Positions 1 through 56,172 of a DNA stretch of 56,172 nt are shown here, piece after piece; position 1 is the first letter of the stretch; each line of letters starts with the position of its first letter. Position numbers and translations under genes: made by a program. Source of the stretch: Methanobacteriota archaeon (GTDB taxonomy: Archaea; Thermoplasmatota; Thermoplasmata; Methanomassiliicoccales; UBA472); assembly GCA_012729095.1 (NCBI GenBank), contig JAAYDU010000013.1:1-56172 (forward strand). The letters are read 5' to 3'. Below the pieces are notes generated by a model. That model was not told the origin of the DNA. It saw only the letters and a program-made list of their open reading frames with translations, and searched no databases.

Positions 1-7
1 AGTGTGA

Positions 8-81
8 TGGGCCCGGTCGGATTTGAACCGACGACCAAGCGGTTATGAGCCGCTCGCTCCACCGGACTAAGCTACGGACCC
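8..81 (-). tRNA. tRNA with CAU anticodon (elongator Met or Ile2)
   Basis: Read on the minus strand the segment folds as a tRNA: a seven-pair acceptor stem (GGGTCCG with CGGGCCC, one G-U), discriminator A, a T arm with GGTTCAAATCC, and an anticodon stem AGCGG/CCGCT closing the loop CTCATAA, so the anticodon is CAT. The 5' end is G1-C72, unlike the A1-U72 pair typical of archaeal initiators, so it is elongator Met or the Ile2 tRNA whose C34 becomes agmatidine. Sequence alone does not separate these two. No intron is seen. Confidence 0.93.
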
Positions 82-110
82 TTGATGGGTTCAGGTTAAA
101 GCAGGGTGCA

Positions 111-119
111 ATATAAAAT
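111..119 (-). promoter_or_regulatory. TATA box of the tRNA(CAU) gene
   Basis: On the minus strand AATTTTATAT lies about 30-38 bases before the tRNA 5' end, the expected box A position for a short-leader archaeal tRNA transcript. The rest of 82-227 shows no other feature. Confidence 0.5.
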
Positions 120-227
120 TGTTGTTTCCCGACGTGGGCAGGCATTCCCGGGGGCGAACGAAGCATTCCTTTTTGTTCAGCGTCCCTCATAGCACCCACT
201 CAGGCGATCTAGATGGTCGAGCGAGGA

Positions 228-1457
228 ATGGTACGAAAAGGTCTGCTGACCGGAATATCCACCAACGTGCTGGTCCTCGGGCTGGTATCGTTGCTGACCG
301 ATATCAGCAGCGAGATGATCTATCCCATCCTGCCGCTCTTCCTCACCGGCATCGGCGCCACTGGCGCTATCATCGGCCTTATAGAGGGAGCGGCGGAGAC
401 CACGTCGTCCCTGCTCAAGGTCGTGTCCGGGCGTCTCTCCGACAGGCTGGGTAAACGCAAACCTTTTCTGACTTCCGGATACGGGCTAAGCACCCTGGCA
501 AAGCCGCTGCTTTTCCTTGCCACGTCTTACTGGCACGTTTTCGCCGTTCGCGTCACCGAGCGCACCGGGAAGGGGCTAAGGAGCGCTCCGCGAGATGCGT
601 TGATAGCCGATTCTACGCCGAAGGAGCATATCGGGAAGGCTTACGGTCTGCACAAGGCCATGGACTCCACCGGGGCGGTGATCGGGCCGCTGCTGGTGCT
701 CCCAGTGCTTCTGGCGGCTGCAACGGTCACGACGGACACCTATCGCCTGGTGTTCCTCATCGCCACCATCCCCGCCGCTCTGGCCGTCATGGTCCTCTTC
801 CTCTTCGTCAAGGAACCGCCGATGAGGGCGCCCCGCGCCACCGGCCGCATGCTCAAGGACGCCCGCCGCCTAGGCCGCAGGTTCTGGGCTTTGACCCTGG
901 TGGTCCTTGTATTCTTCGCCGGGGAGATCAGCTACTCCTTCTTCGTGCTGCAGTCGCAGGCGCAGGGGATGAGCACCATAACCACAATTTTGCTGTACGC
1001 GCTATTCAACGTGATCTTCGTGATCGTCTCGCTACCTTCCGGGGTGCTCTCCGACCGCATCGGGCGCAGGCCAGTGCTCATCATATCCTTCGCGCTGTTC
1101 GCTCTGACATCGTTTGTCATGGTCTCGGCCACCAGCCTGCTACTGCTGGCGCTCGGCTTCGTTCTCTGCGGGGTGTACAAGGGCACCAGTGAAGGGGCCT
1201 TCAAGGCGTTCGTCATCGACATAGTCCCGAAGGACCTGCGGGGCACGGCGCTGGGGGTCTATCACACCGCGGTCGGCCTGGTCATGTTGCCCGGCGGCCT
1301 GATCGCCGGCCTGCTCTGGGATATCGCCGGCGCCTGGGGCACCTTCGGATACGGCATCGCCATGAGCCTGATCGCCCTGGTGCTGTTGGTCTTGCTGACC
1401 CGCCGGGCAGGGGCGACGCGTTTCAGGCCCGGCGTTCCAGGATCTCCCGGACCTTGA
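228..1457 (+). CDS. MFS transporter
   Basis: Major facilitator superfamily permease of about 409 residues with twelve predicted membrane spans. The loop 2-3 signature GRLSDRLGKRKP and its repeat after span 8, GVLSDRIGRRPV, are both present, and the first span ends in a SSEMIYPILP motif seen in a drug-efflux-like MFS subgroup. The central loop is short and basic. The substrate cannot be told; export of a small molecule is a reasonable guess. ATG 228 was chosen; an in-frame ATG at 213 would add five residues and neither has a strong ribosome site. The 3' end overlaps the convergent membrane-protein gene by 35 bases. Confidence 0.85.
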   Translation: MVRKGLLTGISTNVLVLGLVSLLTDISSEMIYPILPLFLTGIGATGAIIGLIEGAAETTSSLLKVVSGRLSDRLGKRKPFLTSGYGLSTLAKPLLFLATSYWHVFAVRVTERTGKGLRSAPRDALIADSTPKEHIGKAYGLHKAMDSTGAVIGPLLVLPVLLAAATVTTDTYRLVFLIATIPAALAVMVLFLFVKEPPMRAPRATGRMLKDARRLGRRFWALTLVVLVFFAGEISYSFFVLQSQAQGMSTITTILLYALFNVIFVIVSLPSGVLSDRIGRRPVLIISFALFALTSFVMVSATSLLLLALGFVLCGVYKGTSEGAFKAFVIDIVPKDLRGTALGVYHTAVGLVMLPGGLIAGLLWDIAGAWGTFGYGIAMSLIALVLLVLLTRRAGATRFRPGVPGSPGP

Positions 1458-1920
1458 AATAGGTCAGGGTGGTCCAGCCAATGCCGAAGGTCCCGCCCAC
1501 GGTCCCAATGGCCAGGAACACCTTGGCGATATCCTCGCTGACCCAGTCGATCACTGGCTCCAGGCCGTCCGGCAACGGGACGGCGAAGAACGCCATGTCG
1601 AACGGGAAGGCGCACAGGAAGTACGCTGATGACAGAACACAGAGCATCGAACCTAAGATGTCCCACGGTCTGGCAATGTTCTTGCTGCCCCGGAGCGTCC
1701 TGACCAAGGGGGGAAGCAATCCGAAAAGCAGCGGCCCGAGCAGCAGTACCGCGTCCAATCGGCCGAACTCCGATGTGTAGAATCCGGTATCATCCGCCCA
1801 ATGCGCCAGCAGGAACCAGGCGGCGATGGCGGTGAATATCCAGCCCACCAGCTGCGTCGCCCTCTCCGTTCCGTTGAGCCTGTCCTTCTCAGCCTCCTTC
1901 TTCCAGGCATGCTCGAGCAT
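1423..1920 (-). CDS. Four-span membrane protein of unknown function
   Basis: A 165-residue protein with a charged N-terminus (about 22 residues) followed by four hydrophobic segments, roughly residues 23-42, 57-75, 87-110 and 132-155. I do not recognise a family. Its last 35 bases overlap the end of the MFS gene tail to tail, so the pair is not co-transcribed. An AT-rich spacer (1921-1975) precedes the start and could hold its promoter. Codon use matches the neighbours. The reading frame is supported by the hydrophobic pattern rather than by homology. Confidence 0.65.
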   Translation of the reverse strand: MLEHAWKKEAEKDRLNGTERATQLVGWIFTAIAAWFLLAHWADDTGFYTSEFGRLDAVLLLGPLLFGLLPPLVRTLRGSKNIARPWDILGSMLCVLSSAYFLCAFPFDMAFFAVPLPDGLEPVIDWVSEDIAKVFLAIGTVGGTFGIGWTTLTYFKVREILERRA

Positions 1921-2017
1921 TCACTTCCCCAAAAAATACTATGGAATTCGAATATTAAATCGTGAGCACAGGCAACCATTTTAGTTCATCTCGGCGTTAT
2001 GGGAACGAGTGGGACTT

Positions 2018-2581
2018 ATGGTGATAGAGGAGCATCTTCAGGCGCTGTGCGCCAACGCGACCGTGTACGGGGCGGGAAAGGTAACACCAGTGCCAGTGCA
2101 GAACATTGTGATCGACCCAAGGGTCAACTTCAAGTGCCGGGTGCCTTTGTGCAAGAACTACGGCCGCAGCCACATCTGCCCTCCTCTGGTGATGAGCGCC
2201 GAGGAGTTCTCCAAGGTGCTAGCCAGGTACAGTTATGGCGTTTTGGTGCAGATATCGCTGCCGGCGCAGGAGCTGGGACCGGACCGGGAGAGGAAGGCCC
2301 TGGACCAGGTTAAAAAGCTCAACGACATTATCGCCAAGCTGGAAAGGGACGCCTTCCTCTTCGGCTACCGCTTCGCCGCCGGTCTCGGCGGAGGGCCGTG
2401 CCCGCTGTGCGAGGAGTGCAGCGCCATCGTCGGCGAGGATTGCCGCTTCCCGTTCCAGGCCCGGCCTTCGATGGAAGCCCTGGGCATCGACGTCATAAAG
2501 ACCGCCGAGAACGCTGGCATGCCAATCGACCTGCCTCCGAAGGAAACCTACCTCTGGACCGGTCTTGTGCTGATCGATTGA
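2018..2581 (+). CDS. DUF2284 cysteine-rich metal-binding protein
   Basis: A 187-residue protein matching the DUF2284 pattern of predicted metal-binding proteins of anaerobes. An N-terminal cluster reads CRVPLCKNYGRSHICPP and a second reads CPLCEEC with later cysteines near GEDCRFP, enough ligands for one or two Fe-S clusters or other metal. Family function is not established. The downstream TetR gene has its own promoter, so this is probably monocistronic. ATG 2018 was chosen; a GTG at 2009 is in frame. Confidence 0.75.
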   Translation: MVIEEHLQALCANATVYGAGKVTPVPVQNIVIDPRVNFKCRVPLCKNYGRSHICPPLVMSAEEFSKVLARYSYGVLVQISLPAQELGPDRERKALDQVKKLNDIIAKLERDAFLFGYRFAAGLGGGPCPLCEECSAIVGEDCRFPFQARPSMEALGIDVIKTAENAGMPIDLPPKETYLWTGLVLID

Positions 2582-2602
2582 TTTTCTTGCTCTTTCAAAA
2601 AG

Positions 2603-2643
2603 GATTTATACGCCGGTCGTTCATGTTAGTTAGCGATAACTAA
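2603..2643 (+). promoter_or_regulatory. TATA box and palindromic operator before the tetR gene
   Basis: A TATA-like GATTTATA (2603-2610) is followed by TTAGTTAGCGATAACTAA at 2626-2643, a perfect inverted repeat with 7-base arms and a 4-base centre. The expected transcription start (about 2632) falls inside the palindrome and ATG 2656 is 13 bases after it. Binding by the adjacent TetR protein would block initiation, so autoregulation is the simple reading. The site is seen; the binding partner is inferred. Confidence 0.6.
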
Positions 2644-2655
2644 TAAGGTAATCGC

Positions 2656-3240
2656 ATGGCAGCTAGAATGAAGGGAGATGCCCGGAGATCGCAGATACTG
2701 GATGCCGCGCTGAGCATAGTTCACGCCAAAGGCATACGCTCCCTTACCCTGCGGGAACTGGCCGACAGCGTGGGGATCAGCGAGGCCGCCCTGTTCCGTC
2801 ACTTCAAGAGCAAGGAGGATATCGTGGACTCTATGGCCAGCGCGGTCTTCGACAGCAACCAGTTCTTCCCGCGCGGGGAAGGTCCCTGGGAAGCCCTAGA
2901 GAACATGCTGGTATGGCAGCTGGAGAACTTTCAAAGGAATCCGTTGCACACATCGATACTTTTCCACGAGGACATCTTCCGCGAGTTCCCCTCGGTCAAG
3001 GAGCGCTTCGACCTGAGGCGATCGTCCCGTTCCTCGCTGATCCGTCAGCTGGTCCGGGAAGGGCAGGGCGCCGGTACCTTCTCCGCGGAAGCTGATGGCG
3101 ACGCCTTCTCTCTGCTGTTCCTGGGCGGCCTGCGCCAGGCGGTCCTGGAATGGAGGCATTCGGGCTTCTCCTACGACCTGCGGGACAAGGCGCCAGCCAT
3201 GCTTCATCTTCTAAGGAAATGCTTGGAGGTCAGACATTGA
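2656..3240 (+). CDS. TetR/AcrR family transcriptional regulator
   Basis: A 194-residue one-component repressor. Residues 10-57 form the TetR DNA-binding domain: RSQILDAAL in helix 1, LTLRELADSVGISEAALF in the turn and recognition helix, then RHFKSKEDI, the standard end of the domain. The rest is an alpha-helical ligand or dimerisation domain of normal length whose ligand cannot be read. The gene opens an operon with a membrane ferredoxin and two cupins, overlapping the ferredoxin gene by four bases. The palindrome at 2626-2643 suggests it controls itself and this operon. Confidence 0.9.
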   Translation: MAARMKGDARRSQILDAALSIVHAKGIRSLTLRELADSVGISEAALFRHFKSKEDIVDSMASAVFDSNQFFPRGEGPWEALENMLVWQLENFQRNPLHTSILFHEDIFREFPSVKERFDLRRSSRSSLIRQLVREGQGAGTFSAEADGDAFSLLFLGGLRQAVLEWRHSGFSYDLRDKAPAMLHLLRKCLEVRH

Positions 3241-3998
3241 AGATAGAGTTCGGAATGATGCTTGGGATCATCTACACGGCCATCATGCTGCCGCTGGTGT
3301 CCTATCTGTTGTGCAAGGGAAAACTGAACAAGCAGCTTGGATGGCTAGTTCTGATATTGTCATCTCTGATGGGGTTCGCCTTCTTCGCGCCGCTCTTCCC
3401 ATGGCAGCTCCAGCTGCTCATGATGGGCAAGATACCTGCGGCGAACCTGCCGATGGTGCTGCTGGTCAGCACGGTCGTTATCCTCTCGTCATTGCTGGTG
3501 GGCAGGGTGTTCTGCGGGCATATATGCCCGCCAGGAGCGCTGCAGGAGCTGGCCTACCTGGCCCCCTGGAAGAAGGTGAAGATATCCAGCTCGATCACCA
3601 CCAAGGTGAGGTGGGGCGTCTTCGCGCTAATGGTCCTGCTGTCCGTCTCTCTTTCCTTCAACCTGACCAAGGTGCTGGGGCTGCAGGACTTCTTCGAGCT
3701 GGTACTAGGACCAGGCCTGGTCATATTCCTGGTCATAGTTCTGGCGTCCACGATCGTCTACCGCCCATTCTGCCGTTTCATATGCCCCTTCGGGGCCCTG
3801 TCGTCATTGTTCGCTGGACGAAGCTTGCTCGGAATAAGGCGAAACGACAACTGCGTGGAATGCGGTAGGTGCGAGAAGGCGTGTCCGCCTCAGGTGCTGA
3901 GGGGGAGGGCCGGATCGGAATGCTACCTGTGCGGAAGGTGCATTGCAACATGTCATAAGGACGCATTGAAATACTCCAAGGCAGAGGTGAAGGAATGA
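3237..3998 (+). CDS. NapH/CcoG-like membrane polyferredoxin
   Basis: About 253 residues. N-terminal membrane spans carry two Fer4_5-type motifs facing one side, FCGHICPPGALQE and CRFICPFGALSS, followed by a soluble C-terminal double [4Fe-4S] module, CVECGRCEKACP and CYLCGRCIATCHKD. This architecture is known from NapH, YccM and related membrane electron carriers. It would move electrons between a membrane or extracytoplasmic partner and cytosolic ferredoxin-type donors. TTG 3237 was chosen: it overlaps the tetR stop (TTGA) and has GGAGGT seven bases upstream. The stop overlaps the first cupin start (ATGA), so the two are translationally coupled. Confidence 0.8.
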   Translation: MKIEFGMMLGIIYTAIMLPLVSYLLCKGKLNKQLGWLVLILSSLMGFAFFAPLFPWQLQLLMMGKIPAANLPMVLLVSTVVILSSLLVGRVFCGHICPPGALQELAYLAPWKKVKISSSITTKVRWGVFALMVLLSVSLSFNLTKVLGLQDFFELVLGPGLVIFLVIVLASTIVYRPFCRFICPFGALSSLFAGRSLLGIRRNDNCVECGRCEKACPPQVLRGRAGSECYLCGRCIATCHKDALKYSKAEVKE

Positions 3999-4333
3999 AG
4001 GCAGCAAAGTACACGGACTTCCCGGAGAAGGACACGCCCCACAAGGTCAGCGTGCGCATGATATACGACCACGATCACGGCCAGGCGGTGGTGATATCTC
4101 TCAAGAAGGGAGAGGCCTTGAAGAAGCACATCACCCCGGTGGACGTGATGTTCTACGTGCTCGAGGGAACCGGCAAGGTCGAGGTGGGCGAAGAGGTGAA
4201 GGAGGTCAGCAGGGACATGGTGATAGAGTCCCCGGCGCGCATACCGCACCGTCTCCTCAACGAATCGTCCCCCGAGTTCCGCTTCCTGGTGGTCAAGATG
4301 CCCAAGCCGGCCGAGTCCACCAAGGTGCTTTGA
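3995..4333 (+). CDS. Small cupin protein 1
   Basis: A 112-residue single-domain cupin. Beta-strand motifs surround HITPVDVMFYVLEGTG (cupin motif 1; the glutamate is retained, the second histidine is replaced) and RIPHRL (motif 2 histidine). Such proteins bind a divalent metal and small ligands; some act as isomerases, dioxygenases or sensors. The start overlaps the ferredoxin stop. Cupin 2 follows nine bases later, so tetR, ferredoxin and both cupins read as one operon. No substrate can be assigned. Confidence 0.8.
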   Translation: MKAAKYTDFPEKDTPHKVSVRMIYDHDHGQAVVISLKKGEALKKHITPVDVMFYVLEGTGKVEVGEEVKEVSRDMVIESPARIPHRLLNESSPEFRFLVVKMPKPAESTKVL

Positions 4334-4341
4334 GGGATATC

Positions 4342-4698
4342 ATGGCCATGGAGATGATGAACCCGGACGGCGCGAAGAAGGATGACCTGCTGGGCAGGGT
4401 CCTGGTCCCCAAGGACCTCGTCTCGTACCAGGATGGAGCCGTCGTCAGCCGGACGCTCATCAGCAAGGGCGTGGGAACGGTGACCGTCTTCTCCTTCGAC
4501 CAGGGCCAGGGGCTGAGCGAGCACACCGCGCCCTACGATGCCATGGTGGAGATACTGGATGGAGAGGCGGACATAACCATATCCGGAAGGACGCAGAGGG
4601 TCAAGGCCGGGGAGATGCTCATAATGCCGGCCAACCAGCCTCATTCATTGGACGGTGTGAAGGCCTTCAAGATGATGCTTATAATGATCAGGGCCTGA
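4342..4698 (+). CDS. Small cupin protein 2
   Basis: A 118-residue cupin. Motif 1 is seen as HTAPYDAMVEILDGEA and motif 2 as MPANQPHSL, giving likely metal ligands His, Glu and His. It differs strongly from cupin 1, so it is not a recent duplicate. ATG 4342 was chosen because GAGG lies six bases upstream; a TTG at 4330 overlapping the previous stop is possible. A T-run follows the stop, so this is the end of the operon. Role unknown; redox or metal sensing beside the ferredoxin is speculation. Confidence 0.8.
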   Translation: MAMEMMNPDGAKKDDLLGRVLVPKDLVSYQDGAVVSRTLISKGVGTVTVFSFDQGQGLSEHTAPYDAMVEILDGEADITISGRTQRVKAGEMLIMPANQPHSLDGVKAFKMMLIMIRA

Positions 4699-4705
4699 AC
4701 CAAAC

Positions 4706-4721
4706 CCTTTTTTCAAAATTT
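4706..4721 (+). terminator. T-rich terminator after the cupin operon
   Basis: The run CCCTTTTTTC and a further AT-rich stretch come just after the cupin 2 stop and before the tRNA, the type of oligo-T tract that ends archaeal transcripts. Confidence 0.45.
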
Positions 4722-4732
4722 TAAAAGGAAGG

Positions 4733-4805
4733 CGCCGTCGAGCGGGATCGAACCGCTGACCTTATGATTAACAGTCATACGCTCTACCGACTGAGCTACG
4801 ACGGC
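4733..4805 (-). tRNA. tRNA-Asn (GTT)
   Basis: On the minus strand GCCGTCG pairs with CGACGGC as acceptor stem with discriminator G. The anticodon stem TATGA/TCATA closes the loop CTGTTAA, giving anticodon GTT for Asn. D- and T-arm consensus bases (TAGCTCAG and GGTTCGATCCC) are present. There is no intron and no encoded CCA. Confidence 0.95.
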
Positions 4806-4836
4806 CTGATGTGGCCTCTAAAATAGAGGTCTGGTA

Positions 4837-5199
4837 TTAATCTTTTGCGTTCTTCTTTGATTCCTCTTCCAGCTCACCTTTCAACTTGCCCACGGTGACC
4901 TCCATGCGGTCCAGGATGTCCACCACCCTCTGGTAGAACTCGTTGAGCTTCTCCGTGGTTATGGCCCCCTCGGGGGAAGGGTTGATCAGTCCCTCGTGCT
5001 CCAGAATACGCAAGGAATAGCGAACCTTGTGCTGAGGGATGTCCAGCAGCTCGGACAGCCGGATTATCCCGATGGGCTCGTGGCTCTTGATGGCGCTCAG
5101 CATGACCACATGCCTTTCCAGTAGCTCTATCTCGGACTCTATCTTGCTGGTAAGAACGCTGTGACCCTTCATGGCGGCATCTTCCTTAGCGCTAGACAC
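4837..5199 (-). CDS. Small winged-helix regulator with C-terminal coiled coil
   Basis: About 120 residues. Residues 33-73 have a winged helix-turn-helix pattern (IIRLSELLDIPQHKVRYSLR followed by LEHEGLI), and the C-terminal 40 residues are heptad-rich and charged, a likely dimerising coiled coil. The first 30 residues are also helical. It resembles small archaeal one-domain regulators without a ligand domain. The frame opens with GTG 5199, but the TATA-like element near 5214-5224 puts the transcript start close to 5195, so ATG 5172 (nine residues shorter) may be the true start. The target is unknown; the divergent ABC exporter is a candidate. Confidence 0.7.
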   Translation of the reverse strand: MSSAKEDAAMKGHSVLTSKIESEIELLERHVVMLSAIKSHEPIGIIRLSELLDIPQHKVRYSLRILEHEGLINPSPEGAITTEKLNEFYQRVVDILDRMEVTVGKLKGELEEESKKNAKD

Positions 5200-5268
5200 G
5201 TGATAACATTCGGTATAGTTAAATCCGTTTCTCCTCTAGGTCGCGAACCCCGCTTCCAGCGCGCACCC

Positions 5269-5278
5269 CTTAAATACG
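5269..5278 (+). promoter_or_regulatory. TATA box for the ABC-2 exporter operon
   Basis: CTTAAATACG is centred about 27 bases before ATG 5300, so the transcript should begin at or next to the start codon (leaderless). This also favours 5300 over the in-frame ATG at 5288. Confidence 0.5.
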
Positions 5279-5299
5279 CCGCCATGCATGGTTTCCCGC

Positions 5300-6028
5300 A
5301 TGCCGGCCATTGTGGTGGAAGGTCTTTCAAAAAGATACGGGGACCTCTTCGCCATCGACAACGTGTCCTTCTCCGTGGCCGAAGGCTCATTCTTCGGCTG
5401 CTTCGGGCCCAATGGCGCGGGGAAGTCCACCCTGCTGAAGGTGCTCACGGGCCAGATGCCCCCCTCCAGCGGCACGGCCGAGGTTCTCGGCCTGGACCCT
5501 ACCAGGGAGGCCATGGAGGTCAAGAGAAGGATAGGCATCGTTCCGGAGGTGGAGAGCCCTCCATCCTACCTCACCGCATCGGAGTTCCTCAGGTTCGCCG
5601 GCACCCTGCGCGAGGTGCGCTCCCTGGACGGGAGGATCGATCATTGGCTGGGGTTCTTCGATCTCAAGGGTTCCGAGGGCACGCTGTGCCGCGACCTGTC
5701 CAAGGGCATGAGGCAGAAGCTCATGCTGTCCGCGGCCTTCCTGCACGAGCCGCGGCTTCTGTTCCTGGACGAGCCGTTCATCAACCTGGACCCCATATTC
5801 CAGCGGAAGCTGCGCGATCATCTGCTGGAGCTGAGGGAGGACGGCCGCACGGTGTTCATGTGCTCGCACATACTGGACATGGCCCAGCGAATAGTGCAGG
5901 ACATGATCATCATGGACCACGGGAAGGTGGTGCTCAGGGACAAGGTGTCCAATGCCCTGGTGGGCGGGGAGGACCTTGAAACGCTGTTCCTAAGACTGGT
6001 GGGCGGGGGGAACGGCCTCGCTCCTTAG
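5300..6028 (+). CDS. ABC-2 type transporter ATP-binding protein
   Basis: A 242-residue nucleotide-binding domain: Walker A GPNGAGKST (about residue 38), Q-loop region IGIVPEVE, an altered signature LSKGMRQK in place of LSGGQ, Walker B LLFLDEPF, and the H-loop in MCSHILD. This form is typical of ABC-2 exporters of drugs, lipids or polysaccharides. The membrane subunit begins four bases after the stop. The substrate is unknown. Confidence 0.92.
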   Translation: MPAIVVEGLSKRYGDLFAIDNVSFSVAEGSFFGCFGPNGAGKSTLLKVLTGQMPPSSGTAEVLGLDPTREAMEVKRRIGIVPEVESPPSYLTASEFLRFAGTLREVRSLDGRIDHWLGFFDLKGSEGTLCRDLSKGMRQKLMLSAAFLHEPRLLFLDEPFINLDPIFQRKLRDHLLELREDGRTVFMCSHILDMAQRIVQDMIIMDHGKVVLRDKVSNALVGGEDLETLFLRLVGGGNGLAP

Positions 6029-6032
6029 GCTG

Positions 6033-7469
6033 ATGCTGACCGAGGAGTACCGCATGCACGTGATGTACTCCTCCCGGCGTTTGTTCCTGTCCCTGCCACT
6101 GTACATATTCATGCTCGCCGCGCTGTTCACCTTCGGCCTGGACGCCTTGACCGGCGATCTGAGCCTGTGGGACCTGATGCTCCTGTCCTATGGGGGCATT
6201 TTCATCTACGGGATCAGCGTGGGGGCCTTCGGAGCGCTCGGCCAGAGGTATCTCGAGCGAAGGTACGGAAAGGACAACTTCATCATCAGCATGCCCTTCC
6301 TGATGCCCGTATCCTTTCGCAGGGTATTCCTGGGCATGTACCTCAGGGACGCGATCTTCTACTCCGCCCTGATGCTACTGCCAACGCTCGGGGGGATGGC
6401 CCTGGGCGCCTCCCTGTCATCGCATTCCATACTTTCCGTGTTGGTGGCGTTCGCCGGCCTTCTGGTCACGTTCCTCTACGGCATGTCCTTAAGTTTCCTG
6501 GTCTCGGTCCTCTACACCATCGACCGACGGCTGTTCCTGGCCGCTGCGGGGGCGCTGATGGCCCTGATGGCCGGTTACGGGCTGACGGACCTGTACGGCC
6601 TGGAACTGATCATACCCAGCCTGGGATTCCAGATGAACGCCCCTCCTTTCCCTGCGGACTGGCCGCTGGCGGCTATGCACTTCTCCGCCTGCGCGGTGCT
6701 CAGCGTTGCCCTCTTGGGGCTGTCGCTGATGCTGCTCCGTCCCGACAGGGACGTGCCCTCCGTCTCCCATGGCGAGATGCTCCTTCGGCATCTGAAAGCG
6801 TTCTCCAGGTTCCCGTCGGCCACGCTGCTCGCCAAGGAGTTCGTCGACATCCGGCGTTCAGGGCTCGTCGTTCGCATGGTCCTAGCCTACGTGGTGCCCC
6901 TGGTATTCCTGAGCTTCACCACCTATTACATCAACCACGGGCTGAACATTCCCGTGGGCTTCAACGCCGTGTTCTACGCGGCGATGGTCGGTTTCTTCGG
7001 CGTGCTGCTGTATAGCTGGATGACCAACACCGACCTTAACGATCATTTCGAGACGCTTCCCGTGCGGGTCCCCCAGGTCATAAAGGCCAAGCTGATGGCC
7101 TACTTCCTGCTGACCACGGGCGTCTCCACCGCGTTCGTCACCGGCATATCCTTTCTCAATGGCGAGGTCGAGCTGCTCTGGCTTGCCCTCATCGTCCTGT
7201 ACTGCACCACTGCCTACATGATACTGGCCACGGCGTATCTCACTGGATTGAACACCAATTCCTTCTTCTTCAACCCGACGGTGCTCACCAAGTTCACCGC
7301 CATCTCCCTGCTGCCGGACCTTCTTCTGACCATACTGTCTTTCAGCCTGCAGGGCGGCGCGTGGTGGGCCCTCGCCGGCATACTGGGGGTATGCGGGGCG
7401 CTCCTTCTCCTGAGCCTGCACTTCCATCGTGGCATAGAGAGGAAGTGGAGCGACGCCAGTTTCAGCTGA
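6033..7469 (+). CDS. ABC-2 type transporter membrane subunit
   Basis: A 478-residue protein with about twelve hydrophobic spans in two halves separated by a hydrophilic loop (about residues 235-275), and a short cytoplasmic N-terminus that reads like the elbow helix of ABC-2 permeases. The halves look like two fused six-span permease units, so one polypeptide could serve with an ATPase dimer. The adjacent upstream ATPase, four bases away, supports the pairing. No family-specific substrate motif is recognised. Confidence 0.8.
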   Translation: MLTEEYRMHVMYSSRRLFLSLPLYIFMLAALFTFGLDALTGDLSLWDLMLLSYGGIFIYGISVGAFGALGQRYLERRYGKDNFIISMPFLMPVSFRRVFLGMYLRDAIFYSALMLLPTLGGMALGASLSSHSILSVLVAFAGLLVTFLYGMSLSFLVSVLYTIDRRLFLAAAGALMALMAGYGLTDLYGLELIIPSLGFQMNAPPFPADWPLAAMHFSACAVLSVALLGLSLMLLRPDRDVPSVSHGEMLLRHLKAFSRFPSATLLAKEFVDIRRSGLVVRMVLAYVVPLVFLSFTTYYINHGLNIPVGFNAVFYAAMVGFFGVLLYSWMTNTDLNDHFETLPVRVPQVIKAKLMAYFLLTTGVSTAFVTGISFLNGEVELLWLALIVLYCTTAYMILATAYLTGLNTNSFFFNPTVLTKFTAISLLPDLLLTILSFSLQGGAWWALAGILGVCGALLLLSLHFHRGIERKWSDASFS

Positions 7470-7506
7470 CCAATCCCATTATGTAGAGGGATGGGATACG
7501 ACCAGC

Positions 7507-8070
7507 ATGGATTGGCACCGGGTGAGGCGATTCGTTCACGTACTAGCCCCGCTCCTGTGCCTGTACTATGTCCTTCCAGACCCCCTGTTCCCCGGAGCCC
7601 CCAAGGACCAGGTCCTGATACTGCTCATGCTCATCATCCTGGCCTCGGACACTCTGCGTCTCATATCCCGGGTCAGGGTTCCCGTGCTGAGGTCCTACGA
7701 GGACGAGCGCCCCTCCGCCCCGGCCTTCGTGGCCGTGGCGGTCACCATAGCTTTCCTGTACTTCCCTCTGGAGATCACCCTTCCCGCCTTGATGGGCATG
7801 GGTTGGGTGGACCCCCTGGTCGGCGAGCTGAGGCATCGAAAGAGCGATCTCAACCCCATGCTTCCCATGGTGGTCTACTTCTTCATATTGCTGATCGGGA
7901 TCGGTCTCTTCTTCGGGATGACGTTCCCGGTGCTGCTGTCCGCCGTGCTCGTAGCCCCGGTGGCGCTGTTCCTGGAATCCCGGCGCATCCCCCTGCTCGA
8001 CGATGACATGATACTGATACTGGTTCCGGTGTTCCTAGTAGCACTGGTACTCGGCCAGCTCCCATTCTAA
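7507..8070 (+). CDS. Membrane protein, distantly dolichol-kinase/CDP-transferase-like
   Basis: A 187-residue protein with six or seven hydrophobic spans. The loop GMGWVDPLVGELRHRKS resembles the cytoplasmic motif of the polyprenol (dolichol) kinase / phosphatidate cytidylyltransferase fold, where an Asp sits beside a Gly-rich, basic loop. The match is weak and the protein is shorter than characterised kinases. It lies 37 bases after the ABC-2 permease and is probably in its operon. If the resemblance holds, a link to lipid or lipid-carrier export is possible. Treat as an unknown membrane protein. Confidence 0.6.
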   Translation: MDWHRVRRFVHVLAPLLCLYYVLPDPLFPGAPKDQVLILLMLIILASDTLRLISRVRVPVLRSYEDERPSAPAFVAVAVTIAFLYFPLEITLPALMGMGWVDPLVGELRHRKSDLNPMLPMVVYFFILLIGIGLFFGMTFPVLLSAVLVAPVALFLESRRIPLLDDDMILILVPVFLVALVLGQLPF

Positions 8071-8084
8071 AAAAAGGATAGGGT

Positions 8085-8231
8085 TCAGTTGCCGATAAGG
8101 CCTCTGCGCTTCTTGAAACCGGTGAGCCCCTGCTCGACGGTCTGGGTGGGGCCCTTGTGGCAGTTCTCCGCCCCTTCCAGGGTGTCGTGCACCTTGTTGC
8201 ACACCAAGCATTGATAGATGATCTTGGTCAT
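8085..8231 (-). CDS. 48-residue zinc-finger-like protein
   Basis: A short minus-strand frame encodes 48 residues with CLVC near the N-terminus and NCH about 15 residues later, a plausible Cys3-His zinc site, followed by a basic tail (FKKRRGLIGN). A TATA-like sequence at 8258-8266 lies about 31 bases before the ATG, which would give a leaderless transcript, and there is no ribosome site, in keeping with that. It is convergent with the membrane protein gene. Function unknown; small one-finger proteins of this kind are common in archaea and often bind nucleic acid. Confidence 0.65.
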   Translation of the reverse strand: MTKIIYQCLVCNKVHDTLEGAENCHKGPTQTVEQGLTGFKKRRGLIGN

Positions 8232-8427
8232 TGGGAGGAAGAAATCGAAAGGTGGCATATAATGTTATTCCCTTTCTCCTGAACGCGGCCTCGGGGCGTA
8301 GAGAAATGCGCATATAAATTGCCTTTCTTAGGGCTGGAAAAGCACGGGAGCTTCCTCCCTCCCGCAAAGTGCGATTTATCGGGTGAATCCGCATACTTTT
8401 TATTTTTTGAAGGCAATTAGTAGAGGT

Positions 8428-8925
8428 ATGAGCAAAATCAAGGTCATTAACGAACCCTCCGAGTTGGTATCTATGCTGAGGGCTGTAGATACCCCCGTGA
8501 AGAGGGATGTCCTTAAGGAGGTGACCTTGGAATGGCGCACCGTGAAGGAGATCGAGGAGAAGTACGGGTCCGAGGGCAAGGAGGCATTGGCCTTCTTCGA
8601 GAAGATGAAGCTGGTGGAGACCAGATGGCAGCCATCCGGGGGCAACCGCCCGGACAAAGCTTTTCACACGTACTACAACTCCTTCCACATAAACGCTCAA
8701 TGGCCTGTCTACGAGATATCTGATGTTCTTTACGCGGCCATGATGCCCGAGGACGAGTTCAAGGAGATCGAGGACAACATCCTGGAGCAGGTTGGCAAGG
8801 AAGGCCGCTTCGCAGGCGACGTGGCCGAGAACCTGGGAATGACGGCCACCATGCTCAAGAGCCTGGTGAAGCGCTCGGTGAAGATGGACTACCGCGGCCA
8901 CCGTCTGGAAAGGGTGAAGGAGTAA
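8428..8925 (+). CDS. ArsR-like winged-helix regulator
   Basis: A 165-residue protein. An N-terminal winged helix (residues 8-60: ELVSMLRAVDTPVKRDVLKE, then a recognition region ending in KLVETRWQ) is followed by a second helical region with HTH character (FAGDVAENLGMTATMLKSLV). It resembles archaeal ArsR/TrmB-like regulators. ATG 8428 was chosen because TAGAGGT precedes it and a TATA-like TTTTTAT tract lies about 28-35 bases upstream. The Trm56 gene starts two bases after its stop, so it shares an operon with two tRNA/nucleotide-related genes. The regulated target is not visible. Confidence 0.75.
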   Translation: MSKIKVINEPSELVSMLRAVDTPVKRDVLKEVTLEWRTVKEIEEKYGSEGKEALAFFEKMKLVETRWQPSGGNRPDKAFHTYYNSFHINAQWPVYEISDVLYAAMMPEDEFKEIEDNILEQVGKEGRFAGDVAENLGMTATMLKSLVKRSVKMDYRGHRLERVKE

Positions 8926-8926
8926 G

Positions 8927-9448
8927 TTGCCCGAGATAACCGTCCTCCGCTTGGGGCATCGCCCGGAAAGGGATAAGAGGATAACCACCCACGTGGCGCT
9001 GACCGCCCGCGCCTTCGGGGCCAGGCGCATAATCGTCTCCACCAAGGACGCCGGGCTCGAGGAGAGCGTCAAGGACGTGGTGAAGCGGTTCGGCGGGGAC
9101 TTCGAGATCACCACCGGGGTGAACTGGAGAAGATGTCTTCAGGATTTTCAGGGCACGGTCGTCCACCTCACGATGTACGGGATCCCCGTGGACGAGGCGG
9201 CTCCGAAGGTGCCCGACGGTGAGATCATGGTCGTGGTCGGGGCCGAGAAGGTCCCGCCCGAGGTCTACCAGAGGGCGGACCTCAACGTGGCGGTCGGAAA
9301 CCAGCCCCATTCCGAGGTGGCGGCACTGGCGATACTGCTGGACAGGGTGTTCCAGGGCCGCACGCTGCAAAGGGACTATCAGGGGGCGCAGATCAAGGTG
9401 CTGCCCTGCGAGAGGGGGAAGAGCGTTGTCGAGCTATCCAAGCAGTGA
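8927..9448 (+). CDS. trm56: tRNA (cytidine(56)-2'-O)-methyltransferase
   Basis: A 173-residue SPOUT-class methyltransferase that 2'-O-methylates C56 in the T-loop of archaeal tRNAs using S-adenosylmethionine. The N-terminal signature VLRLGHRPERDKRITTHV and the C-terminal knot region VVVGAEKVPPEVY...NVAVGNQPHSEVAALA match the aTrm56 family at normal length. The start is TTG 8927, one base after the previous stop. The HD-domain gene begins inside its 3' end. Archaea-specific, so it also anchors the domain assignment. Confidence 0.92.
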   Translation: MPEITVLRLGHRPERDKRITTHVALTARAFGARRIIVSTKDAGLEESVKDVVKRFGGDFEITTGVNWRRCLQDFQGTVVHLTMYGIPVDEAAPKVPDGEIMVVVGAEKVPPEVYQRADLNVAVGNQPHSEVAALAILLDRVFQGRTLQRDYQGAQIKVLPCERGKSVVELSKQ

Positions 9449-9998
9449 GGGTTGCTACCGCATGATGCGGGAGGAGGGGCTTTCCCCGGCGGTCATCCGC
9501 CACAGCTGCGTGGTGAACGTGGTGGCCATGGAGATCGCCCGCCGCTGCGGCGCGAACCTCGACCTGGTCAACGCCGCCTCTCTGCTGCACGATATCGGGC
9601 GGTCTAGAACGCACGGCGTGCAGCACGTGTCGGAAAGCGTGCGCATAGCCAGGGAAAGGAACCTACCGGAGGAGCTGGTGAAGTGCATCGGTCGTCACAT
9701 CGCCTCCGGGTTCACCGCCGAGGAGGCCAAGGCCCTGGGGCTTCCGGAGGGCGATTACATGCCTGTGACCCTGGAGGACAAGGTGGTGAACTTCGCGGAC
9801 AATCTGGTCAGCGATAGGTCCATCAAGACCCTGGACCAGGCGGCGGAGAGGATGCGAAACAAGGGCTTCGAGCTGACCGCCACCCGAATGCTGGCCATGG
9901 GGGAGGAGATCGCCATTTTGTGCGGCGAGGACATAGACACTCTGCTGGGCAGGTCCAGGGCAAGGGAGGCGGCGGCGGCCTGCGACAAGCTGGTCTGA
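9426..9998 (+). CDS. HDIG-domain metal-dependent phosphohydrolase
   Basis: About 190 residues. The HD motif is seen as H (IRHSCVV), LLHDIGRSR (the HD pair), H (GRHIASG) and a later D (FADNL), the ligand set for a divalent-metal phosphohydrolase of the HDIG type. Archaeal relatives often neighbour Trm56; substrates are unproven. TTG 9426 is proposed as start because it has GAGGGGG upstream and keeps the PSSEGCYRMM region that aligns with the family N-terminus; ATG 9462 is the conservative alternative. With TTG the gene overlaps trm56 by 23 bases. Confidence 0.8.
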   Translation: MSSYPSSEGCYRMMREEGLSPAVIRHSCVVNVVAMEIARRCGANLDLVNAASLLHDIGRSRTHGVQHVSESVRIARERNLPEELVKCIGRHIASGFTAEEAKALGLPEGDYMPVTLEDKVVNFADNLVSDRSIKTLDQAAERMRNKGFELTATRMLAMGEEIAILCGEDIDTLLGRSRAREAAAACDKLV

Positions 9999-10025
9999 TA
10001 CCCGTCTCCCGCCAGAACATTCACA

Positions 10026-10036
10026 AAGGTTTTATC
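10026..10036 (+). promoter_or_regulatory. TATA box of cassette A
   Basis: AAGGTTTTATCC lies about 75 bases before ATG 10106, predicting a 5' leader of about 45-50 bases with a good ribosome site (GGAGATAGGG). Unlike cassette B, this leader holds no short reading frame that I could find. Confidence 0.4.
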
Positions 10037-10105
10037 CGTGCCACTTCTTACCAAGGCGCACGCCCCCGCTAGCTGCCGAGGGCTCACGGTCACAGGAGAT
10101 AGGGA

Positions 10106-11035
10106 ATGTCCGAGAAGAAGATCATGATGTGGATGAACGGCAAGTTGATCGAACAGGAGAAGGTGCTTCTGCCCTTCATGACCCACGCCCTGCACTACGG
10201 GAGCGGGGTCTTCGAAGGCATCCGCATCTATGGGACGCCGAAGGGCAAGGCGGTGTTCAGGCTCAGGGAGCACATGGCGCGCTTCATGGATTCCGCAAAG
10301 GTCCTGTGCATGGACCACCCCTACACGGTGGACGAGCTGGTCGAGGCCACCAGGCTGGCCGTGCGCAACGCCGCCGACAATTCCGATTACATACGCCCGT
10401 TGATGTGGTACGGGGAGAACGACGAGAACCGCATAGTGCTCAACCCGTTCAAGTTCAAGGTCAACGTGGCCATAGCCTGCGCCCATATGGGGGCGTACCT
10501 TGGGAAGGAGAACATGGAGAAAGGCGCCAACATCATAACTTCGTCCTGGACCAAGCCGGCCAACACCTCCACCTCCCTGCAGGCCAAGATATGCGGCAAC
10601 TACGTGAACTCCATACTCGCCAAGATCGAGAGCAACCAGCTGGGAGCGGACGAGTGCCTGATGCTCAACACCAACGGGACGGTGGCGGAGGGCCCCGGGG
10701 AGAACATCTTCATGATAAAAAACGGAAAGGTGTACACCCCGCCGCTGGCCTCCGGAGTGCTGGAAGGCATAACCAAGGATTCAGTGACCACCATCGCCAA
10801 GGACAAGGGCTACCAGGTCATCGAGAAGGAGATCACCCGTTCCGAGGTATACATGTGCGACGAGTTCTTCATGACCGGCACGGCGGCCGAGGTGACCCCC
10901 ATACGCTCCCTGGACCAGAGGGTCATAGGGGAGGGGAAGCGCGGGCCTATCACCAAGGACCTGCAGGAGTCTTTCTTCGAGGCCGCCCGCGGCAATGACC
11001 CGAAGTACCATCACTGGCTGACACTGGTGGATTGA
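10106..11035 (+). CDS. ilvE: Branched-chain amino-acid aminotransferase (cassette A)
   Basis: A 309-residue fold-type IV PLP aminotransferase. The catalytic lysine is K161 in QAKICGNYVNS, and the cofactor-binding EGPGENIF and substrate-loop GTAAEVTPI motifs are intact. It moves the amino group between glutamate and 2-oxo acids such as 2-oxoisovalerate, 2-oxoisocaproate and 3-methyl-2-oxopentanoate. It opens a cassette with a complete OFOR 61 bases downstream, so its 2-oxo acids are the expected OFOR substrates. A paralogue lies at 50336-51259. Confidence 0.93.
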   Translation: MSEKKIMMWMNGKLIEQEKVLLPFMTHALHYGSGVFEGIRIYGTPKGKAVFRLREHMARFMDSAKVLCMDHPYTVDELVEATRLAVRNAADNSDYIRPLMWYGENDENRIVLNPFKFKVNVAIACAHMGAYLGKENMEKGANIITSSWTKPANTSTSLQAKICGNYVNSILAKIESNQLGADECLMLNTNGTVAEGPGENIFMIKNGKVYTPPLASGVLEGITKDSVTTIAKDKGYQVIEKEITRSEVYMCDEFFMTGTAAEVTPIRSLDQRVIGEGKRGPITKDLQESFFEAARGNDPKYHHWLTLVD

Positions 11036-11096
11036 GGGGCGAACACCTTCAGCAAACCCATTACCGAAACAGCAGAAGATCCTAACGATCCCAGGG

Positions 11097-12005
11097 ATGA
11101 ACATGTACGAGATCAGGTTCCACGGACGGGGCGGTCAGGGGGCGGTAATGGCCGCCCAGACCATAGCCGAGGCGGCCATTCTGGAAGGAAAGCAGGCGCA
11201 GGCCTTCCCGTTCTTCGGGGCGGAGCGGCGCGGCGCACCGGTGATGGCGTTCGCCCGCATCGACGACAAGAGGATATGCGACCGAACCCAGGTGTCCGAA
11301 CCGGACATGTTGGTCGTGATGGATGAATCGCTGCTCGAGATCGAGCCGGTGGCATCAGGTCTCAAGGAAGGGGGGTGTGCGGTCATCAACAGCCGCCTCG
11401 AACCCTCGGAGGTCGACCTAGGAACGGTCACGCGCTGTGTTAGCGTGGACGCCACCAGCATCGCCCTGGAAATGCTGAGGGCACCTATAGTGAACACCTC
11501 GATACTGGGGGCCATGGCCCGCGCCAATGATTTCGTCTCCCTGGGGTCCATCCAGCAGGCCATCATGAACCGTTTCGGTGAAAAGCTGGGGGAGAAGGCC
11601 GGCAGATTGAACGCCGAGGCGGCCAAGGCCGCCTTCGAACGCTCCAGGGAGGGCTTGTGCAAAGGAGAGCGAAAGGTCCAGAAAAAGAACGCCTGGCTCC
11701 CCACCTGGCAGGAGACGCCTCCCGGGGTAGCCTTGCCGAGGACCTCCAAGGCTGGCATGGCCGTGGGGCCAGGAAGCATGACGCAGAACCTTACGGGCAG
11801 CTGGGGGGTATCCTTTCCGGTCTACGACGAGGAAAGGTGCATAAAGTGCCAGAGGTGCTGGTTCATCTGTCCAGAGGGATGCATACGCCGTTCCCCTAAC
11901 GACGACCTGGAGTTCGACCTCCGCTACTGCAAGGGCTGTGGGCTCTGCGCCAAGGTCTGCCCCAAGGATGCCATATCCATGCGCAGGAAGGAGGCGAGCG
12001 CGTGA
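11097..12005 (+). CDS. 2-oxoacid:ferredoxin oxidoreductase gamma/delta fusion (cassette A)
   Basis: A 302-residue fusion. Residues 1-180 are the gamma domain (RFHGRGGQGAVMAAQ; FFGAERRGAPVMAFARI; NTSILGA). A linker leads to a delta ferredoxin domain with two [4Fe-4S] motifs, CIKCQRCWFICPEGC and CKGCGLCAKVCPKD. In many OFORs these are separate subunits. The delta domain passes electrons to ferredoxin. The alpha gene overlaps the stop (GTGA). Sequence places it in the pyruvate/2-oxoisovalerate group; with IlvE beside it, a branched-chain substrate is favoured but not proven. Confidence 0.9.
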   Translation: MNMYEIRFHGRGGQGAVMAAQTIAEAAILEGKQAQAFPFFGAERRGAPVMAFARIDDKRICDRTQVSEPDMLVVMDESLLEIEPVASGLKEGGCAVINSRLEPSEVDLGTVTRCVSVDATSIALEMLRAPIVNTSILGAMARANDFVSLGSIQQAIMNRFGEKLGEKAGRLNAEAAKAAFERSREGLCKGERKVQKKNAWLPTWQETPPGVALPRTSKAGMAVGPGSMTQNLTGSWGVSFPVYDEERCIKCQRCWFICPEGCIRRSPNDDLEFDLRYCKGCGLCAKVCPKDAISMRRKEASA

Positions 12006-13177
12006 GGTCCGTGAAAGCGCTGACCGGCAACGCCGCGGCGGCGTACGGCGTCAGGCTGTGCCGACCAGAGGTCATCCCGAACTATCCGATAACTCCGCAG
12101 ACCATCATCATAGAGCAGATAGCCGACTTCATCAACGACGGGGAACTGGATGCCGATTTCATTCCGGCCGACAGCGAGCACTCGGCAATGAGCATAGCGA
12201 TCGGCGCCGCGGCCACTGGCGTCAGGACGTTCACGGCCACCGCCTCGCATGGCCTGGCACTAATGCATGAGATGCTTTATGTGCCGCCCCAGGTGCGTCT
12301 GCCGATACTTCTGGTCAACGTCAACCGCTCGCTGGGCGCGGGAAGCGGCATATGGGTGGAGTACAACGACTCCATGGCCGAGCGCGACTCGGGTTGGATG
12401 CAGGCGTACGCCGAGGACAGCCAGGAGGTCCTGGACATGGTCATCCAGGCCTACCGTGTCGCTGAGGACCCGCGCGTGGTACTGCCATTCATGCTCTGCC
12501 TGGACGGCTTCATTCTTTCGCACACGGTGGAGAGGGTGGAGGTCCCGGAGCAGGAGGAGGTCGATTCCTTCCTGCCGAAGTTCGAGCCCCTGAACCGTCT
12601 AGATCCACAGAACCCAATGAGCATCAACATAGCGGTATCACCGGCGCACTCCATGGAGATGCGCTACCAGCTCGACCGTCAGATGGAAAGCGCGCGGAGC
12701 GTGATATCCGAGGTCGATGAGCAGTTCGCCAAGGCCTTCGGCCGCCGCTACGGAGGGCTGATAGACACCTATCGCATGGAGGGGGCCGAGACCGCGCTCA
12801 TCACTCTCGGGACCGCGACGTCCACCGCCAGGGTGGCAGTGGACGAGCTTCGGGCGCAGGGCAGGAAGGTCGGGCTGATCAAGCTGCGTTTCATGCGCCC
12901 GTTCCCGCACGAGGATATCAGGGAGGCGGTCAAGGGGCTCAAGGCGCTGGGGGTGTTCGACCGCTCTATCTCGGTGAACGGCTTCGGGCCGGTGTTCACC
13001 GAGGTGCGCAGCTCGCTGTACGGCAGCAGCATGCCCATAACCGATCATATCGCCGGTATAGGTGGAAGGGACCTGAAGGTGTCCACCTTCAAGGAGATGT
13101 TCGCCCTGCTGGAGGAAAGCGCCTCCGGGAAGAGGGTGAGGGACTGTACCTGGCACGGTCTGAGGGGGGAGATGTGA
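12002..13177 (+). CDS. 2-oxoacid:ferredoxin oxidoreductase alpha subunit (cassette A)
   Basis: A 391-residue alpha subunit, which carries the pyrimidine-binding half of the TPP site. It shows YPITPQT, ADSEHSAMSIAIGAA, GLALMHEMLY and the later DIYRMEGAE/LGTATSTARV and MRPFP regions typical of PorA. GTG 12002 overlaps the gamma/delta stop by four bases, and the beta gene starts at its own stop. It is the same length as the cassette B alpha subunit, with long identical stretches. Cytoplasmic; works only with beta and gamma/delta. Confidence 0.92.
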   Translation: MRSVKALTGNAAAAYGVRLCRPEVIPNYPITPQTIIIEQIADFINDGELDADFIPADSEHSAMSIAIGAAATGVRTFTATASHGLALMHEMLYVPPQVRLPILLVNVNRSLGAGSGIWVEYNDSMAERDSGWMQAYAEDSQEVLDMVIQAYRVAEDPRVVLPFMLCLDGFILSHTVERVEVPEQEEVDSFLPKFEPLNRLDPQNPMSINIAVSPAHSMEMRYQLDRQMESARSVISEVDEQFAKAFGRRYGGLIDTYRMEGAETALITLGTATSTARVAVDELRAQGRKVGLIKLRFMRPFPHEDIREAVKGLKALGVFDRSISVNGFGPVFTEVRSSLYGSSMPITDHIAGIGGRDLKVSTFKEMFALLEESASGKRVRDCTWHGLRGEM

Positions 13178-14133
13178 TGGACCGCAGGATGAACATACGG
13201 ACCATGCCGCAGGAGGACCACCTGCTGAGCGGGCAGGGCGCCTGCGCCGGATGCGGGGTGGCGATAGCGGTTAAGAACATAATGAGGATACTGGGGGAGA
13301 ACACCACCGTTTACGTCCCGGCCAGCTGTCTGCTTGTGTTCGGCGGGGGAATGTACCCGCATTCCGCTTTCGACGTGCCGTTCTTCTACAGCGCCTTTGA
13401 GAACACTGGAGCGGTCATTTCAGGGATCAAGGCGGGATACCGCCGGCAGGGGAAGGACGTCACGGTCATCGGCATAGCCGGGGACGGCGGCACCTTCGAC
13501 ATCGGGCTTCAGGCCCTCTCCGGAGCGGCGGAGCGCAACGAGGATGTCATATACGTCTGCGTGGACAACGAGGCGTACATGAACACGGGAACGCAGCGCT
13601 CCGGTTCCACTCCCTTCGGCGCTTGGACGACCACCACTCCGGTGGGGAAGAAGATCAAGGGCAAGCAGGGTTTCAAGAAGGACCTCATGTCGGTGGTGGC
13701 CAACCAGGACATAGCATACGCGGCCACCCTGTCCATAGCCCACATGAACGACTTCGTGCAGAAGGTGGAGAAGGCCAAGAACCTCAAGGGCTTCCGCTTC
13801 CTGCACGTGATGACGCCGTGCGCCTCGGGATGGAAGAGCGATCCCTCCGCGACCTACGACCTGGCCAACATGGCGGTCGAGACGGGCATGTGGTCCCTGT
13901 ACGAGATCTTGGACGGGGAGGTGCGCATAACCTACCGCCCCAAGGAGATGAGGCCGGTGACGGAGTACCTGAAGCTGCAGGGCCGCTTCAAGCACATGAG
14001 CAAGGAGGACGTGGACACCCTGCAGTCATGGATATGCAGGAAGTGGAACAAGCGCTACTGCCCCACCGCCCCTCCCTTGGAGGGTAAGGGGGAGGACCTG
14101 GCCTACGGCGGCGATGAGTGCGAGGGCGTCTGA
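13177..14133 (+). CDS. 2-oxoacid:ferredoxin oxidoreductase beta subunit (cassette A)
   Basis: About 318 residues. The TPP-Mg motif is GDGGTFDIGLQALSGA...DNEAYMNTG, and the proximal [4Fe-4S] cluster ligands are in CAGCG near the N-terminus plus the later cysteine of VMTPCASGW. This is normal PorB composition. ATG 13177 was chosen: GAGGGGGGAG lies at good spacing; GTG 13174 is one codon earlier and both overlap the alpha stop. It ends the cassette; a convergent symporter gene follows after a 116-base spacer. Confidence 0.92.
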   Translation: MDRRMNIRTMPQEDHLLSGQGACAGCGVAIAVKNIMRILGENTTVYVPASCLLVFGGGMYPHSAFDVPFFYSAFENTGAVISGIKAGYRRQGKDVTVIGIAGDGGTFDIGLQALSGAAERNEDVIYVCVDNEAYMNTGTQRSGSTPFGAWTTTTPVGKKIKGKQGFKKDLMSVVANQDIAYAATLSIAHMNDFVQKVEKAKNLKGFRFLHVMTPCASGWKSDPSATYDLANMAVETGMWSLYEILDGEVRITYRPKEMRPVTEYLKLQGRFKHMSKEDVDTLQSWICRKWNKRYCPTAPPLEGKGEDLAYGGDECEGV

Positions 14134-14224
14134 ACTTCCCGCTACCCAGGGATCGCAAAACGACCGGTGAGAGGACGGCCCCGGCCATCGCCCGCTCTTT
14201 CAGGCCCCGGTCCCAACGCATGCT

Positions 14225-14240
14225 TAAAAGAAGGGAAAAA
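14225..14240 (-). terminator. T-rich terminator of the symporter transcript
   Basis: On the minus strand TTTTTCCCTTCTTTTA follows the symporter stop by about ten bases, a plausible archaeal oligo-T terminator. The rest of the convergent spacer 14134-14249 shows nothing else. Confidence 0.4.
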
Positions 14241-14249
14241 GGAAATGGT

Positions 14250-15845
14250 TTACCCTTCGGCCGTGGCCGGAGCCCGCTTCCGCTCGATGAGCATGCCGAC
14301 GATCATCGCTATGACCGACAAGGGCAGGGCGATGAACAGCGAGTCGACCACCGTCCATGGGAACTCCAGCACCGAGGGGTTCCCGGTGATGAGCTCCGAG
14401 ACCCTGAGCACGCTCGACTCGGCCTGGTGTACGAAAACGGTCCATATTCCCCAGGCCACCCCTCCGGTCACCAGGCTGGCCTTGGCTCCCAGTAGTGAAG
14501 GGTTCTTGGAGAACACGGCGACGGTGTAGGCGGGCAGGAACGCCGCGGCGCACAGGCCCATGAACATGGCCGTGGCGCGAGCTATTATGTCCCCGGGCAT
14601 TATGAAGGCGAGTCCCAAACTGACCGCTATCATGATGAAGGTGCCTATCTTGTTCACTCTGAGCTTGGAGGCGTCCTCATCGCTACCCCGCAGGCCGGCC
14701 GGGAAGAAATTGGACCGGCGCAGGTGCACCCATATGTCGTGGCCGGCCGCCGTCCCCATGACATGGAACAGCGAGCTCATGGTGGACATGGCCGCCGCCA
14801 GCAGGGCCAGCACGAACATCACCACCAGCCATTCAGGCATGGCAGTGTCAATGAACAGCGGAACGATGTTATCGACGTTCCCGGTCATTTCAACGGAGAT
14901 CTTGCCGAAGTGATCGTGGAAGTAGACGTTGGTGAGCGCCCCCATGGTGTAGGCCACGCCGGTGGTGATCAGGATGAAAATGACGCCCACGGGTATGGCG
15001 CGGTTCAGGGCCTTGCCGTCCTTGGCGGTCATGAACCGGACGGCTAGCTGGGGCTGGGCGAGCACTCCTATGCCCACCCCCATGATTATGGTGGTCACCA
15101 GGGTGTACCAGGTGGCAGATCCCAGTTCCGGGAAGGAGGTCCAGCCGGTCATGCCGGTGCTGGCCAGGCCGGTAGGCACCAGGTGTGACATGTCGGTGAG
15201 GGCCTGGAAACCGTCCAGGCCTCCGACGAGGGACAGGGTGATTATCATTATGGCGCTCATGCCGAACAGCATGAGGGAGCCCTGCAGGGCGTCAGTGTAC
15301 ATGACCGCGATAAGCCCGCCGAACACCACGTAGGCGGCAGTTATGACGGTCAGCCCGATTATTGCCCACAGGTAAGGCACGTCCAGGACCTGCTCGATGA
15401 AGCGGCCTCCCCCTATGAGCACCGCGGACGAATAGAGAGGCATTCCGACCAGGATGATGAGGCCGGTGACGTACTGCATGAAATCCGATTTGTACACCTT
15501 CCCGAGCAGGTCCGGAAAGGTCATGATGCCCAGCTTCTTGCCGATGCGGCGGGTCGGCTTTCCGAACACGATGAAGGCGATCAGCACTCCGACCAGGATG
15601 TTGAGCATGACCAGCCATATTATCCCCAGGCCCAGCTTGGCGGCGTAACCGCCGAAGCCCACTATGGCCGAGGTGCTGATGAACGTGGCGCCGTACGAGA
15701 GCCCCAGCACCACCGGGTGCACGTTCCTGCCGGCCAGCATGTAGTCGTCGTTGCACTTGGTCTTCTTGTAACCGAGCCAGGCCAGGAAAAAGATGACCAC
15801 CGAATATACCGCGGCGGCAGCCCAGAATAGGGTCTGATCGACCAA
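14250..15845 (-). CDS. Sodium:solute symporter (SSS family)
   Basis: A 531-residue permease with about thirteen membrane spans and SSS features: a tilted first helix, AGRNVHPVVLGLSYGATFISTSA-type spans 1-2, GLIAVMYTDALQGSLM in the middle, and ALLAAAMSTMSSLFHVMGTA in span 8, where Na+ ligands lie. Family members import proline, pantothenate, acetate or other carboxylates. The start is TTG 15845, two bases after the stop of a 36-residue accessory peptide. The upstream co-directed ligase genes suggest a carboxylic-acid substrate; this is inference. Confidence 0.85.
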   Translation of the reverse strand: MVDQTLFWAAAAVYSVVIFFLAWLGYKKTKCNDDYMLAGRNVHPVVLGLSYGATFISTSAIVGFGGYAAKLGLGIIWLVMLNILVGVLIAFIVFGKPTRRIGKKLGIMTFPDLLGKVYKSDFMQYVTGLIILVGMPLYSSAVLIGGGRFIEQVLDVPYLWAIIGLTVITAAYVVFGGLIAVMYTDALQGSLMLFGMSAIMIITLSLVGGLDGFQALTDMSHLVPTGLASTGMTGWTSFPELGSATWYTLVTTIIMGVGIGVLAQPQLAVRFMTAKDGKALNRAIPVGVIFILITTGVAYTMGALTNVYFHDHFGKISVEMTGNVDNIVPLFIDTAMPEWLVVMFVLALLAAAMSTMSSLFHVMGTAAGHDIWVHLRRSNFFPAGLRGSDEDASKLRVNKIGTFIMIAVSLGLAFIMPGDIIARATAMFMGLCAAAFLPAYTVAVFSKNPSLLGAKASLVTGGVAWGIWTVFVHQAESSVLRVSELITGNPSVLEFPWTVVDSLFIALPLSVIAMIVGMLIERKRAPATAEG

Positions 15846-15846
15846 A

Positions 15847-15957
15847 TCAGTCCACCTCTTCGTTCCACTTCAGTATTCCGTACACGATGCCTATCGCAGT
15901 GCTTATGAAACAGAGCGCGTACCCCGCCAATATCCAGGGGTCATCTATGCCTAACAT
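15847..15957 (-). CDS. Symporter small accessory protein
   Basis: A 36-residue peptide: about eight N-terminal residues ending DDPW, one hydrophobic span (ILAGYALCFISTAIGIVYGI), and a charged tail KWNEEVD. Single-span peptides encoded directly before SSS or NSS symporters are a known class of small accessory subunits. Its stop lies one base before the symporter TTG, and GGGAGAGAGG precedes its ATG at normal spacing, so the two are coupled. It probably sits beside the symporter in the membrane. Confidence 0.75.
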   Translation of the reverse strand: MLGIDDPWILAGYALCFISTAIGIVYGILKWNEEVD

Positions 15958-16010
15958 GTCGTTGCCTCTCTCCCTTAGCCAGTAAGATCCGAGGAGGATT
16001 TGCTAAAAGA

Positions 16011-16047
16011 TATTTAAATGTTACATGTTAGCATGTTACATATTAGC
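16011..16047 (-). promoter_or_regulatory. Symporter promoter with tandem 15-base direct repeat
   Basis: Reading on the minus strand, two copies of GCTAAYATGTAACAT (16033-16047 and 16018-16032, one mismatch) abut a TATA element TTTAAATA (16011-16018). The expected transcript start is near 15988, about 30 bases before the accessory peptide ATG. The repeats fill the position where archaeal activators or repressors bind next to BRE/TATA. They begin five bases after the end of the ligase gene. A regulator is inferred; none is identified. Confidence 0.6.
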
Positions 16048-16051
16048 ACAT

Positions 16052-17350
16052 TCAGAACGATCTCTTATCGACCACCCGCTTGGCCTTGCCCTCGAAGCGG
16101 GGCAGCGATCCCGGCTCGACTATCTCCAAGGTGACCCCCACGTTGAGCGCGTCCCGCAGCTTATGCGTTATACGGGCCTTGATGGCGTCTAGCTCGAACA
16201 GGCGGTCCCCGAACGCCTCCGGGCGCAGCTCCACCTTGACCATCATGGTATCCAGGGCGCCCTGGCGATCGACCACGATCTGGAACTCGTTGCCGACCTC
16301 CGGGTTGGTCATCAGGCTGTGCTCCACCTGCGAGGGGAACACGTTGATGCCGCGCACTATGATCATGTCGTCCACCCTTCCCTGTATCCTGCCGATACGC
16401 GGGTGCGTTCGGCCACAGGCGCAGACCTCCTCGCTCATGGTGGTCACGTCCCCGGTGCGGTAGCGGACTATAGGTAGCGCTTCCTTCAGAAGCATGGTCA
16501 CCACAAGCTCTCCCTTCTCCCCCGGCGGCACAGGCTCTCCGGTATTGGGGTCCAGCACCTCGATGAGGGTGATGTCGGCCCACACGTGTATGCCGTTCTG
16601 CTGAGAGCACTCGCACCACAGCGGTCCGGACAGTTCGCTCGTGCCGTAAATGTCTATGGCCTCGATGCCCAGCCGCTCGTAGATGCGGTCGCGCATCTTG
16701 TCGCTCCAGGGCTCCGCCCCCAGTATTCCCAGGCGCAGCTTGGTGTCCTTGCGGATGTCCACGCCCATCCTCTCCGCCACCTCTCCCATGTGCAGCAGGT
16801 ATGACGGCGTGGACGCGATCACCGTGACGTTCAGGTCCCTTACCAGGTCTATCTGGCGCTCCGTGTTTCCGGTGGACGCCGGAACCACCGCCGCTCCCAC
16901 CTTCTCCGCCCCGTAATGAAGCCCTAGGCCGCCCGAGAACAGCCCATAGGTGTAGCAGACCTGCAGCACGTCGTCCGTGCCCACGCCGGCAGACACCAGC
17001 CCCCTGGCCACGGACTCCGACCAGGACTCGATGTCGTTCTGCGTGTATCCGACTATGGTGGGCTTCCCCGTGGTGCCCGAGGAGGCGTGATACCTCACCA
17101 CCTCCCTGGGGCTGGCCAAGAAGAGCTTGTCCGGGTAGCCGTCCCGAAGGTCCTTCTTGGTCATGAACGGAAGCTTCCGCACATCGTCCAGCTCTTGTAT
17201 GTCCTCGGGCGTGACGCCGGCATCCTTCATTTTCTGCCGGTAAAAGGGGGAAAAGGTGTACAGCTTGTACACCAGCATCTTGAGCTGCTTCAGCTGCAGC
17301 GCCTTCAGTTCCGGGACCGGCATGACCTCTACAGGGTTCCAGTAGGACAT
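16052..17350 (-). CDS. Phenylacetate-CoA ligase-like acyl-CoA ligase 1
   Basis: A 432-residue AMP-forming ligase of the PaaK type: ATP-binding YHASSGTTGKPT at residues 87-98, YGTSELSGP, YRTGD, the hinge region GRVDDMIIVRGINVFPSQ, and the C-terminal lysine in FEGKAKRVVD. It couples an aryl or branched acid to CoA with ATP giving AMP and PPi. In archaea such ligases occur with OFORs of the indolepyruvate or isovalerate type. It is the last gene of a minus-strand run: ligase 2, ACT protein, ligase 1. It is clearly paralogous to ligase 2, with different substrate-side residues. Confidence 0.9.
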   Translation of the reverse strand: MSYWNPVEVMPVPELKALQLKQLKMLVYKLYTFSPFYRQKMKDAGVTPEDIQELDDVRKLPFMTKKDLRDGYPDKLFLASPREVVRYHASSGTTGKPTIVGYTQNDIESWSESVARGLVSAGVGTDDVLQVCYTYGLFSGGLGLHYGAEKVGAAVVPASTGNTERQIDLVRDLNVTVIASTPSYLLHMGEVAERMGVDIRKDTKLRLGILGAEPWSDKMRDRIYERLGIEAIDIYGTSELSGPLWCECSQQNGIHVWADITLIEVLDPNTGEPVPPGEKGELVVTMLLKEALPIVRYRTGDVTTMSEEVCACGRTHPRIGRIQGRVDDMIIVRGINVFPSQVEHSLMTNPEVGNEFQIVVDRQGALDTMMVKVELRPEAFGDRLFELDAIKARITHKLRDALNVGVTLEIVEPGSLPRFEGKAKRVVDKRSF

Positions 17351-17373
17351 TCCATCACCTCATCCAGCCATCA

Positions 17374-17805
17374 TCAGTGGAAGTTCACGTTGTCCAGAAG
17401 GCGAAGGCCTCCGGCCAAAAGGGACTCTATGCCCTTCTCAATGTCCTCTACGCGGACGATCAGCACCGCGTAAGGGGGGCTGCGATAGCCGTATCCGTAC
17501 TCGATGTTTATGTCCTTCATCTGGTCCGTCAGGTCGAACAGGCCACCCGGCGTGTCCTGCATCTGTATCGCCAGCACCTCAGTGAACTTGACGACGAACC
17601 CTTCCTTGGTCAGGAGATCACGAGCGGTCACCGGATTGTCCACCAGCACCCGGATGACGCCGTATCCGGCGCCCTCAGCGATGCTGAAACCCAGTATGTT
17701 TATCTTGCCCTCCTTGAGCACCTTGGCCACCGCGCCCAGGCGGTTCGGCCGGTTCTCCGAGAAGATGGAGAGCTGCTTGATCCGGTATTTGTCGTTCTCG
17801 CTCAT
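17374..17805 (-). CDS. Tandem ACT-domain protein between the two ligases
   Basis: A 143-residue protein made of two ACT domains, about residues 8-70 (IFSENRPNRLGAVAKVLKE; INILGFSIAEGAGYGVIRVL) and 72-142 (LAIQMQDTPGGLFDLTDQMK, then a beta strand). ACT domains bind amino acids and report feedback. Tandem ACT proteins are regularly encoded next to PaaK-like ligases. Its ATG overlaps the ligase 2 stop (TGATG), so it is made with that enzyme. Sensing an aromatic or branched amino acid to control the ligases is likely but inferred. Confidence 0.85.
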   Translation of the reverse strand: MSENDKYRIKQLSIFSENRPNRLGAVAKVLKEGKINILGFSIAEGAGYGVIRVLVDNPVTARDLLTKEGFVVKFTEVLAIQMQDTPGGLFDLTDQMKDINIEYGYGYRSPPYAVLIVRVEDIEKGIESLLAGGLRLLDNVNFH

Positions 17806-19106
17806 CAGTATTCCCTCCTGTCCATCACACGCTTGGCCTTGCCCTCGAAACGGGGCAGGGTGCCAGGCTGCACAAGCTCCACTTTGGCCGAGACGTTCAG
17901 CACGTTCTTCAACCGGTTGGATATGCGCTCGCGCAGGGCGTTCAGCTCGATGATGTTGTCCGTGAACGCCTCCGGTTTCAGCTCGGCCCGGACCAGCATG
18001 GTGTCCAGGTGGCCCTTGCGGTCCACCACCAGCTGGAACTCGTTACCCAGCTCCGAATGCTGCATCAGCGAGTGCTCCACCTGCGAGGGGAACACATTGA
18101 TGCCACGAATAATAATCATATCGTCCACGCGCCCCTGTATCCGGGTGATGCGCGGATGCGCCCTTCCGCAGGGGCAAGGCTCCTCCATGATGGACGTGAT
18201 GTCGCCCATCCGGTAGCGCATGATCGGGAAGGCCTCCTTCTGCAGCATGGTCACCACCATCTCCCCTTTCTGCCCCGGCTCGAGCGGCTCCCCGGTGTCC
18301 GGGTCCACGATCTCCAGAAGGGCCAGGTCTCCCCAGAAGTGTATCCCGTCCTGCTCGGCGCATTCCATGAACATCGGGCCGGAAAGCTCGCTGGCCCCGA
18401 AGCAGTTGATGCCCCGGATGCCCATCTTCTCGTAGATGCGGTCCCGCATCTTGTCGCTCCAGGGCTCCCCTCCCAAAAGCCCGTAGCGCAGCTTGGTGTC
18501 CTTGCGTATGTCGATACCCCTCTTCTCGGCCACTTCGCCCAGGTACATCAGGTACGAGGGCGTGGCGGCCATGGCGGTCACCTCCAGGTCGCATATCAGG
18601 TCGAGCTGGCGGTCGGTGTTGCCGGTGGACGCCGGGATGACCGTGGCCCCGAGCTTCTCCGTCGCGTAGTGGAATCCCAGGCCGCCGGAGAACAGCCCGT
18701 AGGTGTTCGCCACCTGTATGACGTCGTTCTTGCCCAGTCCGAAGGAGGTCATCGCCCTGGCCAACGATTCGGACCAGTTCTCCAGGTCGTTCTTGGTGTA
18801 TCCCACGATAGTGGCCTTGCCAGTGGTGCCCGAGGAGGCGTGATACCTCAGCAGGTTCCCGCGGTCGCGCATCATCAGCTTGTTGGGGTAGCCGTCCCGC
18901 AGGTCCTTCTTGGTCATGAAGGGCAATCTTTTGGCGTCGACGAGGGTCTTGATGTCTCCCGGCATCACCCCGGCCGACCTCATCCTTTCATGATAGAAAG
19001 GGGAGAGCTCCCACATGCGGCGCGTCTGCATCTTCAGAAGCCTCAGCTGAAGGGCTTCCAGCTGGGCCTTGGGCAATCTCTCGATATGGGGGTTCCAAAC
19101 GTCCAA
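17805..19106 (-). CDS. Phenylacetate-CoA ligase-like acyl-CoA ligase 2
   Basis: A 433-residue AMP-forming ligase with the same motifs as ligase 1: YHASSGTTGKAT, FGASELSGP, YRMGD, GRVDDMIIIRGINVFPSQ and FEGKAKRVMD. First gene of its operon. TTG 19106 was chosen: GGAGG lies about seven bases upstream and the start context matches ligase 1 (the N-termini align at WNP). The two ligases differ in the pocket region (AATPSYLMYLG against ASTPSYLLHMG; EQDGIHFWGDLA against QQNGIHVWADIT), pointing to different acids. Confidence 0.9.
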   Translation of the reverse strand: MDVWNPHIERLPKAQLEALQLRLLKMQTRRMWELSPFYHERMRSAGVMPGDIKTLVDAKRLPFMTKKDLRDGYPNKLMMRDRGNLLRYHASSGTTGKATIVGYTKNDLENWSESLARAMTSFGLGKNDVIQVANTYGLFSGGLGFHYATEKLGATVIPASTGNTDRQLDLICDLEVTAMAATPSYLMYLGEVAEKRGIDIRKDTKLRYGLLGGEPWSDKMRDRIYEKMGIRGINCFGASELSGPMFMECAEQDGIHFWGDLALLEIVDPDTGEPLEPGQKGEMVVTMLQKEAFPIMRYRMGDITSIMEEPCPCGRAHPRITRIQGRVDDMIIIRGINVFPSQVEHSLMQHSELGNEFQLVVDRKGHLDTMLVRAELKPEAFTDNIIELNALRERISNRLKNVLNVSAKVELVQPGTLPRFEGKAKRVMDRREY

Positions 19107-19128
19107 GTACCTTCCTCCGAGGCCACGG

Positions 19129-19188
19129 GCAGGGAGGCTCCCTGCGTCCGGTCAGGCGTGTACGGTGATAACACGCATCATATTTATG
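19129..19188 (-). promoter_or_regulatory. Promoter and 5'-leader hairpin of the ligase operon
   Basis: A minus-strand TATA element CATAAATATG (about 19179-19188) predicts a start near 19158 and a 50-base leader. Within the leader, 19129-19145 is a perfect palindrome, GCAGGGAG-G-CTCCCTGC, that can form a stem of six or more pairs about ten bases before the ribosome site. It could be an operator or an RNA structure. Function is not shown. Confidence 0.45.
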
Positions 19189-19210
19189 CTCTCCAGGGCC
19201 TTCCTCGTCA

Positions 19211-19837
19211 TCAGAACGCCCGGTGGAACAGGTCTATGAGAGGTCGCTGGGCCGAACTTGCCATGTTCCCCTTGGGGTCCTTCCACAGCCAGAGCACCCA
19301 GGCCAGGCTCGCGGCGAGGCCGCCCATCATGTCCACGTAGCAGTCGCTCAGGGTGTCGACGACGGAATACTGCATTCTCGTGCCGGCCAGCACGTCTCCG
19401 GCGAACTCGGCTATCTCCCACACCACCCCTATGAATATGGAGAAGACCAGGACCATCATCGGGAAGGCCCATCGGGGCACCTTGATCTTGACCGAATGCA
19501 TGTCGAACAGGTACAGGGCGAGAGCGGTGATCATGCCGACCATGGACGAGGAAACGGCGTGGGTGAGCTCGTCCCACCACCACGCGCTATCGTACAGCCC
19601 CCAAACCAGTCCGAAGGTATGCAGGCCCACGGCCAAGGAGGTCCAGGCCTGCATGAACATCGGCATCCTGAACCACCCGGCCCTCTCCAACAGGAAGGGC
19701 AAGGCCAATATCGCGGCCCCCATGGCCGCGCTGTTCCTGTGATAGCTCGTTCCCTGCGACAGGGCGAGTGCTCCCATGGCCAGCACCACGGCTTCCGATA
19801 AGAGCAATATTCCCAAAGTGCCTTTCCGAACCTTCAT
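19211..19837 (-). CDS. DUF2238/YjdF-like membrane protein
   Basis: A 208-residue protein with six predicted spans. The motif WWDELTHAVSSS and the later VVWEIAEF...DTLSDCYVDMMGGLAA match the DUF2238 (YjdF) pattern of conserved acidic and histidine residues near the membrane, which may bind metal. Function unknown. The start overlaps the stop of the upstream membrane protein gene (ATGA), so the two form a bicistron on the minus strand. Confidence 0.7.
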   Translation of the reverse strand: MKVRKGTLGILLLSEAVVLAMGALALSQGTSYHRNSAAMGAAILALPFLLERAGWFRMPMFMQAWTSLAVGLHTFGLVWGLYDSAWWWDELTHAVSSSMVGMITALALYLFDMHSVKIKVPRWAFPMMVLVFSIFIGVVWEIAEFAGDVLAGTRMQYSVVDTLSDCYVDMMGGLAASLAWVLWLWKDPKGNMASSAQRPLIDLFHRAF

Positions 19838-20415
19838 GCCCCCTCCTCCGGCACCATAAGCAGGTCGGCGTAGTCCATCCTCCGCATGTCCCTTTTGAAC
19901 ATCAGCCCGGAGACCAGTCCAAAGACCATCGTGCCGATGAGCGATCTCATCAGCTCATCGTTGGACACCTCATGGCCCCTGATTATGTCATAGGACGCGT
20001 CCAGGAACACGAACAGGGATGCCAGGGAGATCGCGGCCACGGTGGCGAACCCCAGAATGAAGCGGTAGTTCATGTGAAAGCTCGTCCTCTTCACAAGGAT
20101 CAGCGTGAGGAACAGGCAGAGCAGCAGCGTGGCCATCATGGTGGTCAGCGTGCCCAATCCTCTGACAAGGACGCTGTCGCCTAGGTCAGCAGCGTGCAGC
20201 GCCACGTACACCGTGAACGGTATCGCCATGAACACCGCAAGCGGACGCTGCAGCCCCGGCTCCTCCGGCTGGTCGAAAAGAGGATAACGCCCTAGGACGG
20301 CCGCGACAATACCCGTCTCCAGTATGAGCCAGTAAACGTCAGCGCTGCTGAAGCTGACCACAAAGGCCGCGGCCATGCTCAGGTAGAACCAGACTCGAAA
20401 CCCCTTTTCCCACAT
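19834..20415 (-). CDS. Membrane protein of unknown function
   Basis: A 193-residue protein with about five or six hydrophobic segments and a charged C-terminus (FKRDMRRMDYADLL). I do not recognise a family. It is co-transcribed with the DUF2238 protein, sharing a four-base overlap. The hydrophobic pattern is regular and codon use fits the neighbours, so the gene is likely real even without homology. Confidence 0.65.
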   Translation of the reverse strand: MWEKGFRVWFYLSMAAAFVVSFSSADVYWLILETGIVAAVLGRYPLFDQPEEPGLQRPLAVFMAIPFTVYVALHAADLGDSVLVRGLGTLTTMMATLLLCLFLTLILVKRTSFHMNYRFILGFATVAAISLASLFVFLDASYDIIRGHEVSNDELMRSLIGTMVFGLVSGLMFKRDMRRMDYADLLMVPEEGA

Positions 20416-20464
20416 GATGTCCGGCGTTCCTCCCCCACCAAACCAATGAAACAGGGTGCCCCGA

Positions 20465-20962
20465 TCAGTAGGTCCGGCGCGGGAACCTTCCCTGCGCGTG
20501 CAGGTCCTTTAGGTCCATGTAACTTTGCGCGCTCCTCTCCGCCTTCTCCCTGATGGTAAGGTCATTGTGCCTCACCACCTTCCCCGGGATGCCCATCACC
20601 ACCGATCGGGGCGGGACCTCGTACATCCCGGTGACCAGGGCGTTCGCCCCTATGATGCATTCGTCGCCGATGATCGCACCGTCCAGTATCGTCGAGTTGA
20701 TGCCTACTATGCAGCGGTCCCCCACCTTCGCGCCGTTGATGACCGCTCCGTGTCCAATGGTGACCATCTCGCCTATCACGCTTGGATGATCGTGGCTGGT
20801 GTGTATGACCGCGCCCTCCTGCACGTTGCTCCCGGCCCCCACCCGGATGGAGTTGGCGTCACCGCGCAGGACCGCGGTAGGCCACACGGACACTCCATCC
20901 TCCAGCTCCACGTCCCCCATGATGACGGCCGCCGGGTCCACGAAAACCTTTCGCCCTGGCAT
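20465..20962 (-). CDS. Gamma-class carbonic anhydrase-like hexapeptide protein
   Basis: A 165-residue left-handed beta-helix protein of the YrdA/CaiE branch of gamma carbonic anhydrases. Repeats of the [LIV]-G-x4 type run through residues 10-130. Likely zinc-ligand histidines are in IHTSHDHP and TIGHGAV. It lacks the acidic loop of Cam-type enzymes, so carbonic anhydrase activity is uncertain; some relatives bind CoA or have no known activity. A cytoplasmic trimer is expected. A minus-strand TATA-like sequence (about 20971-20985) precedes the start. Confidence 0.85.
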   Translation of the reverse strand: MPGRKVFVDPAAVIMGDVELEDGVSVWPTAVLRGDANSIRVGAGSNVQEGAVIHTSHDHPSVIGEMVTIGHGAVINGAKVGDRCIVGINSTILDGAIIGDECIIGANALVTGMYEVPPRSVVMGIPGKVVRHNDLTIREKAERSAQSYMDLKDLHAQGRFPRRTY

Positions 20963-21001
20963 GAGTGACCATATAAAAATAGTTAAAAAAATAGGTTGGC
21001 C

Positions 21002-21274
21002 TCAGGCCTGCGCCGTTTTAGCGGCCGGTCTCCTGGCGCTGACCCGCTTGGGGAAGTACTTCAGAAGTATCACGTCCCCGATCGCCTGGATCCAGCGAAA
21101 GGGAACGTTGACCGCCTTTGAGTCCTCGACCAGTAGAGGATTGGACTCGCTTATGAAGAGCCCGTCGACCTTGCGCGTGTCAACATCTATGACCAAATTG
21201 TTCACATTGCCCAGGAACAATCCATTGGGCGTGTAGACCTGCATCCCTATGAGCTCAGAAGCCTCCTCTAACAT
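21002..21274 (-). CDS. PRC-barrel domain protein
   Basis: About 90 residues: a PRC-barrel domain (SELIGMQVYTPNGLFLG; NNLVIDVDTRKVDGLFI; VPFRWIQAIGDVILL) with a basic C-terminal tail (KRVSARRPAAK). ATG 21274 is preferred; a TATA-like TTTAATA lies about 35 bases upstream on the minus strand. Small archaeal PRC-barrel proteins are abundant and some bind RNA or pair with division proteins. A second, separate PRC protein is at 32217-32459. Confidence 0.8.
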   Translation of the reverse strand: MLEEASELIGMQVYTPNGLFLGNVNNLVIDVDTRKVDGLFISESNPLLVEDSKAVNVPFRWIQAIGDVILLKYFPKRVSARRPAAKTAQA

Positions 21275-21422
21275 CAGCACTCCCTTTGTCAGATATCGCC
21301 ATCCCCTATTAAAAAGATTATCAGCGAACATTTCTGGCACGGCCCCCATGTCAAGGACCCCGCGCCGTCCAAATGTCTCCCAAGGATAGGAAAATATCGC
21401 CCTTCAGGAAGGTTTGAGATAA

Positions 21423-21434
21423 AGATTATATACG
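21423..21434 (+). promoter_or_regulatory. TATA box before the thioredoxin gene
   Basis: GATTATATACGG lies about 65 bases before ATG 21494 and predicts a leader of about 40 bases. The remainder of the spacer 21275-21493 holds only this promoter and the PRC gene promoter. Confidence 0.45.
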
Positions 21435-21493
21435 GTGGAACTTCAATACGGTTTTGTAATCACAATGCACAACCGATATCACGGGGTCTTCTG

Positions 21494-21898
21494 ATGGCCG
21501 AGGACGAGCTTGCCGAGATCAGAAGGCGCAAGTTAGAGGCATTGATGGGTCAAAGCGAACAAAAAGGAGTGAAAAAATTGTCTGGAGTAACCGAGGTCAA
21601 AGATAGCACTTTCGAGGAGTTCATTAAGAGCGCGCCCCTGGTGATCATCGATTGCTGGGCACCATGGTGCGGTCCCTGCCGCATGCTAAGCCCCATCGTT
21701 GAACAGCTCTCCGAGGAGTTCGAGGGCAAGATCGCGTTCGGCAAGATGAACACCGACGAGAACGAGAACACCCCCATGAAGTTCAACATCACCGCCATAC
21801 CCACTATGCTGGTGTTCAAGAACGGCGCCCAGATCGACCGCATCGTCGGCGCTGGCAACAAGGACTTCATGAGGCAGAAGTTCTCCAAGTACCTCTGA
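21494..21898 (+). CDS. Thioredoxin with charged N-terminal tail
   Basis: A 134-residue thioredoxin. Active site WCGPC at residues 58-62 and cis-proline in AIPT are intact, so it should reduce disulfides. The first 25 residues (DELAEIRRRKLEAL...) are an extra charged helix; a similar basic-helical start is known from archaeal PDCD5-type proteins. The gene is followed by a thioredoxin reductase-like gene 68 bases on, its probable electron donor. Confidence 0.92.
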   Translation: MAEDELAEIRRRKLEALMGQSEQKGVKKLSGVTEVKDSTFEEFIKSAPLVIIDCWAPWCGPCRMLSPIVEQLSEEFEGKIAFGKMNTDENENTPMKFNITAIPTMLVFKNGAQIDRIVGAGNKDFMRQKFSKYL

Positions 21899-21966
21899 TC
21901 GGGGGTGCTGCAAACCTTTTTCACCAAACCGTTTAATCATTCGATTTTGATTAAGCTGGGATATAG

Positions 21967-22854
21967 ATGGATTTCGACGTAGCCGTCATCGGAGCCGGTC
22001 CGGCCGGCCTTCAGGCCGCCCTGCACGCCGCGCGCAAAAAGGTAAAGGTATGCGTTCTTGGCAAGGTCCAGAACAGCTCGCTGATAAAAGCGGAGATCGA
22101 GAACTATTTTGGTACCGAGCCAAGGAGCGGCAGGGAAATGCTGGACATTACCGCCAAGGCCGCCGAGGGCTTCGGCGCGGTGCTCATGGGGGAGGACCTC
22201 CTGAACATCGAAATGGAGGGCCAAGGGTTCAAGCTCAAGACCGAATCGCTCAAGGAGATCAGGGCCAAGGCGGTCATACTGGCTCCAGGCATATCCCGCA
22301 AGAAGCTCAACGTGGAGGGGGAGAAGGAATACCACGGGCTGGGCGTTTCCTACTGCGCCACCTGCGACTGCAACTTCTTCAAGAAGAAGACCGTGGCCGT
22401 TCTGGGCGATGCCAGCATGGCCGCCTCGGCAGCCCTGCTCCTGAGGGAGTACGCCTCCAAGGTGTACTGGGTGGCCAAGGATTTCAAGGCCTCTCAGGAG
22501 CTGATGCAAAAGGTGAAGGCGACGGACATAGAGACGGTCCAGGCATGGCCAACCAGCATACACGGCGACCAGGTCGTCCGCGGTATGACCCTCGACGACG
22601 GTCGCGAGCTTGTGCTGGATGGCGTGTTCATCGAGCTGGGGGCGAAAGGCGTGGCCGACCTGGCCATGGAGGTCAACATTTTCCCGGACGAGAACGGCTA
22701 CATCGCTGTGGACCGGAACTGCGCCACCGATACCCCCGGCGTGTTCGCCTGCGGCGACGTGACCGGGCTGCCCTGGCAGCTGGCAAAGGCGGTCGGGGAA
22801 GGGTGCGTGGCCGGGCTGTCCGCCGCAAGTTACGTTCGCAAGGAGAAGGAGTGA
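21967..22854 (+). CDS. Thioredoxin reductase-like flavoprotein
   Basis: A 295-residue flavoprotein of the low-molecular-weight thioredoxin reductase family. FAD-binding GAGPAG is at 9-14, the redox pair is C130/C133 in CATC, and the C-terminal FAD motif is GVFACGDV. The second dinucleotide domain is unusual: the expected GGGDSA-type loop is VLGDASMAAS, and the arginine pair that binds NADPH phosphate (HRR) is replaced by YWVAKD. This is the pattern of reductases that use ferredoxin or F420H2. It follows thioredoxin, so it most likely reduces it. Confidence 0.85.
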   Translation: MDFDVAVIGAGPAGLQAALHAARKKVKVCVLGKVQNSSLIKAEIENYFGTEPRSGREMLDITAKAAEGFGAVLMGEDLLNIEMEGQGFKLKTESLKEIRAKAVILAPGISRKKLNVEGEKEYHGLGVSYCATCDCNFFKKKTVAVLGDASMAASAALLLREYASKVYWVAKDFKASQELMQKVKATDIETVQAWPTSIHGDQVVRGMTLDDGRELVLDGVFIELGAKGVADLAMEVNIFPDENGYIAVDRNCATDTPGVFACGDVTGLPWQLAKAVGEGCVAGLSAASYVRKEKE

Positions 22855-22858
22855 ACGC

Positions 22859-23380
22859 ATGAGCATGGTGGAGGAGCTGGTCTCCGGGATACTGCGCAGC
22901 GAGGAAGGTTTCCGCGAGGCGCTCCGGCACATACTCGAGGAAGAGCTGAAGATATCCGTCCCCGAGTTCTGCGAGAGGACCGGCCTTTCACCCAGCACCA
23001 TCTACAAGATACTCCAGGAGCAGCGCGAGCCGAACCTGCGGACCGTGAGGGCCGTCATCAAGGGCGTCAGGAAGCTGGACACGAATCCAGGCGGCGAGTT
23101 CATCGGGGTGATCGCCTCACGCCCGGTCCTGAACAAGATAGAGGAAAGGATGATGAGGATAGGCGAGCGCAACGTCAGGGTCAAGGAGTACCCGGCCAGC
23201 ACAATGGAGGACGCCATCATCGCCGCGGTGAAGGCGGAGAGGGATGGCGCGCTAGCCTTGGTATGCGCGCCGATAGTCGCTCCCACCGTTGAACAGATCG
23301 TGAGGATCCCGGTATCCGTGGTGGTACCGAAGGACAGCATGGTGCGGGCGATCGAGATCGCCGCGTCCAAGGTGCTGTGA
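22859..23380 (+). CDS. HTH regulator with C-terminal sensor-like domain
   Basis: A 173-residue protein. Residues 32-60 form a Cro/XRE-like helix-turn-helix (VPEFCERTGLSPSTIYKILQ). The C-terminal half (about 78-173: GVIASRPVLN..., SVVVPKDSMVRAIEIA) has the alternating beta/alpha layout seen in PrpR-N-like sensor domains; this is weak. It starts four bases after the reductase stop, so it is in the thioredoxin operon and may report redox or metabolic state. It abuts the convergent ABC gene at 23381. Confidence 0.7.
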   Translation: MSMVEELVSGILRSEEGFREALRHILEEELKISVPEFCERTGLSPSTIYKILQEQREPNLRTVRAVIKGVRKLDTNPGGEFIGVIASRPVLNKIEERMMRIGERNVRVKEYPASTMEDAIIAAVKAERDGALALVCAPIVAPTVEQIVRIPVSVVVPKDSMVRAIEIAASKVL

Positions 23381-24136
23381 TCACTCCGGTCGGACCATCA
23401 TCTCCAACTTGGCCAGGATCTCCTTCCTGAGATTGGCGAACTCCATGGACGCCCTCTCCCTGGGGCGCTCCCATGGTATGTCGTATATCTCCGTTATGCT
23501 GCTCGGTCTTTCGCCCATCACCACGATGCGGTCTGCCAGGAACACTGCCTCGTCCACGGAATGGGTGATGAAGACCACTGTCTTCTTGGTCTCCTCCCAT
23601 ATCCGCAGAAGCTCCTTCTGCATCATGTTGCGCGTCTGGGCGTCCAACGCTCCGAACGGCTCGTCCATAAGCAGTATGTCAGGTTCATTGGCCAACGCTC
23701 TGGCTATCCCCACTCTCTGCTTCATCCCCCCTGACAGCTCATGAGGGTGGGCGTCCTCGAAGCCCTCCAGTCCGACCAGCTCTATGAGCTTCTGGGATGT
23801 CTCGTGCCTTGTCTTGACCGGTACCTTGCGCAGCTCCATTCCGAACTCGATGTTCTTCCTTACGCTCCTCCAGGGGAACAGGGCGAACTCCTGGAACACC
23901 ATCCCGCGGTCCGATCCCGGACCCTTTATTATCTTGCCGTCAAGGGATATCTTCCCGCTGGTCTGCGTGTCCAAACCGGCGATTATCCTGAGTATGGTGG
24001 TCTTTCCACAGCCGGAAGGGCCAAGGATGCAAATGAACTCACCCTTTTTCACATCCAGGGTGAAATCCTCTATGGCCACCAGCTCCCCCTCTTCCAGTGG
24101 GAACGCCTTTCTCAGTTTTTCGATGGAAAGCATCAT
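23381..24136 (-). CDS. NitT/TauT-type ABC transporter ATP-binding protein
   Basis: A 251-residue ATPase: Walker A GPSGCGKTT, signature LSGGMKQRVG, Walker B ILLMDEPFGALD and the H-loop in FITHSVDEA. The subclass is SsuB/TauB/NrtD, importing sulfonates, taurine, nitrate or related organic anions. ATG 24136 overlaps the permease stop by four bases. It is the last gene of the binding protein, permease, ATPase order on the minus strand. Confidence 0.92.
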   Translation of the reverse strand: MMLSIEKLRKAFPLEEGELVAIEDFTLDVKKGEFICILGPSGCGKTTILRIIAGLDTQTSGKISLDGKIIKGPGSDRGMVFQEFALFPWRSVRKNIEFGMELRKVPVKTRHETSQKLIELVGLEGFEDAHPHELSGGMKQRVGIARALANEPDILLMDEPFGALDAQTRNMMQKELLRIWEETKKTVVFITHSVDEAVFLADRIVVMGERPSSITEIYDIPWERPRERASMEFANLRKEILAKLEMMVRPE

Positions 24137-24990
24137 TTCAAACCCATCCTCTTCATCACCCTTCTTTCCACCCACCCGCTAAGCTCGGTGGTAGACAGCC
24201 CCAGGATGGAGAACACGATAAGTCCCGCGAAAACCTGGTCGAAACGGTTGACCTCGGTCTTGAACTGAACGTACTGTCCCACGCCCCCTCCGACCGCTCC
24301 CAGGAACTCCGCGGCCACAACGCACATCCAGCCTATGCCCAGTCCTATGCGGATACCGGTCATGATGTACGGCACCGTAGAGGGTATGATCACCTTGATG
24401 AACATGTCCCCTCTCTTCGCTCCCAGGGTCCGAGCGGCATCCATCAGTATGGGCTGGATGCTCCTCACACCGAAGATTATGTTGGACAGGAGCGGGAAGA
24501 ACACGCCTATGAATATCACGATGATCGGGCCGACCTTGCCTCCCATGGCTATGAGCAGCAGTGGCGCCCATGCAATGGGGGCGATGGGGCGGAACACCTC
24601 CACCACCGGTTTGCTGAAGCTCTCCACCGTCTTGGAGAACCCCATCACAAGTCCCAAAGGCACAGCCAGCACGAACGCCAGCGCGAATCCCCAGGCGACG
24701 CGTATCGAACTGGTGACGACATTGTCCCACATGGTGCGGCCAGTGGTGATGTCCGGCCTGATGAAGGAGTCCAAGAGGGCCTCGAACACGATGTCAGGGG
24801 GTGGAAGGAATGGCGTGTCGATCAACAAGGACAATCCCCACCACACGCCGATGAACACTGACAGTGAAAATATCGTGATGATTATCGTCTTGACGAACTG
24901 GATCCTGCGGTCCGTCTTCAGACTGACATCGGATGGCCTGATGAACGTGATCAAACCCCTCTTTATCGTACCTATCGTGATCATGGCCAT
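24133..24990 (-). CDS. NitT/TauT-type ABC transporter permease
   Basis: About 285 residues with six spans and the cytoplasmic EAA-loop (DAARTLGAKRGDMFIKVIIP) that docks with the ATPase. SsuC/TauC-like. ATG 24990 and ATG 24984 are both possible; GGGAAGGAAAGG lies just upstream. The binding protein gene ends 62 bases upstream with a T-tract between them. No cargo-specific residue can be read. Confidence 0.9.
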   Translation of the reverse strand: MAMITIGTIKRGLITFIRPSDVSLKTDRRIQFVKTIIITIFSLSVFIGVWWGLSLLIDTPFLPPPDIVFEALLDSFIRPDITTGRTMWDNVVTSSIRVAWGFALAFVLAVPLGLVMGFSKTVESFSKPVVEVFRPIAPIAWAPLLLIAMGGKVGPIIVIFIGVFFPLLSNIIFGVRSIQPILMDAARTLGAKRGDMFIKVIIPSTVPYIMTGIRIGLGIGWMCVVAAEFLGAVGGGVGQYVQFKTEVNRFDQVFAGLIVFSILGLSTTELSGWVERRVMKRMGLK

Positions 24991-25023
24991 CCTTTCCTTC
25001 CCAATGTCATTGGATAAAGGTGA

Positions 25024-25036
25024 AAAAATTAAAAAG
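25024..25036 (-). terminator. T-tract between binding protein and permease genes
   Basis: On the minus strand TTTTTAATTTTTT lies 17 bases after the binding-protein stop. It may end part of the transcripts, so that more binding protein than membrane subunit is made. Confidence 0.4.
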
Positions 25037-25052
25037 GTTTGGGGCGCGGGCC

Positions 25053-26153
25053 TCACAGCGCCTTGACGGTGAAACCGTTGGACGTGAAGAAGTCCAGGAA
25101 CATCAGGTGCTGTATGGACGACACTCCTGGCGTGGCGATGACCTTCCCGTTGAAATCATCCAAGGTGGTTATGTCCTCACCGACGAATATGGCCGATCCA
25201 ACCATGTTCACCTGGGCGATGACGGTTATGTCAACCCCGCCGTTCAGATGGTTCAGTATCGCCGGGGGGCTTCCCAGGTATCCGATGTCCACGTTCCCCG
25301 CGGCGAAGGCGTTCATGACCGCGCCGCCGTTGACGTACGGGCCGCCAACGGACGTCTCCGTTGCCACGCCATACACCTCGAAGAGGTCCTTCCCCTCTCC
25401 CCAAAGGGTGTCGTTGTTGGCGATCACCCTCGCGAACTGGTGAAGATCGCCTATGAGGTATCCCAGCTGTACCGGGTTCCCCGCGTTGAGAATGGTGCTG
25501 CTTGGTTCGATGTCCATGGCCTCTTCCAGCAGGGAGGAGTTGAAGTAGTTGCTCACAAAGTCCTCCACATCCGCGTATCCCTGGGTGCCCAGTGCGGACC
25601 CCTGGATCAGGTCCAGATCGATGTATTTCTGAGTTATTACCTCCATCCAATCCTCGAAGGACTCCGTGATGTTGTAAGTGAACACGATGTTGGAAACGGA
25701 GCTGTTAACGACCGCGGTGGAGCGCTGAGAGAACTCCGCTCCTATCTGCAGCAATTTGGTATAGTTATCTCCGTCCGGGTCAGCTATGGTGTCGACGATC
25801 CACTCTGTCGCCACCATGTGGGCCTTGAGCGTCCTGAGAGCGAGGTCCCGGTTGTTCTCAAGGAATCCATTATCCACCGCGACCACGCAGCATGGATGGT
25901 CCTCCCATATATCATCGGACCATTTGAATATGGTCGCTGAGCCACTGAGAACGGCATCCGAAGCGAACGGTTCCCACGTTATCGCACCATCTATCTGCCC
26001 CGCGATCAAAGCCTCCTTCTGAAGGTTGGGGCCGATAGGGGTCCAATATACTACCTTATCATCATCGCTCCCCCCCATCATGGTAGCCGCCAAGGCGCCC
26101 ACTATGACTATGGCAACGAGAACGACCGCGATTATCACTAACTTTTTATCCAC
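25053..26153 (-). CDS. Circularly permuted NMT1/SsuA-like ABC substrate-binding protein
   Basis: A 366-residue exported binding protein with an N-terminal membrane anchor (residues 1-25, no lipobox). The halves of the canonical fold are in swapped order. Residues 33-120 match what is normally the second half: ALIAGQIDGAITWEPF, then NNRDLALRTLKAHM...EW. Residues 228-366 match what is normally the first half: QLGYLIGDLHQFARVIA, AAGNVDIGYLGSPPAI, and DFNGKVIATPG with SSIQHL. The last residues (SNGFTVKAL) would run into the first strand (KVVYWTPIGP). GTG 26153 has GGTGG upstream. See findings. Confidence 0.85.
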   Translation of the reverse strand: MDKKLVIIAVVLVAIVIVGALAATMMGGSDDDKVVYWTPIGPNLQKEALIAGQIDGAITWEPFASDAVLSGSATIFKWSDDIWEDHPCCVVAVDNGFLENNRDLALRTLKAHMVATEWIVDTIADPDGDNYTKLLQIGAEFSQRSTAVVNSSVSNIVFTYNITESFEDWMEVITQKYIDLDLIQGSALGTQGYADVEDFVSNYFNSSLLEEAMDIEPSSTILNAGNPVQLGYLIGDLHQFARVIANNDTLWGEGKDLFEVYGVATETSVGGPYVNGGAVMNAFAAGNVDIGYLGSPPAILNHLNGGVDITVIAQVNMVGSAIFVGEDITTLDDFNGKVIATPGVSSIQHLMFLDFFTSNGFTVKAL

Positions 26154-26184
26154 GGTGATTCCACCTTTGAACTAAAAATTGGGG

Positions 26185-26230
26185 CATATTATAAATTCTT
26201 TTTGTCCTATTAGGAAAATATTGTCCTATT
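26185..26230 (-). promoter_or_regulatory. Importer promoter with direct repeats
   Basis: On the minus strand a TATA element TTTATAAT (26188-26195) precedes the binding protein GTG by 35-42 bases. Upstream of it, AATAGGACAA occurs at 26202-26211 and again at 26221-26230, 19 bases centre to centre, about two helical turns. This suits a dimeric regulator bound on one face. The divergent winged-helix protein at 26382 is a candidate. Confidence 0.5.
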
Positions 26231-26381
26231 TGTACAATCTACGTTGCATATTGCCCATCTGTACCCCGTTAAGTCGGCCCTCTGGAAAAAACAGTTACCA
26301 CGGCCATTTCATGTTATTTTTTAAGGAAGCAAGTTTACGAATTCTTAATAACCCGATCATCTTATTGCGTTCACTGATATT

Positions 26382-26831
26382 ATGTTCGAGCTTAACGTGG
26401 TAAGCAACACTCCCCTCACTCCCATAGAGGACCTCAAGGAGGCCTCTCTGGAGTTCCTCAAGCAGATCGGTTACATATCCAAGGGGTACGACCCCAAGAC
26501 GGATGTGGACAATATCCAGGAGAGCATTCCCTACCGTCTCTTCACCGAATGCCTGCTCGGCAACCTGAACCGGGTATGGGCGGTGGAGGAGCTTTCCGCG
26601 TACCTGGGCACCACCAAGCCCACCGTCTACCGCCACCTCAACAAGCTCAAGGCCATCGATGTCCTGGAGGACGTGTCCATCGACATCGGAGGGCAGAGGA
26701 AGAAGGGTTACCGAATCCGGTACGGGGACCTGGGAAAGGCCTGGAGCTTCACCGAGGCGAACGTCGATCTGGCAATGCAGTCGTACCGCAAGACGGTGGA
26801 GCACCTGCAGGGTCTGGCCAAGGAGGTGTGA
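26382..26831 (+). CDS. Winged-helix regulator divergent from the ABC importer
   Basis: A 149-residue protein. Residues 55-100 read as a winged helix-turn-helix (WAVEELSAYLGTTKPTVYRH, NKLKAIDVLED, then a wing with RKKGYRIRYG). The N-terminal 45 residues and C-terminal helix probably dimerise. It faces the importer operon across a 228-base spacer holding repeats, so local control is likely. TCTTAATA at 26343-26350 fits its own promoter. A small protein gene follows at a two-base gap. Confidence 0.75.
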   Translation: MFELNVVSNTPLTPIEDLKEASLEFLKQIGYISKGYDPKTDVDNIQESIPYRLFTECLLGNLNRVWAVEELSAYLGTTKPTVYRHLNKLKAIDVLEDVSIDIGGQRKKGYRIRYGDLGKAWSFTEANVDLAMQSYRKTVEHLQGLAKEV

Positions 26832-26833
26832 GC

Positions 26834-27094
26834 ATGGACGAGAAGTACCCGACCAAGCTCACCAAGGGTTCCCGTTACCATCTGGTCATAGGGACCGGGG
26901 GAGGGTCCACCTTGGAGATGGAGGGTGAGTTCGTGGGATACCTGCAGTACGGTAGCGACATGGCGCTGACCATGCGCCTGGAATCCAGTGCCCTGAGGGT
27001 GGTGCCTTCGCGCTCGATAATCTATTTCGACATCCTCGATTCCAAGGAGGAGAAGGACGAGCGCCCCAAGGAGAGCGGGGTATACTTCGGTTGA
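26834..27094 (+). CDS. Small beta-rich protein of unknown function
   Basis: An 86-residue protein with alternating hydrophobic strands (YHLVIGTGGG, FVGYLQYGSDMALTMRL, RVVPSRSIIYFDIL) and an acidic C-terminus, suggesting a small SH3- or Sm-like barrel. I do not recognise the family. AGGAGGTG lies about six bases before the ATG and overlaps the end of the regulator gene, so the two are co-transcribed. Elp3 starts 22 bases downstream. Confidence 0.65.
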   Translation: MDEKYPTKLTKGSRYHLVIGTGGGSTLEMEGEFVGYLQYGSDMALTMRLESSALRVVPSRSIIYFDILDSKEEKDERPKESGVYFG

Positions 27095-27116
27095 TCCATT
27101 CCGGGATTGGTAAAAG

Positions 27117-28673
27117 ATGGACCGCCTTCAGGAATATCACCAGCATCTGATAGGGCTGCTTCTTTCCGGGGAGATAACAAACAAGGACGAGCTGCAGCGC
27201 AGGAAGGTGAAGCTCAGCGGCGTGTACGGTCTGCCCGGCGTGCCGAAGAACTCGGAGACCCTGGCGCTCGTGCCCGAGGAAAGGCTTCCCGAAGTGCTCG
27301 AGATACTGCGCCGGAAGCCGGTGCGCACCCTGAGCGGGGTGGCGGTGGTGGCCGTCATGACATCGCCTGCGCCATGCCCCCACGGCAAGTGCACCTACTG
27401 CCCCGGAGGGGTGGAGAACAACTCCCCCCAGTCCTACACCGGAAAGGAACCGGCGGCCAGGCGGGCCGCCGATAACGATTTCGATCCGTATCGCCAGGTC
27501 CGCTCGCGGATCGACCAGCTTTCAACGATAGGGCATCACACCGACAAGGTGGACCTGATCGTGATGGGGGGGACGTTCACCTCACGCCCCGAGGAATACC
27601 GGGAGTGGTTCGTAAATCGCTGCTTCGATGCCTTCAACGGCCGCGACTCGCTGAGCCTGGAGGCCGCGCACTCCCTCAACGAGGGCGCCGGACACAGAGT
27701 GATCGGGATGACCGTGGAGACCCGCCCAGACTCGTTCACCGGGGACGTGGCGAGCGAATGCATGCGCCTGGGGGCGACGCGGGTGGAGCTCGGCGTCCAG
27801 ATACTGAACGACGCCATACTGGCCTCGGTCAACCGGGGGCACGGCGTCGCCGAGGTCGTTGAGGCCACCCGCACGGCCAAGGACCTGGGGCTCAAGGTCT
27901 GCTACCACGTCATGCCCGGGCTCCCCGGTTCCGACCCCGAGCAGGATATCGCATCCTTCAGGCAGTTGTTCGACGACCCCGATTTCCGCCCGGACATGAT
28001 CAAGATCTATCCGACCCTGGTGGTCAAGGGCACCAAGCTCTATGAGGACTGGATGGCCGGTACGTATACGCCATACGGCACCGACGAGGCGGTGCGCGTG
28101 ATAGCTGAGATGAAGAAGCTGGTACCCGAATACGTGCGCATACAGCGCATACAGAGGGACATACCAGTTCCGCTCATCGAGGCAGGGGTGGACAAGGGGC
28201 ACCTGCGAGAGCTGGTGAAGGAGCTCCTCGCCCAACAGGGGGAGAGGTGCCACTGCATACGCTGCCGGGAGGTCGGCCTCCTGGGCATGAGGGACATTGA
28301 CCCCGGCGAGCTCGCTCCGAAGGTGATTTCATACGAGGCCTCCGGAGGCCAGGAGGAGTTCATCTCCCTGGTCCTTGAGAACGATGCCCTGGCCGGCTAT
28401 GCGCGTCTTCGGAAACCGAAGGGGGACACCGCACTGATCAGGGAGCTGAAGGTGTTCGGGCGCATGGCCCGCATAGGCGAAAGGGGCGGTGAGTGGCAGC
28501 ACCTGGGGCTCGGCGGCAGGTTACTGGAGATGGCAGAGTCCTCGGCAAGGGAGGCCGGGTATTCTTCGATCAAGGTCACCAGCGGCGTGGGGGTCCGCGG
28601 TTATTACGCGTCGAGGGGCTATGAAAGGCAACTGCCTTACATGGGCAGATCCCTTGCCAGCGACAATGATTAA
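27117..28673 (+). CDS. elp3: tRNA uridine(34) acetyltransferase Elp3
   Basis: A 518-residue Elp3. The radical SAM cluster is C87/C92/C95 in CPHGKCTYC, with the SAM domain through about residue 300 and a C-terminal GNAT acetyltransferase domain (HLGLGGRLLEMAE, GYYASRGYER). It makes the cm5U-type modification of wobble uridine from acetyl-CoA and SAM. Archaea carry it without the other Elongator subunits. Length is normal. It follows the small beta-rich protein closely. Confidence 0.94.
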   Translation: MDRLQEYHQHLIGLLLSGEITNKDELQRRKVKLSGVYGLPGVPKNSETLALVPEERLPEVLEILRRKPVRTLSGVAVVAVMTSPAPCPHGKCTYCPGGVENNSPQSYTGKEPAARRAADNDFDPYRQVRSRIDQLSTIGHHTDKVDLIVMGGTFTSRPEEYREWFVNRCFDAFNGRDSLSLEAAHSLNEGAGHRVIGMTVETRPDSFTGDVASECMRLGATRVELGVQILNDAILASVNRGHGVAEVVEATRTAKDLGLKVCYHVMPGLPGSDPEQDIASFRQLFDDPDFRPDMIKIYPTLVVKGTKLYEDWMAGTYTPYGTDEAVRVIAEMKKLVPEYVRIQRIQRDIPVPLIEAGVDKGHLRELVKELLAQQGERCHCIRCREVGLLGMRDIDPGELAPKVISYEASGGQEEFISLVLENDALAGYARLRKPKGDTALIRELKVFGRMARIGERGGEWQHLGLGGRLLEMAESSAREAGYSSIKVTSGVGVRGYYASRGYERQLPYMGRSLASDND

Positions 28674-28700
28674 TCCCCGACGGCCAATATCCCCCCGGGG

Positions 28701-29477
28701 ATGCGTATGGTATGCACGTTCTGCGGCGCCGCTTCGCCTGAAGGGGCCATGATATGCTCGGCTTGCTTTGAGAAGGTCAGAGGGGAACTGTTCCTGAGGG
28801 ACCGGTCGGCGGACCCCAGGTCCGACCGGCGTTCCCTAGGTTCCAGGAGCGCCTGTCTGCGGCTAGGCCCCAGCCCGCAGGGGGAAGTGCTGCTTCGAAA
28901 GGGCAGCGACCCATATCTTCTGGTGGAGAGGACGCTGCGGTCCGAGGACCGCTCTCATCTGCCGACAGTGCTCGACCAGTACCTGGCTGGAATGGGGATC
29001 GGGCTTCATCTCATGGGGGACGAGCGGCTGCCGCTACGCCCCAAGGTCAGGGACCTTCTGGACATCCCGGAGGGCATGGACCTCGAGGGGGACCGGTGGG
29101 GGAGGGCGCTCCTGCGCCTGGGTAACGTTCTGGCGCTGAGCGCCAGGGACATGTCGAGGCTTCCCCTGGGCGACGAGCTCAGGGCGGAGGCTTTCCGGGA
29201 AAGGGCCGCGAGGGCTTTGGCCCTTTATCGCCGGGCGTCGGCGGTGCCGGAACTGGAAAGCATGGCAAAGGCCAACACGGCCGTGCTCAGATACTGGGGA
29301 GGAGACCGGGAGGCCGCGCTGGAAGAGCTCAAGGCGCTCGCGGTGGACGATGGCATCCGCCTGCAGCTGGCGAAGGTGCACTGGGATTCGGGAAGGGAGG
29401 ACGAGGCCGCCGAGGCGGTGGCCACGACCGATGACGTTCAGGGCTCCGTACTTCGACTGAGGAGGGGATGCCAGTGA
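28701..29477 (+). CDS. Zinc-ribbon protein with helical repeat region
   Basis: A 258-residue protein. The N-terminus has CTFC and CSAC spaced like a zinc ribbon. The C-terminal 120 residues are helical with TPR-like spacing (ALALYRRASAVPELESMAKANTAVLRYWGGDREAALEEL). It overlaps the large TPR protein gene by ten bases, so the pair is made together and may interact. No catalytic motif is seen. ATG 28701 was chosen; 28707 is also in frame. Confidence 0.7.
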   Translation: MRMVCTFCGAASPEGAMICSACFEKVRGELFLRDRSADPRSDRRSLGSRSACLRLGPSPQGEVLLRKGSDPYLLVERTLRSEDRSHLPTVLDQYLAGMGIGLHLMGDERLPLRPKVRDLLDIPEGMDLEGDRWGRALLRLGNVLALSARDMSRLPLGDELRAEAFRERAARALALYRRASAVPELESMAKANTAVLRYWGGDREAALEELKALAVDDGIRLQLAKVHWDSGREDEAAEAVATTDDVQGSVLRLRRGCQ

Positions 29478-32158
29478 CCGACCTCGCAGAGAAGCTGGAC
29501 CAGAACGAGAAGCAGCGGTTGATCGAGGCGGTGCGCAATCTGGGCGTTCAGCAGTATCGCGACCTTATGATATCTCTCATGGGCGGCATGGGCGTACGCG
29601 TCCAGTCGGCAAGGGAGCAGCAGAACGCCCTCATCATACACGGGCAGGGCGAGGTCCCGTACCTCGTGCTAGCCTCCCGCACCGGGTTCGCCGACCCCGA
29701 GCTGGTGGCGCGCTCCCTCGTAGAGGACGCCAAGACCGACGGGCGGGTCCCTGTTTTCATGTCCATGCAGGACCTGGACCCCGGAACCCTGAACCTCTTG
29801 GAGAACGAGGAGGTGTCCTTCGCGGATACGGACCGGTTCCTCTCCCTTCTCCAGAAGTACGGCCTGGACGAGCAGCTCCTGGCCGAGGAGGACATCAAGG
29901 TCCTGGAGGACCGCGGGGAGCCGTGCCTACCGTCCGTCTGCAAGCTCGAAGAGCTATTGGACGAGGCCGGGATGAGGAGGAAGAAGGGCGACCGCTCCGG
30001 GGCCGTACAGGTACTGGACCAGGCACTGCAGATCAAACCCATGAACGACTCGATATGGCTGAGGAAGGCGAACTACCTGCTGGAGATGGGTAGGGCCGGC
30101 GACGCTTTGGTCGCCGCCAACAAGGCGGCGGAGCTACGGCCCGGGGACGCGGGAACCTGGTTCACCATCGCCCTCATTCAGGGCCAGCTTGGGGACCGGG
30201 AAAGGGAGCTTTCCGCCTACGACAACGTTCTGCGGATCAGCCCGGGGCACGCCCCCGCGCTGCTAAACAAGGGGGCGACGCTATATGACATGGGCCGCCT
30301 CGAATGGGCCCTCAAGGTGTTCAATGACATGGTGCACCGCTATCCCCACGAGCCCCGGGGCTGGAACAACCGGGGTCTCGCCCTCAAGGGCATGGGCAAG
30401 CTCCTGGAGGCCCAAGCGTCCTTCGAAAAGGCCAGCGCACTGGACCCGGATTTCGAGGACCCGCTTATCAACATCGCCCGCCTGCGGGAGGAGAAGGGCG
30501 ACATGCCGGGGGCGGTGGAGGGCTGGAAGGACGTTCTGCGGCTCGTGGACTCCAGGGCGGACATCTGGGCCCATCTGGGGACCTGCCTCAGGGCCACGGG
30601 CAAGAACGAGGACGCTCTGACGGCCTTCGACCGGGCCCTCCGGTTGGAACCGTCGCTACATCACGTGCGGCGGGAGAGGGACGAGCTGGCCTCGCAGATG
30701 CCGAAAGAAGGACCGGAGACAGTGCCCGTTGATGACCGGGCATTTACCGAAGACGTCATCCCAGATGACGCGGGGCCGCCAGTTCCGCCCGGGGACGAGG
30801 ACGCTCTGGAAGGGCCGTCGGAAAGCCCCCCGGACCGGTCACCGGATGGCAGCGTGGCCCTGGAGCAGGTCTCAGCGCAGGTCCCTGCCGAGCGGCCAGG
30901 GCAGGTGTCCGTGCAGGCCACCGATGCGGAGAGGTCCGTGGTCCAAGTGCCGGAGCGGAATCCCCTGGTCGAGCTGCCATCGGACACGGCGCTGCTACCC
31001 AAGGAGGAGCCGGGAAAGCTGGAGGAAGCTCCCGATACCGTTCTTCCCGCGCAGTTCCAGAGCGGACCTCTGGCCATCGAGGAAACGGCCGACACCGGCC
31101 TGGTGCTCAAGGGGCCGAGCGAGGACAAGGAGGCGCGCGAAAAGGGCGCGGGGGTGCAGGAGAGCGCTCCCAATACCATGCCCGAGTGGCCCTACAGGGT
31201 CTCCCTGCCCCCTCTCCCCACAGACCGGGACGATCTGTTGGAGCAGGAAGCGTACCTCCTGCTGGCTGGAAAGGAGTACGAGAAGGCCCTCCGCGTATGC
31301 GATATGGCATTGGGCGAGGGCAACGACCTTGACCTGCTCAGGACCAAGGCCCTCGCCCTGCTGGCCCTTGATCGCGGCGAGGAGGCCGCCGAGGCGCTGA
31401 AGGAAGTGGTCCGGCAGGCCCCTGACGACGCCCGCAGCACACTGGACCTGGAGGCGCTGTTCCACCGCTACGGGGGAGAGGGCGGAGAGCTGTTGCGATC
31501 ACTGGATTGCCAGGAGTCCCGCGCCCGCCATGCCCTGGACCTGCTGGAACGGCAGATGTACAGCGAGCTGGTGCGCATGGACGCGGGGGACGGAGGGCTG
31601 CTGGTCAAGCTGTCCAGGTCCCTGGCCCTGGTCCGTCTGGGACGCTACCGGGACGCCTCCAAGCTTCTGAAGGCGTTGATATCCGAGTTCCCCGCCTATC
31701 CCGAGGGATTGAACGACCTGGGCGTGTGCATGCGCTTCATGGGGGAATACGACTACGACCAGGCCATGCACCTGATGAAGCTGGCCTTGGAGGTGGACCC
31801 CCATCACTCGGACGCCATGAACAACATCGGCTGCACACTGTTCGCCGCCGGGAGGTACGAGGACTCGCTGGAGGCGCTCAAGGCCGCCGTGGAGGAGGAC
31901 CGCCGTCCGGAGTACCTTCTGAACCTGAGCAACGCGCAGATGGCCCTCGGGGACACCGATTCGGCCAAGATGAGCCTGACCTCCGCGCTCAAGATGGAGG
32001 AGAGCGCCGATGTGCTGTACATGCTGGCCGTCATAGCGGAAGGGGAGAAGGACCATAAATGGGCGCTGAGCCTGTACCAGGATGCCCTGAAAAAGTGCCC
32101 GGGCTTCCGAGAGGCGCAGGCGGGTGCCGACCGCATGAAGGTGCTGGCCAAGAATTGA
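29468..32158 (+). CDS. Large TPR protein with N-terminal nuclease-fold-like domain
   Basis: An 896-residue protein. Residues 1-150 (RDLMISLMGGMGVRV, then PYLVLASRTGF and VPVFMSMQDL) have the strand/helix order of a restriction-endonuclease/Mrr-like fold, without a clear catalytic D...ExK, so it may bind rather than cut. TPRs fill about 165-400 (GRAGDALVAANKAAELRPGD and repeats). A Pro/Glu/Val-rich linker (about 405-575) separates a second TPR block (about 590-890). GTG 29474 also has a well-spaced ribosome site (GAGGGG). A scaffold for protein complexes is inferred. Confidence 0.8.
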   Translation: MPVTDLAEKLDQNEKQRLIEAVRNLGVQQYRDLMISLMGGMGVRVQSAREQQNALIIHGQGEVPYLVLASRTGFADPELVARSLVEDAKTDGRVPVFMSMQDLDPGTLNLLENEEVSFADTDRFLSLLQKYGLDEQLLAEEDIKVLEDRGEPCLPSVCKLEELLDEAGMRRKKGDRSGAVQVLDQALQIKPMNDSIWLRKANYLLEMGRAGDALVAANKAAELRPGDAGTWFTIALIQGQLGDRERELSAYDNVLRISPGHAPALLNKGATLYDMGRLEWALKVFNDMVHRYPHEPRGWNNRGLALKGMGKLLEAQASFEKASALDPDFEDPLINIARLREEKGDMPGAVEGWKDVLRLVDSRADIWAHLGTCLRATGKNEDALTAFDRALRLEPSLHHVRRERDELASQMPKEGPETVPVDDRAFTEDVIPDDAGPPVPPGDEDALEGPSESPPDRSPDGSVALEQVSAQVPAERPGQVSVQATDAERSVVQVPERNPLVELPSDTALLPKEEPGKLEEAPDTVLPAQFQSGPLAIEETADTGLVLKGPSEDKEAREKGAGVQESAPNTMPEWPYRVSLPPLPTDRDDLLEQEAYLLLAGKEYEKALRVCDMALGEGNDLDLLRTKALALLALDRGEEAAEALKEVVRQAPDDARSTLDLEALFHRYGGEGGELLRSLDCQESRARHALDLLERQMYSELVRMDAGDGGLLVKLSRSLALVRLGRYRDASKLLKALISEFPAYPEGLNDLGVCMRFMGEYDYDQAMHLMKLALEVDPHHSDAMNNIGCTLFAAGRYEDSLEALKAAVEEDRRPEYLLNLSNAQMALGDTDSAKMSLTSALKMEESADVLYMLAVIAEGEKDHKWALSLYQDALKKCPGFREAQAGADRMKVLAKN

Positions 32159-32216
32159 GGCCCGCATTCCCCAATCCATCGGAACGGACCGATGCTGGAA
32201 GAACGGGGGTGTGGGT

Positions 32217-32459
32217 CTAACGGGAGATGCTCATTACCACGACGTCACGAACGTCCTTCATCTCGCTGAACGGGAGCACCAGGCGGCCATGGCTGTCGGT
32301 GCGGAACAGGCGGCTGTCTATCTCCTCCGCCGGGACCACCAGCACGTGGTTGATCTCTCCGGTGACGGTATCCACCACGAAATTGTCTATCATGCCCAAT
32401 ATCTGACCGTCGTTGGTCATGACAGTCTTCCCCTTCAACTCAGTTATGAACTTCCTCAT
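32217..32459 (-). CDS. PRC-barrel domain protein
   Basis: An 80-residue PRC-barrel protein: LKGKTVMTNDGQILG, NFVVDTVTGEINHVLVVP, and LPFSEMKDVRDVVVMS. It consists of the domain alone, without the tail seen at 21002. Upstream on the minus strand is a TATA-like TAAATA tract (about 32507-32516), likely its promoter. Convergent with the TPR gene. Confidence 0.8.
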   Translation of the reverse strand: MRKFITELKGKTVMTNDGQILGMIDNFVVDTVTGEINHVLVVPAEEIDSRLFRTDSHGRLVLPFSEMKDVRDVVVMSISR

Positions 32460-32544
32460 TTGCGCACCCCAAACGGTTGGCCCGATCTACTATCGCATGA
32501 GATTGAGCCTATTTATAGATTTATAGAATGCATGTCTGGGCACA

Positions 32545-33126
32545 TCAGAAGACGGCGAAGTAGCGGCATCTGCAGTATCCCTTGACCGCGTCCACCTCGG
32601 TGGTGCAATCCCGGCAGGGAATGGGCATGGTCTCCATGGCCTCCTCTATCCTGAACCTCTTCCCGGCCATCTCGCGGCACGCCGGGCAGGCGTCCTCGGC
32701 GCACTCTATCTCCACCTTTTCGAAACCGAGGTCCTTGAACGATTTCAGGTTGTACCGGGCGATGATCTGCTGTATGGTGAACAGGTCCTCCTTCTGACCC
32801 ACCTTCGCCAGCAGGTCGACGATGCCCTGGTACATCTTGAGCTTGAGGTCAGGGTGCTCGGTCTTGATGATGTTGTCCTTGAGGATCTCCAACGCGGCCA
32901 TCCACTCCGGGGGCTCCTTGCCAGTGGAAATGGTCATCTGTTTCATCCGCATCTTCAGGTCCATCTCCCCCATGTAGAACTGGGAGAGGGTGCGCAGGCT
33001 TTCCTCCCTCTGGTCGAACTGCTCGGCCTTCTTCACCGGAGCCTTGCCGGCCGGCCTGGCCTTCGCATCCTTCTTAGCTTCCACCTTCTTGACCTCTCCC
33101 TTGGGCTTCAAAACCTTGACCATCAT
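32545..33126 (-). CDS. Cysteine-rich zinc protein downstream of CDC48
   Basis: A 193-residue protein. The first 40 residues are Lys/Ala-rich and basic, the middle is helical, and the C-terminus carries CPAC, CRDC and CRCRYF: enough ligands for two zinc sites or a double finger. The C-terminal layout faintly recalls the Cys-rich tails of phage head proteins, but no other phage gene is near. It begins five bases after the CDC48 stop and is surely co-transcribed, so an adaptor or substrate role for CDC48 is a reasonable idea. Function unknown. Confidence 0.7.
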   Translation of the reverse strand: MMVKVLKPKGEVKKVEAKKDAKARPAGKAPVKKAEQFDQREESLRTLSQFYMGEMDLKMRMKQMTISTGKEPPEWMAALEILKDNIIKTEHPDLKLKMYQGIVDLLAKVGQKEDLFTIQQIIARYNLKSFKDLGFEKVEIECAEDACPACREMAGKRFRIEEAMETMPIPCRDCTTEVDAVKGYCRCRYFAVF

Positions 33127-33131
33127 CTCAC

Positions 33132-35339
33132 CTACCTGAATATGCCCAGGTCGTCGATACCGCCCCGGGCCTTGTGCAAGTTCTTGCTAACTGTCTCGTA
33201 ATGCTTCGCCGATTCCTTGTCCACGGACGGCCGCGCGGTCCTGAAGGCCGCCTCGAAATGCCTCATCTCCACGGCAGAGGAATCGCGGTCCTCCCGCAGC
33301 GCGGCGATACCGGCCTCCTGGCACAGGTTCTCCAGGTCGGCGCCCACGAATCCCTCCGTCCTCGAAACGAGATCATCGATGTTCACGCCGTTCAGGGGCA
33401 TCACCCTGGTGTGCACCTGCAGTATGGCCCGCCTGGCCAGAGCGTCGGGCATCGGAACGAAGATCAGGCGGTCGAAGCGCCCGGGGCGCATCAAGGCCTG
33501 GTCGATTATGTCCGGCCGGTTGGTGGCGGCGATGACCGTCACGCCCTCCCTGGTGGTAAGGCCGTCCAGGGACGTGAGCAGCTGGTTTACCAGCGTGTCG
33601 TATCCCTTGGACCCCTCGTACACCCCCCGGCGGGGGGCTATGGCATCGATCTCGTCCAGGAACACGATGGACGGGGCAACCTGCTTTGCCTTTTTAAATA
33701 TCTCACGCAGGGCCCGTTCGCTCTCCCCGTACCACTTGGACATGATCTCCGGGCCCTTAACGCTTATGAAGTTGGCGTTCGACTCGTTGGCGATGGCCTT
33801 TGCCAGCAGCGTCTTGCCCGTCCCCGGCGGTCCGTACAGAAGCACCCCCCGGGACGGCCTGATGCCCATCCTCTTGAACGCCTCCGGGTTCTCCATCGGC
33901 ATCTCGACCACCTCTTTGAGCTGTCTCTTCACGTCCTCCAGGCCGCCCACGTCGCCCCAGCCAACGTTGGACACCTCCACCATGACCTCTCGCATGGCCG
34001 ACGGCTCTATCTCTTTCAGGGCGGAGTCGAAGTCCTCCGGGGTGACCTTCATCTGGGCCAGGACCTCCTGGGGTATGGCGCTGTCCAGGTTCATGTTGGG
34101 AACGAACCTTCCCAGGCATTTCATGGCCGCCTCTCTCGCCAAGGCCGAAAGGTCGGCCCCGGCGAAACCGTGGGTGACATGGGCGTACTGGTCCAGGCTC
34201 ACGCCCTCGTCCAAAGGCATGCCGCGGGTGTGGATCTGCAATATCTCCTTCCTGCCCTGGAACGATGGCACGCCGACCTCTATCTCCCTGTCGAACCGCC
34301 CCGGGCGGCGAAGGGCGGGGTCCAGGGCGTCCTGGCGGTTGGTCGCCCCGATCACGATCACCTGTCCCCGCTCGGACATCCCGTCCATCAGGGTCAGCAG
34401 CTGGGCGACCACCCTGCGCTCCGCCTCGTGTATGGAATCATCCCTTTTCGGGGCGATGGAATCTATCTCGTCTATGAAAATGATGGAGGGCGCGTTCTTG
34501 GCCGCCTCGTCGAACTTCTCCCGCAGGTTCTCTTCGCTGCCCCCGTACCACTTGGACATTATCTCCGGACCGAGTATGGAGTAGAACGAGGCCCCGGATT
34601 CATTGGCCACGGCCTTTGCCAGCAGCGTCTTGCCCGTTCCCGGCGGTCCGTACAGAAGCACTCCCTTGGGGGCGTCGATCCCCAGCCGGTCGAACAGCTC
34701 CGGGTGCTTGAGCGGTAGCTCGATCATCTCCCTTATACGCTGCAGCACCATGTCCAGACCGCCGATGTCGTCGTAGGTCACCGAGGGCACGAAAGTGTCC
34801 TTCTCCTCCGAGGCCTCCGACCGCACCACCATCTCGGTGTGCTCGGCTACGGTCACCACCCCGCTGGGCACGGTCGCCGCCACCATGTAGGGGGCGGGAC
34901 TGATGCCCCATGCCATGTTCGGTATCATGATCTCGTCGCCCTTGACCAGGGGCCGCCCGAGCAGTCCCTTGCGGACCAGCTCGTCGGTTCCCGCTCCAAA
35001 GCTGACGTTGTTCACGCGCTTCTTCTGTGAGATCGCGGGTGCCAGCACGACCTTGCTTGCCAGCTGGGGGTCCGCCCTGGTGACGGTGACCCTTTCGCCG
35101 ATGGACACCCCGGCGTTGGAGCGCAGCACCCCGTCGATGCGAACGATAGCCTTTCCCTCGTCCTCCTGCTGGGCCCGGAAGACCTTGGCCACGGTCATCC
35201 TCTTACCGGTGATCTCCACGATCTGGCCGACGTCGACGCCGAGCTCCTTTCGGGTCTTCATGTCAAGCCGGGCGCGGCCCAGTCCCACCTCGATCTGGGA
35301 TTGGGCCTTGGCCACGCGGAGAAGGACTGACTCTGCCAT
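33132..35339 (-). CDS. CDC48/VAT AAA+ ATPase
   Basis: A 735-residue two-ring unfoldase. The N-domain (1-185) has the double-psi barrel start VLLRVAKAQ and RARLDMKTRKELGV. D1 Walker A is GPPGTGKT at 231-238 with Walker B IIFIDEID; D2 repeats GPPGTGKT and IVFLDEID. Arginine fingers are in the LRRPGRFDRE and LMRPGRFDRL segments. It extracts or unfolds proteins, often for the proteasome. ATG 35339 was chosen by alignment to the VAT N-terminus. The C-terminus (DDLGIFR) lacks an obvious HbYX motif. Confidence 0.95.
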   Translation of the reverse strand: MAESVLLRVAKAQSQIEVGLGRARLDMKTRKELGVDVGQIVEITGKRMTVAKVFRAQQEDEGKAIVRIDGVLRSNAGVSIGERVTVTRADPQLASKVVLAPAISQKKRVNNVSFGAGTDELVRKGLLGRPLVKGDEIMIPNMAWGISPAPYMVAATVPSGVVTVAEHTEMVVRSEASEEKDTFVPSVTYDDIGGLDMVLQRIREMIELPLKHPELFDRLGIDAPKGVLLYGPPGTGKTLLAKAVANESGASFYSILGPEIMSKWYGGSEENLREKFDEAAKNAPSIIFIDEIDSIAPKRDDSIHEAERRVVAQLLTLMDGMSERGQVIVIGATNRQDALDPALRRPGRFDREIEVGVPSFQGRKEILQIHTRGMPLDEGVSLDQYAHVTHGFAGADLSALAREAAMKCLGRFVPNMNLDSAIPQEVLAQMKVTPEDFDSALKEIEPSAMREVMVEVSNVGWGDVGGLEDVKRQLKEVVEMPMENPEAFKRMGIRPSRGVLLYGPPGTGKTLLAKAIANESNANFISVKGPEIMSKWYGESERALREIFKKAKQVAPSIVFLDEIDAIAPRRGVYEGSKGYDTLVNQLLTSLDGLTTREGVTVIAATNRPDIIDQALMRPGRFDRLIFVPMPDALARRAILQVHTRVMPLNGVNIDDLVSRTEGFVGADLENLCQEAGIAALREDRDSSAVEMRHFEAAFRTARPSVDKESAKHYETVSKNLHKARGGIDDLGIFR

Positions 35340-35427
35340 TTCTATCAGGGTCGAATCCGTTCTCTGGATATTAAGTTTGCATTGCAGCGGCGAAAGGAAT
35401 AATAGCGCACGGTCACTTCCCCTGCCC

Positions 35428-36291
35428 ATGGAGTTCTCAGCCGAGTGCGCTCCCTGCCTTCTGCGCCGCATACTGTTCCAGACCAGACTGGTCGACCCTT
35501 CCAAGGAGGAAGAGGTCATGTCCTCCTGCCTCCGCATGGTGGCGGAGGAATGGCAAAAGGGCATCAACTCGGCCGCCCTGTCCACCAAGGTGCACCGTCT
35601 TTCGTACGAGCTGCTGGGGGTGGCCGATCCCTATGCTGAACTGAAGGCGGAGGCGAACCGGGTGGCGTTATCCCTGCTGCCCCGGGCCGAAGAGCTGGTG
35701 GAAGGCTCCGAGGACCGGTTGAGGACCGCCTGCCTGGTGGCCATCGCCGGAAACGTGATGGACTTCGGCATCGGCGGGTTCGAGCGCCCGGATGAACTGA
35801 GGCACACCTTCGAGTCCCTGGTGTCCCAGGGCCCGGAACCCAACGACGTGGAGCGGCTGCGGGAGATGCTTCTTGGCGCCAAGGAGGTCGTGTACCTGTT
35901 CGACAACAGCGGCGAGATCGTTCTGGACCTGCCCCTGCTCCGCGAGCTCAAGGGCATGGGCCTGAAGGTGACCGGGGTGGTGAAGGGCGAGCCGATAATC
36001 ACCGATGCCACCTGGAACGACCTTTCCGTGTCCGGGGCGGACAAGGTGTTGGACGTCTGCCTGACCACTGGCATGTTCGCCATCGGTCTGGACATGGAAC
36101 GGGCATCCGGCGAGCTGAAGGACGCGTTCGACAGGGCCGACCTGGTCGTGGCCAAGGGGATGGCAAACTTCGAGGCGCTATCCGATACGGGGGTGAGGCC
36201 TATAGCCCATCTCCTGCGCAGCAAATGCATTCCGGTGTCGAAGGCCATAGGGGCCGAGAAGGACCGCAACGTGATCAAGGTGTTCGAATGA
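35428..36291 (+). CDS. DUF89 metal-dependent phosphatase-like protein
   Basis: A 287-residue protein of the DUF89/ARMT1 family. The metal-binding DNSGEIVLDLPLL and the earlier GNVMDFG motif are present, and the N-terminus has the CAPC pair seen in archaeal members. Related proteins are Co/Mn-dependent phosphatases acting on sugar phosphates or damaged metabolites, or carboxyl methyltransferases. ATG 35428 was chosen; TATA-like ATAATAG lies about 25-32 bases upstream. The nucleotidyltransferase starts ten bases after the stop. Confidence 0.85.
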   Translation: MEFSAECAPCLLRRILFQTRLVDPSKEEEVMSSCLRMVAEEWQKGINSAALSTKVHRLSYELLGVADPYAELKAEANRVALSLLPRAEELVEGSEDRLRTACLVAIAGNVMDFGIGGFERPDELRHTFESLVSQGPEPNDVERLREMLLGAKEVVYLFDNSGEIVLDLPLLRELKGMGLKVTGVVKGEPIITDATWNDLSVSGADKVLDVCLTTGMFAIGLDMERASGELKDAFDRADLVVAKGMANFEALSDTGVRPIAHLLRSKCIPVSKAIGAEKDRNVIKVFE

Positions 36292-36301
36292 GGTATCTGG
36301 C

Positions 36302-37357
36302 ATGTCCAGGGTGAAGCAGGCGGTGGTGCTGGCCGGGGGAGAGGGCACCAGGCTCAGGCCGCTGACGTCCACCAGGCCTAAACCGTTGCTGCCGGTGCTG
36401 GGAGTACCGTGCATCGAGTACGTGATCAGGTCCCTGGCGGAGGCCGGCGTGGAACAGGTGTTCCTGGCCTGCGGCTATCGTTCCGAGGACATACGGAGCG
36501 CACTGGGGGGAGGCGAACGCTTCGGCGTGGATATAGAGCTGGCGTTCGAGAGGGAGCCGATGGGGACCGCCGGCGCGGTGAAGCTGCTGGAGGGCCGGAT
36601 GGACAGCACGTTCGTCGTAGGCAGCGGGGACACCCTGACCGATGCCGACCTTGGCGATCTCATCGATTTCCACGTTCGCAAAGGGGCGGAGGCCACCATG
36701 GGGCTGACCGAGGTGGAGCTCCCGGAGCAGTTCGGCATCGTGGGCGTTTCCCCGGACGGAAGGATAGAGAGGTTCAAGGAGAAGCCCCGCACCGAGGAGG
36801 TGTTCTCCCGGGTGATAAACGCCGGGACCTACGTTCTAGAGCCGGAGGTGCTCGGGATGATACCGGCGGGAACGAAGTACGATTTCTCCAAGGACCTGTA
36901 CATGGACATGCTGGAGAAGGGCCGGGGGCTGTTCGCGACCCCCTTGAAGGGGTATTGGAAGGACATAGGGCGCCCCTCCGACCTTTACCTGGCCAATATG
37001 GAGATGGCTTCCCGGCGCCCCTTGACGGAGGTGCCTGCCGGGGTCAGGGCGCTCGGCAGCTGCTTCTTCGGACGGAACGTCACCGCCACATCGGCCAGGA
37101 TCGTCGACAGCGTCATCGGGGCCGGCTGCGACATAGAGGGCGCGGTGGAGCGCTGTCTTCTGCTGGACCGGGTGACGCTCGGCAAGGGGGCCTCACTGCG
37201 CGATTGCGTCATCGGGGAGGGTTGCCGGGTCGGGGCCGGAGCTTCTTTGAAGGATTGCGTGCTGGGTGACGGGGCGGAGGTCCCTCCGGGAACGGTACTG
37301 GTCGGAACCAACGTGGAGGCGGGGCCTCCATCTGAGATAAATATCCGGAAGGGATAG
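36302..37357 (+). CDS. Sugar-1-phosphate nucleotidylyltransferase
   Basis: A 351-residue enzyme. The N-terminal nucleotidyltransferase domain shows VLAGGEGTRLRPLTSTRPKP, with the catalytic Asp of GSGDTLTDADLG. The C-terminal 100 residues form a left-handed beta helix (VIGAGCDIEGAVE, VIGEGCRVGAG), as in GlmU-like and mannose-1-phosphate guanylyltransferase-like archaeal enzymes. It makes an NDP-sugar for glycosylation; the sugar is not certain. The transporter gene follows nine bases on. It may feed the glycosyltransferases at 38.7-44.1 kb. Confidence 0.88.
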   Translation: MSRVKQAVVLAGGEGTRLRPLTSTRPKPLLPVLGVPCIEYVIRSLAEAGVEQVFLACGYRSEDIRSALGGGERFGVDIELAFEREPMGTAGAVKLLEGRMDSTFVVGSGDTLTDADLGDLIDFHVRKGAEATMGLTEVELPEQFGIVGVSPDGRIERFKEKPRTEEVFSRVINAGTYVLEPEVLGMIPAGTKYDFSKDLYMDMLEKGRGLFATPLKGYWKDIGRPSDLYLANMEMASRRPLTEVPAGVRALGSCFFGRNVTATSARIVDSVIGAGCDIEGAVERCLLLDRVTLGKGASLRDCVIGEGCRVGAGASLKDCVLGDGAEVPPGTVLVGTNVEAGPPSEINIRKG

Positions 37358-37366
37358 TGGGCGAGC

Positions 37367-38263
37367 ATGTCCGAGGCCCCCCGCCACACCCAGGCACTGC
37401 TCCTATTGGCAGGTATGATATGGGGCACGTCCTTCGTGGCCGGAAAGCTGGGCGTGGAGGGCACCGACCCCTACCTCTTCAGCGCCATGAGGTCCGTCAT
37501 CTCGGCCGTTTCCGTGCTTCCCCTGTTCTATTACTTCAAGGTCGACCTCTCCATATTGAAGAGCAAGGCGGTTTGGGCCATAGCCTTCCTGAACGCCCTG
37601 GGGCTGTTGCTGCAGAACGTCGGGCTCACCTACACGACGGCCAGCAACACGGTGCTTCTGGTGGACATAAACGTGGTGATCGTGGCCGTGCTTGCCGCGC
37701 TGATACTCAAGGAGCGGCTGAACCGAAGGATAGTCGCCGGGCTGGTCCTGGGGATGGCTGGCGTGGCGCTGATCGCCACCAAGGGGAACCCGTCCAACCT
37801 GGGCGGGGGCAGCCTCATCGGAGACCTGCTGGTGTTCGGTGCCGGGGTGGCCTGGGCCCTGTACATAGTTTTCACCACGAGAGAGCTGAAGAAGGGCTAT
37901 GAGCTGGTGCAGTTCACCTCGGCGATGATACTGCTGACCGCGGTGTTCGTGGTGCCGATAGGTCTGTTCATGACCGCCGATCACTCCGTGGGAGCTGGCG
38001 GCGTATCGCTTGCGCTGTACTCCGGGATATTCTGCACCACCGTGGCCTTCCTGCTGTACAATGTCGGATTGAAGTCCCTGGGGGCCACCACGACCTCCAT
38101 AATCCTTCTGGTGGAGATGGTGTTCGGGCTTCTGTTCTCCTTCCTGCTGCTGGGGGAGAGGCCGGACACACCCACCATTGTGGGAGGCTCGCTGATACTG
38201 CTGGCTATCGTGGTGATATCCTTCAAGGGGCTGGAGAGGTACCGTCTGCGGCGCCGTTCCTAG
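37367..38263 (+). CDS. DMT-superfamily (EamA) transporter
   Basis: A 298-residue protein with ten predicted spans in two EamA repeats (MIWGTSFVAGKLGV in the first, ending LLVDINVVIVAVLAAL; VFGAGVAWALYIV opening the second, ending LLVEMVFGLLFSFLLLGE). Such permeases export amino acids, nucleosides or other metabolites. Third gene in a run with DUF89 and the nucleotidyltransferase. The end overlaps the convergent ACT gene by four bases. Confidence 0.88.
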   Translation: MSEAPRHTQALLLLAGMIWGTSFVAGKLGVEGTDPYLFSAMRSVISAVSVLPLFYYFKVDLSILKSKAVWAIAFLNALGLLLQNVGLTYTTASNTVLLVDINVVIVAVLAALILKERLNRRIVAGLVLGMAGVALIATKGNPSNLGGGSLIGDLLVFGAGVAWALYIVFTTRELKKGYELVQFTSAMILLTAVFVVPIGLFMTADHSVGAGGVSLALYSGIFCTTVAFLLYNVGLKSLGATTTSIILLVEMVFGLLFSFLLLGERPDTPTIVGGSLILLAIVVISFKGLERYRLRRRS

Positions 38264-38649
38264 GAGAAATCCAGCAACCTCTTGGCCTCATCCATGCGGT
38301 CCACGGTAATGGCCACTTCCTCCAGGGGGGTCATGGGGCCTAGCATGAACAGGGAATTGATGTTCACCCCTCCCCTGGCAAGCTTCTTTGTGAGCTTGGC
38401 CAGCTCTCCAGGCTTGTCGGCCATGGAGATCACGATGACCTCATGCTCCGCGAACTCCAGCTGCGCCCCCTTCAAGGCACTGCGGGCGCTGTTGTCGTCG
38501 TCAGTGATTATGTGCACCCTGGGCTTCCCCCCGCCCACGTCCGTGGCTATCCCGCGGATGTTGACGGCGTTCCTGGCCAAGGCCTCCGCCACCCGGGATA
38601 CCTCCCCCGGGCGGTCCTGCACGTACACATCGAACTGCTTGTAGGACAT
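38260..38649 (-). CDS. Tandem ACT-domain protein
   Basis: A 129-residue protein with two ACT domains, residues 3-65 (FDVYVQDRPGEVSRVAEALA; INIRG-like strand) and 68-129 (VIVISMADKPGELAKLTKKL; VNINSLFML). Amino-acid binding is likely; the ligand is unknown. It is unrelated in detail to the ACT protein at 17374. A minus-strand TATA element (AGTATTAA, about 38677-38684) lies about 30 bases before ATG 38649, so the transcript is nearly leaderless. Confidence 0.8.
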   Translation of the reverse strand: MSYKQFDVYVQDRPGEVSRVAEALARNAVNIRGIATDVGGGKPRVHIITDDDNSARSALKGAQLEFAEHEVIVISMADKPGELAKLTKKLARGGVNINSLFMLGPMTPLEEVAITVDRMDEAKRLLDFS

Positions 38650-38707
38650 CCATTTCAAATTGATGGTGCGGGCAGTTAATACTTTGTAAGAAAACATCGG
38701 AGGATTA

Positions 38708-38716
38708 GATTTATAG
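38708..38716 (+). promoter_or_regulatory. TATA box of the glycosyltransferase operon
   Basis: GATTTATAG is centred 26 bases before ATG 38738, predicting a leaderless mRNA. Confidence 0.5.
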
Positions 38717-38737
38717 CTCGACCCCATACGTATCGGC

Positions 38738-39649
38738 ATGTCCCAGGGCCTCAGGCCATTCGCCGTTACGGTGAATTGGAACCGGGCGAACGACACATTG
38801 GAATGCGTCGATTCGCTCCTTCAGGGGAATCCCGGGACCGAGGTCGTGGTGGTGGACAACGGCTCCCAGGACCGCTCGGTCCCCCTCATCCGGGAAAGGT
38901 ACCCCGGCCTGGAGATACTGGAGAACCCTGAGAACATGGGGTACGCGATGGGGGCCAACCAGGGCGTGAGGCGCGCCCTGGAGCTCGGGGCCACGCACGT
39001 GCTGCTCATCAACAACGACGCGGTGGCCGGCAAGGGGATGGTCGACACTGTCCTGGAGGCCATGTCCAGGCATCCCTCGGCAGGGGTCGCCGGCCCAAAG
39101 ATATTCTACTTCGGCACGGACATAATGTGGTTCAACGGGGGCCATTTCAACGACCTGCTGGGGCTGTCCACGCATCCGCTGATGGACCGCCAGGACGACG
39201 GCGGGGACCAGGACCGCAAGGTCGGCTTCATAACCGGCTGCGCCATGATGGTCAAGGCCGAGGTGTTCAGGGACATCGGGTTCTTCGACGAGGACTTCGA
39301 GATATACGCCGAGGACCTGGACTTCTGTCTGAGGGCCAAGGAGATGGGCTACGGCGTGTGGCTGGTGCCCAGGGCGGTGGCGGGGCACAAGGTGTCCCTG
39401 TCCACCGGCGTGGCCGGCTCCAATCTGATGACGCCCTACCGCTCCTATTACTATGCCAGGAACATGCTGATCATGGTGCGCAAGAGGATGAAGGGCGCGC
39501 GCTTCGTCACCGGCTTCATGGGGCAGACGTTCATACTTCTTCCTTACTACTTCATGCTGATGGGAGTGCAGAGGACCCGTGGTTCCTTCCGTCAGTACCT
39601 GAAGGGTTACTTCCACGCCTTGGAGGGAATGATTAAGGGGAGGTATTGA
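38738..39649 (+). CDS. Family 2 glycosyltransferase (rhamnosyltransferase-like)
   Basis: A 303-residue GT-A enzyme. It shows WNRANDTLECVDSLL, VVVVDNGSQDRS, the DxD-type LLINNDAV and the EDLDFCLRAKEMGY acceptor/catalytic region, typical of GT2 rhamnosyl- or glucosyltransferases. A hydrophobic C-terminal segment (FILLPYYFMLMGV) suggests membrane association. Its stop overlaps the GT-C gene. Acts at the cytoplasmic face on a lipid- or protein-linked glycan; donor unknown. Confidence 0.88.
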   Translation: MSQGLRPFAVTVNWNRANDTLECVDSLLQGNPGTEVVVVDNGSQDRSVPLIRERYPGLEILENPENMGYAMGANQGVRRALELGATHVLLINNDAVAGKGMVDTVLEAMSRHPSAGVAGPKIFYFGTDIMWFNGGHFNDLLGLSTHPLMDRQDDGGDQDRKVGFITGCAMMVKAEVFRDIGFFDEDFEIYAEDLDFCLRAKEMGYGVWLVPRAVAGHKVSLSTGVAGSNLMTPYRSYYYARNMLIMVRKRMKGARFVTGFMGQTFILLPYYFMLMGVQRTRGSFRQYLKGYFHALEGMIKGRY

Positions 39650-41064
39650 GGGTGTGGCGGGACATACTCGGCGGCATCAGGCGCTTCTTGGCCCCCTCTC
39701 CCAGGGTCTTCCATTTCCTGCTCATCGGTCTCTTGGTCCGAATGCTGCTGGCCCCCTGGACCTCCTACCCTTACGACGCGTATCCGTTCTACGGTGCGGT
39801 GGTGGGCTCGCTGGCCGGCACCGGCCCCTACGGGAACGTGCTGTTCACATACCCTCCTCTTTTCTCGGCCATATCCTATCCTTCCTTCTGGACGATAGCG
39901 CAGTTCATGGACCCGGCCTCCTTCGGCACCTTCGTCCCTTCCATGATAGATATCTCCAGGGCAACTGGCATGACCGTGCCTTTCATCACATCCCCTGTCT
40001 TCAACACGGTTCTCAAGCTGCCCCTATTGATCGGGGACGCCCTGGTCGGTCTTACCATATACAGGAGCGTGAACGGTCGTCTTGGGGGAGCCTCGGCGGA
40101 AAAGGCCTTCCTGGTGTGGTTCCTCAATCCACTGGTGATATTCGTCAGCTCCGTGCACGGTCAGTTCGACGTGCTGGCCGCCTACTGCGCCCTGGTGGGC
40201 GTTCTCAGCTTCGGGGACCGGAGGTTCCTTATGAGCGGGGCGGTGCTGGGCCTTGGCGTTCTGCTCAAGCTGTTCCCCGCCTACCTGGTGATAAGCCTGG
40301 GCCTGGTCCTGCTCGTTCCAATCGCGAAAGGGCTGAGGGAGGGGCGGAAGGCCGGGTCCCTGCGGCCTCTGGCGTCCTTCTTGGCGGGAGGTGCCATGAG
40401 CCTGCTGACAGTGCTCCCTTTCCTGATCAGCTCCAGCTCGTTCCTGGAATACATATTGAGAAGGGGAACATATTCCTCCGTGGGCGGGATGAACATTTGG
40501 TTCATCTCCCCTCTTCTGAGCAAGATCGGCGGCGAAGGTGGCTCAGGCGGAGGCGCCATCCCGTTCGGCACGGCGCTCCTGGTGCTGGGCTTCGCACTTA
40601 CCATCGCCGTCACCCTGCTGGTCATGCGCAAGCATCTGGTCAAGGAGCGCCTGCTCGCCTGCTCGGCGGCGGTGCTCCTGGTCGTGCTTCTGACACAATC
40701 CGTCACCAACCCTCAACACCTGATCTGGCTGTTCCCCTTCCTGGTTCTGATGTCCTGCGAATCGCCCCGCATGCTCACCAAGGTGTACGCGCTCACCGTG
40801 CTCGGCCTGCTGTACCTTCTCTGCCTGCAGTCAGGCTTCATGTTCCTGTACCCGCTGGCCGAGTACGTGGGATGGCCATCGGTATCCTTCCTGAACCAGG
40901 GCGTGGAGGCCTTCTTCATCGGCACCGGGCTGCAGAGGGCGGCCCTGCTCAGTCTGCTGGGCGCCGGGGGGTTCCTGACGCTGCTGTCGGTGCTGCTCCC
41001 CTCCCGCTTGGATTACATCGAGGTCGCCGCCCGTAGGATATTCGGAAGGGGTGATGGCGATTAG
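39646..41064 (+). CDS. Membrane GT-C glycosyltransferase (GT87/PIG-M-like)
   Basis: A 472-residue protein with about ten spans. The SSVHGQFDVLAAYCALV region matches the HGQFD motif of GT87/PIG-M-like mannosyltransferases, and the first loop has SYPYDAYPFYG, carrying the acidic residue expected after span 1 of GT-C enzymes. They use polyprenyl-phosphate sugars on the outer face. TTG 39646 overlaps the previous stop; GTG 39652 is an alternative. The next gene overlaps its end by 11 bases. Confidence 0.8.
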   Translation: MRVWRDILGGIRRFLAPSPRVFHFLLIGLLVRMLLAPWTSYPYDAYPFYGAVVGSLAGTGPYGNVLFTYPPLFSAISYPSFWTIAQFMDPASFGTFVPSMIDISRATGMTVPFITSPVFNTVLKLPLLIGDALVGLTIYRSVNGRLGGASAEKAFLVWFLNPLVIFVSSVHGQFDVLAAYCALVGVLSFGDRRFLMSGAVLGLGVLLKLFPAYLVISLGLVLLVPIAKGLREGRKAGSLRPLASFLAGGAMSLLTVLPFLISSSSFLEYILRRGTYSSVGGMNIWFISPLLSKIGGEGGSGGGAIPFGTALLVLGFALTIAVTLLVMRKHLVKERLLACSAAVLLVVLLTQSVTNPQHLIWLFPFLVLMSCESPRMLTKVYALTVLGLLYLLCLQSGFMFLYPLAEYVGWPSVSFLNQGVEAFFIGTGLQRAALLSLLGAGGFLTLLSVLLPSRLDYIEVAARRIFGRGDGD

Positions 41065-42010
41065 GGCCGAGGTCGTCTTGACGGCGTTCGTGGCGGCGAT
41101 GCTCCTATCATCCGCCCTCATGATGTACGGGGGTAATCAGGGCGAGCCAGTGCTGGAGGTCCAGCTTGTTGACGGCACGGTGACGGTGGACTATCGCTTC
41201 CCGGCTTCCGTTCACGGTTATCCGGCCACCGTGGTGTCGGTGCCTCTGGAGTTCCATAGACAGTATGACGTGGCAGTGCTTATAACGGAGGCGGCGAGCG
41301 AACTGGACAGCGCCCCAGCCAACGTCCAGGGCCTCGTTGACCACATGGGGGCCGAGCTGGAGAACATAGGGTCGCCGATAACAGTGTCTGCCGTCTCGGA
41401 GGCCTCCCTGGCGACCTTCCTGGGCCAGGGAAACGGTACCCTGATGGTCGCTGGCGCGCTGTCCCCCGCCCTGTCCTTGACCGTGTGGGAATGGGTGAGG
41501 GCGGGAGGCGTTTTGGTGACCATCGGTCCTGGGCCCCTGTCCTCCTGGCCATCTGACCTGGAAGGCTTGGCGTTCGCCCCCTTCGTTCCCGCCGCCGCAG
41601 AGGGCCCCGCCCTGATGATGGGGCTGCGCACGACCTATCCCTCATACGGCGTTTCGATCGAGGACGTGCTGGCCCTTTCCGGACATGTTCTCGGGGCGGT
41701 GTCCCAGGACGGCCTGTTCACCGCCATGGCCGCCATACCGGTGGGATCGGGAAGGGTGTTGGCCATGGGAGGGCCGATCGAATCCCCGTTCATGGCCAGC
41801 ATGGAGGACGTTTACGCCTGGGACCTGGCCAGGTGCCTGACGCTGGACATTCCATGGGTCTCCGGCCCCGTTTCCTGCCAGAGGGTGGAGGTTCCCTCAG
41901 AGGGGCTGATTGGAACGCTCGTGCTCGACGATACGGGATCGGCGATGGCCATAGCCGCATACAACCTGAACGACTGGAACTCCCTGTTCAAGGTGGTACT
42001 TGTCCGCTGA
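41054..42010 (+). CDS. Exported protein of unknown function in the glycan cluster
   Basis: A 318-residue protein: one N-terminal span (EVVLTAFVAAMLLSSALMM) then an extracytoplasmic domain. The region LTVWEWVRAGGVLVTIGPG and VGSGRVLAMGGP resembles the amidotransferase-like fold found in DUF4350-type exported proteins, without a clear catalytic cysteine. Probably surface-exposed. It overlaps the GT-C gene, so it belongs to the operon. It ends one base before the convergent glycosyltransferase. Confidence 0.65.
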   Translation: MAIRAEVVLTAFVAAMLLSSALMMYGGNQGEPVLEVQLVDGTVTVDYRFPASVHGYPATVVSVPLEFHRQYDVAVLITEAASELDSAPANVQGLVDHMGAELENIGSPITVSAVSEASLATFLGQGNGTLMVAGALSPALSLTVWEWVRAGGVLVTIGPGPLSSWPSDLEGLAFAPFVPAAAEGPALMMGLRTTYPSYGVSIEDVLALSGHVLGAVSQDGLFTAMAAIPVGSGRVLAMGGPIESPFMASMEDVYAWDLARCLTLDIPWVSGPVSCQRVEVPSEGLIGTLVLDDTGSAMAIAAYNLNDWNSLFKVVLVR

Positions 42011-43114
42011 TCACTTCTCCGGGATCACGCTGCTCACGGTGTTCCACAGGTAGGCGATGCCGAAGCCGATGAACAAGGGCCAGGTCTGTATCGTGTAGCT
42101 GGTGGAGAACAGCATGTAGAAGAAGAAGATGCTTATCAGGAATCCGCTGAACCCGGTGAAGACCATCTTCATACCGGTGATCAGGCGGTCCCTCTTTCCA
42201 TGTGTGAAAACGTACTTGTTAGCCACCACCAGGTAGGCCAAGGCAAGTACGAACGCCAATATGGTGGAGTTCACCAGGTGGTCATCGTAGGCCACGTTCA
42301 GGGAGCCCATCAGCGCGAAGGTGAATGTCAGGCCCAGGGCCAGGGCGGAAACGTACCTTCCCAAGACGTTTATGAAAAGGAACTTGACCCCCAGTGCCGC
42401 GGCCTTTCCGGCCAACCCGCACTGCCTCAATATGGACAGTATGACCCTGGAGGAAAGCTTGGACTGCCCGCTGCGCCTGGAACTGAAATGGAACTCCAGC
42501 TCTCTGACGACGGTCTCCCGGGGCATGAACTTCAGAATGTCGAACAGCACCTTGAAACCGGCCCTCTCGAACTTACCCCCGCACCTGGAGATGACATCCT
42601 GGCACTGTGCCGTGCGCCCCCCGAAGAAGCCGCTCATGGTGTCCTCCGCGGTCGGCCGGCGCATGACGTAAAGGTAGGACTTGGCCAAAGCGTTGGCCCC
42701 CCAGGAGGCCAGCATCCTGCTGGAGCTCAGGCTGTTCTTGTCCTCTCTCTTGCCCACCACCATGTCCGCTCCCTGGGCAAGAAGGTCATACAGTCCCCCA
42801 ACGGATTCGGGCGGATGCTGGAAATCGGCGTCCATGACCACGAACAGCTCGGTACGGGTCTCCACGATACCTTCCATTATGCTGGCTGTCAGACCTCGGT
42901 CGTCTGGATCGCGGTTCAGCAGCCTCGTCCTGGGATGATCGGCGGCGAAGGCGCGTACAAGATCGGGCGTGCCGTCCAAGGAGTTGTCGTCGGCCACGAT
43001 GATCGACACCCCGGGATAAAGGGAATCAAGGGTCTCCAGCATGGACTGGATGTTCCCCTCCTCTTTGTAAGTGGGGAGAATAACCGTAAGGTCATCGTAG
43101 GTCTTCTGCGTCAT
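42011..43114 (-). CDS. Polyprenyl-phosphate glycosyltransferase with GtrA-like membrane domain
   Basis: A 367-residue protein. Residues 1-230 form a GT2 domain of the dolichol-phosphate mannosyltransferase type (VILPTYKEEGNI, VADDNSLDGT, VMDADFQHPPE, SGFFGGRTA, SRRSGQSKL). The C-terminal 130 residues carry four spans with GtrA pattern (NKYVFTH). It would make the lipid-linked sugar donor used by the GT-C enzyme next door. A minus-strand TATA element CTATAAAT (43145-43152) sits about 34 bases before the start. Confidence 0.88.
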   Translation of the reverse strand: MTQKTYDDLTVILPTYKEEGNIQSMLETLDSLYPGVSIIVADDNSLDGTPDLVRAFAADHPRTRLLNRDPDDRGLTASIMEGIVETRTELFVVMDADFQHPPESVGGLYDLLAQGADMVVGKREDKNSLSSSRMLASWGANALAKSYLYVMRRPTAEDTMSGFFGGRTAQCQDVISRCGGKFERAGFKVLFDILKFMPRETVVRELEFHFSSRRSGQSKLSSRVILSILRQCGLAGKAAALGVKFLFINVLGRYVSALALGLTFTFALMGSLNVAYDDHLVNSTILAFVLALAYLVVANKYVFTHGKRDRLITGMKMVFTGFSGFLISIFFFYMLFSTSYTIQTWPLFIGFGIAYLWNTVSSVIPEK

Positions 43115-43229
43115 CCCGATCCTGATGTCAAGAATTTTTGAGCGTATTTATAGATTGTCAGTCTAGAATATATACGGGGTATTTGCGCCCCTCTTACAAT
43201 ATTTATCCTCGGTCCCCTTTCTACCGTCA
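43115..43229. promoter_or_regulatory. Divergent promoter region between two glycosyltransferases
   Basis: This AT-rich spacer holds two TATA elements: minus-strand CTATAAAT at 43145-43152 for the gene ending at 43114, and ATATTTAT at about 43199-43206 for ATG 43230. Both predict starts within a few bases of their start codons. Confidence 0.5.
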
Positions 43230-44123
43230 ATGCTGACCATATCCGCCGGGGTGTGCGCCTACAACGAGGAGAGGAACATAGTGAAGTGCCTCCGCTCCCT
43301 CAGCTCCCAGAAGCTGGTCGGCAAGGAGCTTGTCGAGATGCTGGTGGTATCCAGCGGCAGCACCGACCGCACCGAAGAACTCGTACTGGAATACGCCAGG
43401 GACGTTGACGACAGGGTTCGGTTGATAAGGCAGGAGAAGAGGGAGGGCAAGAACTCCGCGGTCAACGCCTTCATCGAGGCGGCCAAGGGAAACGTCCTTT
43501 TCCTGGCCAACGCCGACAACGTCATGAGGGAGGACACCTTCGATCTGATGGCCGAGCACTTCCTGGAACCTTCGACGGGCATGGTCGGCGGGCACCCCGT
43601 GCCGGTGAACGACCGGAACACGTTCATGGGCTTCGCCGTGCACATGCTATGGGACATGCATCACCGCCTGTCTCTGATACACCCCAAGGTGGGGGAGATC
43701 GTGGCCTTCCGCAACACAGGGCTTCGCATCCCTGTCGGCATGGGCAGCGACGAGGACCTGATCCGCAGGGATATGGAGAAGCGCGGTCTCAAGGTAAAGT
43801 ACGAACCGTCGGCCATAATATACAATCGCGGACCGACCACCGTGGAGGACTTCTTCGAACAGCGCACCCGGGTGAACATCGGGGAGCGTTACATGAAGCG
43901 GTGGTTCGATTACGACATACCTACGTGGGACAGGAGGTTCCTGATCAACGCCTATCTCAGCTTTCTGAAGGACAACACCCGCCACCCTCTGAAGATGGCC
44001 TGGGCCATGTCCCTGGAGGCCTTCGCCAGGGTGTATGCGTCCCTCCACGTCAGGCTGGACAAGGGGGACCGGGCAATATGGCAGATGGTGCGCAGCACCA
44101 AGGACGTGCAAGAGGGAAAGTAA
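43230..44123 (+). CDS. Family 2 glycosyltransferase
   Basis: A 297-residue GT-A enzyme: AGVCAYNEERNI, VVSSGSTDRTEE, FLANADNVMRED (DxD-like) and the EDLIRRDMEKRG region. The C-terminal segment (YLSFLKDNTRHPLKMAWAM) is amphipathic, pointing to membrane contact. It belongs to the N-acetylglucosaminyl/hyaluronan-type GT2 group by overall pattern; the donor is not determined. It is divergent from the polyprenyl glycosyltransferase and convergent with the surface protein gene. Confidence 0.85.
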   Translation: MLTISAGVCAYNEERNIVKCLRSLSSQKLVGKELVEMLVVSSGSTDRTEELVLEYARDVDDRVRLIRQEKREGKNSAVNAFIEAAKGNVLFLANADNVMREDTFDLMAEHFLEPSTGMVGGHPVPVNDRNTFMGFAVHMLWDMHHRLSLIHPKVGEIVAFRNTGLRIPVGMGSDEDLIRRDMEKRGLKVKYEPSAIIYNRGPTTVEDFFEQRTRVNIGERYMKRWFDYDIPTWDRRFLINAYLSFLKDNTRHPLKMAWAMSLEAFARVYASLHVRLDKGDRAIWQMVRSTKDVQEGK

Positions 44124-44150
44124 AAAAGGAAGAGGTTTGGGAAAGGCGTC

Positions 44151-45362
44151 TCACCTCTTCCTGAAGGCCATTACGCCAGCCAACGCCACCAGGGCCACGG
44201 CGCCGATCATGATCGCCACGCCCATCGGGGAGAACAGCTCGGCAAGGGGGTCCACGCTTTCAACGGTCACGGACCCCAGGAAGCTGGCCGGCAGGTAAAG
44301 GAGCAGTTGCTGGACCTCTCCGTCATCGATCACGGTGTAGCAGGCGTCCTCGGGCTGACCATACATGAGCTCAAGGGGATCCTCGGAACAACGCATGTCC
44401 TGGTCGTTGAGGCGCACCCTGAGGCGGTCCTGGGACATGTCCATCGTCCCCATTTCGGTATGCACAAGCATCAAGGCGCCCTGGGCGTTCTCGCCCTGGG
44501 CGGTCAGCTCGAAGCTGTTCCTCACGATGTTCCGGACCTGCACGTTCAGCTCCTGGCGGTAGGACACGGTGTCGTAGATCCCGCCATCATCGCCCGCCAG
44601 CAGGGTCACCTCGGCGGCGACCCTCCCTTCCTGTATGGCCTGCATAAGGGCCATCTCCATCCACTGGTGGCGATGGGCCACCTGCGGCAGGAAGCGCACC
44701 ATTAGGTGCTCCGTGACATTGCATTCTATGACCGTTCCGTTCTCCGACACCTCGAAGGGATCGTCTGAGGCGATGACGCCTCCGGAGACGCCGTCGGAGA
44801 CGATCAGCTGGTAGGTCAGGTTGTTGGATTCGTTCAGCACCTTGTTCTCGGTGACCACCATGTCACCGGAGAGGGCCAAGGTCACGTTGGCGGCCTCCTC
44901 CACGAACAGGTGGTACATTCCGGTGGGGTTGTCGTGTATGACCGCGATGGTGCCGCCCTCGATCAGCTTGGCGATGGAGCCGTGCACGTCGATGTCCGCG
45001 GGGATGAAGCCCTCCACGGAAATGCTGTCTATGAGGACCTTCTCACCCTCGGAGGTGAACAGGCCGTAAGTGGTGATGGTGCCGTTCCCTTCATCCACGG
45101 TGTAGAAGACGAAACCGCCCTGACCGTAGCCGTAGGCATAGCTCATCTTGCCCATCAGGGATTTGTTCACTCCCTTCTGGTACACCTCGTTGCTCTGTCC
45201 TGGGACATCGGGGGATTCCCCGCCGTCATCGGACCAGGGGCCCTGCCCCTCCCCGCCGGTCCTGTTGTCGCTGTCGGCGATGGCCGGCACGGCGAACAGC
45301 ACCAGGGAAGAGATCAGGAGCATTCCCCCCAGCATAAGGCTCAAGGCCTTTGACATTCGCAT
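44151..45362 (-). CDS. Secreted surface protein with C-terminal membrane anchor
   Basis: A 403-residue protein: signal peptide (residues 4-30, MLGGMLLISSLVLFAVPAIA), a low-complexity Gly/Asp/Pro/Ser stretch, a large beta-rich extracytoplasmic domain with several N-x-S/T sequons, a C-terminal span (VAIMIGAVALVALAGVMAF) and FRKR on the inside. This is a typical cell-surface type I layout and a likely target for glycosylation. ATG 45362 is favoured by GGTGAT upstream; GTG 45371 is possible. Function unknown. Confidence 0.75.
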   Translation of the reverse strand: MRMSKALSLMLGGMLLISSLVLFAVPAIADSDNRTGGEGQGPWSDDGGESPDVPGQSNEVYQKGVNKSLMGKMSYAYGYGQGGFVFYTVDEGNGTITTYGLFTSEGEKVLIDSISVEGFIPADIDVHGSIAKLIEGGTIAVIHDNPTGMYHLFVEEAANVTLALSGDMVVTENKVLNESNNLTYQLIVSDGVSGGVIASDDPFEVSENGTVIECNVTEHLMVRFLPQVAHRHQWMEMALMQAIQEGRVAAEVTLLAGDDGGIYDTVSYRQELNVQVRNIVRNSFELTAQGENAQGALMLVHTEMGTMDMSQDRLRVRLNDQDMRCSEDPLELMYGQPEDACYTVIDDGEVQQLLLYLPASFLGSVTVESVDPLAELFSPMGVAIMIGAVALVALAGVMAFRKR

Positions 45363-45446
45363 TCTTATCACCTGATACCAAATCCCAAGGCGGGGGTGAT
45401 TAGCGTTTTGGTACGCGCCTCGAACCGGGTGGTACGGTCCTCGAAC

Positions 45447-46127
45447 TCAGACAAGCATGCCGGAATCACTTAAAACCCGGGCGAAATCCGGGAGAATGTC
45501 CATCACGCCGTTGATCACGAACTGTATGGAGATCGCCATGACCAGCAGCCCCATGAGCCTGGTCACCACGTTACGCCCCCCCTCTCCCAGGAAGCGGTCG
45601 ATGCGTTCCGAGTTGGTCATCATATTGAACGAGACGAATATGGTCACGAAAATGCCTATGTAAACTCCCAACGTTGACAACGCCCCGAGCGTGGTGCTGC
45701 CCGTGAAGCGGTTCATGGCCTCGGACATCAGCACCACCACCGTCACTATGGTGCCAGGTCCGGCGGTGAACGGGATGGACAGGGGTATCAACGCTATGTC
45801 CTTGGAGCGTTCCTCCGCCTCCGTACCGCTGTCCTTGGGATTGAGCATCCCGACCGCTGTGCTGAACAGCAACACACCTCCGGCCATGCGGAAGGCGCCT
45901 ATGCCGAAGCCGAATATCTGGAACACCAGTAGTCCGGTTACCGAGAAGAACACCAGTATGCCTATGGAGTACCGAACGCTCTTGGTCGCCAGAGCCCTCC
46001 TCTCCACCGAGTTCATCCCCTTGGTGAGGGCTATGAATATCGCCGAGGTGGAGACCGGGTTGGAGATGACCAGTATGGCGATTATCGAAGCGATAATGAT
46101 CTCAATGCCAATGGTCAGGTCGCTCAT
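45447..46127 (-). CDS. marC: MarC family integral membrane protein
   Basis: A 226-residue protein with six spans. NPVSTSAIFIALTKGM in the first half and IPFTAGPGTIVTVVVLMSE in the second are the duplicated MarC signatures, and length is normal. The family is of uncertain function; the original link with antibiotic resistance was withdrawn. It stands alone between the surface-protein gene and the small membrane/regulator pair. Confidence 0.9.
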   Translation of the reverse strand: MSDLTIGIEIIIASIIAILVISNPVSTSAIFIALTKGMNSVERRALATKSVRYSIGILVFFSVTGLLVFQIFGFGIGAFRMAGGVLLFSTAVGMLNPKDSGTEAEERSKDIALIPLSIPFTAGPGTIVTVVVLMSEAMNRFTGSTTLGALSTLGVYIGIFVTIFVSFNMMTNSERIDRFLGEGGRNVVTRLMGLLVMAISIQFVINGVMDILPDFARVLSDSGMLV

Positions 46128-46220
46128 CCTCCATTCTAATCGGGCCGTCCTTTAAACACTTTGCCCTGTTCGATGGTTGAACCACAATAAGCTTATCCGC
46201 CGCAGACGGATTTGAAACGC

Positions 46221-46484
46221 ATGGAAGCGTGGGAGTTGGCCTTGAGGATAGTGTTCCTGGGCCTGAGCGCGATCATGTGGATCGTTAGCGTGCAGGCCTG
46301 GCGCCGGAAGGGAGGCAGGCGCATGATGTGGGTCATGCTGTCCTTCCTGGGCTTCTTCGTGCTGTCGTTCGCGGTGCTTCTGGGGGTCATGTCGGGTAAG
46401 GACATGTGGTACGTGCCCAATCCCATAGTGCTTATGCTGACGCTGATAATCAGCGCGAACTACCTAGCACTGCTAAAGGGGTAA
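46221..46484 (+). CDS. Small three-span membrane protein
   Basis: An 87-residue protein with hydrophobic segments at about 5-24, 35-57 and 62-82. No family is recognised. ATG 46221 was chosen; a TTG at 46212 is in frame. The tandem winged-helix regulator starts five bases after its stop, so the two are coupled. A membrane partner that tethers or signals to the regulator is possible but inferred. Confidence 0.6.
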   Translation: MEAWELALRIVFLGLSAIMWIVSVQAWRRKGGRRMMWVMLSFLGFFVLSFAVLLGVMSGKDMWYVPNPIVLMLTLIISANYLALLKG

Positions 46485-46489
46485 GGCAG

Positions 46490-47014
46490 TTGAACGACGC
46501 CCTGGGCCTGGAGAGCAGAAGGACGATCTACGAGATGATACGTTCCAGGCCAGGGACATTCTTGAGGGAGATGGAGAGGGAATTGGGAATGCAGGTGGGC
46601 ATGCTGTCCTATCATCTCCGAGTGCTCACCGAGGCGGGGCTGGTCAGAACGGAGCAGGAGGGGAACCACCTCCGTTACTTTCCCGCCGACGGCTTCATAC
46701 TGAACGACCGAAAGGCTCTCTCGCACATGCGCAACAGGACCGCGCGGGCCATACTGATGCATGTCCTGGACCGGGGCCCTGTCCCCTTCTCAGATCTACT
46801 GGCTCCGGTAGGGGTGTCCAAATCCACCCTGTCCTATCACATAAAGCGTCTGGCCGCTGCAGGTCTCATCAACATCAAAAAGGGGGAGCGAACGGTGGTC
46901 TCCGCGACCGACCCGGAACGCCTTATCAATCTTCTGATATGGGTGCAGGGGGATGTTGAGAGGGACACGGCAGATGCCCTGATAGATGTCTGGAACCGGC
47001 TCACGGAACGATGA
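46490..47014 (+). CDS. Regulator with two winged-helix domains
   Basis: A 174-residue protein with two similar winged helix domains: residues 6-70 (LESRRTIYEMIRSRPGTFLR; MQVGMLSYHLRVLTEAGL) and 78-150 (RTARAILMHVLDRGPVPFSD; SKSTLSYHIKRLAAAGL). The duplication is typical of archaeal regulators that bind long sites. TTG 46490 was chosen: GGGGTAAGG precedes it and the upstream gene ends at 46484. It is followed by the amino-acid ABC importer, a candidate target. Confidence 0.75.
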   Translation: MNDALGLESRRTIYEMIRSRPGTFLREMERELGMQVGMLSYHLRVLTEAGLVRTEQEGNHLRYFPADGFILNDRKALSHMRNRTARAILMHVLDRGPVPFSDLLAPVGVSKSTLSYHIKRLAAAGLINIKKGERTVVSATDPERLINLLIWVQGDVERDTADALIDVWNRLTER

Positions 47015-47138
47015 GAGCGTCCGACTTTTCTCGAATATCGTATTTTTACGGTCAAAATTGGAGTTTAAATTCGATTTCCATCAATCATTTTACGAATAAC
47101 CGCAGTTCCGCGCTGTTTATCCCCATTATCAGAAAATA

Positions 47139-47148
47139 GATTTAAATC
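47139..47148 (+). promoter_or_regulatory. TATA box of the amino-acid importer operon
   Basis: GATTTAAATC is centred about 29 bases before ATG 47173, predicting a leaderless or nearly leaderless transcript. The rest of 47015-47138 is AT-rich and holds repeated TCGAAT/ATTCGA-like words of unclear meaning. Confidence 0.5.
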
Positions 47149-47172
47149 AAATCAACCCATGCGTGGTAAATT

Positions 47173-48030
47173 ATGGCAGACGATTCCGTTTCCAGTCAAC
47201 CCGCCGACAGCGGGGCCTCCCTTAAGAAGAAGGGCGGCAAGAAGAACATGATGATCATCGCCGCCGTGGTAGTGATCGTCGTGGCCCTCGTCGCTGTCGT
47301 CGTCTTGGGAGGGTTCCTCAACCCCGAGGAGGAATACGACAACGCCCTGGACCGCATCCAGAGCAAGGGAAAGCTCGTTGTGGGTACTCAGGTTCCCTAC
47401 CCGCCTTTCGAGAACATCAACGCCACCACTGACGAGCTCGAGGGCATAGACATCGAGATCATGCAGTATGTGGCCGCGAAGCTGAACGTGACGATCCAGT
47501 GGAGGACCATGGACTTCGACCCGCTGTTCGCAGCGGTACAGACCGGTCAGCTGGACTGCGCCATATCCTCCATAACCATTACGGAAGCGCGTGACGAGGT
47601 CAACGACTTCACCATCCCGTATTACGTAGCAAACCAGGCCGTGCTGGTCAAGAACGACAGCACCATAGCCACCCTGGAGGACCTCAACGACAGCGACCTC
47701 GCCACCCAGACCGGGACCACCGGGCAGTGGTGGGTAGAGGAGAACCTGGACCCCGTGACCCACGTGCATCTCGCGGACGTCCCCGCCACCGTGCTTGGAG
47801 TGGAGAACGGGCAGTACGACGCGTTCATCGTGGACACCCCGGTGGCCAACAAGTACGCCAACGACACCAACTACGACCTGAAGGTGGCGTTCGTGATCTA
47901 CACCCTGGAGTCCTACGGTATCCTCATACCCGATGACGAGCCGGAGCTGAAGGCGGCCATGGACGCGGCCATCGCCGAGATGATCGCCGACGGTACCCTG
48001 GCCGAGATCATGGACAAGTGGCTGCTCTGA
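47173..48030 (+). CDS. Polar amino-acid ABC transporter substrate-binding protein
   Basis: A 285-residue protein of SBP family 3. The N-terminus is a Lys-rich patch followed by a membrane anchor (about residues 26-47). The mature part has KLVVGTQVPYPPFENIN, IDIEIMQYVAAKLNV, AISSITITEARDEVNDF and QTGTTGQWWVEENL, with the arginine and aspartate that hold the amino-acid head group. Unlike the binding protein at 25053, this one is in canonical order. Permease and ATPase follow 64 bases later. Confidence 0.92.
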   Translation: MADDSVSSQPADSGASLKKKGGKKNMMIIAAVVVIVVALVAVVVLGGFLNPEEEYDNALDRIQSKGKLVVGTQVPYPPFENINATTDELEGIDIEIMQYVAAKLNVTIQWRTMDFDPLFAAVQTGQLDCAISSITITEARDEVNDFTIPYYVANQAVLVKNDSTIATLEDLNDSDLATQTGTTGQWWVEENLDPVTHVHLADVPATVLGVENGQYDAFIVDTPVANKYANDTNYDLKVAFVIYTLESYGILIPDDEPELKAAMDAAIAEMIADGTLAEIMDKWLL

Positions 48031-48052
48031 GCGCATCCCGGTCCCAAACCCC

Positions 48053-48066
48053 TTTTTCCCAACTTT
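48053..48066 (+). terminator. T-tract between binding protein and permease
   Basis: CTTTTTCCC and the following AACTTTATTC lie just after the binding-protein stop and before the permease. They could lower read-through so that binding protein is made in excess. The same arrangement occurs in the ABC importer at 25024-25036. Confidence 0.35.
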
Positions 48067-48094
48067 ATTCAAATAACGCAACAGGTGCCGTAAA

Positions 48095-48781
48095 ATGGTA
48101 ATGACCATCGATTGGACGATTATACCCGATTACTTACCGGTGTTCTTCAAAGGGTTGGAGACGACCCTGTTGATATCAGCCATCTCCATCTTGATCGGCT
48201 TCGTGGGCGGGATACTGATCGGAATGTGCCGCATATCACGAAACCCTCTCGTGTACGGCATCTCGTCCGTCTATGTTGAAGCCTTCCGAGGCACTCCCCT
48301 TCTCATCCAAATATTCCTTGTCTACCTGGGGCTTCCTCAGTTGGGCATATACATCGAAAGCCCCCTGGTGGCCGGGCTCATCGCCCTGTCGCTGAACAGC
48401 GCGGCCTATCAATCTGAGATATTCCGCGGAGGGGTGCAATCCATATCCGTAGGGCAGATCGAGGCGGCGCGCTCCCTGGGAATGACCTACAACCAGGCGT
48501 TGTTCAACGTCGTCATACCACAGGCCATTCGCAATGCCCTGCCACCGTACACCAACGAGTTCATAACCATGATAAAGGACTCCTCCCTGGTGATGACAAT
48601 AGGCGTCCTCGAGCTGACCCTCAGGGGAAAGCTGATCAGCGCCACCACCGGCCAGTCAATACCGGTGCTGCTGTTCGTTGCCGTGCTGTACTTCACGCTC
48701 ACCTTCAGCACCTCTCGCATCCTGAGGTACGTGGAGAAGAGGTTCGCCATTCCCGGCATGATTGGAAGTGATCAGAAATGA
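48095..48781 (+). CDS. Polar amino-acid ABC transporter permease
   Basis: A 228-residue HisM/GlnP-type permease with about five spans and the EAA loop [22 protein letters not shown]. The N-terminal [14 protein letters not shown] start is typical. Its last bases overlap the ATPase ATG (ATGA). As a single permease gene, a homodimer is expected. Confidence 0.92.
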
Positions 48782-49587
48782 CCGAGCCGATCATTGAGAT
48801 AATCGACCTGAAGAAGTCCTTCGGCGACAACCACGTGCTCAAGGGGATCTCCATGAAGGTCTTCCCCCAGGAGGTGGTGACCATCATCGGAGCGTCCGGA
48901 AGCGGCAAGAGCACCCTACTGCGCTGCCTGAACCATCTGAACATGCCGGACGGCGGCAAGATCCTGTTCCAGGGGCACGACATAAACGACAAGGACATCG
49001 ACATAAACGCCGTGCGCACCCAGATGAACATGGTGTTCCAATCGTTCAACCTGTTCATGCACCTCACGGCCAAGCGCAACATCGCCCTGGCCCTCATAAA
49101 GGTCAAGAAGATGGGCAAGGCCGAGGCCGAGCAGCGCGCCATGGAGGCATTGGACAAGGTCGGCCTGAGCGACAAGGCGGATGCATACCCCGGCGAGCTG
49201 TCCGGAGGGCAGCAGCAGAGGGTGGCCATAGCCCGGGCGATGGCCATGGACCCCAAGGTCATTCTCTTCGACGAGCCCACGTCCGCCCTGGACCCCGAGC
49301 TGATCGGCGAGGTCCTGGACGTCATGAAGAAGCTGGCCACGTCGGGCATGACCATGGTCGTGGTGACGCACGAGATGGGCTTCGCCAGGGAGATGGCCGA
49401 CAAGGTCATATTCATGGACCAAGGGGTGATAGCGGAACAGGGGACCCCTGAGGACCTTTTCGTCAATCCCCAGAACCCCCGGACCAAGGTGTTCCTGAGG
49501 AGGATACTCAAGGAGGTGGGGGCCATGGACCCCGGCATCCCCTCGGATTTCGTGCCGAACGGCAACGGGGTCCACGACAAGCCTTAA
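48778..49587 (+). CDS. Polar amino-acid ABC transporter ATP-binding protein
   Basis: A 269-residue GlnQ-like ATPase: Walker [11 protein letters not shown]-loop [10 protein letters not shown], signature [12 protein letters not shown], Walker [16 protein letters not shown]-loop [14 protein letters not shown]. It drives uptake with the upstream permease and binding protein. The end overlaps the TATA element of the next operon. Confidence 0.95.
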
Positions 49588-49590
49588 ATA
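49584..49590 (+). promoter_or_regulatory. TATA box of cassette B
   Basis: TTAAATA overlaps the stop codon of the ATPase gene. Its centre is 28 bases before ATG 49615, so the cassette B transcript should begin right at that ATG. Confidence 0.5.
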
Positions 49591-49614
49591 TGCTATCAGG
49601 AATACAAACGAAAC

Positions 49615-49674
49615 ATGGGCGCGCTGAGCATTTGCACCGACATTGTTCTGGTCCAGCGCGTCTTGGGTATCTGA
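49615..49674 (+). CDS. Possible 19-residue leader peptide
   Basis: A 20-codon frame (ATG to TGA) encodes 19 residues of which nine are Leu, Ile or Val. It begins where the transcript is predicted to start, so it could be translated leaderless. An imperfect hairpin (49677-49696, arms GGGGAGCC and GGCTTTCCC) follows the stop by two bases. Position before an aminotransferase/OFOR operon suggests a branched-chain sensing leader. No comparative support is available; a short frame can arise by chance. Confidence 0.3.
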   Translation: MGALSICTDIVLVQRVLGI

Positions 49675-49714
49675 AAGGGGAGCCTATGGCTTTCCCGTTC
49701 ATTGTGAGGATGGC

Positions 49715-49948
49715 ATGTCAATGAGAATGTTATTGCTCGGCCTGGCGGTACTCGGCGTGGCGAACGGAGGGGCGCGTCGCCCCAAGGTGATAGAGGGAGG
49801 CGATAGCCATCAGCTTCCCTGGCTGTCCACGCCCAAGTACCCGAGTGGACCGGACAACGGACGAAATGACGATGGGTATTACCGGCCCATAAAGAAGAAT
49901 CATAGCGTGCGCAACTATCAGATACCGATAAAAGATAAGAAGAAGTGA
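49715..49948 (+). CDS. Possible 77-residue protein upstream of cassette B
   Basis: The frame starts at ATG 49715 with GAGG five bases upstream and ends 15 bases before the ACT-protein gene. The first 16 residues are hydrophobic and Leu/Val-rich (RMLLLGLAVLGVA), the rest polar and Lys-rich. It could be a small exported or membrane protein or only leader sequence. No family recognised. Together with 49615-49674 it accounts for the 376-base stretch 49588-49963, which otherwise holds no recognised gene. Confidence 0.35.
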   Translation: MSMRMLLLGLAVLGVANGGARRPKVIEGGDSHQLPWLSTPKYPSGPDNGRNDDGYYRPIKKNHSVRNYQIPIKDKKK

Positions 49949-49963
49949 AGGACAGGGATCGAC

Positions 49964-50326
49964 ATGGAAGTCATATCGATGGTCGTGAACGACGAGTTCG
50001 GGGTCATGCAGAGGATCATGGGCGAGTTCACCCGCCGCAAAATCAACGTGGACACCATTGTCGTCGGGAAATGCGAGATGCCCGGCAAGTCCCGCGTGGT
50101 CCTTACGGTCTCGGACCGCAAGCAGGCCGAGTGGGCCGTCGACAGCCTGCAGCGTCTCCATGACGTGATCCAGGTGGAGCTGGTGGACGAGAGCCGCCAG
50201 GAGGCGTACGCCCTGGTGGGCAATACCGTTGGCAAGGCCAGGCTCATCGGTTCCATAGAGGAAGTGGAGAAGATGCTCCAGGCCACCAACCCGGACCGCT
50301 TCATAAGAGCGGTCAACGCCATCTGA
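49964..50326 (+). CDS. ACT-domain protein resembling acetolactate synthase small subunit
   Basis: A 120-residue protein. Residues 1-75 resemble the IlvN/IlvH ACT domain (ISMVVNDEFGVMQRIMGEFT, RRKINVDTIVVGK, SRVVLTV, LHDVIQVELVDES), which in bacteria binds valine and regulates acetolactate synthase. No large subunit gene is near; an aminotransferase starts ten bases downstream. It may sense a branched-chain amino acid for the OFOR/aminotransferase system, or serve an acetolactate synthase encoded elsewhere. Both are inference. Confidence 0.75.
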   Translation: MEVISMVVNDEFGVMQRIMGEFTRRKINVDTIVVGKCEMPGKSRVVLTVSDRKQAEWAVDSLQRLHDVIQVELVDESRQEAYALVGNTVGKARLIGSIEEVEKMLQATNPDRFIRAVNAI

Positions 50327-50335
50327 GGTGCGGGC

Positions 50336-51259
50336 ATGAATGGAAGGATATGGATGGACGGGGTCTTGGTGGACTTCGAGGACGCCAAAGTGCACGTGCT
50401 GGCGCACGGCTTTCACTACGGGACCGGGGTCTTCGAGGGCATACGCGTGTATCACACGCAACAGGGAAGGAACATCTTCCGGCTGAGGGACCACATGGTC
50501 CGCTTCCTGAACTCCGCCAAGGTTTTGCAGATGAAGGTGCCGTACTCTCTGGACGAGCTTTGCGACGCCTGTCGCGAGGTGGTCCGGGAAGCGGACCCCA
50601 AGGGCGATTACTTGCGGCCTTTGGCATTCTATGGCGTCCACCCCGAGTACAAGATAGGGTTGAACCCGAGCAAGCTGGGCACGAACGTCAGCATCATGTG
50701 CACCTACATGGGCGTGTACATGGGCAAGGACCAGGTGGAGCAGGGGGCGAACATAGTCACGTCCTCCTGGGAGAAGTACTCCAACCGTGCAGCGGCCCTC
50801 AACGCCAAGGTGAGCGGGCATTACGTGAACTCGGTGATCGCAAAGCTGGAAGCGATACAGCAAGGTTGCGACGAGGCGCTCATGCTGAACGCCAACGGCA
50901 CAGTCGCCGAAGGTACCGGGGAGAACGTGTTCATGGTCAGGAACGGAAGGTTGCTGACGCCTCCGGTGTCCGCCGGGATACTGGAAGGGATCACCAGGGA
51001 CTGCATAATGACCATCGCTAGGGATATGGGCGTCGAGGTGGTGGAGAAGGACATCACCCGCTCCGAGATGTACATGGCCGACGAGGTGTTCATGACCGGG
51101 ACGGCGGCGGAGATATCCCCCATCCGTTCCATAGACAACCGGCTCATCGCCGACGGCAGCATCGGCACGCTCACCAAGCGATTGGGCGCCGTATTCCACA
51201 AGGCGGCGATGGGCGAGGACCCCCGTTATTCCGAATGGTCAGACCTGGTGAGGTCGTAA
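50336..51259 (+). CDS. ilvE: Branched-chain amino-acid aminotransferase paralogue (cassette B)
   Basis: A 307-residue fold-type IV PLP aminotransferase, paralogous to 10106-11035. Catalytic K158 is in NAKVSGHYVNS; EGTGENVF and GTAAEISPI are intact. The stretch before the lysine differs: WEKYSNRAAALNAK here, WTKPANTSTSLQAK in cassette A, close to the family's usual proline/asparagine pattern. That suggests a shifted substrate range. It belongs with the ACT gene upstream. A T-run and a second promoter separate it from the OFOR genes. Confidence 0.9.
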   Translation: MNGRIWMDGVLVDFEDAKVHVLAHGFHYGTGVFEGIRVYHTQQGRNIFRLRDHMVRFLNSAKVLQMKVPYSLDELCDACREVVREADPKGDYLRPLAFYGVHPEYKIGLNPSKLGTNVSIMCTYMGVYMGKDQVEQGANIVTSSWEKYSNRAAALNAKVSGHYVNSVIAKLEAIQQGCDEALMLNANGTVAEGTGENVFMVRNGRLLTPPVSAGILEGITRDCIMTIARDMGVEVVEKDITRSEMYMADEVFMTGTAAEISPIRSIDNRLIADGSIGTLTKRLGAVFHKAAMGEDPRYSEWSDLVRS

Positions 51260-51273
51260 ACCCCTTCCATCCC

Positions 51274-51279
51274 TTTTTT
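51274..51279 (+). terminator. T-run after the cassette B aminotransferase
   Basis: CCCTTTTTTC follows the stop by 14 bases and precedes the OFOR promoter, so ACT plus aminotransferase may form a separate transcript. Confidence 0.4.
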
Positions 51280-51289
51280 CGTATAGGGC

Positions 51290-51326
51290 CGCTCCAAAAT
51301 AAGGAGCGTTAAATAAGCCACGCTCC
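51290..51326 (+). promoter_or_regulatory. OFOR-B promoter with palindrome and third half-site
   Basis: CGCTCC (51290-51295), AAAATAA and GGAGCG (51303-51308) form an inverted repeat directly before a TATA element TTAAATAAG (51309-51317). Another CGCTCC lies at 51321-51326. The start codon is at 51346. Half-sites on both sides of the TATA box look like a repressor or activator operator. It has no counterpart before the cassette A OFOR genes. Confidence 0.5.
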
Positions 51327-51345
51327 TTTAATCATCAGGTGCTTT

Positions 51346-52245
51346 ATGTTCGAGGTCCGGTTCCACGGTCGAGGGGGGCAGGGGGCGGTGATGGCCGCGC
51401 AAACTTTGGCGGAAGCGGCGGTCATCGAAGGCAGGCACGCGCAAGCGTTCCCGTACTTCGGGGCGGAGCGGCGCGGCGCACCGGTGATGGCCTTCGCCCG
51501 CATCGCCGATCGGAAGATAAGCATCAAGTCCCAGGTGTACGAGCCCGATCTTTTGGTCGTGCTTGACGAATCCCTGCTGGACATAGAGCCTGTGGCCCGC
51601 GGCCTGAAACCGGGCGGAAAAGCGGTGATAAACACCAGGAAGCTGCCCACGGAGATAGACCTGGGCATGGAGGTGGAATGCGCCACGGTCCCCGCTACGT
51701 CGATCGCGATGGAGTATCTCAAGGCGCCGATAGTGAACACGGCGATACTCGGAGCGGTGGCCATGGTGTGCGACCTGTTCAGCATGGGGTCAATGCAGCA
51801 GGCGATCGAGAACCGGTTCGGGGGTAAGTTCGGAGAGGCGGCAGCCCGTGCCAATGCGGCCGCCGCGGCCGCTGCCTATTCACAGACATTGCGAGGCCGG
51901 TGCAAAGGGAACAGGCCATTTGTGCCGAGGAGGGTGTGGCTTCCCGACTGGAGGGACATACCCATCGGCAACACCCTGGGAGAGGGCGTGAAGGATGGGG
52001 TGACGGTCGGACCCGGTGGTGCCAAGCAGAACCTCACCGGGAGCTGGAGGGTCCAGACCCCCCGTTACGATAAGGAAAAGTGCGTCAGATGCCTGCGCTG
52101 CTGGTTCTCCTGCCCCGAGGGGTGCATAAAGAGGGAGGAGGACGAGTACGTGCGCTGGGACCTCAACTACTGCAAGGGCTGCGGGATATGCGCCCAGGTC
52201 TGTCCGGTCAAGGCCATCGACATGATGAAGGGGGGGTCCAGGTGA
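51346..52245 (+). CDS. 2-oxoacid:ferredoxin oxidoreductase gamma/delta fusion (cassette B)
   Basis: A 299-residue fusion like that at 11097-12005. Gamma shows RFHGRGGQGAVMAAQ and YFGAERRGAPVMAFARI. Delta carries two [4Fe-4S] motifs, CVRCLRCWFSCPEGC and CKGCGICAQVCPVK. The interdomain linker and the segment around residue 185 differ from copy A. The alpha gene overlaps its stop (GTGA) exactly as in cassette A. Confidence 0.9.
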   Translation: MFEVRFHGRGGQGAVMAAQTLAEAAVIEGRHAQAFPYFGAERRGAPVMAFARIADRKISIKSQVYEPDLLVVLDESLLDIEPVARGLKPGGKAVINTRKLPTEIDLGMEVECATVPATSIAMEYLKAPIVNTAILGAVAMVCDLFSMGSMQQAIENRFGGKFGEAAARANAAAAAAAYSQTLRGRCKGNRPFVPRRVWLPDWRDIPIGNTLGEGVKDGVTVGPGGAKQNLTGSWRVQTPRYDKEKCVRCLRCWFSCPEGCIKREEDEYVRWDLNYCKGCGICAQVCPVKAIDMMKGGSR

Positions 52246-53417
52246 GGGTCATGGTGATCAGCGGCGACCACGCCGTCGCGCACGCGGCGAAGCTGGCCAG
52301 AACGGAAGTGGTGCCTTCCTTCCCGATCACCCCGCAGACGCTGATAGTCGAACAGCTGGCGGAGTTCATCAACGACGGGGAACTGGACGCCGACTTCATC
52401 CCGGCCGACAGCGAGCACTCGGTCATGAGCATGGCCATAGGGGCCAGCGCCGGTGGCGTTCGCGTCTTCACGGCCACGGCCTCTCAGGGTCTGGCGCTAA
52501 TGCACGAGATGCTATACGCCGTCCCGCAGAACCGCTTGCCCATAGTGATGGCCAATGTGAACCGTTCATTGGGGGCCGCCTCAGGCATATGGGTGGAATA
52601 CAACGACTCCATGGCCGAGCGCGACTCGGGCTGGCTGCAGGTATACGTCGAGGATAACCAGGAGGCCCTGGACGCCACGCTGATGGCCTTCAGGATGGCG
52701 GAGGACCGAAGGGTCCTGCTTCCGGTGATGGTATGTCTGGACGGCTTCATACTTTCGCACACGGTGGAGAGGGTGGAGGTTCCGGAACAGCAGGAAGTGG
52801 ACCTTTTCCTCCCTCCTTTCGTCCCGTTCAACATGCTCGACCCCTATGAACCCAAGCTGATAAATCCCATCGTGGGGCCTGAGTACGCCATGGAGATGCG
52901 TTACCAGCTGGACAGGGCGGTGGACCATTCCCGAGAGGTCATAAACGAGGTGGACGAGGAGTTCTCCAAGCTTTTCGGCAGGAGATATGGCGGGCTTTTG
53001 GACACATACCGCATGGAGGACGCCGAGTTCGCCATGCTGACGCTGGGAACGGCCACCGGTCTGGCCCGCGAGGTTGTGGACGATCTTCGGGAAGAGGGGA
53101 AAAGGGCCGGGCTGATCAAGCTGCGCTTCATGAGACCCTTCCCGTTCAAGGAGCTGTGCGAGGTGTGCGACAGCCTGAAGGCGCTGGGCGTTTTCGATCG
53201 TTCCGCGTCCTTCAACGGCGGCGGCCCGGTGTACACCGAGGTGGCCGCCGCCCTCTGCAACGTCCCGACCGTGGTCACCGGCCACGTGGCCGGTATAGGG
53301 GGCAGGGACATCACCACGGAACACATGAGGGGGATGTACGATGCCGTGGAGAGGGCGTCCAGGGGCGAGGAGGTTCGTTCGGTGACATGGCACGGTCTCA
53401 GGGGTGATATGGAATGA
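52242..53417 (+). CDS. 2-oxoacid:ferredoxin oxidoreductase alpha subunit (cassette B)
   Basis: A 391-residue alpha subunit, identical in length to cassette A. FPITPQT, ADSEHSVMSMAIGAS, GLALMHEMLYAV and LMTL-type C-terminal regions are conserved. GTG 52242 was chosen by the overlap with the previous stop and by analogy with cassette A. Differences cluster in the stretch RLPIVMANVNRSLGAA...YVEDNQEAL, part of the substrate side. The beta gene overlaps the stop. Confidence 0.92.
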   Translation: MRVMVISGDHAVAHAAKLARTEVVPSFPITPQTLIVEQLAEFINDGELDADFIPADSEHSVMSMAIGASAGGVRVFTATASQGLALMHEMLYAVPQNRLPIVMANVNRSLGAASGIWVEYNDSMAERDSGWLQVYVEDNQEALDATLMAFRMAEDRRVLLPVMVCLDGFILSHTVERVEVPEQQEVDLFLPPFVPFNMLDPYEPKLINPIVGPEYAMEMRYQLDRAVDHSREVINEVDEEFSKLFGRRYGGLLDTYRMEDAEFAMLTLGTATGLAREVVDDLREEGKRAGLIKLRFMRPFPFKELCEVCDSLKALGVFDRSASFNGGGPVYTEVAAALCNVPTVVTGHVAGIGGRDITTEHMRGMYDAVERASRGEEVRSVTWHGLRGDME

Positions 53418-54382
53418 GCGAGATGCAGACCATCAAGGACATGCCCACCAACGACATGTTCATCAGCGGTCACGGGGCCTGCGCCGGCTGCGGCATGGCC
53501 GTGGCGGTCAAGAACATAATGCGCATACTGGGGGCCGACACCACCGTTTACGTTCCGGCCTCCTGTCTGGTGGTCATAAGCGCCATGTATCCCACCAGCA
53601 ACTTCAGGACGCCCTATCTCTTCACGGCCTTCGAGAACACCGGGGCGGTGACCACCGGGATAAGGGCGGCCCAGAGGCGGCGCGGCCTCAGCTCGACCGT
53701 GGTCGGGCTGGCCGGGGACGGCGGCACCTTCGACATCGGGCTTCAGGCCCTCTCCGGAGCGGCGGAGCGCAACGAGGACATTCTGTACGTGTGCCTGGAC
53801 AACGAGGGGTACATGAACACCGGCATACAGAGGTCCGGGGCCACGCCATTCGGCGCTTGGACCACCACCACGCCGGTCGGGACGAATGTCGAGGGCAAGC
53901 GCGAGTTCAAGAAGGACCTCATGGCCATCATCGCCGCCCACGACCCGCCGTACGCCGCGTCGCTCTCCATAGCCCACTTCAACGACTTCGTAAAGAAGGT
54001 GGAGAAGGCCAAGAACAAGAAGGGCTTCCGCTTCCTGCACGTGATGACGCCATGCGTTCCAGGCTGGCGCTCCGATCCCTCCATGACCGTGGAGATCGCT
54101 CGCCTGGCGGTGGAGACGGGAATGTGGACGCTGTACGAGCTGGATGAAGGAAGCGCGAGGACCACATACAAGCCGCAGACCATGCTGCCGGTGACAGACT
54201 ATCTCAAGCTGCAGGGGCGTTTCCGCCACATGGAGAACGACGATATAGCCAAGCTGCAGGAATGGCTATGCGCGAAATGGTACATGCACTACGGGAACGA
54301 CATCGAGCAACCCGTGTGCGCAGTCTTCGAAAAGGTGAAAAGGGTGCGCCACCCCCACGAGGAGCAGCTGCATTTCATCTGA
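53414..54382 (+). CDS. 2-oxoacid:ferredoxin oxidoreductase beta subunit (cassette B)
   Basis: A 322-residue beta subunit: CAGCG and TPC cysteine ligands for the proximal [4Fe-4S] cluster, TPP motif GDGGTFDIGLQALSGA with DNEGYMNTG. Near-identical to cassette A around the cofactor, diverging in the C-terminal 40 residues. Last gene of the cassette; a DUF1638 gene follows tail to tail after three bases. Confidence 0.92.
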   Translation: MSEMQTIKDMPTNDMFISGHGACAGCGMAVAVKNIMRILGADTTVYVPASCLVVISAMYPTSNFRTPYLFTAFENTGAVTTGIRAAQRRRGLSSTVVGLAGDGGTFDIGLQALSGAAERNEDILYVCLDNEGYMNTGIQRSGATPFGAWTTTTPVGTNVEGKREFKKDLMAIIAAHDPPYAASLSIAHFNDFVKKVEKAKNKKGFRFLHVMTPCVPGWRSDPSMTVEIARLAVETGMWTLYELDEGSARTTYKPQTMLPVTDYLKLQGRFRHMENDDIAKLQEWLCAKWYMHYGNDIEQPVCAVFEKVKRVRHPHEEQLHFI

Positions 54383-54385
54383 ACG

Positions 54386-55018
54386 TCATTGGCCCGAGGC
54401 CAGCTCCTTCGTCCGTCGCAGCGCGTCCCGAAGCATCTCCAGCGTGCCTTCCCTGGACTCGTGACTCAGCCCCCGCTGCCTGGCGAACTCCTCGGACATG
54501 GACTCGTAAAGCCCCCGTTCACCTATGCCAGTATCTATGAAGAGGCACCTGGAGTACCCGTCGAACATGATATCCAGGAACCAGTCGGCGTCCACTCCCA
54601 ACTCCTCGTAGTTGGGCATCTTGGAAGCCAGCTCCTTAACGAAGTAGTCCCTGCCCATCTGGGCCACGAAAGGTATGTGGAACATGGTGCCGGCGCATCT
54701 CTTGCGCTCCTTGGCGTACTCTTCCGGCGTGAGCAGGGCGCCTACGCAGTCATCGGCGGCTATGGTCACCGTAGGGACATCCAGTTCCTCGACGATGCCC
54801 TCCAGTGAATTGCAAATGCCGTATACCAAGAACGCCGCATCGACCTGTCCGGCCAGTTGATTGACATGAGCAATGACCTCCCTTCTCAGGTCCTTAGGGT
54901 ATGAGTGCAGCCCGAACTCCAGATACTCCTTGAACACGATGTCCGGGTCTTCCATCGTTAAAAGGTCGATCTCCTTGCGGAAGCACTCGCAGGCCACAAC
55001 GCCGATCCTCATTGTCAT
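54386..55018 (-). CDS. DUF1638 protein
   Basis: A 210-residue protein of the DUF1638 pattern (VVACECFRKEIDLL start, FLVYGICNSLEGI, DDCVGALLTPEEY, and the Trp/Tyr/Asp-rich C-terminus), a family found in methanogens and other anaerobes, often near corrinoid or methyl-transfer genes. Cysteines in CEC, IC, DDC and RCAG may bind metal. Function is not established. ATG 55018 or 55012 (MRIGVVA) may be the start. It is divergent from the regulator at 55079. Confidence 0.7.
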   Translation of the reverse strand: MTMRIGVVACECFRKEIDLLTMEDPDIVFKEYLEFGLHSYPKDLRREVIAHVNQLAGQVDAAFLVYGICNSLEGIVEELDVPTVTIAADDCVGALLTPEEYAKERKRCAGTMFHIPFVAQMGRDYFVKELASKMPNYEELGVDADWFLDIMFDGYSRCLFIDTGIGERGLYESMSEEFARQRGLSHESREGTLEMLRDALRRTKELASGQ

Positions 55019-55033
55019 CGTAGCTTGATCGGA

Positions 55034-55066
55034 ATTAGTAATATATTAATATGTCATAGTACTAAT
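55034..55066. promoter_or_regulatory. Divergent promoter flanked by 7-base inverted repeats
   Basis: ATTAGTA (55034-55040) and TACTAAT (55060-55066) are perfect inverted repeats around an AT-rich core. The core TAATATATTAAT (about 55039-55050) is nearly palindromic, so it can act as TATA box in both directions, 21-32 bases from the DUF1638 start and about 30-40 from ATG 55079. A regulator binding the repeats would affect both genes. Confidence 0.5.
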
Positions 55067-55078
55067 ATTCTATTACCC

Positions 55079-55807
55079 ATGGTCGAAAGCGAGAACGAGC
55101 TGCTGAAAAGAATAGAGGAGCTACGGCAGGGACTGGACGCGCTCGGGCGGTCCGTAACCTCCTTGCGCAAGGACGGGATGGACCGCGCCTTCCACGAGCA
55201 GATAGGCGCTTCCTACCTGGAGAACAACCGGGACGCCGTGCGCGCGGTGTTCCGGGCTTCGCAGCCCCCCTCCCTTACCGTCCAGAACGAGATATCCGAA
55301 CTGTACGACGTCGCGATGGAGCGTTACGGATCCAATGACATGGAAGGCGCAATGTCTGTCCTGGACCAGGTCCGGGACCTTGTAGTCTCGTCACCGGAGG
55401 AGGGGATGGGCGCCGATCAGAGGGCTGTCCTGCTCGCGGTCCTGGACCGGAGCAGGGAGCAGATGGCCATGCTGGAAACTCTGCGCTTTCACACCGGTCG
55501 CCCCGGGGTGCGAAGGTCGTGCGAGAGCGCCTATGCCGGCATCGACCCGGAAAGGTTGGAGGACATGCTGTCCCCCCTGTCCAACGCCATCAGGTTGAAG
55601 ATACTCGCTCTGCTGTACGTTAGCTCGCGCAGCTTCACGGAGATGGGGTCCGAACTGCAGATCCAGAAGGGGCACCTCCAATTCCATGTTAAAAAACTGG
55701 TGGACGCCGGTTACATCATTGTCGACCGCAAGACGCATCTCTATTCAATAGGGAAAAAAGGATTGCTGGCCGTGGATGGGCTGGGCCAGCTTTTCTCGAT
55801 GTTTTAG
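55079..55807 (+). CDS. ArsR-type regulator with N-terminal coiled coil
   Basis: A 242-residue protein. Residues 1-30 are a heptad coiled coil (ENELLKRIEELRQGLDALGR), the middle is helical, and the last 90 residues form an ArsR-like winged helix (LSPLSNAIRLKILALL, SFTEMGSELQIQKGHLQFHV, KLVDAGYI). ATG 55079 fits the promoter better than the upstream TTG 55025. It probably controls the divergent DUF1638 gene and itself. A methanogen C1-metabolism regulator is possible, unproven. Confidence 0.75.
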   Translation: MVESENELLKRIEELRQGLDALGRSVTSLRKDGMDRAFHEQIGASYLENNRDAVRAVFRASQPPSLTVQNEISELYDVAMERYGSNDMEGAMSVLDQVRDLVVSSPEEGMGADQRAVLLAVLDRSREQMAMLETLRFHTGRPGVRRSCESAYAGIDPERLEDMLSPLSNAIRLKILALLYVSSRSFTEMGSELQIQKGHLQFHVKKLVDAGYIIVDRKTHLYSIGKKGLLAVDGLGQLFSMF

Positions 55808-55819
55808 TCCGGGCCTATC

Positions 55820-56029
55820 CTAATCCTTGGCCAACGCGCCCAGGACAAGGATGACCACCCCGACCACGGCCAAGGCTATCATCCCGGTGACATAATCGGT
55901 CTCGTAAGGGACCTGATAGGATATTTCTCCCAATATGCCCAGGTCCTCGGTCTCCGTTCGCGTGGCGGTGTTGAAATAATATGCTAAGGCATCGCCGACG
56001 ACGGCCATCGCTGCTCCGACCCCGATCAA
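55820..56029 (-). CDS. Small membrane protein, start uncertain
   Basis: About 69 residues: two hydrophobic segments (IGVGAAMAVVGDALAYYF and VTGMIALAVVGVVILVLGAL) separated by a polar loop with a TETEDLG stretch. It lacks a good ATG start: TTG 56029 is the likely initiator and ATG 56008 would shorten it by seven residues. The frame stays open upstream to a TAA near 56138 with no better start codon. No family recognised. It overlaps no other gene. Confidence 0.5.
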   Translation of the reverse strand: MIGVGAAMAVVGDALAYYFNTATRTETEDLGILGEISYQVPYETDYVTGMIALAVVGVVILVLGALAKD

Positions 56030-56098
56030 GATCTTTTTTGATACTGCCTGAGTTTGACATCTGATTGAGTCGAAGTCGGGGTTTTTTAATTCTTTGAT

Positions 56099-56120
56099 GC
56101 TGGACGCTCCTGCGTCCAGC
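56099..56120. repeat. Perfect 9-base hairpin
   Basis: GCTGGACGC and GCGTCCAGC are exact inverted repeats with a 4-base loop. A second hairpin, CTCAAC...GTTGAG at 56147-56163 (loop ATTAG), follows. They lie upstream of the small membrane protein and might be terminators of a gene beyond the window edge, or operators. The remaining bases 56030-56172 show only AT-rich sequence. Confidence 0.5.
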
Positions 56121-56172
56121 GAATTCAGTAGAAATTAAAAGGTGTCCTCAACATTAGGTTGAGTTTGTGCAA

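Follow-up and report, generated by a model that had tools for sequence, protein, structure and literature searches.

Circular permutation of an NMT1/SsuA-type binding protein and its probable repeated rotation within one archaeal importer operon

The 56,172-nucleotide stretch of DNA analysed here (the window) encodes an NMT1/SsuA-type (type II) binding protein that is almost certainly circularly permuted. In archaea, the gene for this importer component has probably undergone several rotations through tandem fusion in frame, from the ordinary order to the order seen in the window (A-B), from A-B to B2-A-B1, and from A-B back to the ordinary order, with the anchor, the invariant residues and the operon kept throughout. 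The permutation has a long history and a wide distribution, and the window order is one of three rotations within Methanomassiliicoccales. In nature, a circular permutation is usually met as a pair, a parent and its permutant; the unusual feature of this family is that its rotations are repeated and reversed. The features of the locus are summarized in Table 1.

Table 1. Features of the permuted binding-protein gene and its operon in the window (residue numbers refer to the binding protein).
Feature	Coordinates	Strand	Basis and remarks
Binding protein, NMT1/SsuA-type, almost certainly circularly permuted, order anchor-A-B1-B2	25053..26153	-	366 aa, GTG start
Hydrophobic N-terminal anchor/signal and acidic linker, residues 1-31	26061..26153	-	Sequence; predicted helix 3-26
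Segment A, residues 32-215, equivalent to the second half of the ordinary protein but placed first	25509..26060	-	NMT1_2 profile 146-240
HPCC motif, residues 86-89	25887..25898	-	Invariant in window-type and ordinary-order alignments
Linker STILNAGNP, residues 219-227, joining A to B1	25473..25499	-	Site of the ordinary protein's termini
Segment B1, residues 228-304, the first part of the ordinary protein	25242..25472	-	NMT1 profile from position 30
GDLHQ motif, residues 235-239	25437..25451	-	D and H invariant in both alignments
Segment B2, residues 305-366, containing N..GS	25056..25241	-	Alignments, segment order
ABC permease, TauC/NtrB/SaoP-like	24133..25056	-	Pfam BPD_transp_1; TauC 163 bits, below cut-off
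ABC ATPase, SaoA/NrtCD/TauB-like	23381..24175	-	Pfam ABC_tran; SaoA 278.7 bits, cut-off 360
Divergent HTH regulator gene	26382..26831	+	Conserved beside window-type and rotated-back Methanomassiliicoccales operons
HTH_3 regulator gene, converging on the operon	22859..23380	+	Pfam; neighbour clusters

The binding-protein gene is one unbroken reading frame (26153..25053) with zero internal stops. Permease and ATPase genes follow it directly, as in an ABC importer of the TauABC/SsuABC/NrtABC class, and the permease frame overlaps its 3' end. McrA was found in the host genome, which marks it as that of a methanogen and whose closest named relative is Methanomassiliicoccaceae archaeon UBA472 (85% over the best segment). 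Relatives of the converging HTH_3 regulator adjoin window-type operons in Archaeoglobi, Methanoperedens and Thermoplasmata, and this gene is possibly a shared regulator of these operons.

Family profiles recognize the two halves of the protein in swapped order. Positions 146-240 of Pfam NMT1_2, its second half, align to window residues 27-121, and positions 30-118 of Pfam NMT1, its first half, align to residues 275-362; the NMT1_2 match (78.2 bits against a gathering threshold of 24.7, E 1.1e-21) falls in two stretches. TIGR01728 also matches in two stretches (E 2e-24), the best of which pairs residues 274-351 with profile positions 38-118. SaoX profile positions 144-218 align to residues 48-119, and the TauA sequence (6ssy) aligns in swapped blocks, residues 272-349 to 37-115 and, weakly, 42-72 to 134-168. 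Both parts are homologous to the parent and stand in exchanged order, which is the mark of a circular permutant, and no single N-to-C colinear profile match to the window protein was returned by Pfam, NCBIfam or the TauA comparison. Family cut-offs were missed for SsuA (TIGR01728, 86.4 against 163.5 bits), TauA (TIGR01729, 32.2 against 304 bits), SaoX (55.6 against 300), SaoA (278.7 against 360) and SaoP (129 against 295). The first-pass annotation, made from the letters and their translations, had proposed that the NMT1/SsuA-type fold is circularly permuted here and that the importer operon is otherwise normal, and the swapped profile matches bear this out. The second-half motifs that it placed first, for example AGQIDGAITWEPF at residues 51-63, lie at the positions it gave, and the cut is at the place it named, between ...SNGFTVKAL and KVVYWTP. 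The observation that it named as fatal to the proposal, a colinear HMM or structural match, is absent for the window protein in Pfam, NCBIfam and Foldseek.

An intact fold is predicted for the window protein by AF2 (pLDDT 93.6, pTM 0.87), and its rotated-back ortholog L109 is also modelled well (pLDDT 91.9, pTM 0.85). After rotation, the two models match in the kind of each secondary structure element and in how these follow one another along the chain (13 elements in B, 15 in A). For L109 both kinds of match are colinear: Pfam matches it over residues 72-277, and Foldseek against the PDB retrieves TauA, NrtA, SsuA, CmpA and Thi5 (best E 5.5e-20, to TauA; TMt 0.81). Sequential comparison of the window model by Foldseek gave nothing comparable; its poor matches to glutamate receptors (TM about 0.27) are put down to the limits of sequential alignment, and homology to these receptors was rejected. 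Judged via L109 and the rotated order of elements, the window protein would have the two-lobed TauA/SsuA-like fold. The new chain ends would lie in lobe II, in the step from a helix to the strand after it, with a short linker bridging the original termini. An N-terminal anchor segment is present in all 67 window-type rows and would tether the protein to the membrane; a fair reading of the fold is that it would now hold the other lobe. A small ligand would be bound in the cleft and passed to the permease, as in ordinary relatives.

The window order is shared by relatives. The window protein has matches in 58 of 61 genomes (the host and 60 relatives), the window order is carried by 67 distinct rows, and in the named collection it occurs in other Thermoplasmata, Archaeoglobi, Methanoperedens, Mnemosynella, Methanoregulaceae and a few Bacillota. 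Two points speak for an assembly or binning artefact that wrongly joined two adjacent binding-protein genes: the draft genome that holds the window is in 72 contigs, and tandem copies occur in some relatives. Such an artefact is exceedingly improbable: orthologs at 84, 68, 67 and about 50% identity, all of them full-length and colinear, occur in independent assemblies, the order is shared with Archaeoglobi, Methanoperedens and Bacillota, and the protein is predicted to form a single high-confidence fold. An artefact was rejected on the ground that independent relatives carry the same order; the survey of close relatives suggested in the first-pass annotation, most of which have this order, upholds its argument against an assembly error.

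Some individual reading frames in the collection deserve separate mention. One window-type gene (L024:2587-3682, genome G035) is split by a frameshift into overlapping frames of 331 and 165 aa, through sequencing error or decay. A 533-aa frame in L007/L027/L086 was rejected as a real extension, since it is extended upstream and its likely start, MDKKIAII, lies inside. Two surface-like proteins of about 900 aa (L028:2669-5380 in G014 and L030 in G017) have an N-terminal window-type A-B domain that has lost HPCC; the former runs on into fibronectin type III domains (Pfam), and no permease or ATPase genes were found beside either.

Segment profiles (A, residues 32-215; B1, 225-304; B2, 305-366) were used to search reading frames, and three segment orders were obtained. 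Counted over the loci retrieved, in which some genomes appear twice, the window type A-B1-B2 was found at 91 loci, the ordinary order B1-B2-A at 22 and B2-A-B1 at 20. Segment A is last in ordinary-order relatives, where the end of B2 runs on into it, and B1 contains both GDLHQ and VDIGYLGSPP. Ordinary-order loci come mostly from Desulfobacterota and other former deltaproteobacteria, and also from Dehalococcoidia, Asgard archaea and one Syntrophomonadaceae. The B2-A-B1 loci that were assigned to genomes all belong to a single family of Methanomassiliicoccales (f2). Within the same order of archaea, ordinary-order proteins are encoded at three distinct loci in three genomes (L021, L022 and L023), two of which recur as the named records L109 and L090; all three have the same divergent regulator and operon as their window-type relatives. 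The orthologous operon in Methanomassiliicoccales is found with all three rotations, A-B1-B2, B2-A-B1 and B1-B2-A.

The residues follow the rotation. Seventeen residues invariant in the window type are invariant at the rotated positions of the ordinary-order alignment. In B these are (window/ordinary) D236/D54, H238/H56, G276/G93, M280/M97, G294/G111, P297/P114, N316/N133, G319/G136, S320/S137, P342/P159 and Q348/Q165, and in A they are W60/W217, H86/H243, P87/P244, C88/C245, C89/C246 and V90/V247. The set covers the D and H of GDLHQ, N..GS, the W of WEP and HPCC. In each of the three orders, nearly every row retains the D.H, N..GS, W and HPCC motifs, and bacterial and Asgard relatives have the same invariant residues in the ordinary order. 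Related genomes also encode ordinary-order NMT1-type paralogs without HPCC (L154, L155).

Permutation by duplication is a known model (PMC3320104), and we infer that it applies here: a gene doubled in tandem and in frame would yield a new order once its outer parts were lost. By this route an ancestral ordinary B-A protein would have become the window-type A-B, which would later have become B2-A-B1 in one family and, separately, B-A again in a few genomes. In-frame tandem fusions that look like intermediates were found in two rotation types. The 709-aa fusion L026:4297-6426/L071 has the order A-B-A-B, and NMT1_2 runs colinearly across its inner junction (residues 257-464 to profile 27-245); HPCC and GDLHQ are intact in its second copy but lost from its first, where HPGS and GDINQ stand in their place. 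The inner junction is only 2 residues long, which makes this protein an example of the intermediate type and not the direct parent of L021-L023. The 757-aa fusions L149:3777-6050 and L150:3984-6257 have the order B2-A-B1-B2-A-B1, and both copies keep their motifs, with HTCC in place of HPCC. The junctions between segments also appear to carry scars. B2 and A are separated by -2 to 2 residues in 17 bacterial and Asgard ordinary rows, by exactly 8 in L021, L022 and L023 (KQSGTPGD, KLDGTDGD and VQKGAETG) and by 8-12 in 20 B2-A-B1 rows, and the A-B1 linker is 5-14 residues across 65 window-type junctions. KQSGTPGD and KLDGTDGD resemble the window-type C-terminal tail VKLxGT followed by the acidic N-terminal linker, and the junction residues fit what tandem fusion of window-type genes with later trimming would leave behind. 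An alternative route, in which the gene was split into halves that were then rejoined in the opposite order, would lead to the same end product (PMC3320104). This is quite unlikely: fused tandem genes were found, and an unsystematic scan of the loci brought no separate half-gene to notice except the frameshifted L024.

The direction of change within Methanomassiliicoccales was judged from two trees. The binding-protein tree, built on re-circularised sequences with 107 distinct rows as input, requires 5 changes among the three orders. In it, B2-A-B1 forms one clade (97/84) beside the window-type L043, and L021-L023 lie within the Methanomassiliicoccales clade (100/98) at an unresolved fork. The permease and ATPase tree is independent of the rotation; it places window-type Thermoplasmata outside Methanomassiliicoccales (99/91) and nests the operons of L021-L023 among window-type ones with moderate support (99/96, 72/95 and 60/92). 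On these operon genes, a single clade of all B-A rows was rejected (AU p 0.003), and L021-L023 as one clade was not rejected (p 0.90). If L021-L023 were retained ancestors, the window type would have arisen several times with the same cut, a reading for which the open fork at the base of Methanomassiliicoccales leaves room. It is unlikely in view of the window-type Thermoplasmata outside the whole order, the nesting of L021-L023 among window-type operons, the rejection of one B-A clade, and the 8 extra residues between B2 and A, two of these insertions having GT like window-type tails, against -2 to 2 elsewhere. Because of the scars, the trees and the shared regulator and operon, the ordinary order within Methanomassiliicoccales is very probably secondary, that is, re-acquired. 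The deep A-B lineages may be of separate origin. Window-type proteins of Methanoregulaceae/Methanomicrobia (L120, L122 and L128) have long branches; L120 and L122 fall among ordinary-order rows in the binding-protein tree, which omits L128, and this placement perhaps reflects a separate permutation or a long-branch effect.

Among known systems, the closest are TauA, SsuA, NrtA and CmpA. The window protein would share their two-lobed fold, to go by the match of L109; it has the same operon partners, and both its halves match NMT1_2/NMT1. The window protein differs from them in its rotated segments, in scores far under the SsuA and TauA cut-offs and in an invariant set of its own that includes HPCC and D.H. 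SaoA is the nearest named ATPase model and a segment of SaoX matches, but all three Sao proteins fall below curated cut-offs and the SaoX profile is matched rotated; a literature search on SaoX found nothing relevant. A natural circularly permuted binding protein has been described in Treponema pallidum, TpMglB-2 (Tp0684), for which a ‘Type Ic / Cluster Bc’ was proposed (PMC4990184). According to the accessible part of that source, it resembles the window protein in being a tethered ABC-importer binding protein, cut inside a lobe and widespread in its group, but it has the type I (sugar-binding) fold and belongs to another family, and one alternative order is described there, with no mention in that part of rotation back or fused intermediates. 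The window protein does not fall in type I (cluster B), as it matches NMT1-type profiles and L109 matches TauA, SsuA and NrtA. DNA methyltransferases and saposin/swaposin also combine tandem fused intermediates and permuted orders within one family (PMC3320104). They are not transport proteins, and in contrast to these duplication families three orders occur here in one orthologous operon, where scars give the direction. No permuted NMT1-type protein was found in the open literature (subscription papers lay outside this scope), which agrees with the first-pass annotation, whose author knew of none; TpMglB-2, of another fold, is the nearest precedent.

The operon and the fold point to importers of the kind that take up sulfonates, nitrate, bicarbonate and thiamine precursors. 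The cargo might tentatively be a small sulfonate, with coenzyme M as the first candidate because these methanogens mostly lack its synthesis. The host's McrA is in keeping with a need for coenzyme M. ComD, an enzyme of coenzyme M synthesis, exceeded its cut-off in only 9 of 61 genomes (G000-G060) and did not do so in the host genome, a pattern consistent with widespread dependence on coenzyme M. Coenzyme M use is not expected in Desulfobacterota, Dehalococcoidia or Asgard archaea, and HPCC relatives occur in all three, which argues for a cargo broader than coenzyme M. The importer is also present in ComD-bearing genomes, so missing synthesis does not predict it. There is about an even chance that the cargo is instead a methylated compound or another small anion. 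Beyond the HPCC relatives in non-methanogens, this is favoured by MtrH/MtgA-like and RACo (corrinoid-activation) genes that adjoin window-type operons in Thermincola and Geoglobus (L094:600-3799, L104:1060-3896), and by MtaA/CmuA-like genes near the same Thermincola operon. Such neighbours are, however, limited to a few Bacillota and Archaeoglobi loci and are not common to Methanomassiliicoccales operons, and the ligands of the nearest structural matches are sulfonates, nitrate or bicarbonate. An Rfam search of the window and ten loci returned tRNAs only and no riboswitch hinting at the cargo. Coenzyme M synthesis is reported to be missing in the rumen strain ISO4-H5 (PMC5011839), and published Methanomassiliicoccales MAGs seem to lack it (PMC7824343); the accessible portions of these two sources name no transporter.

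With three orders in one operon, together with intermediates and scars, the duplication route can be tested step by step. The finding also raises the question of why an importer can vary its chain order and the lobe that carries the anchor. Where annotation relies on a single colinear profile match, such proteins would appear as two partial matches. If the cargo is coenzyme M, the importer would fill a gap in how methanogens that do not synthesise coenzyme M obtain it.
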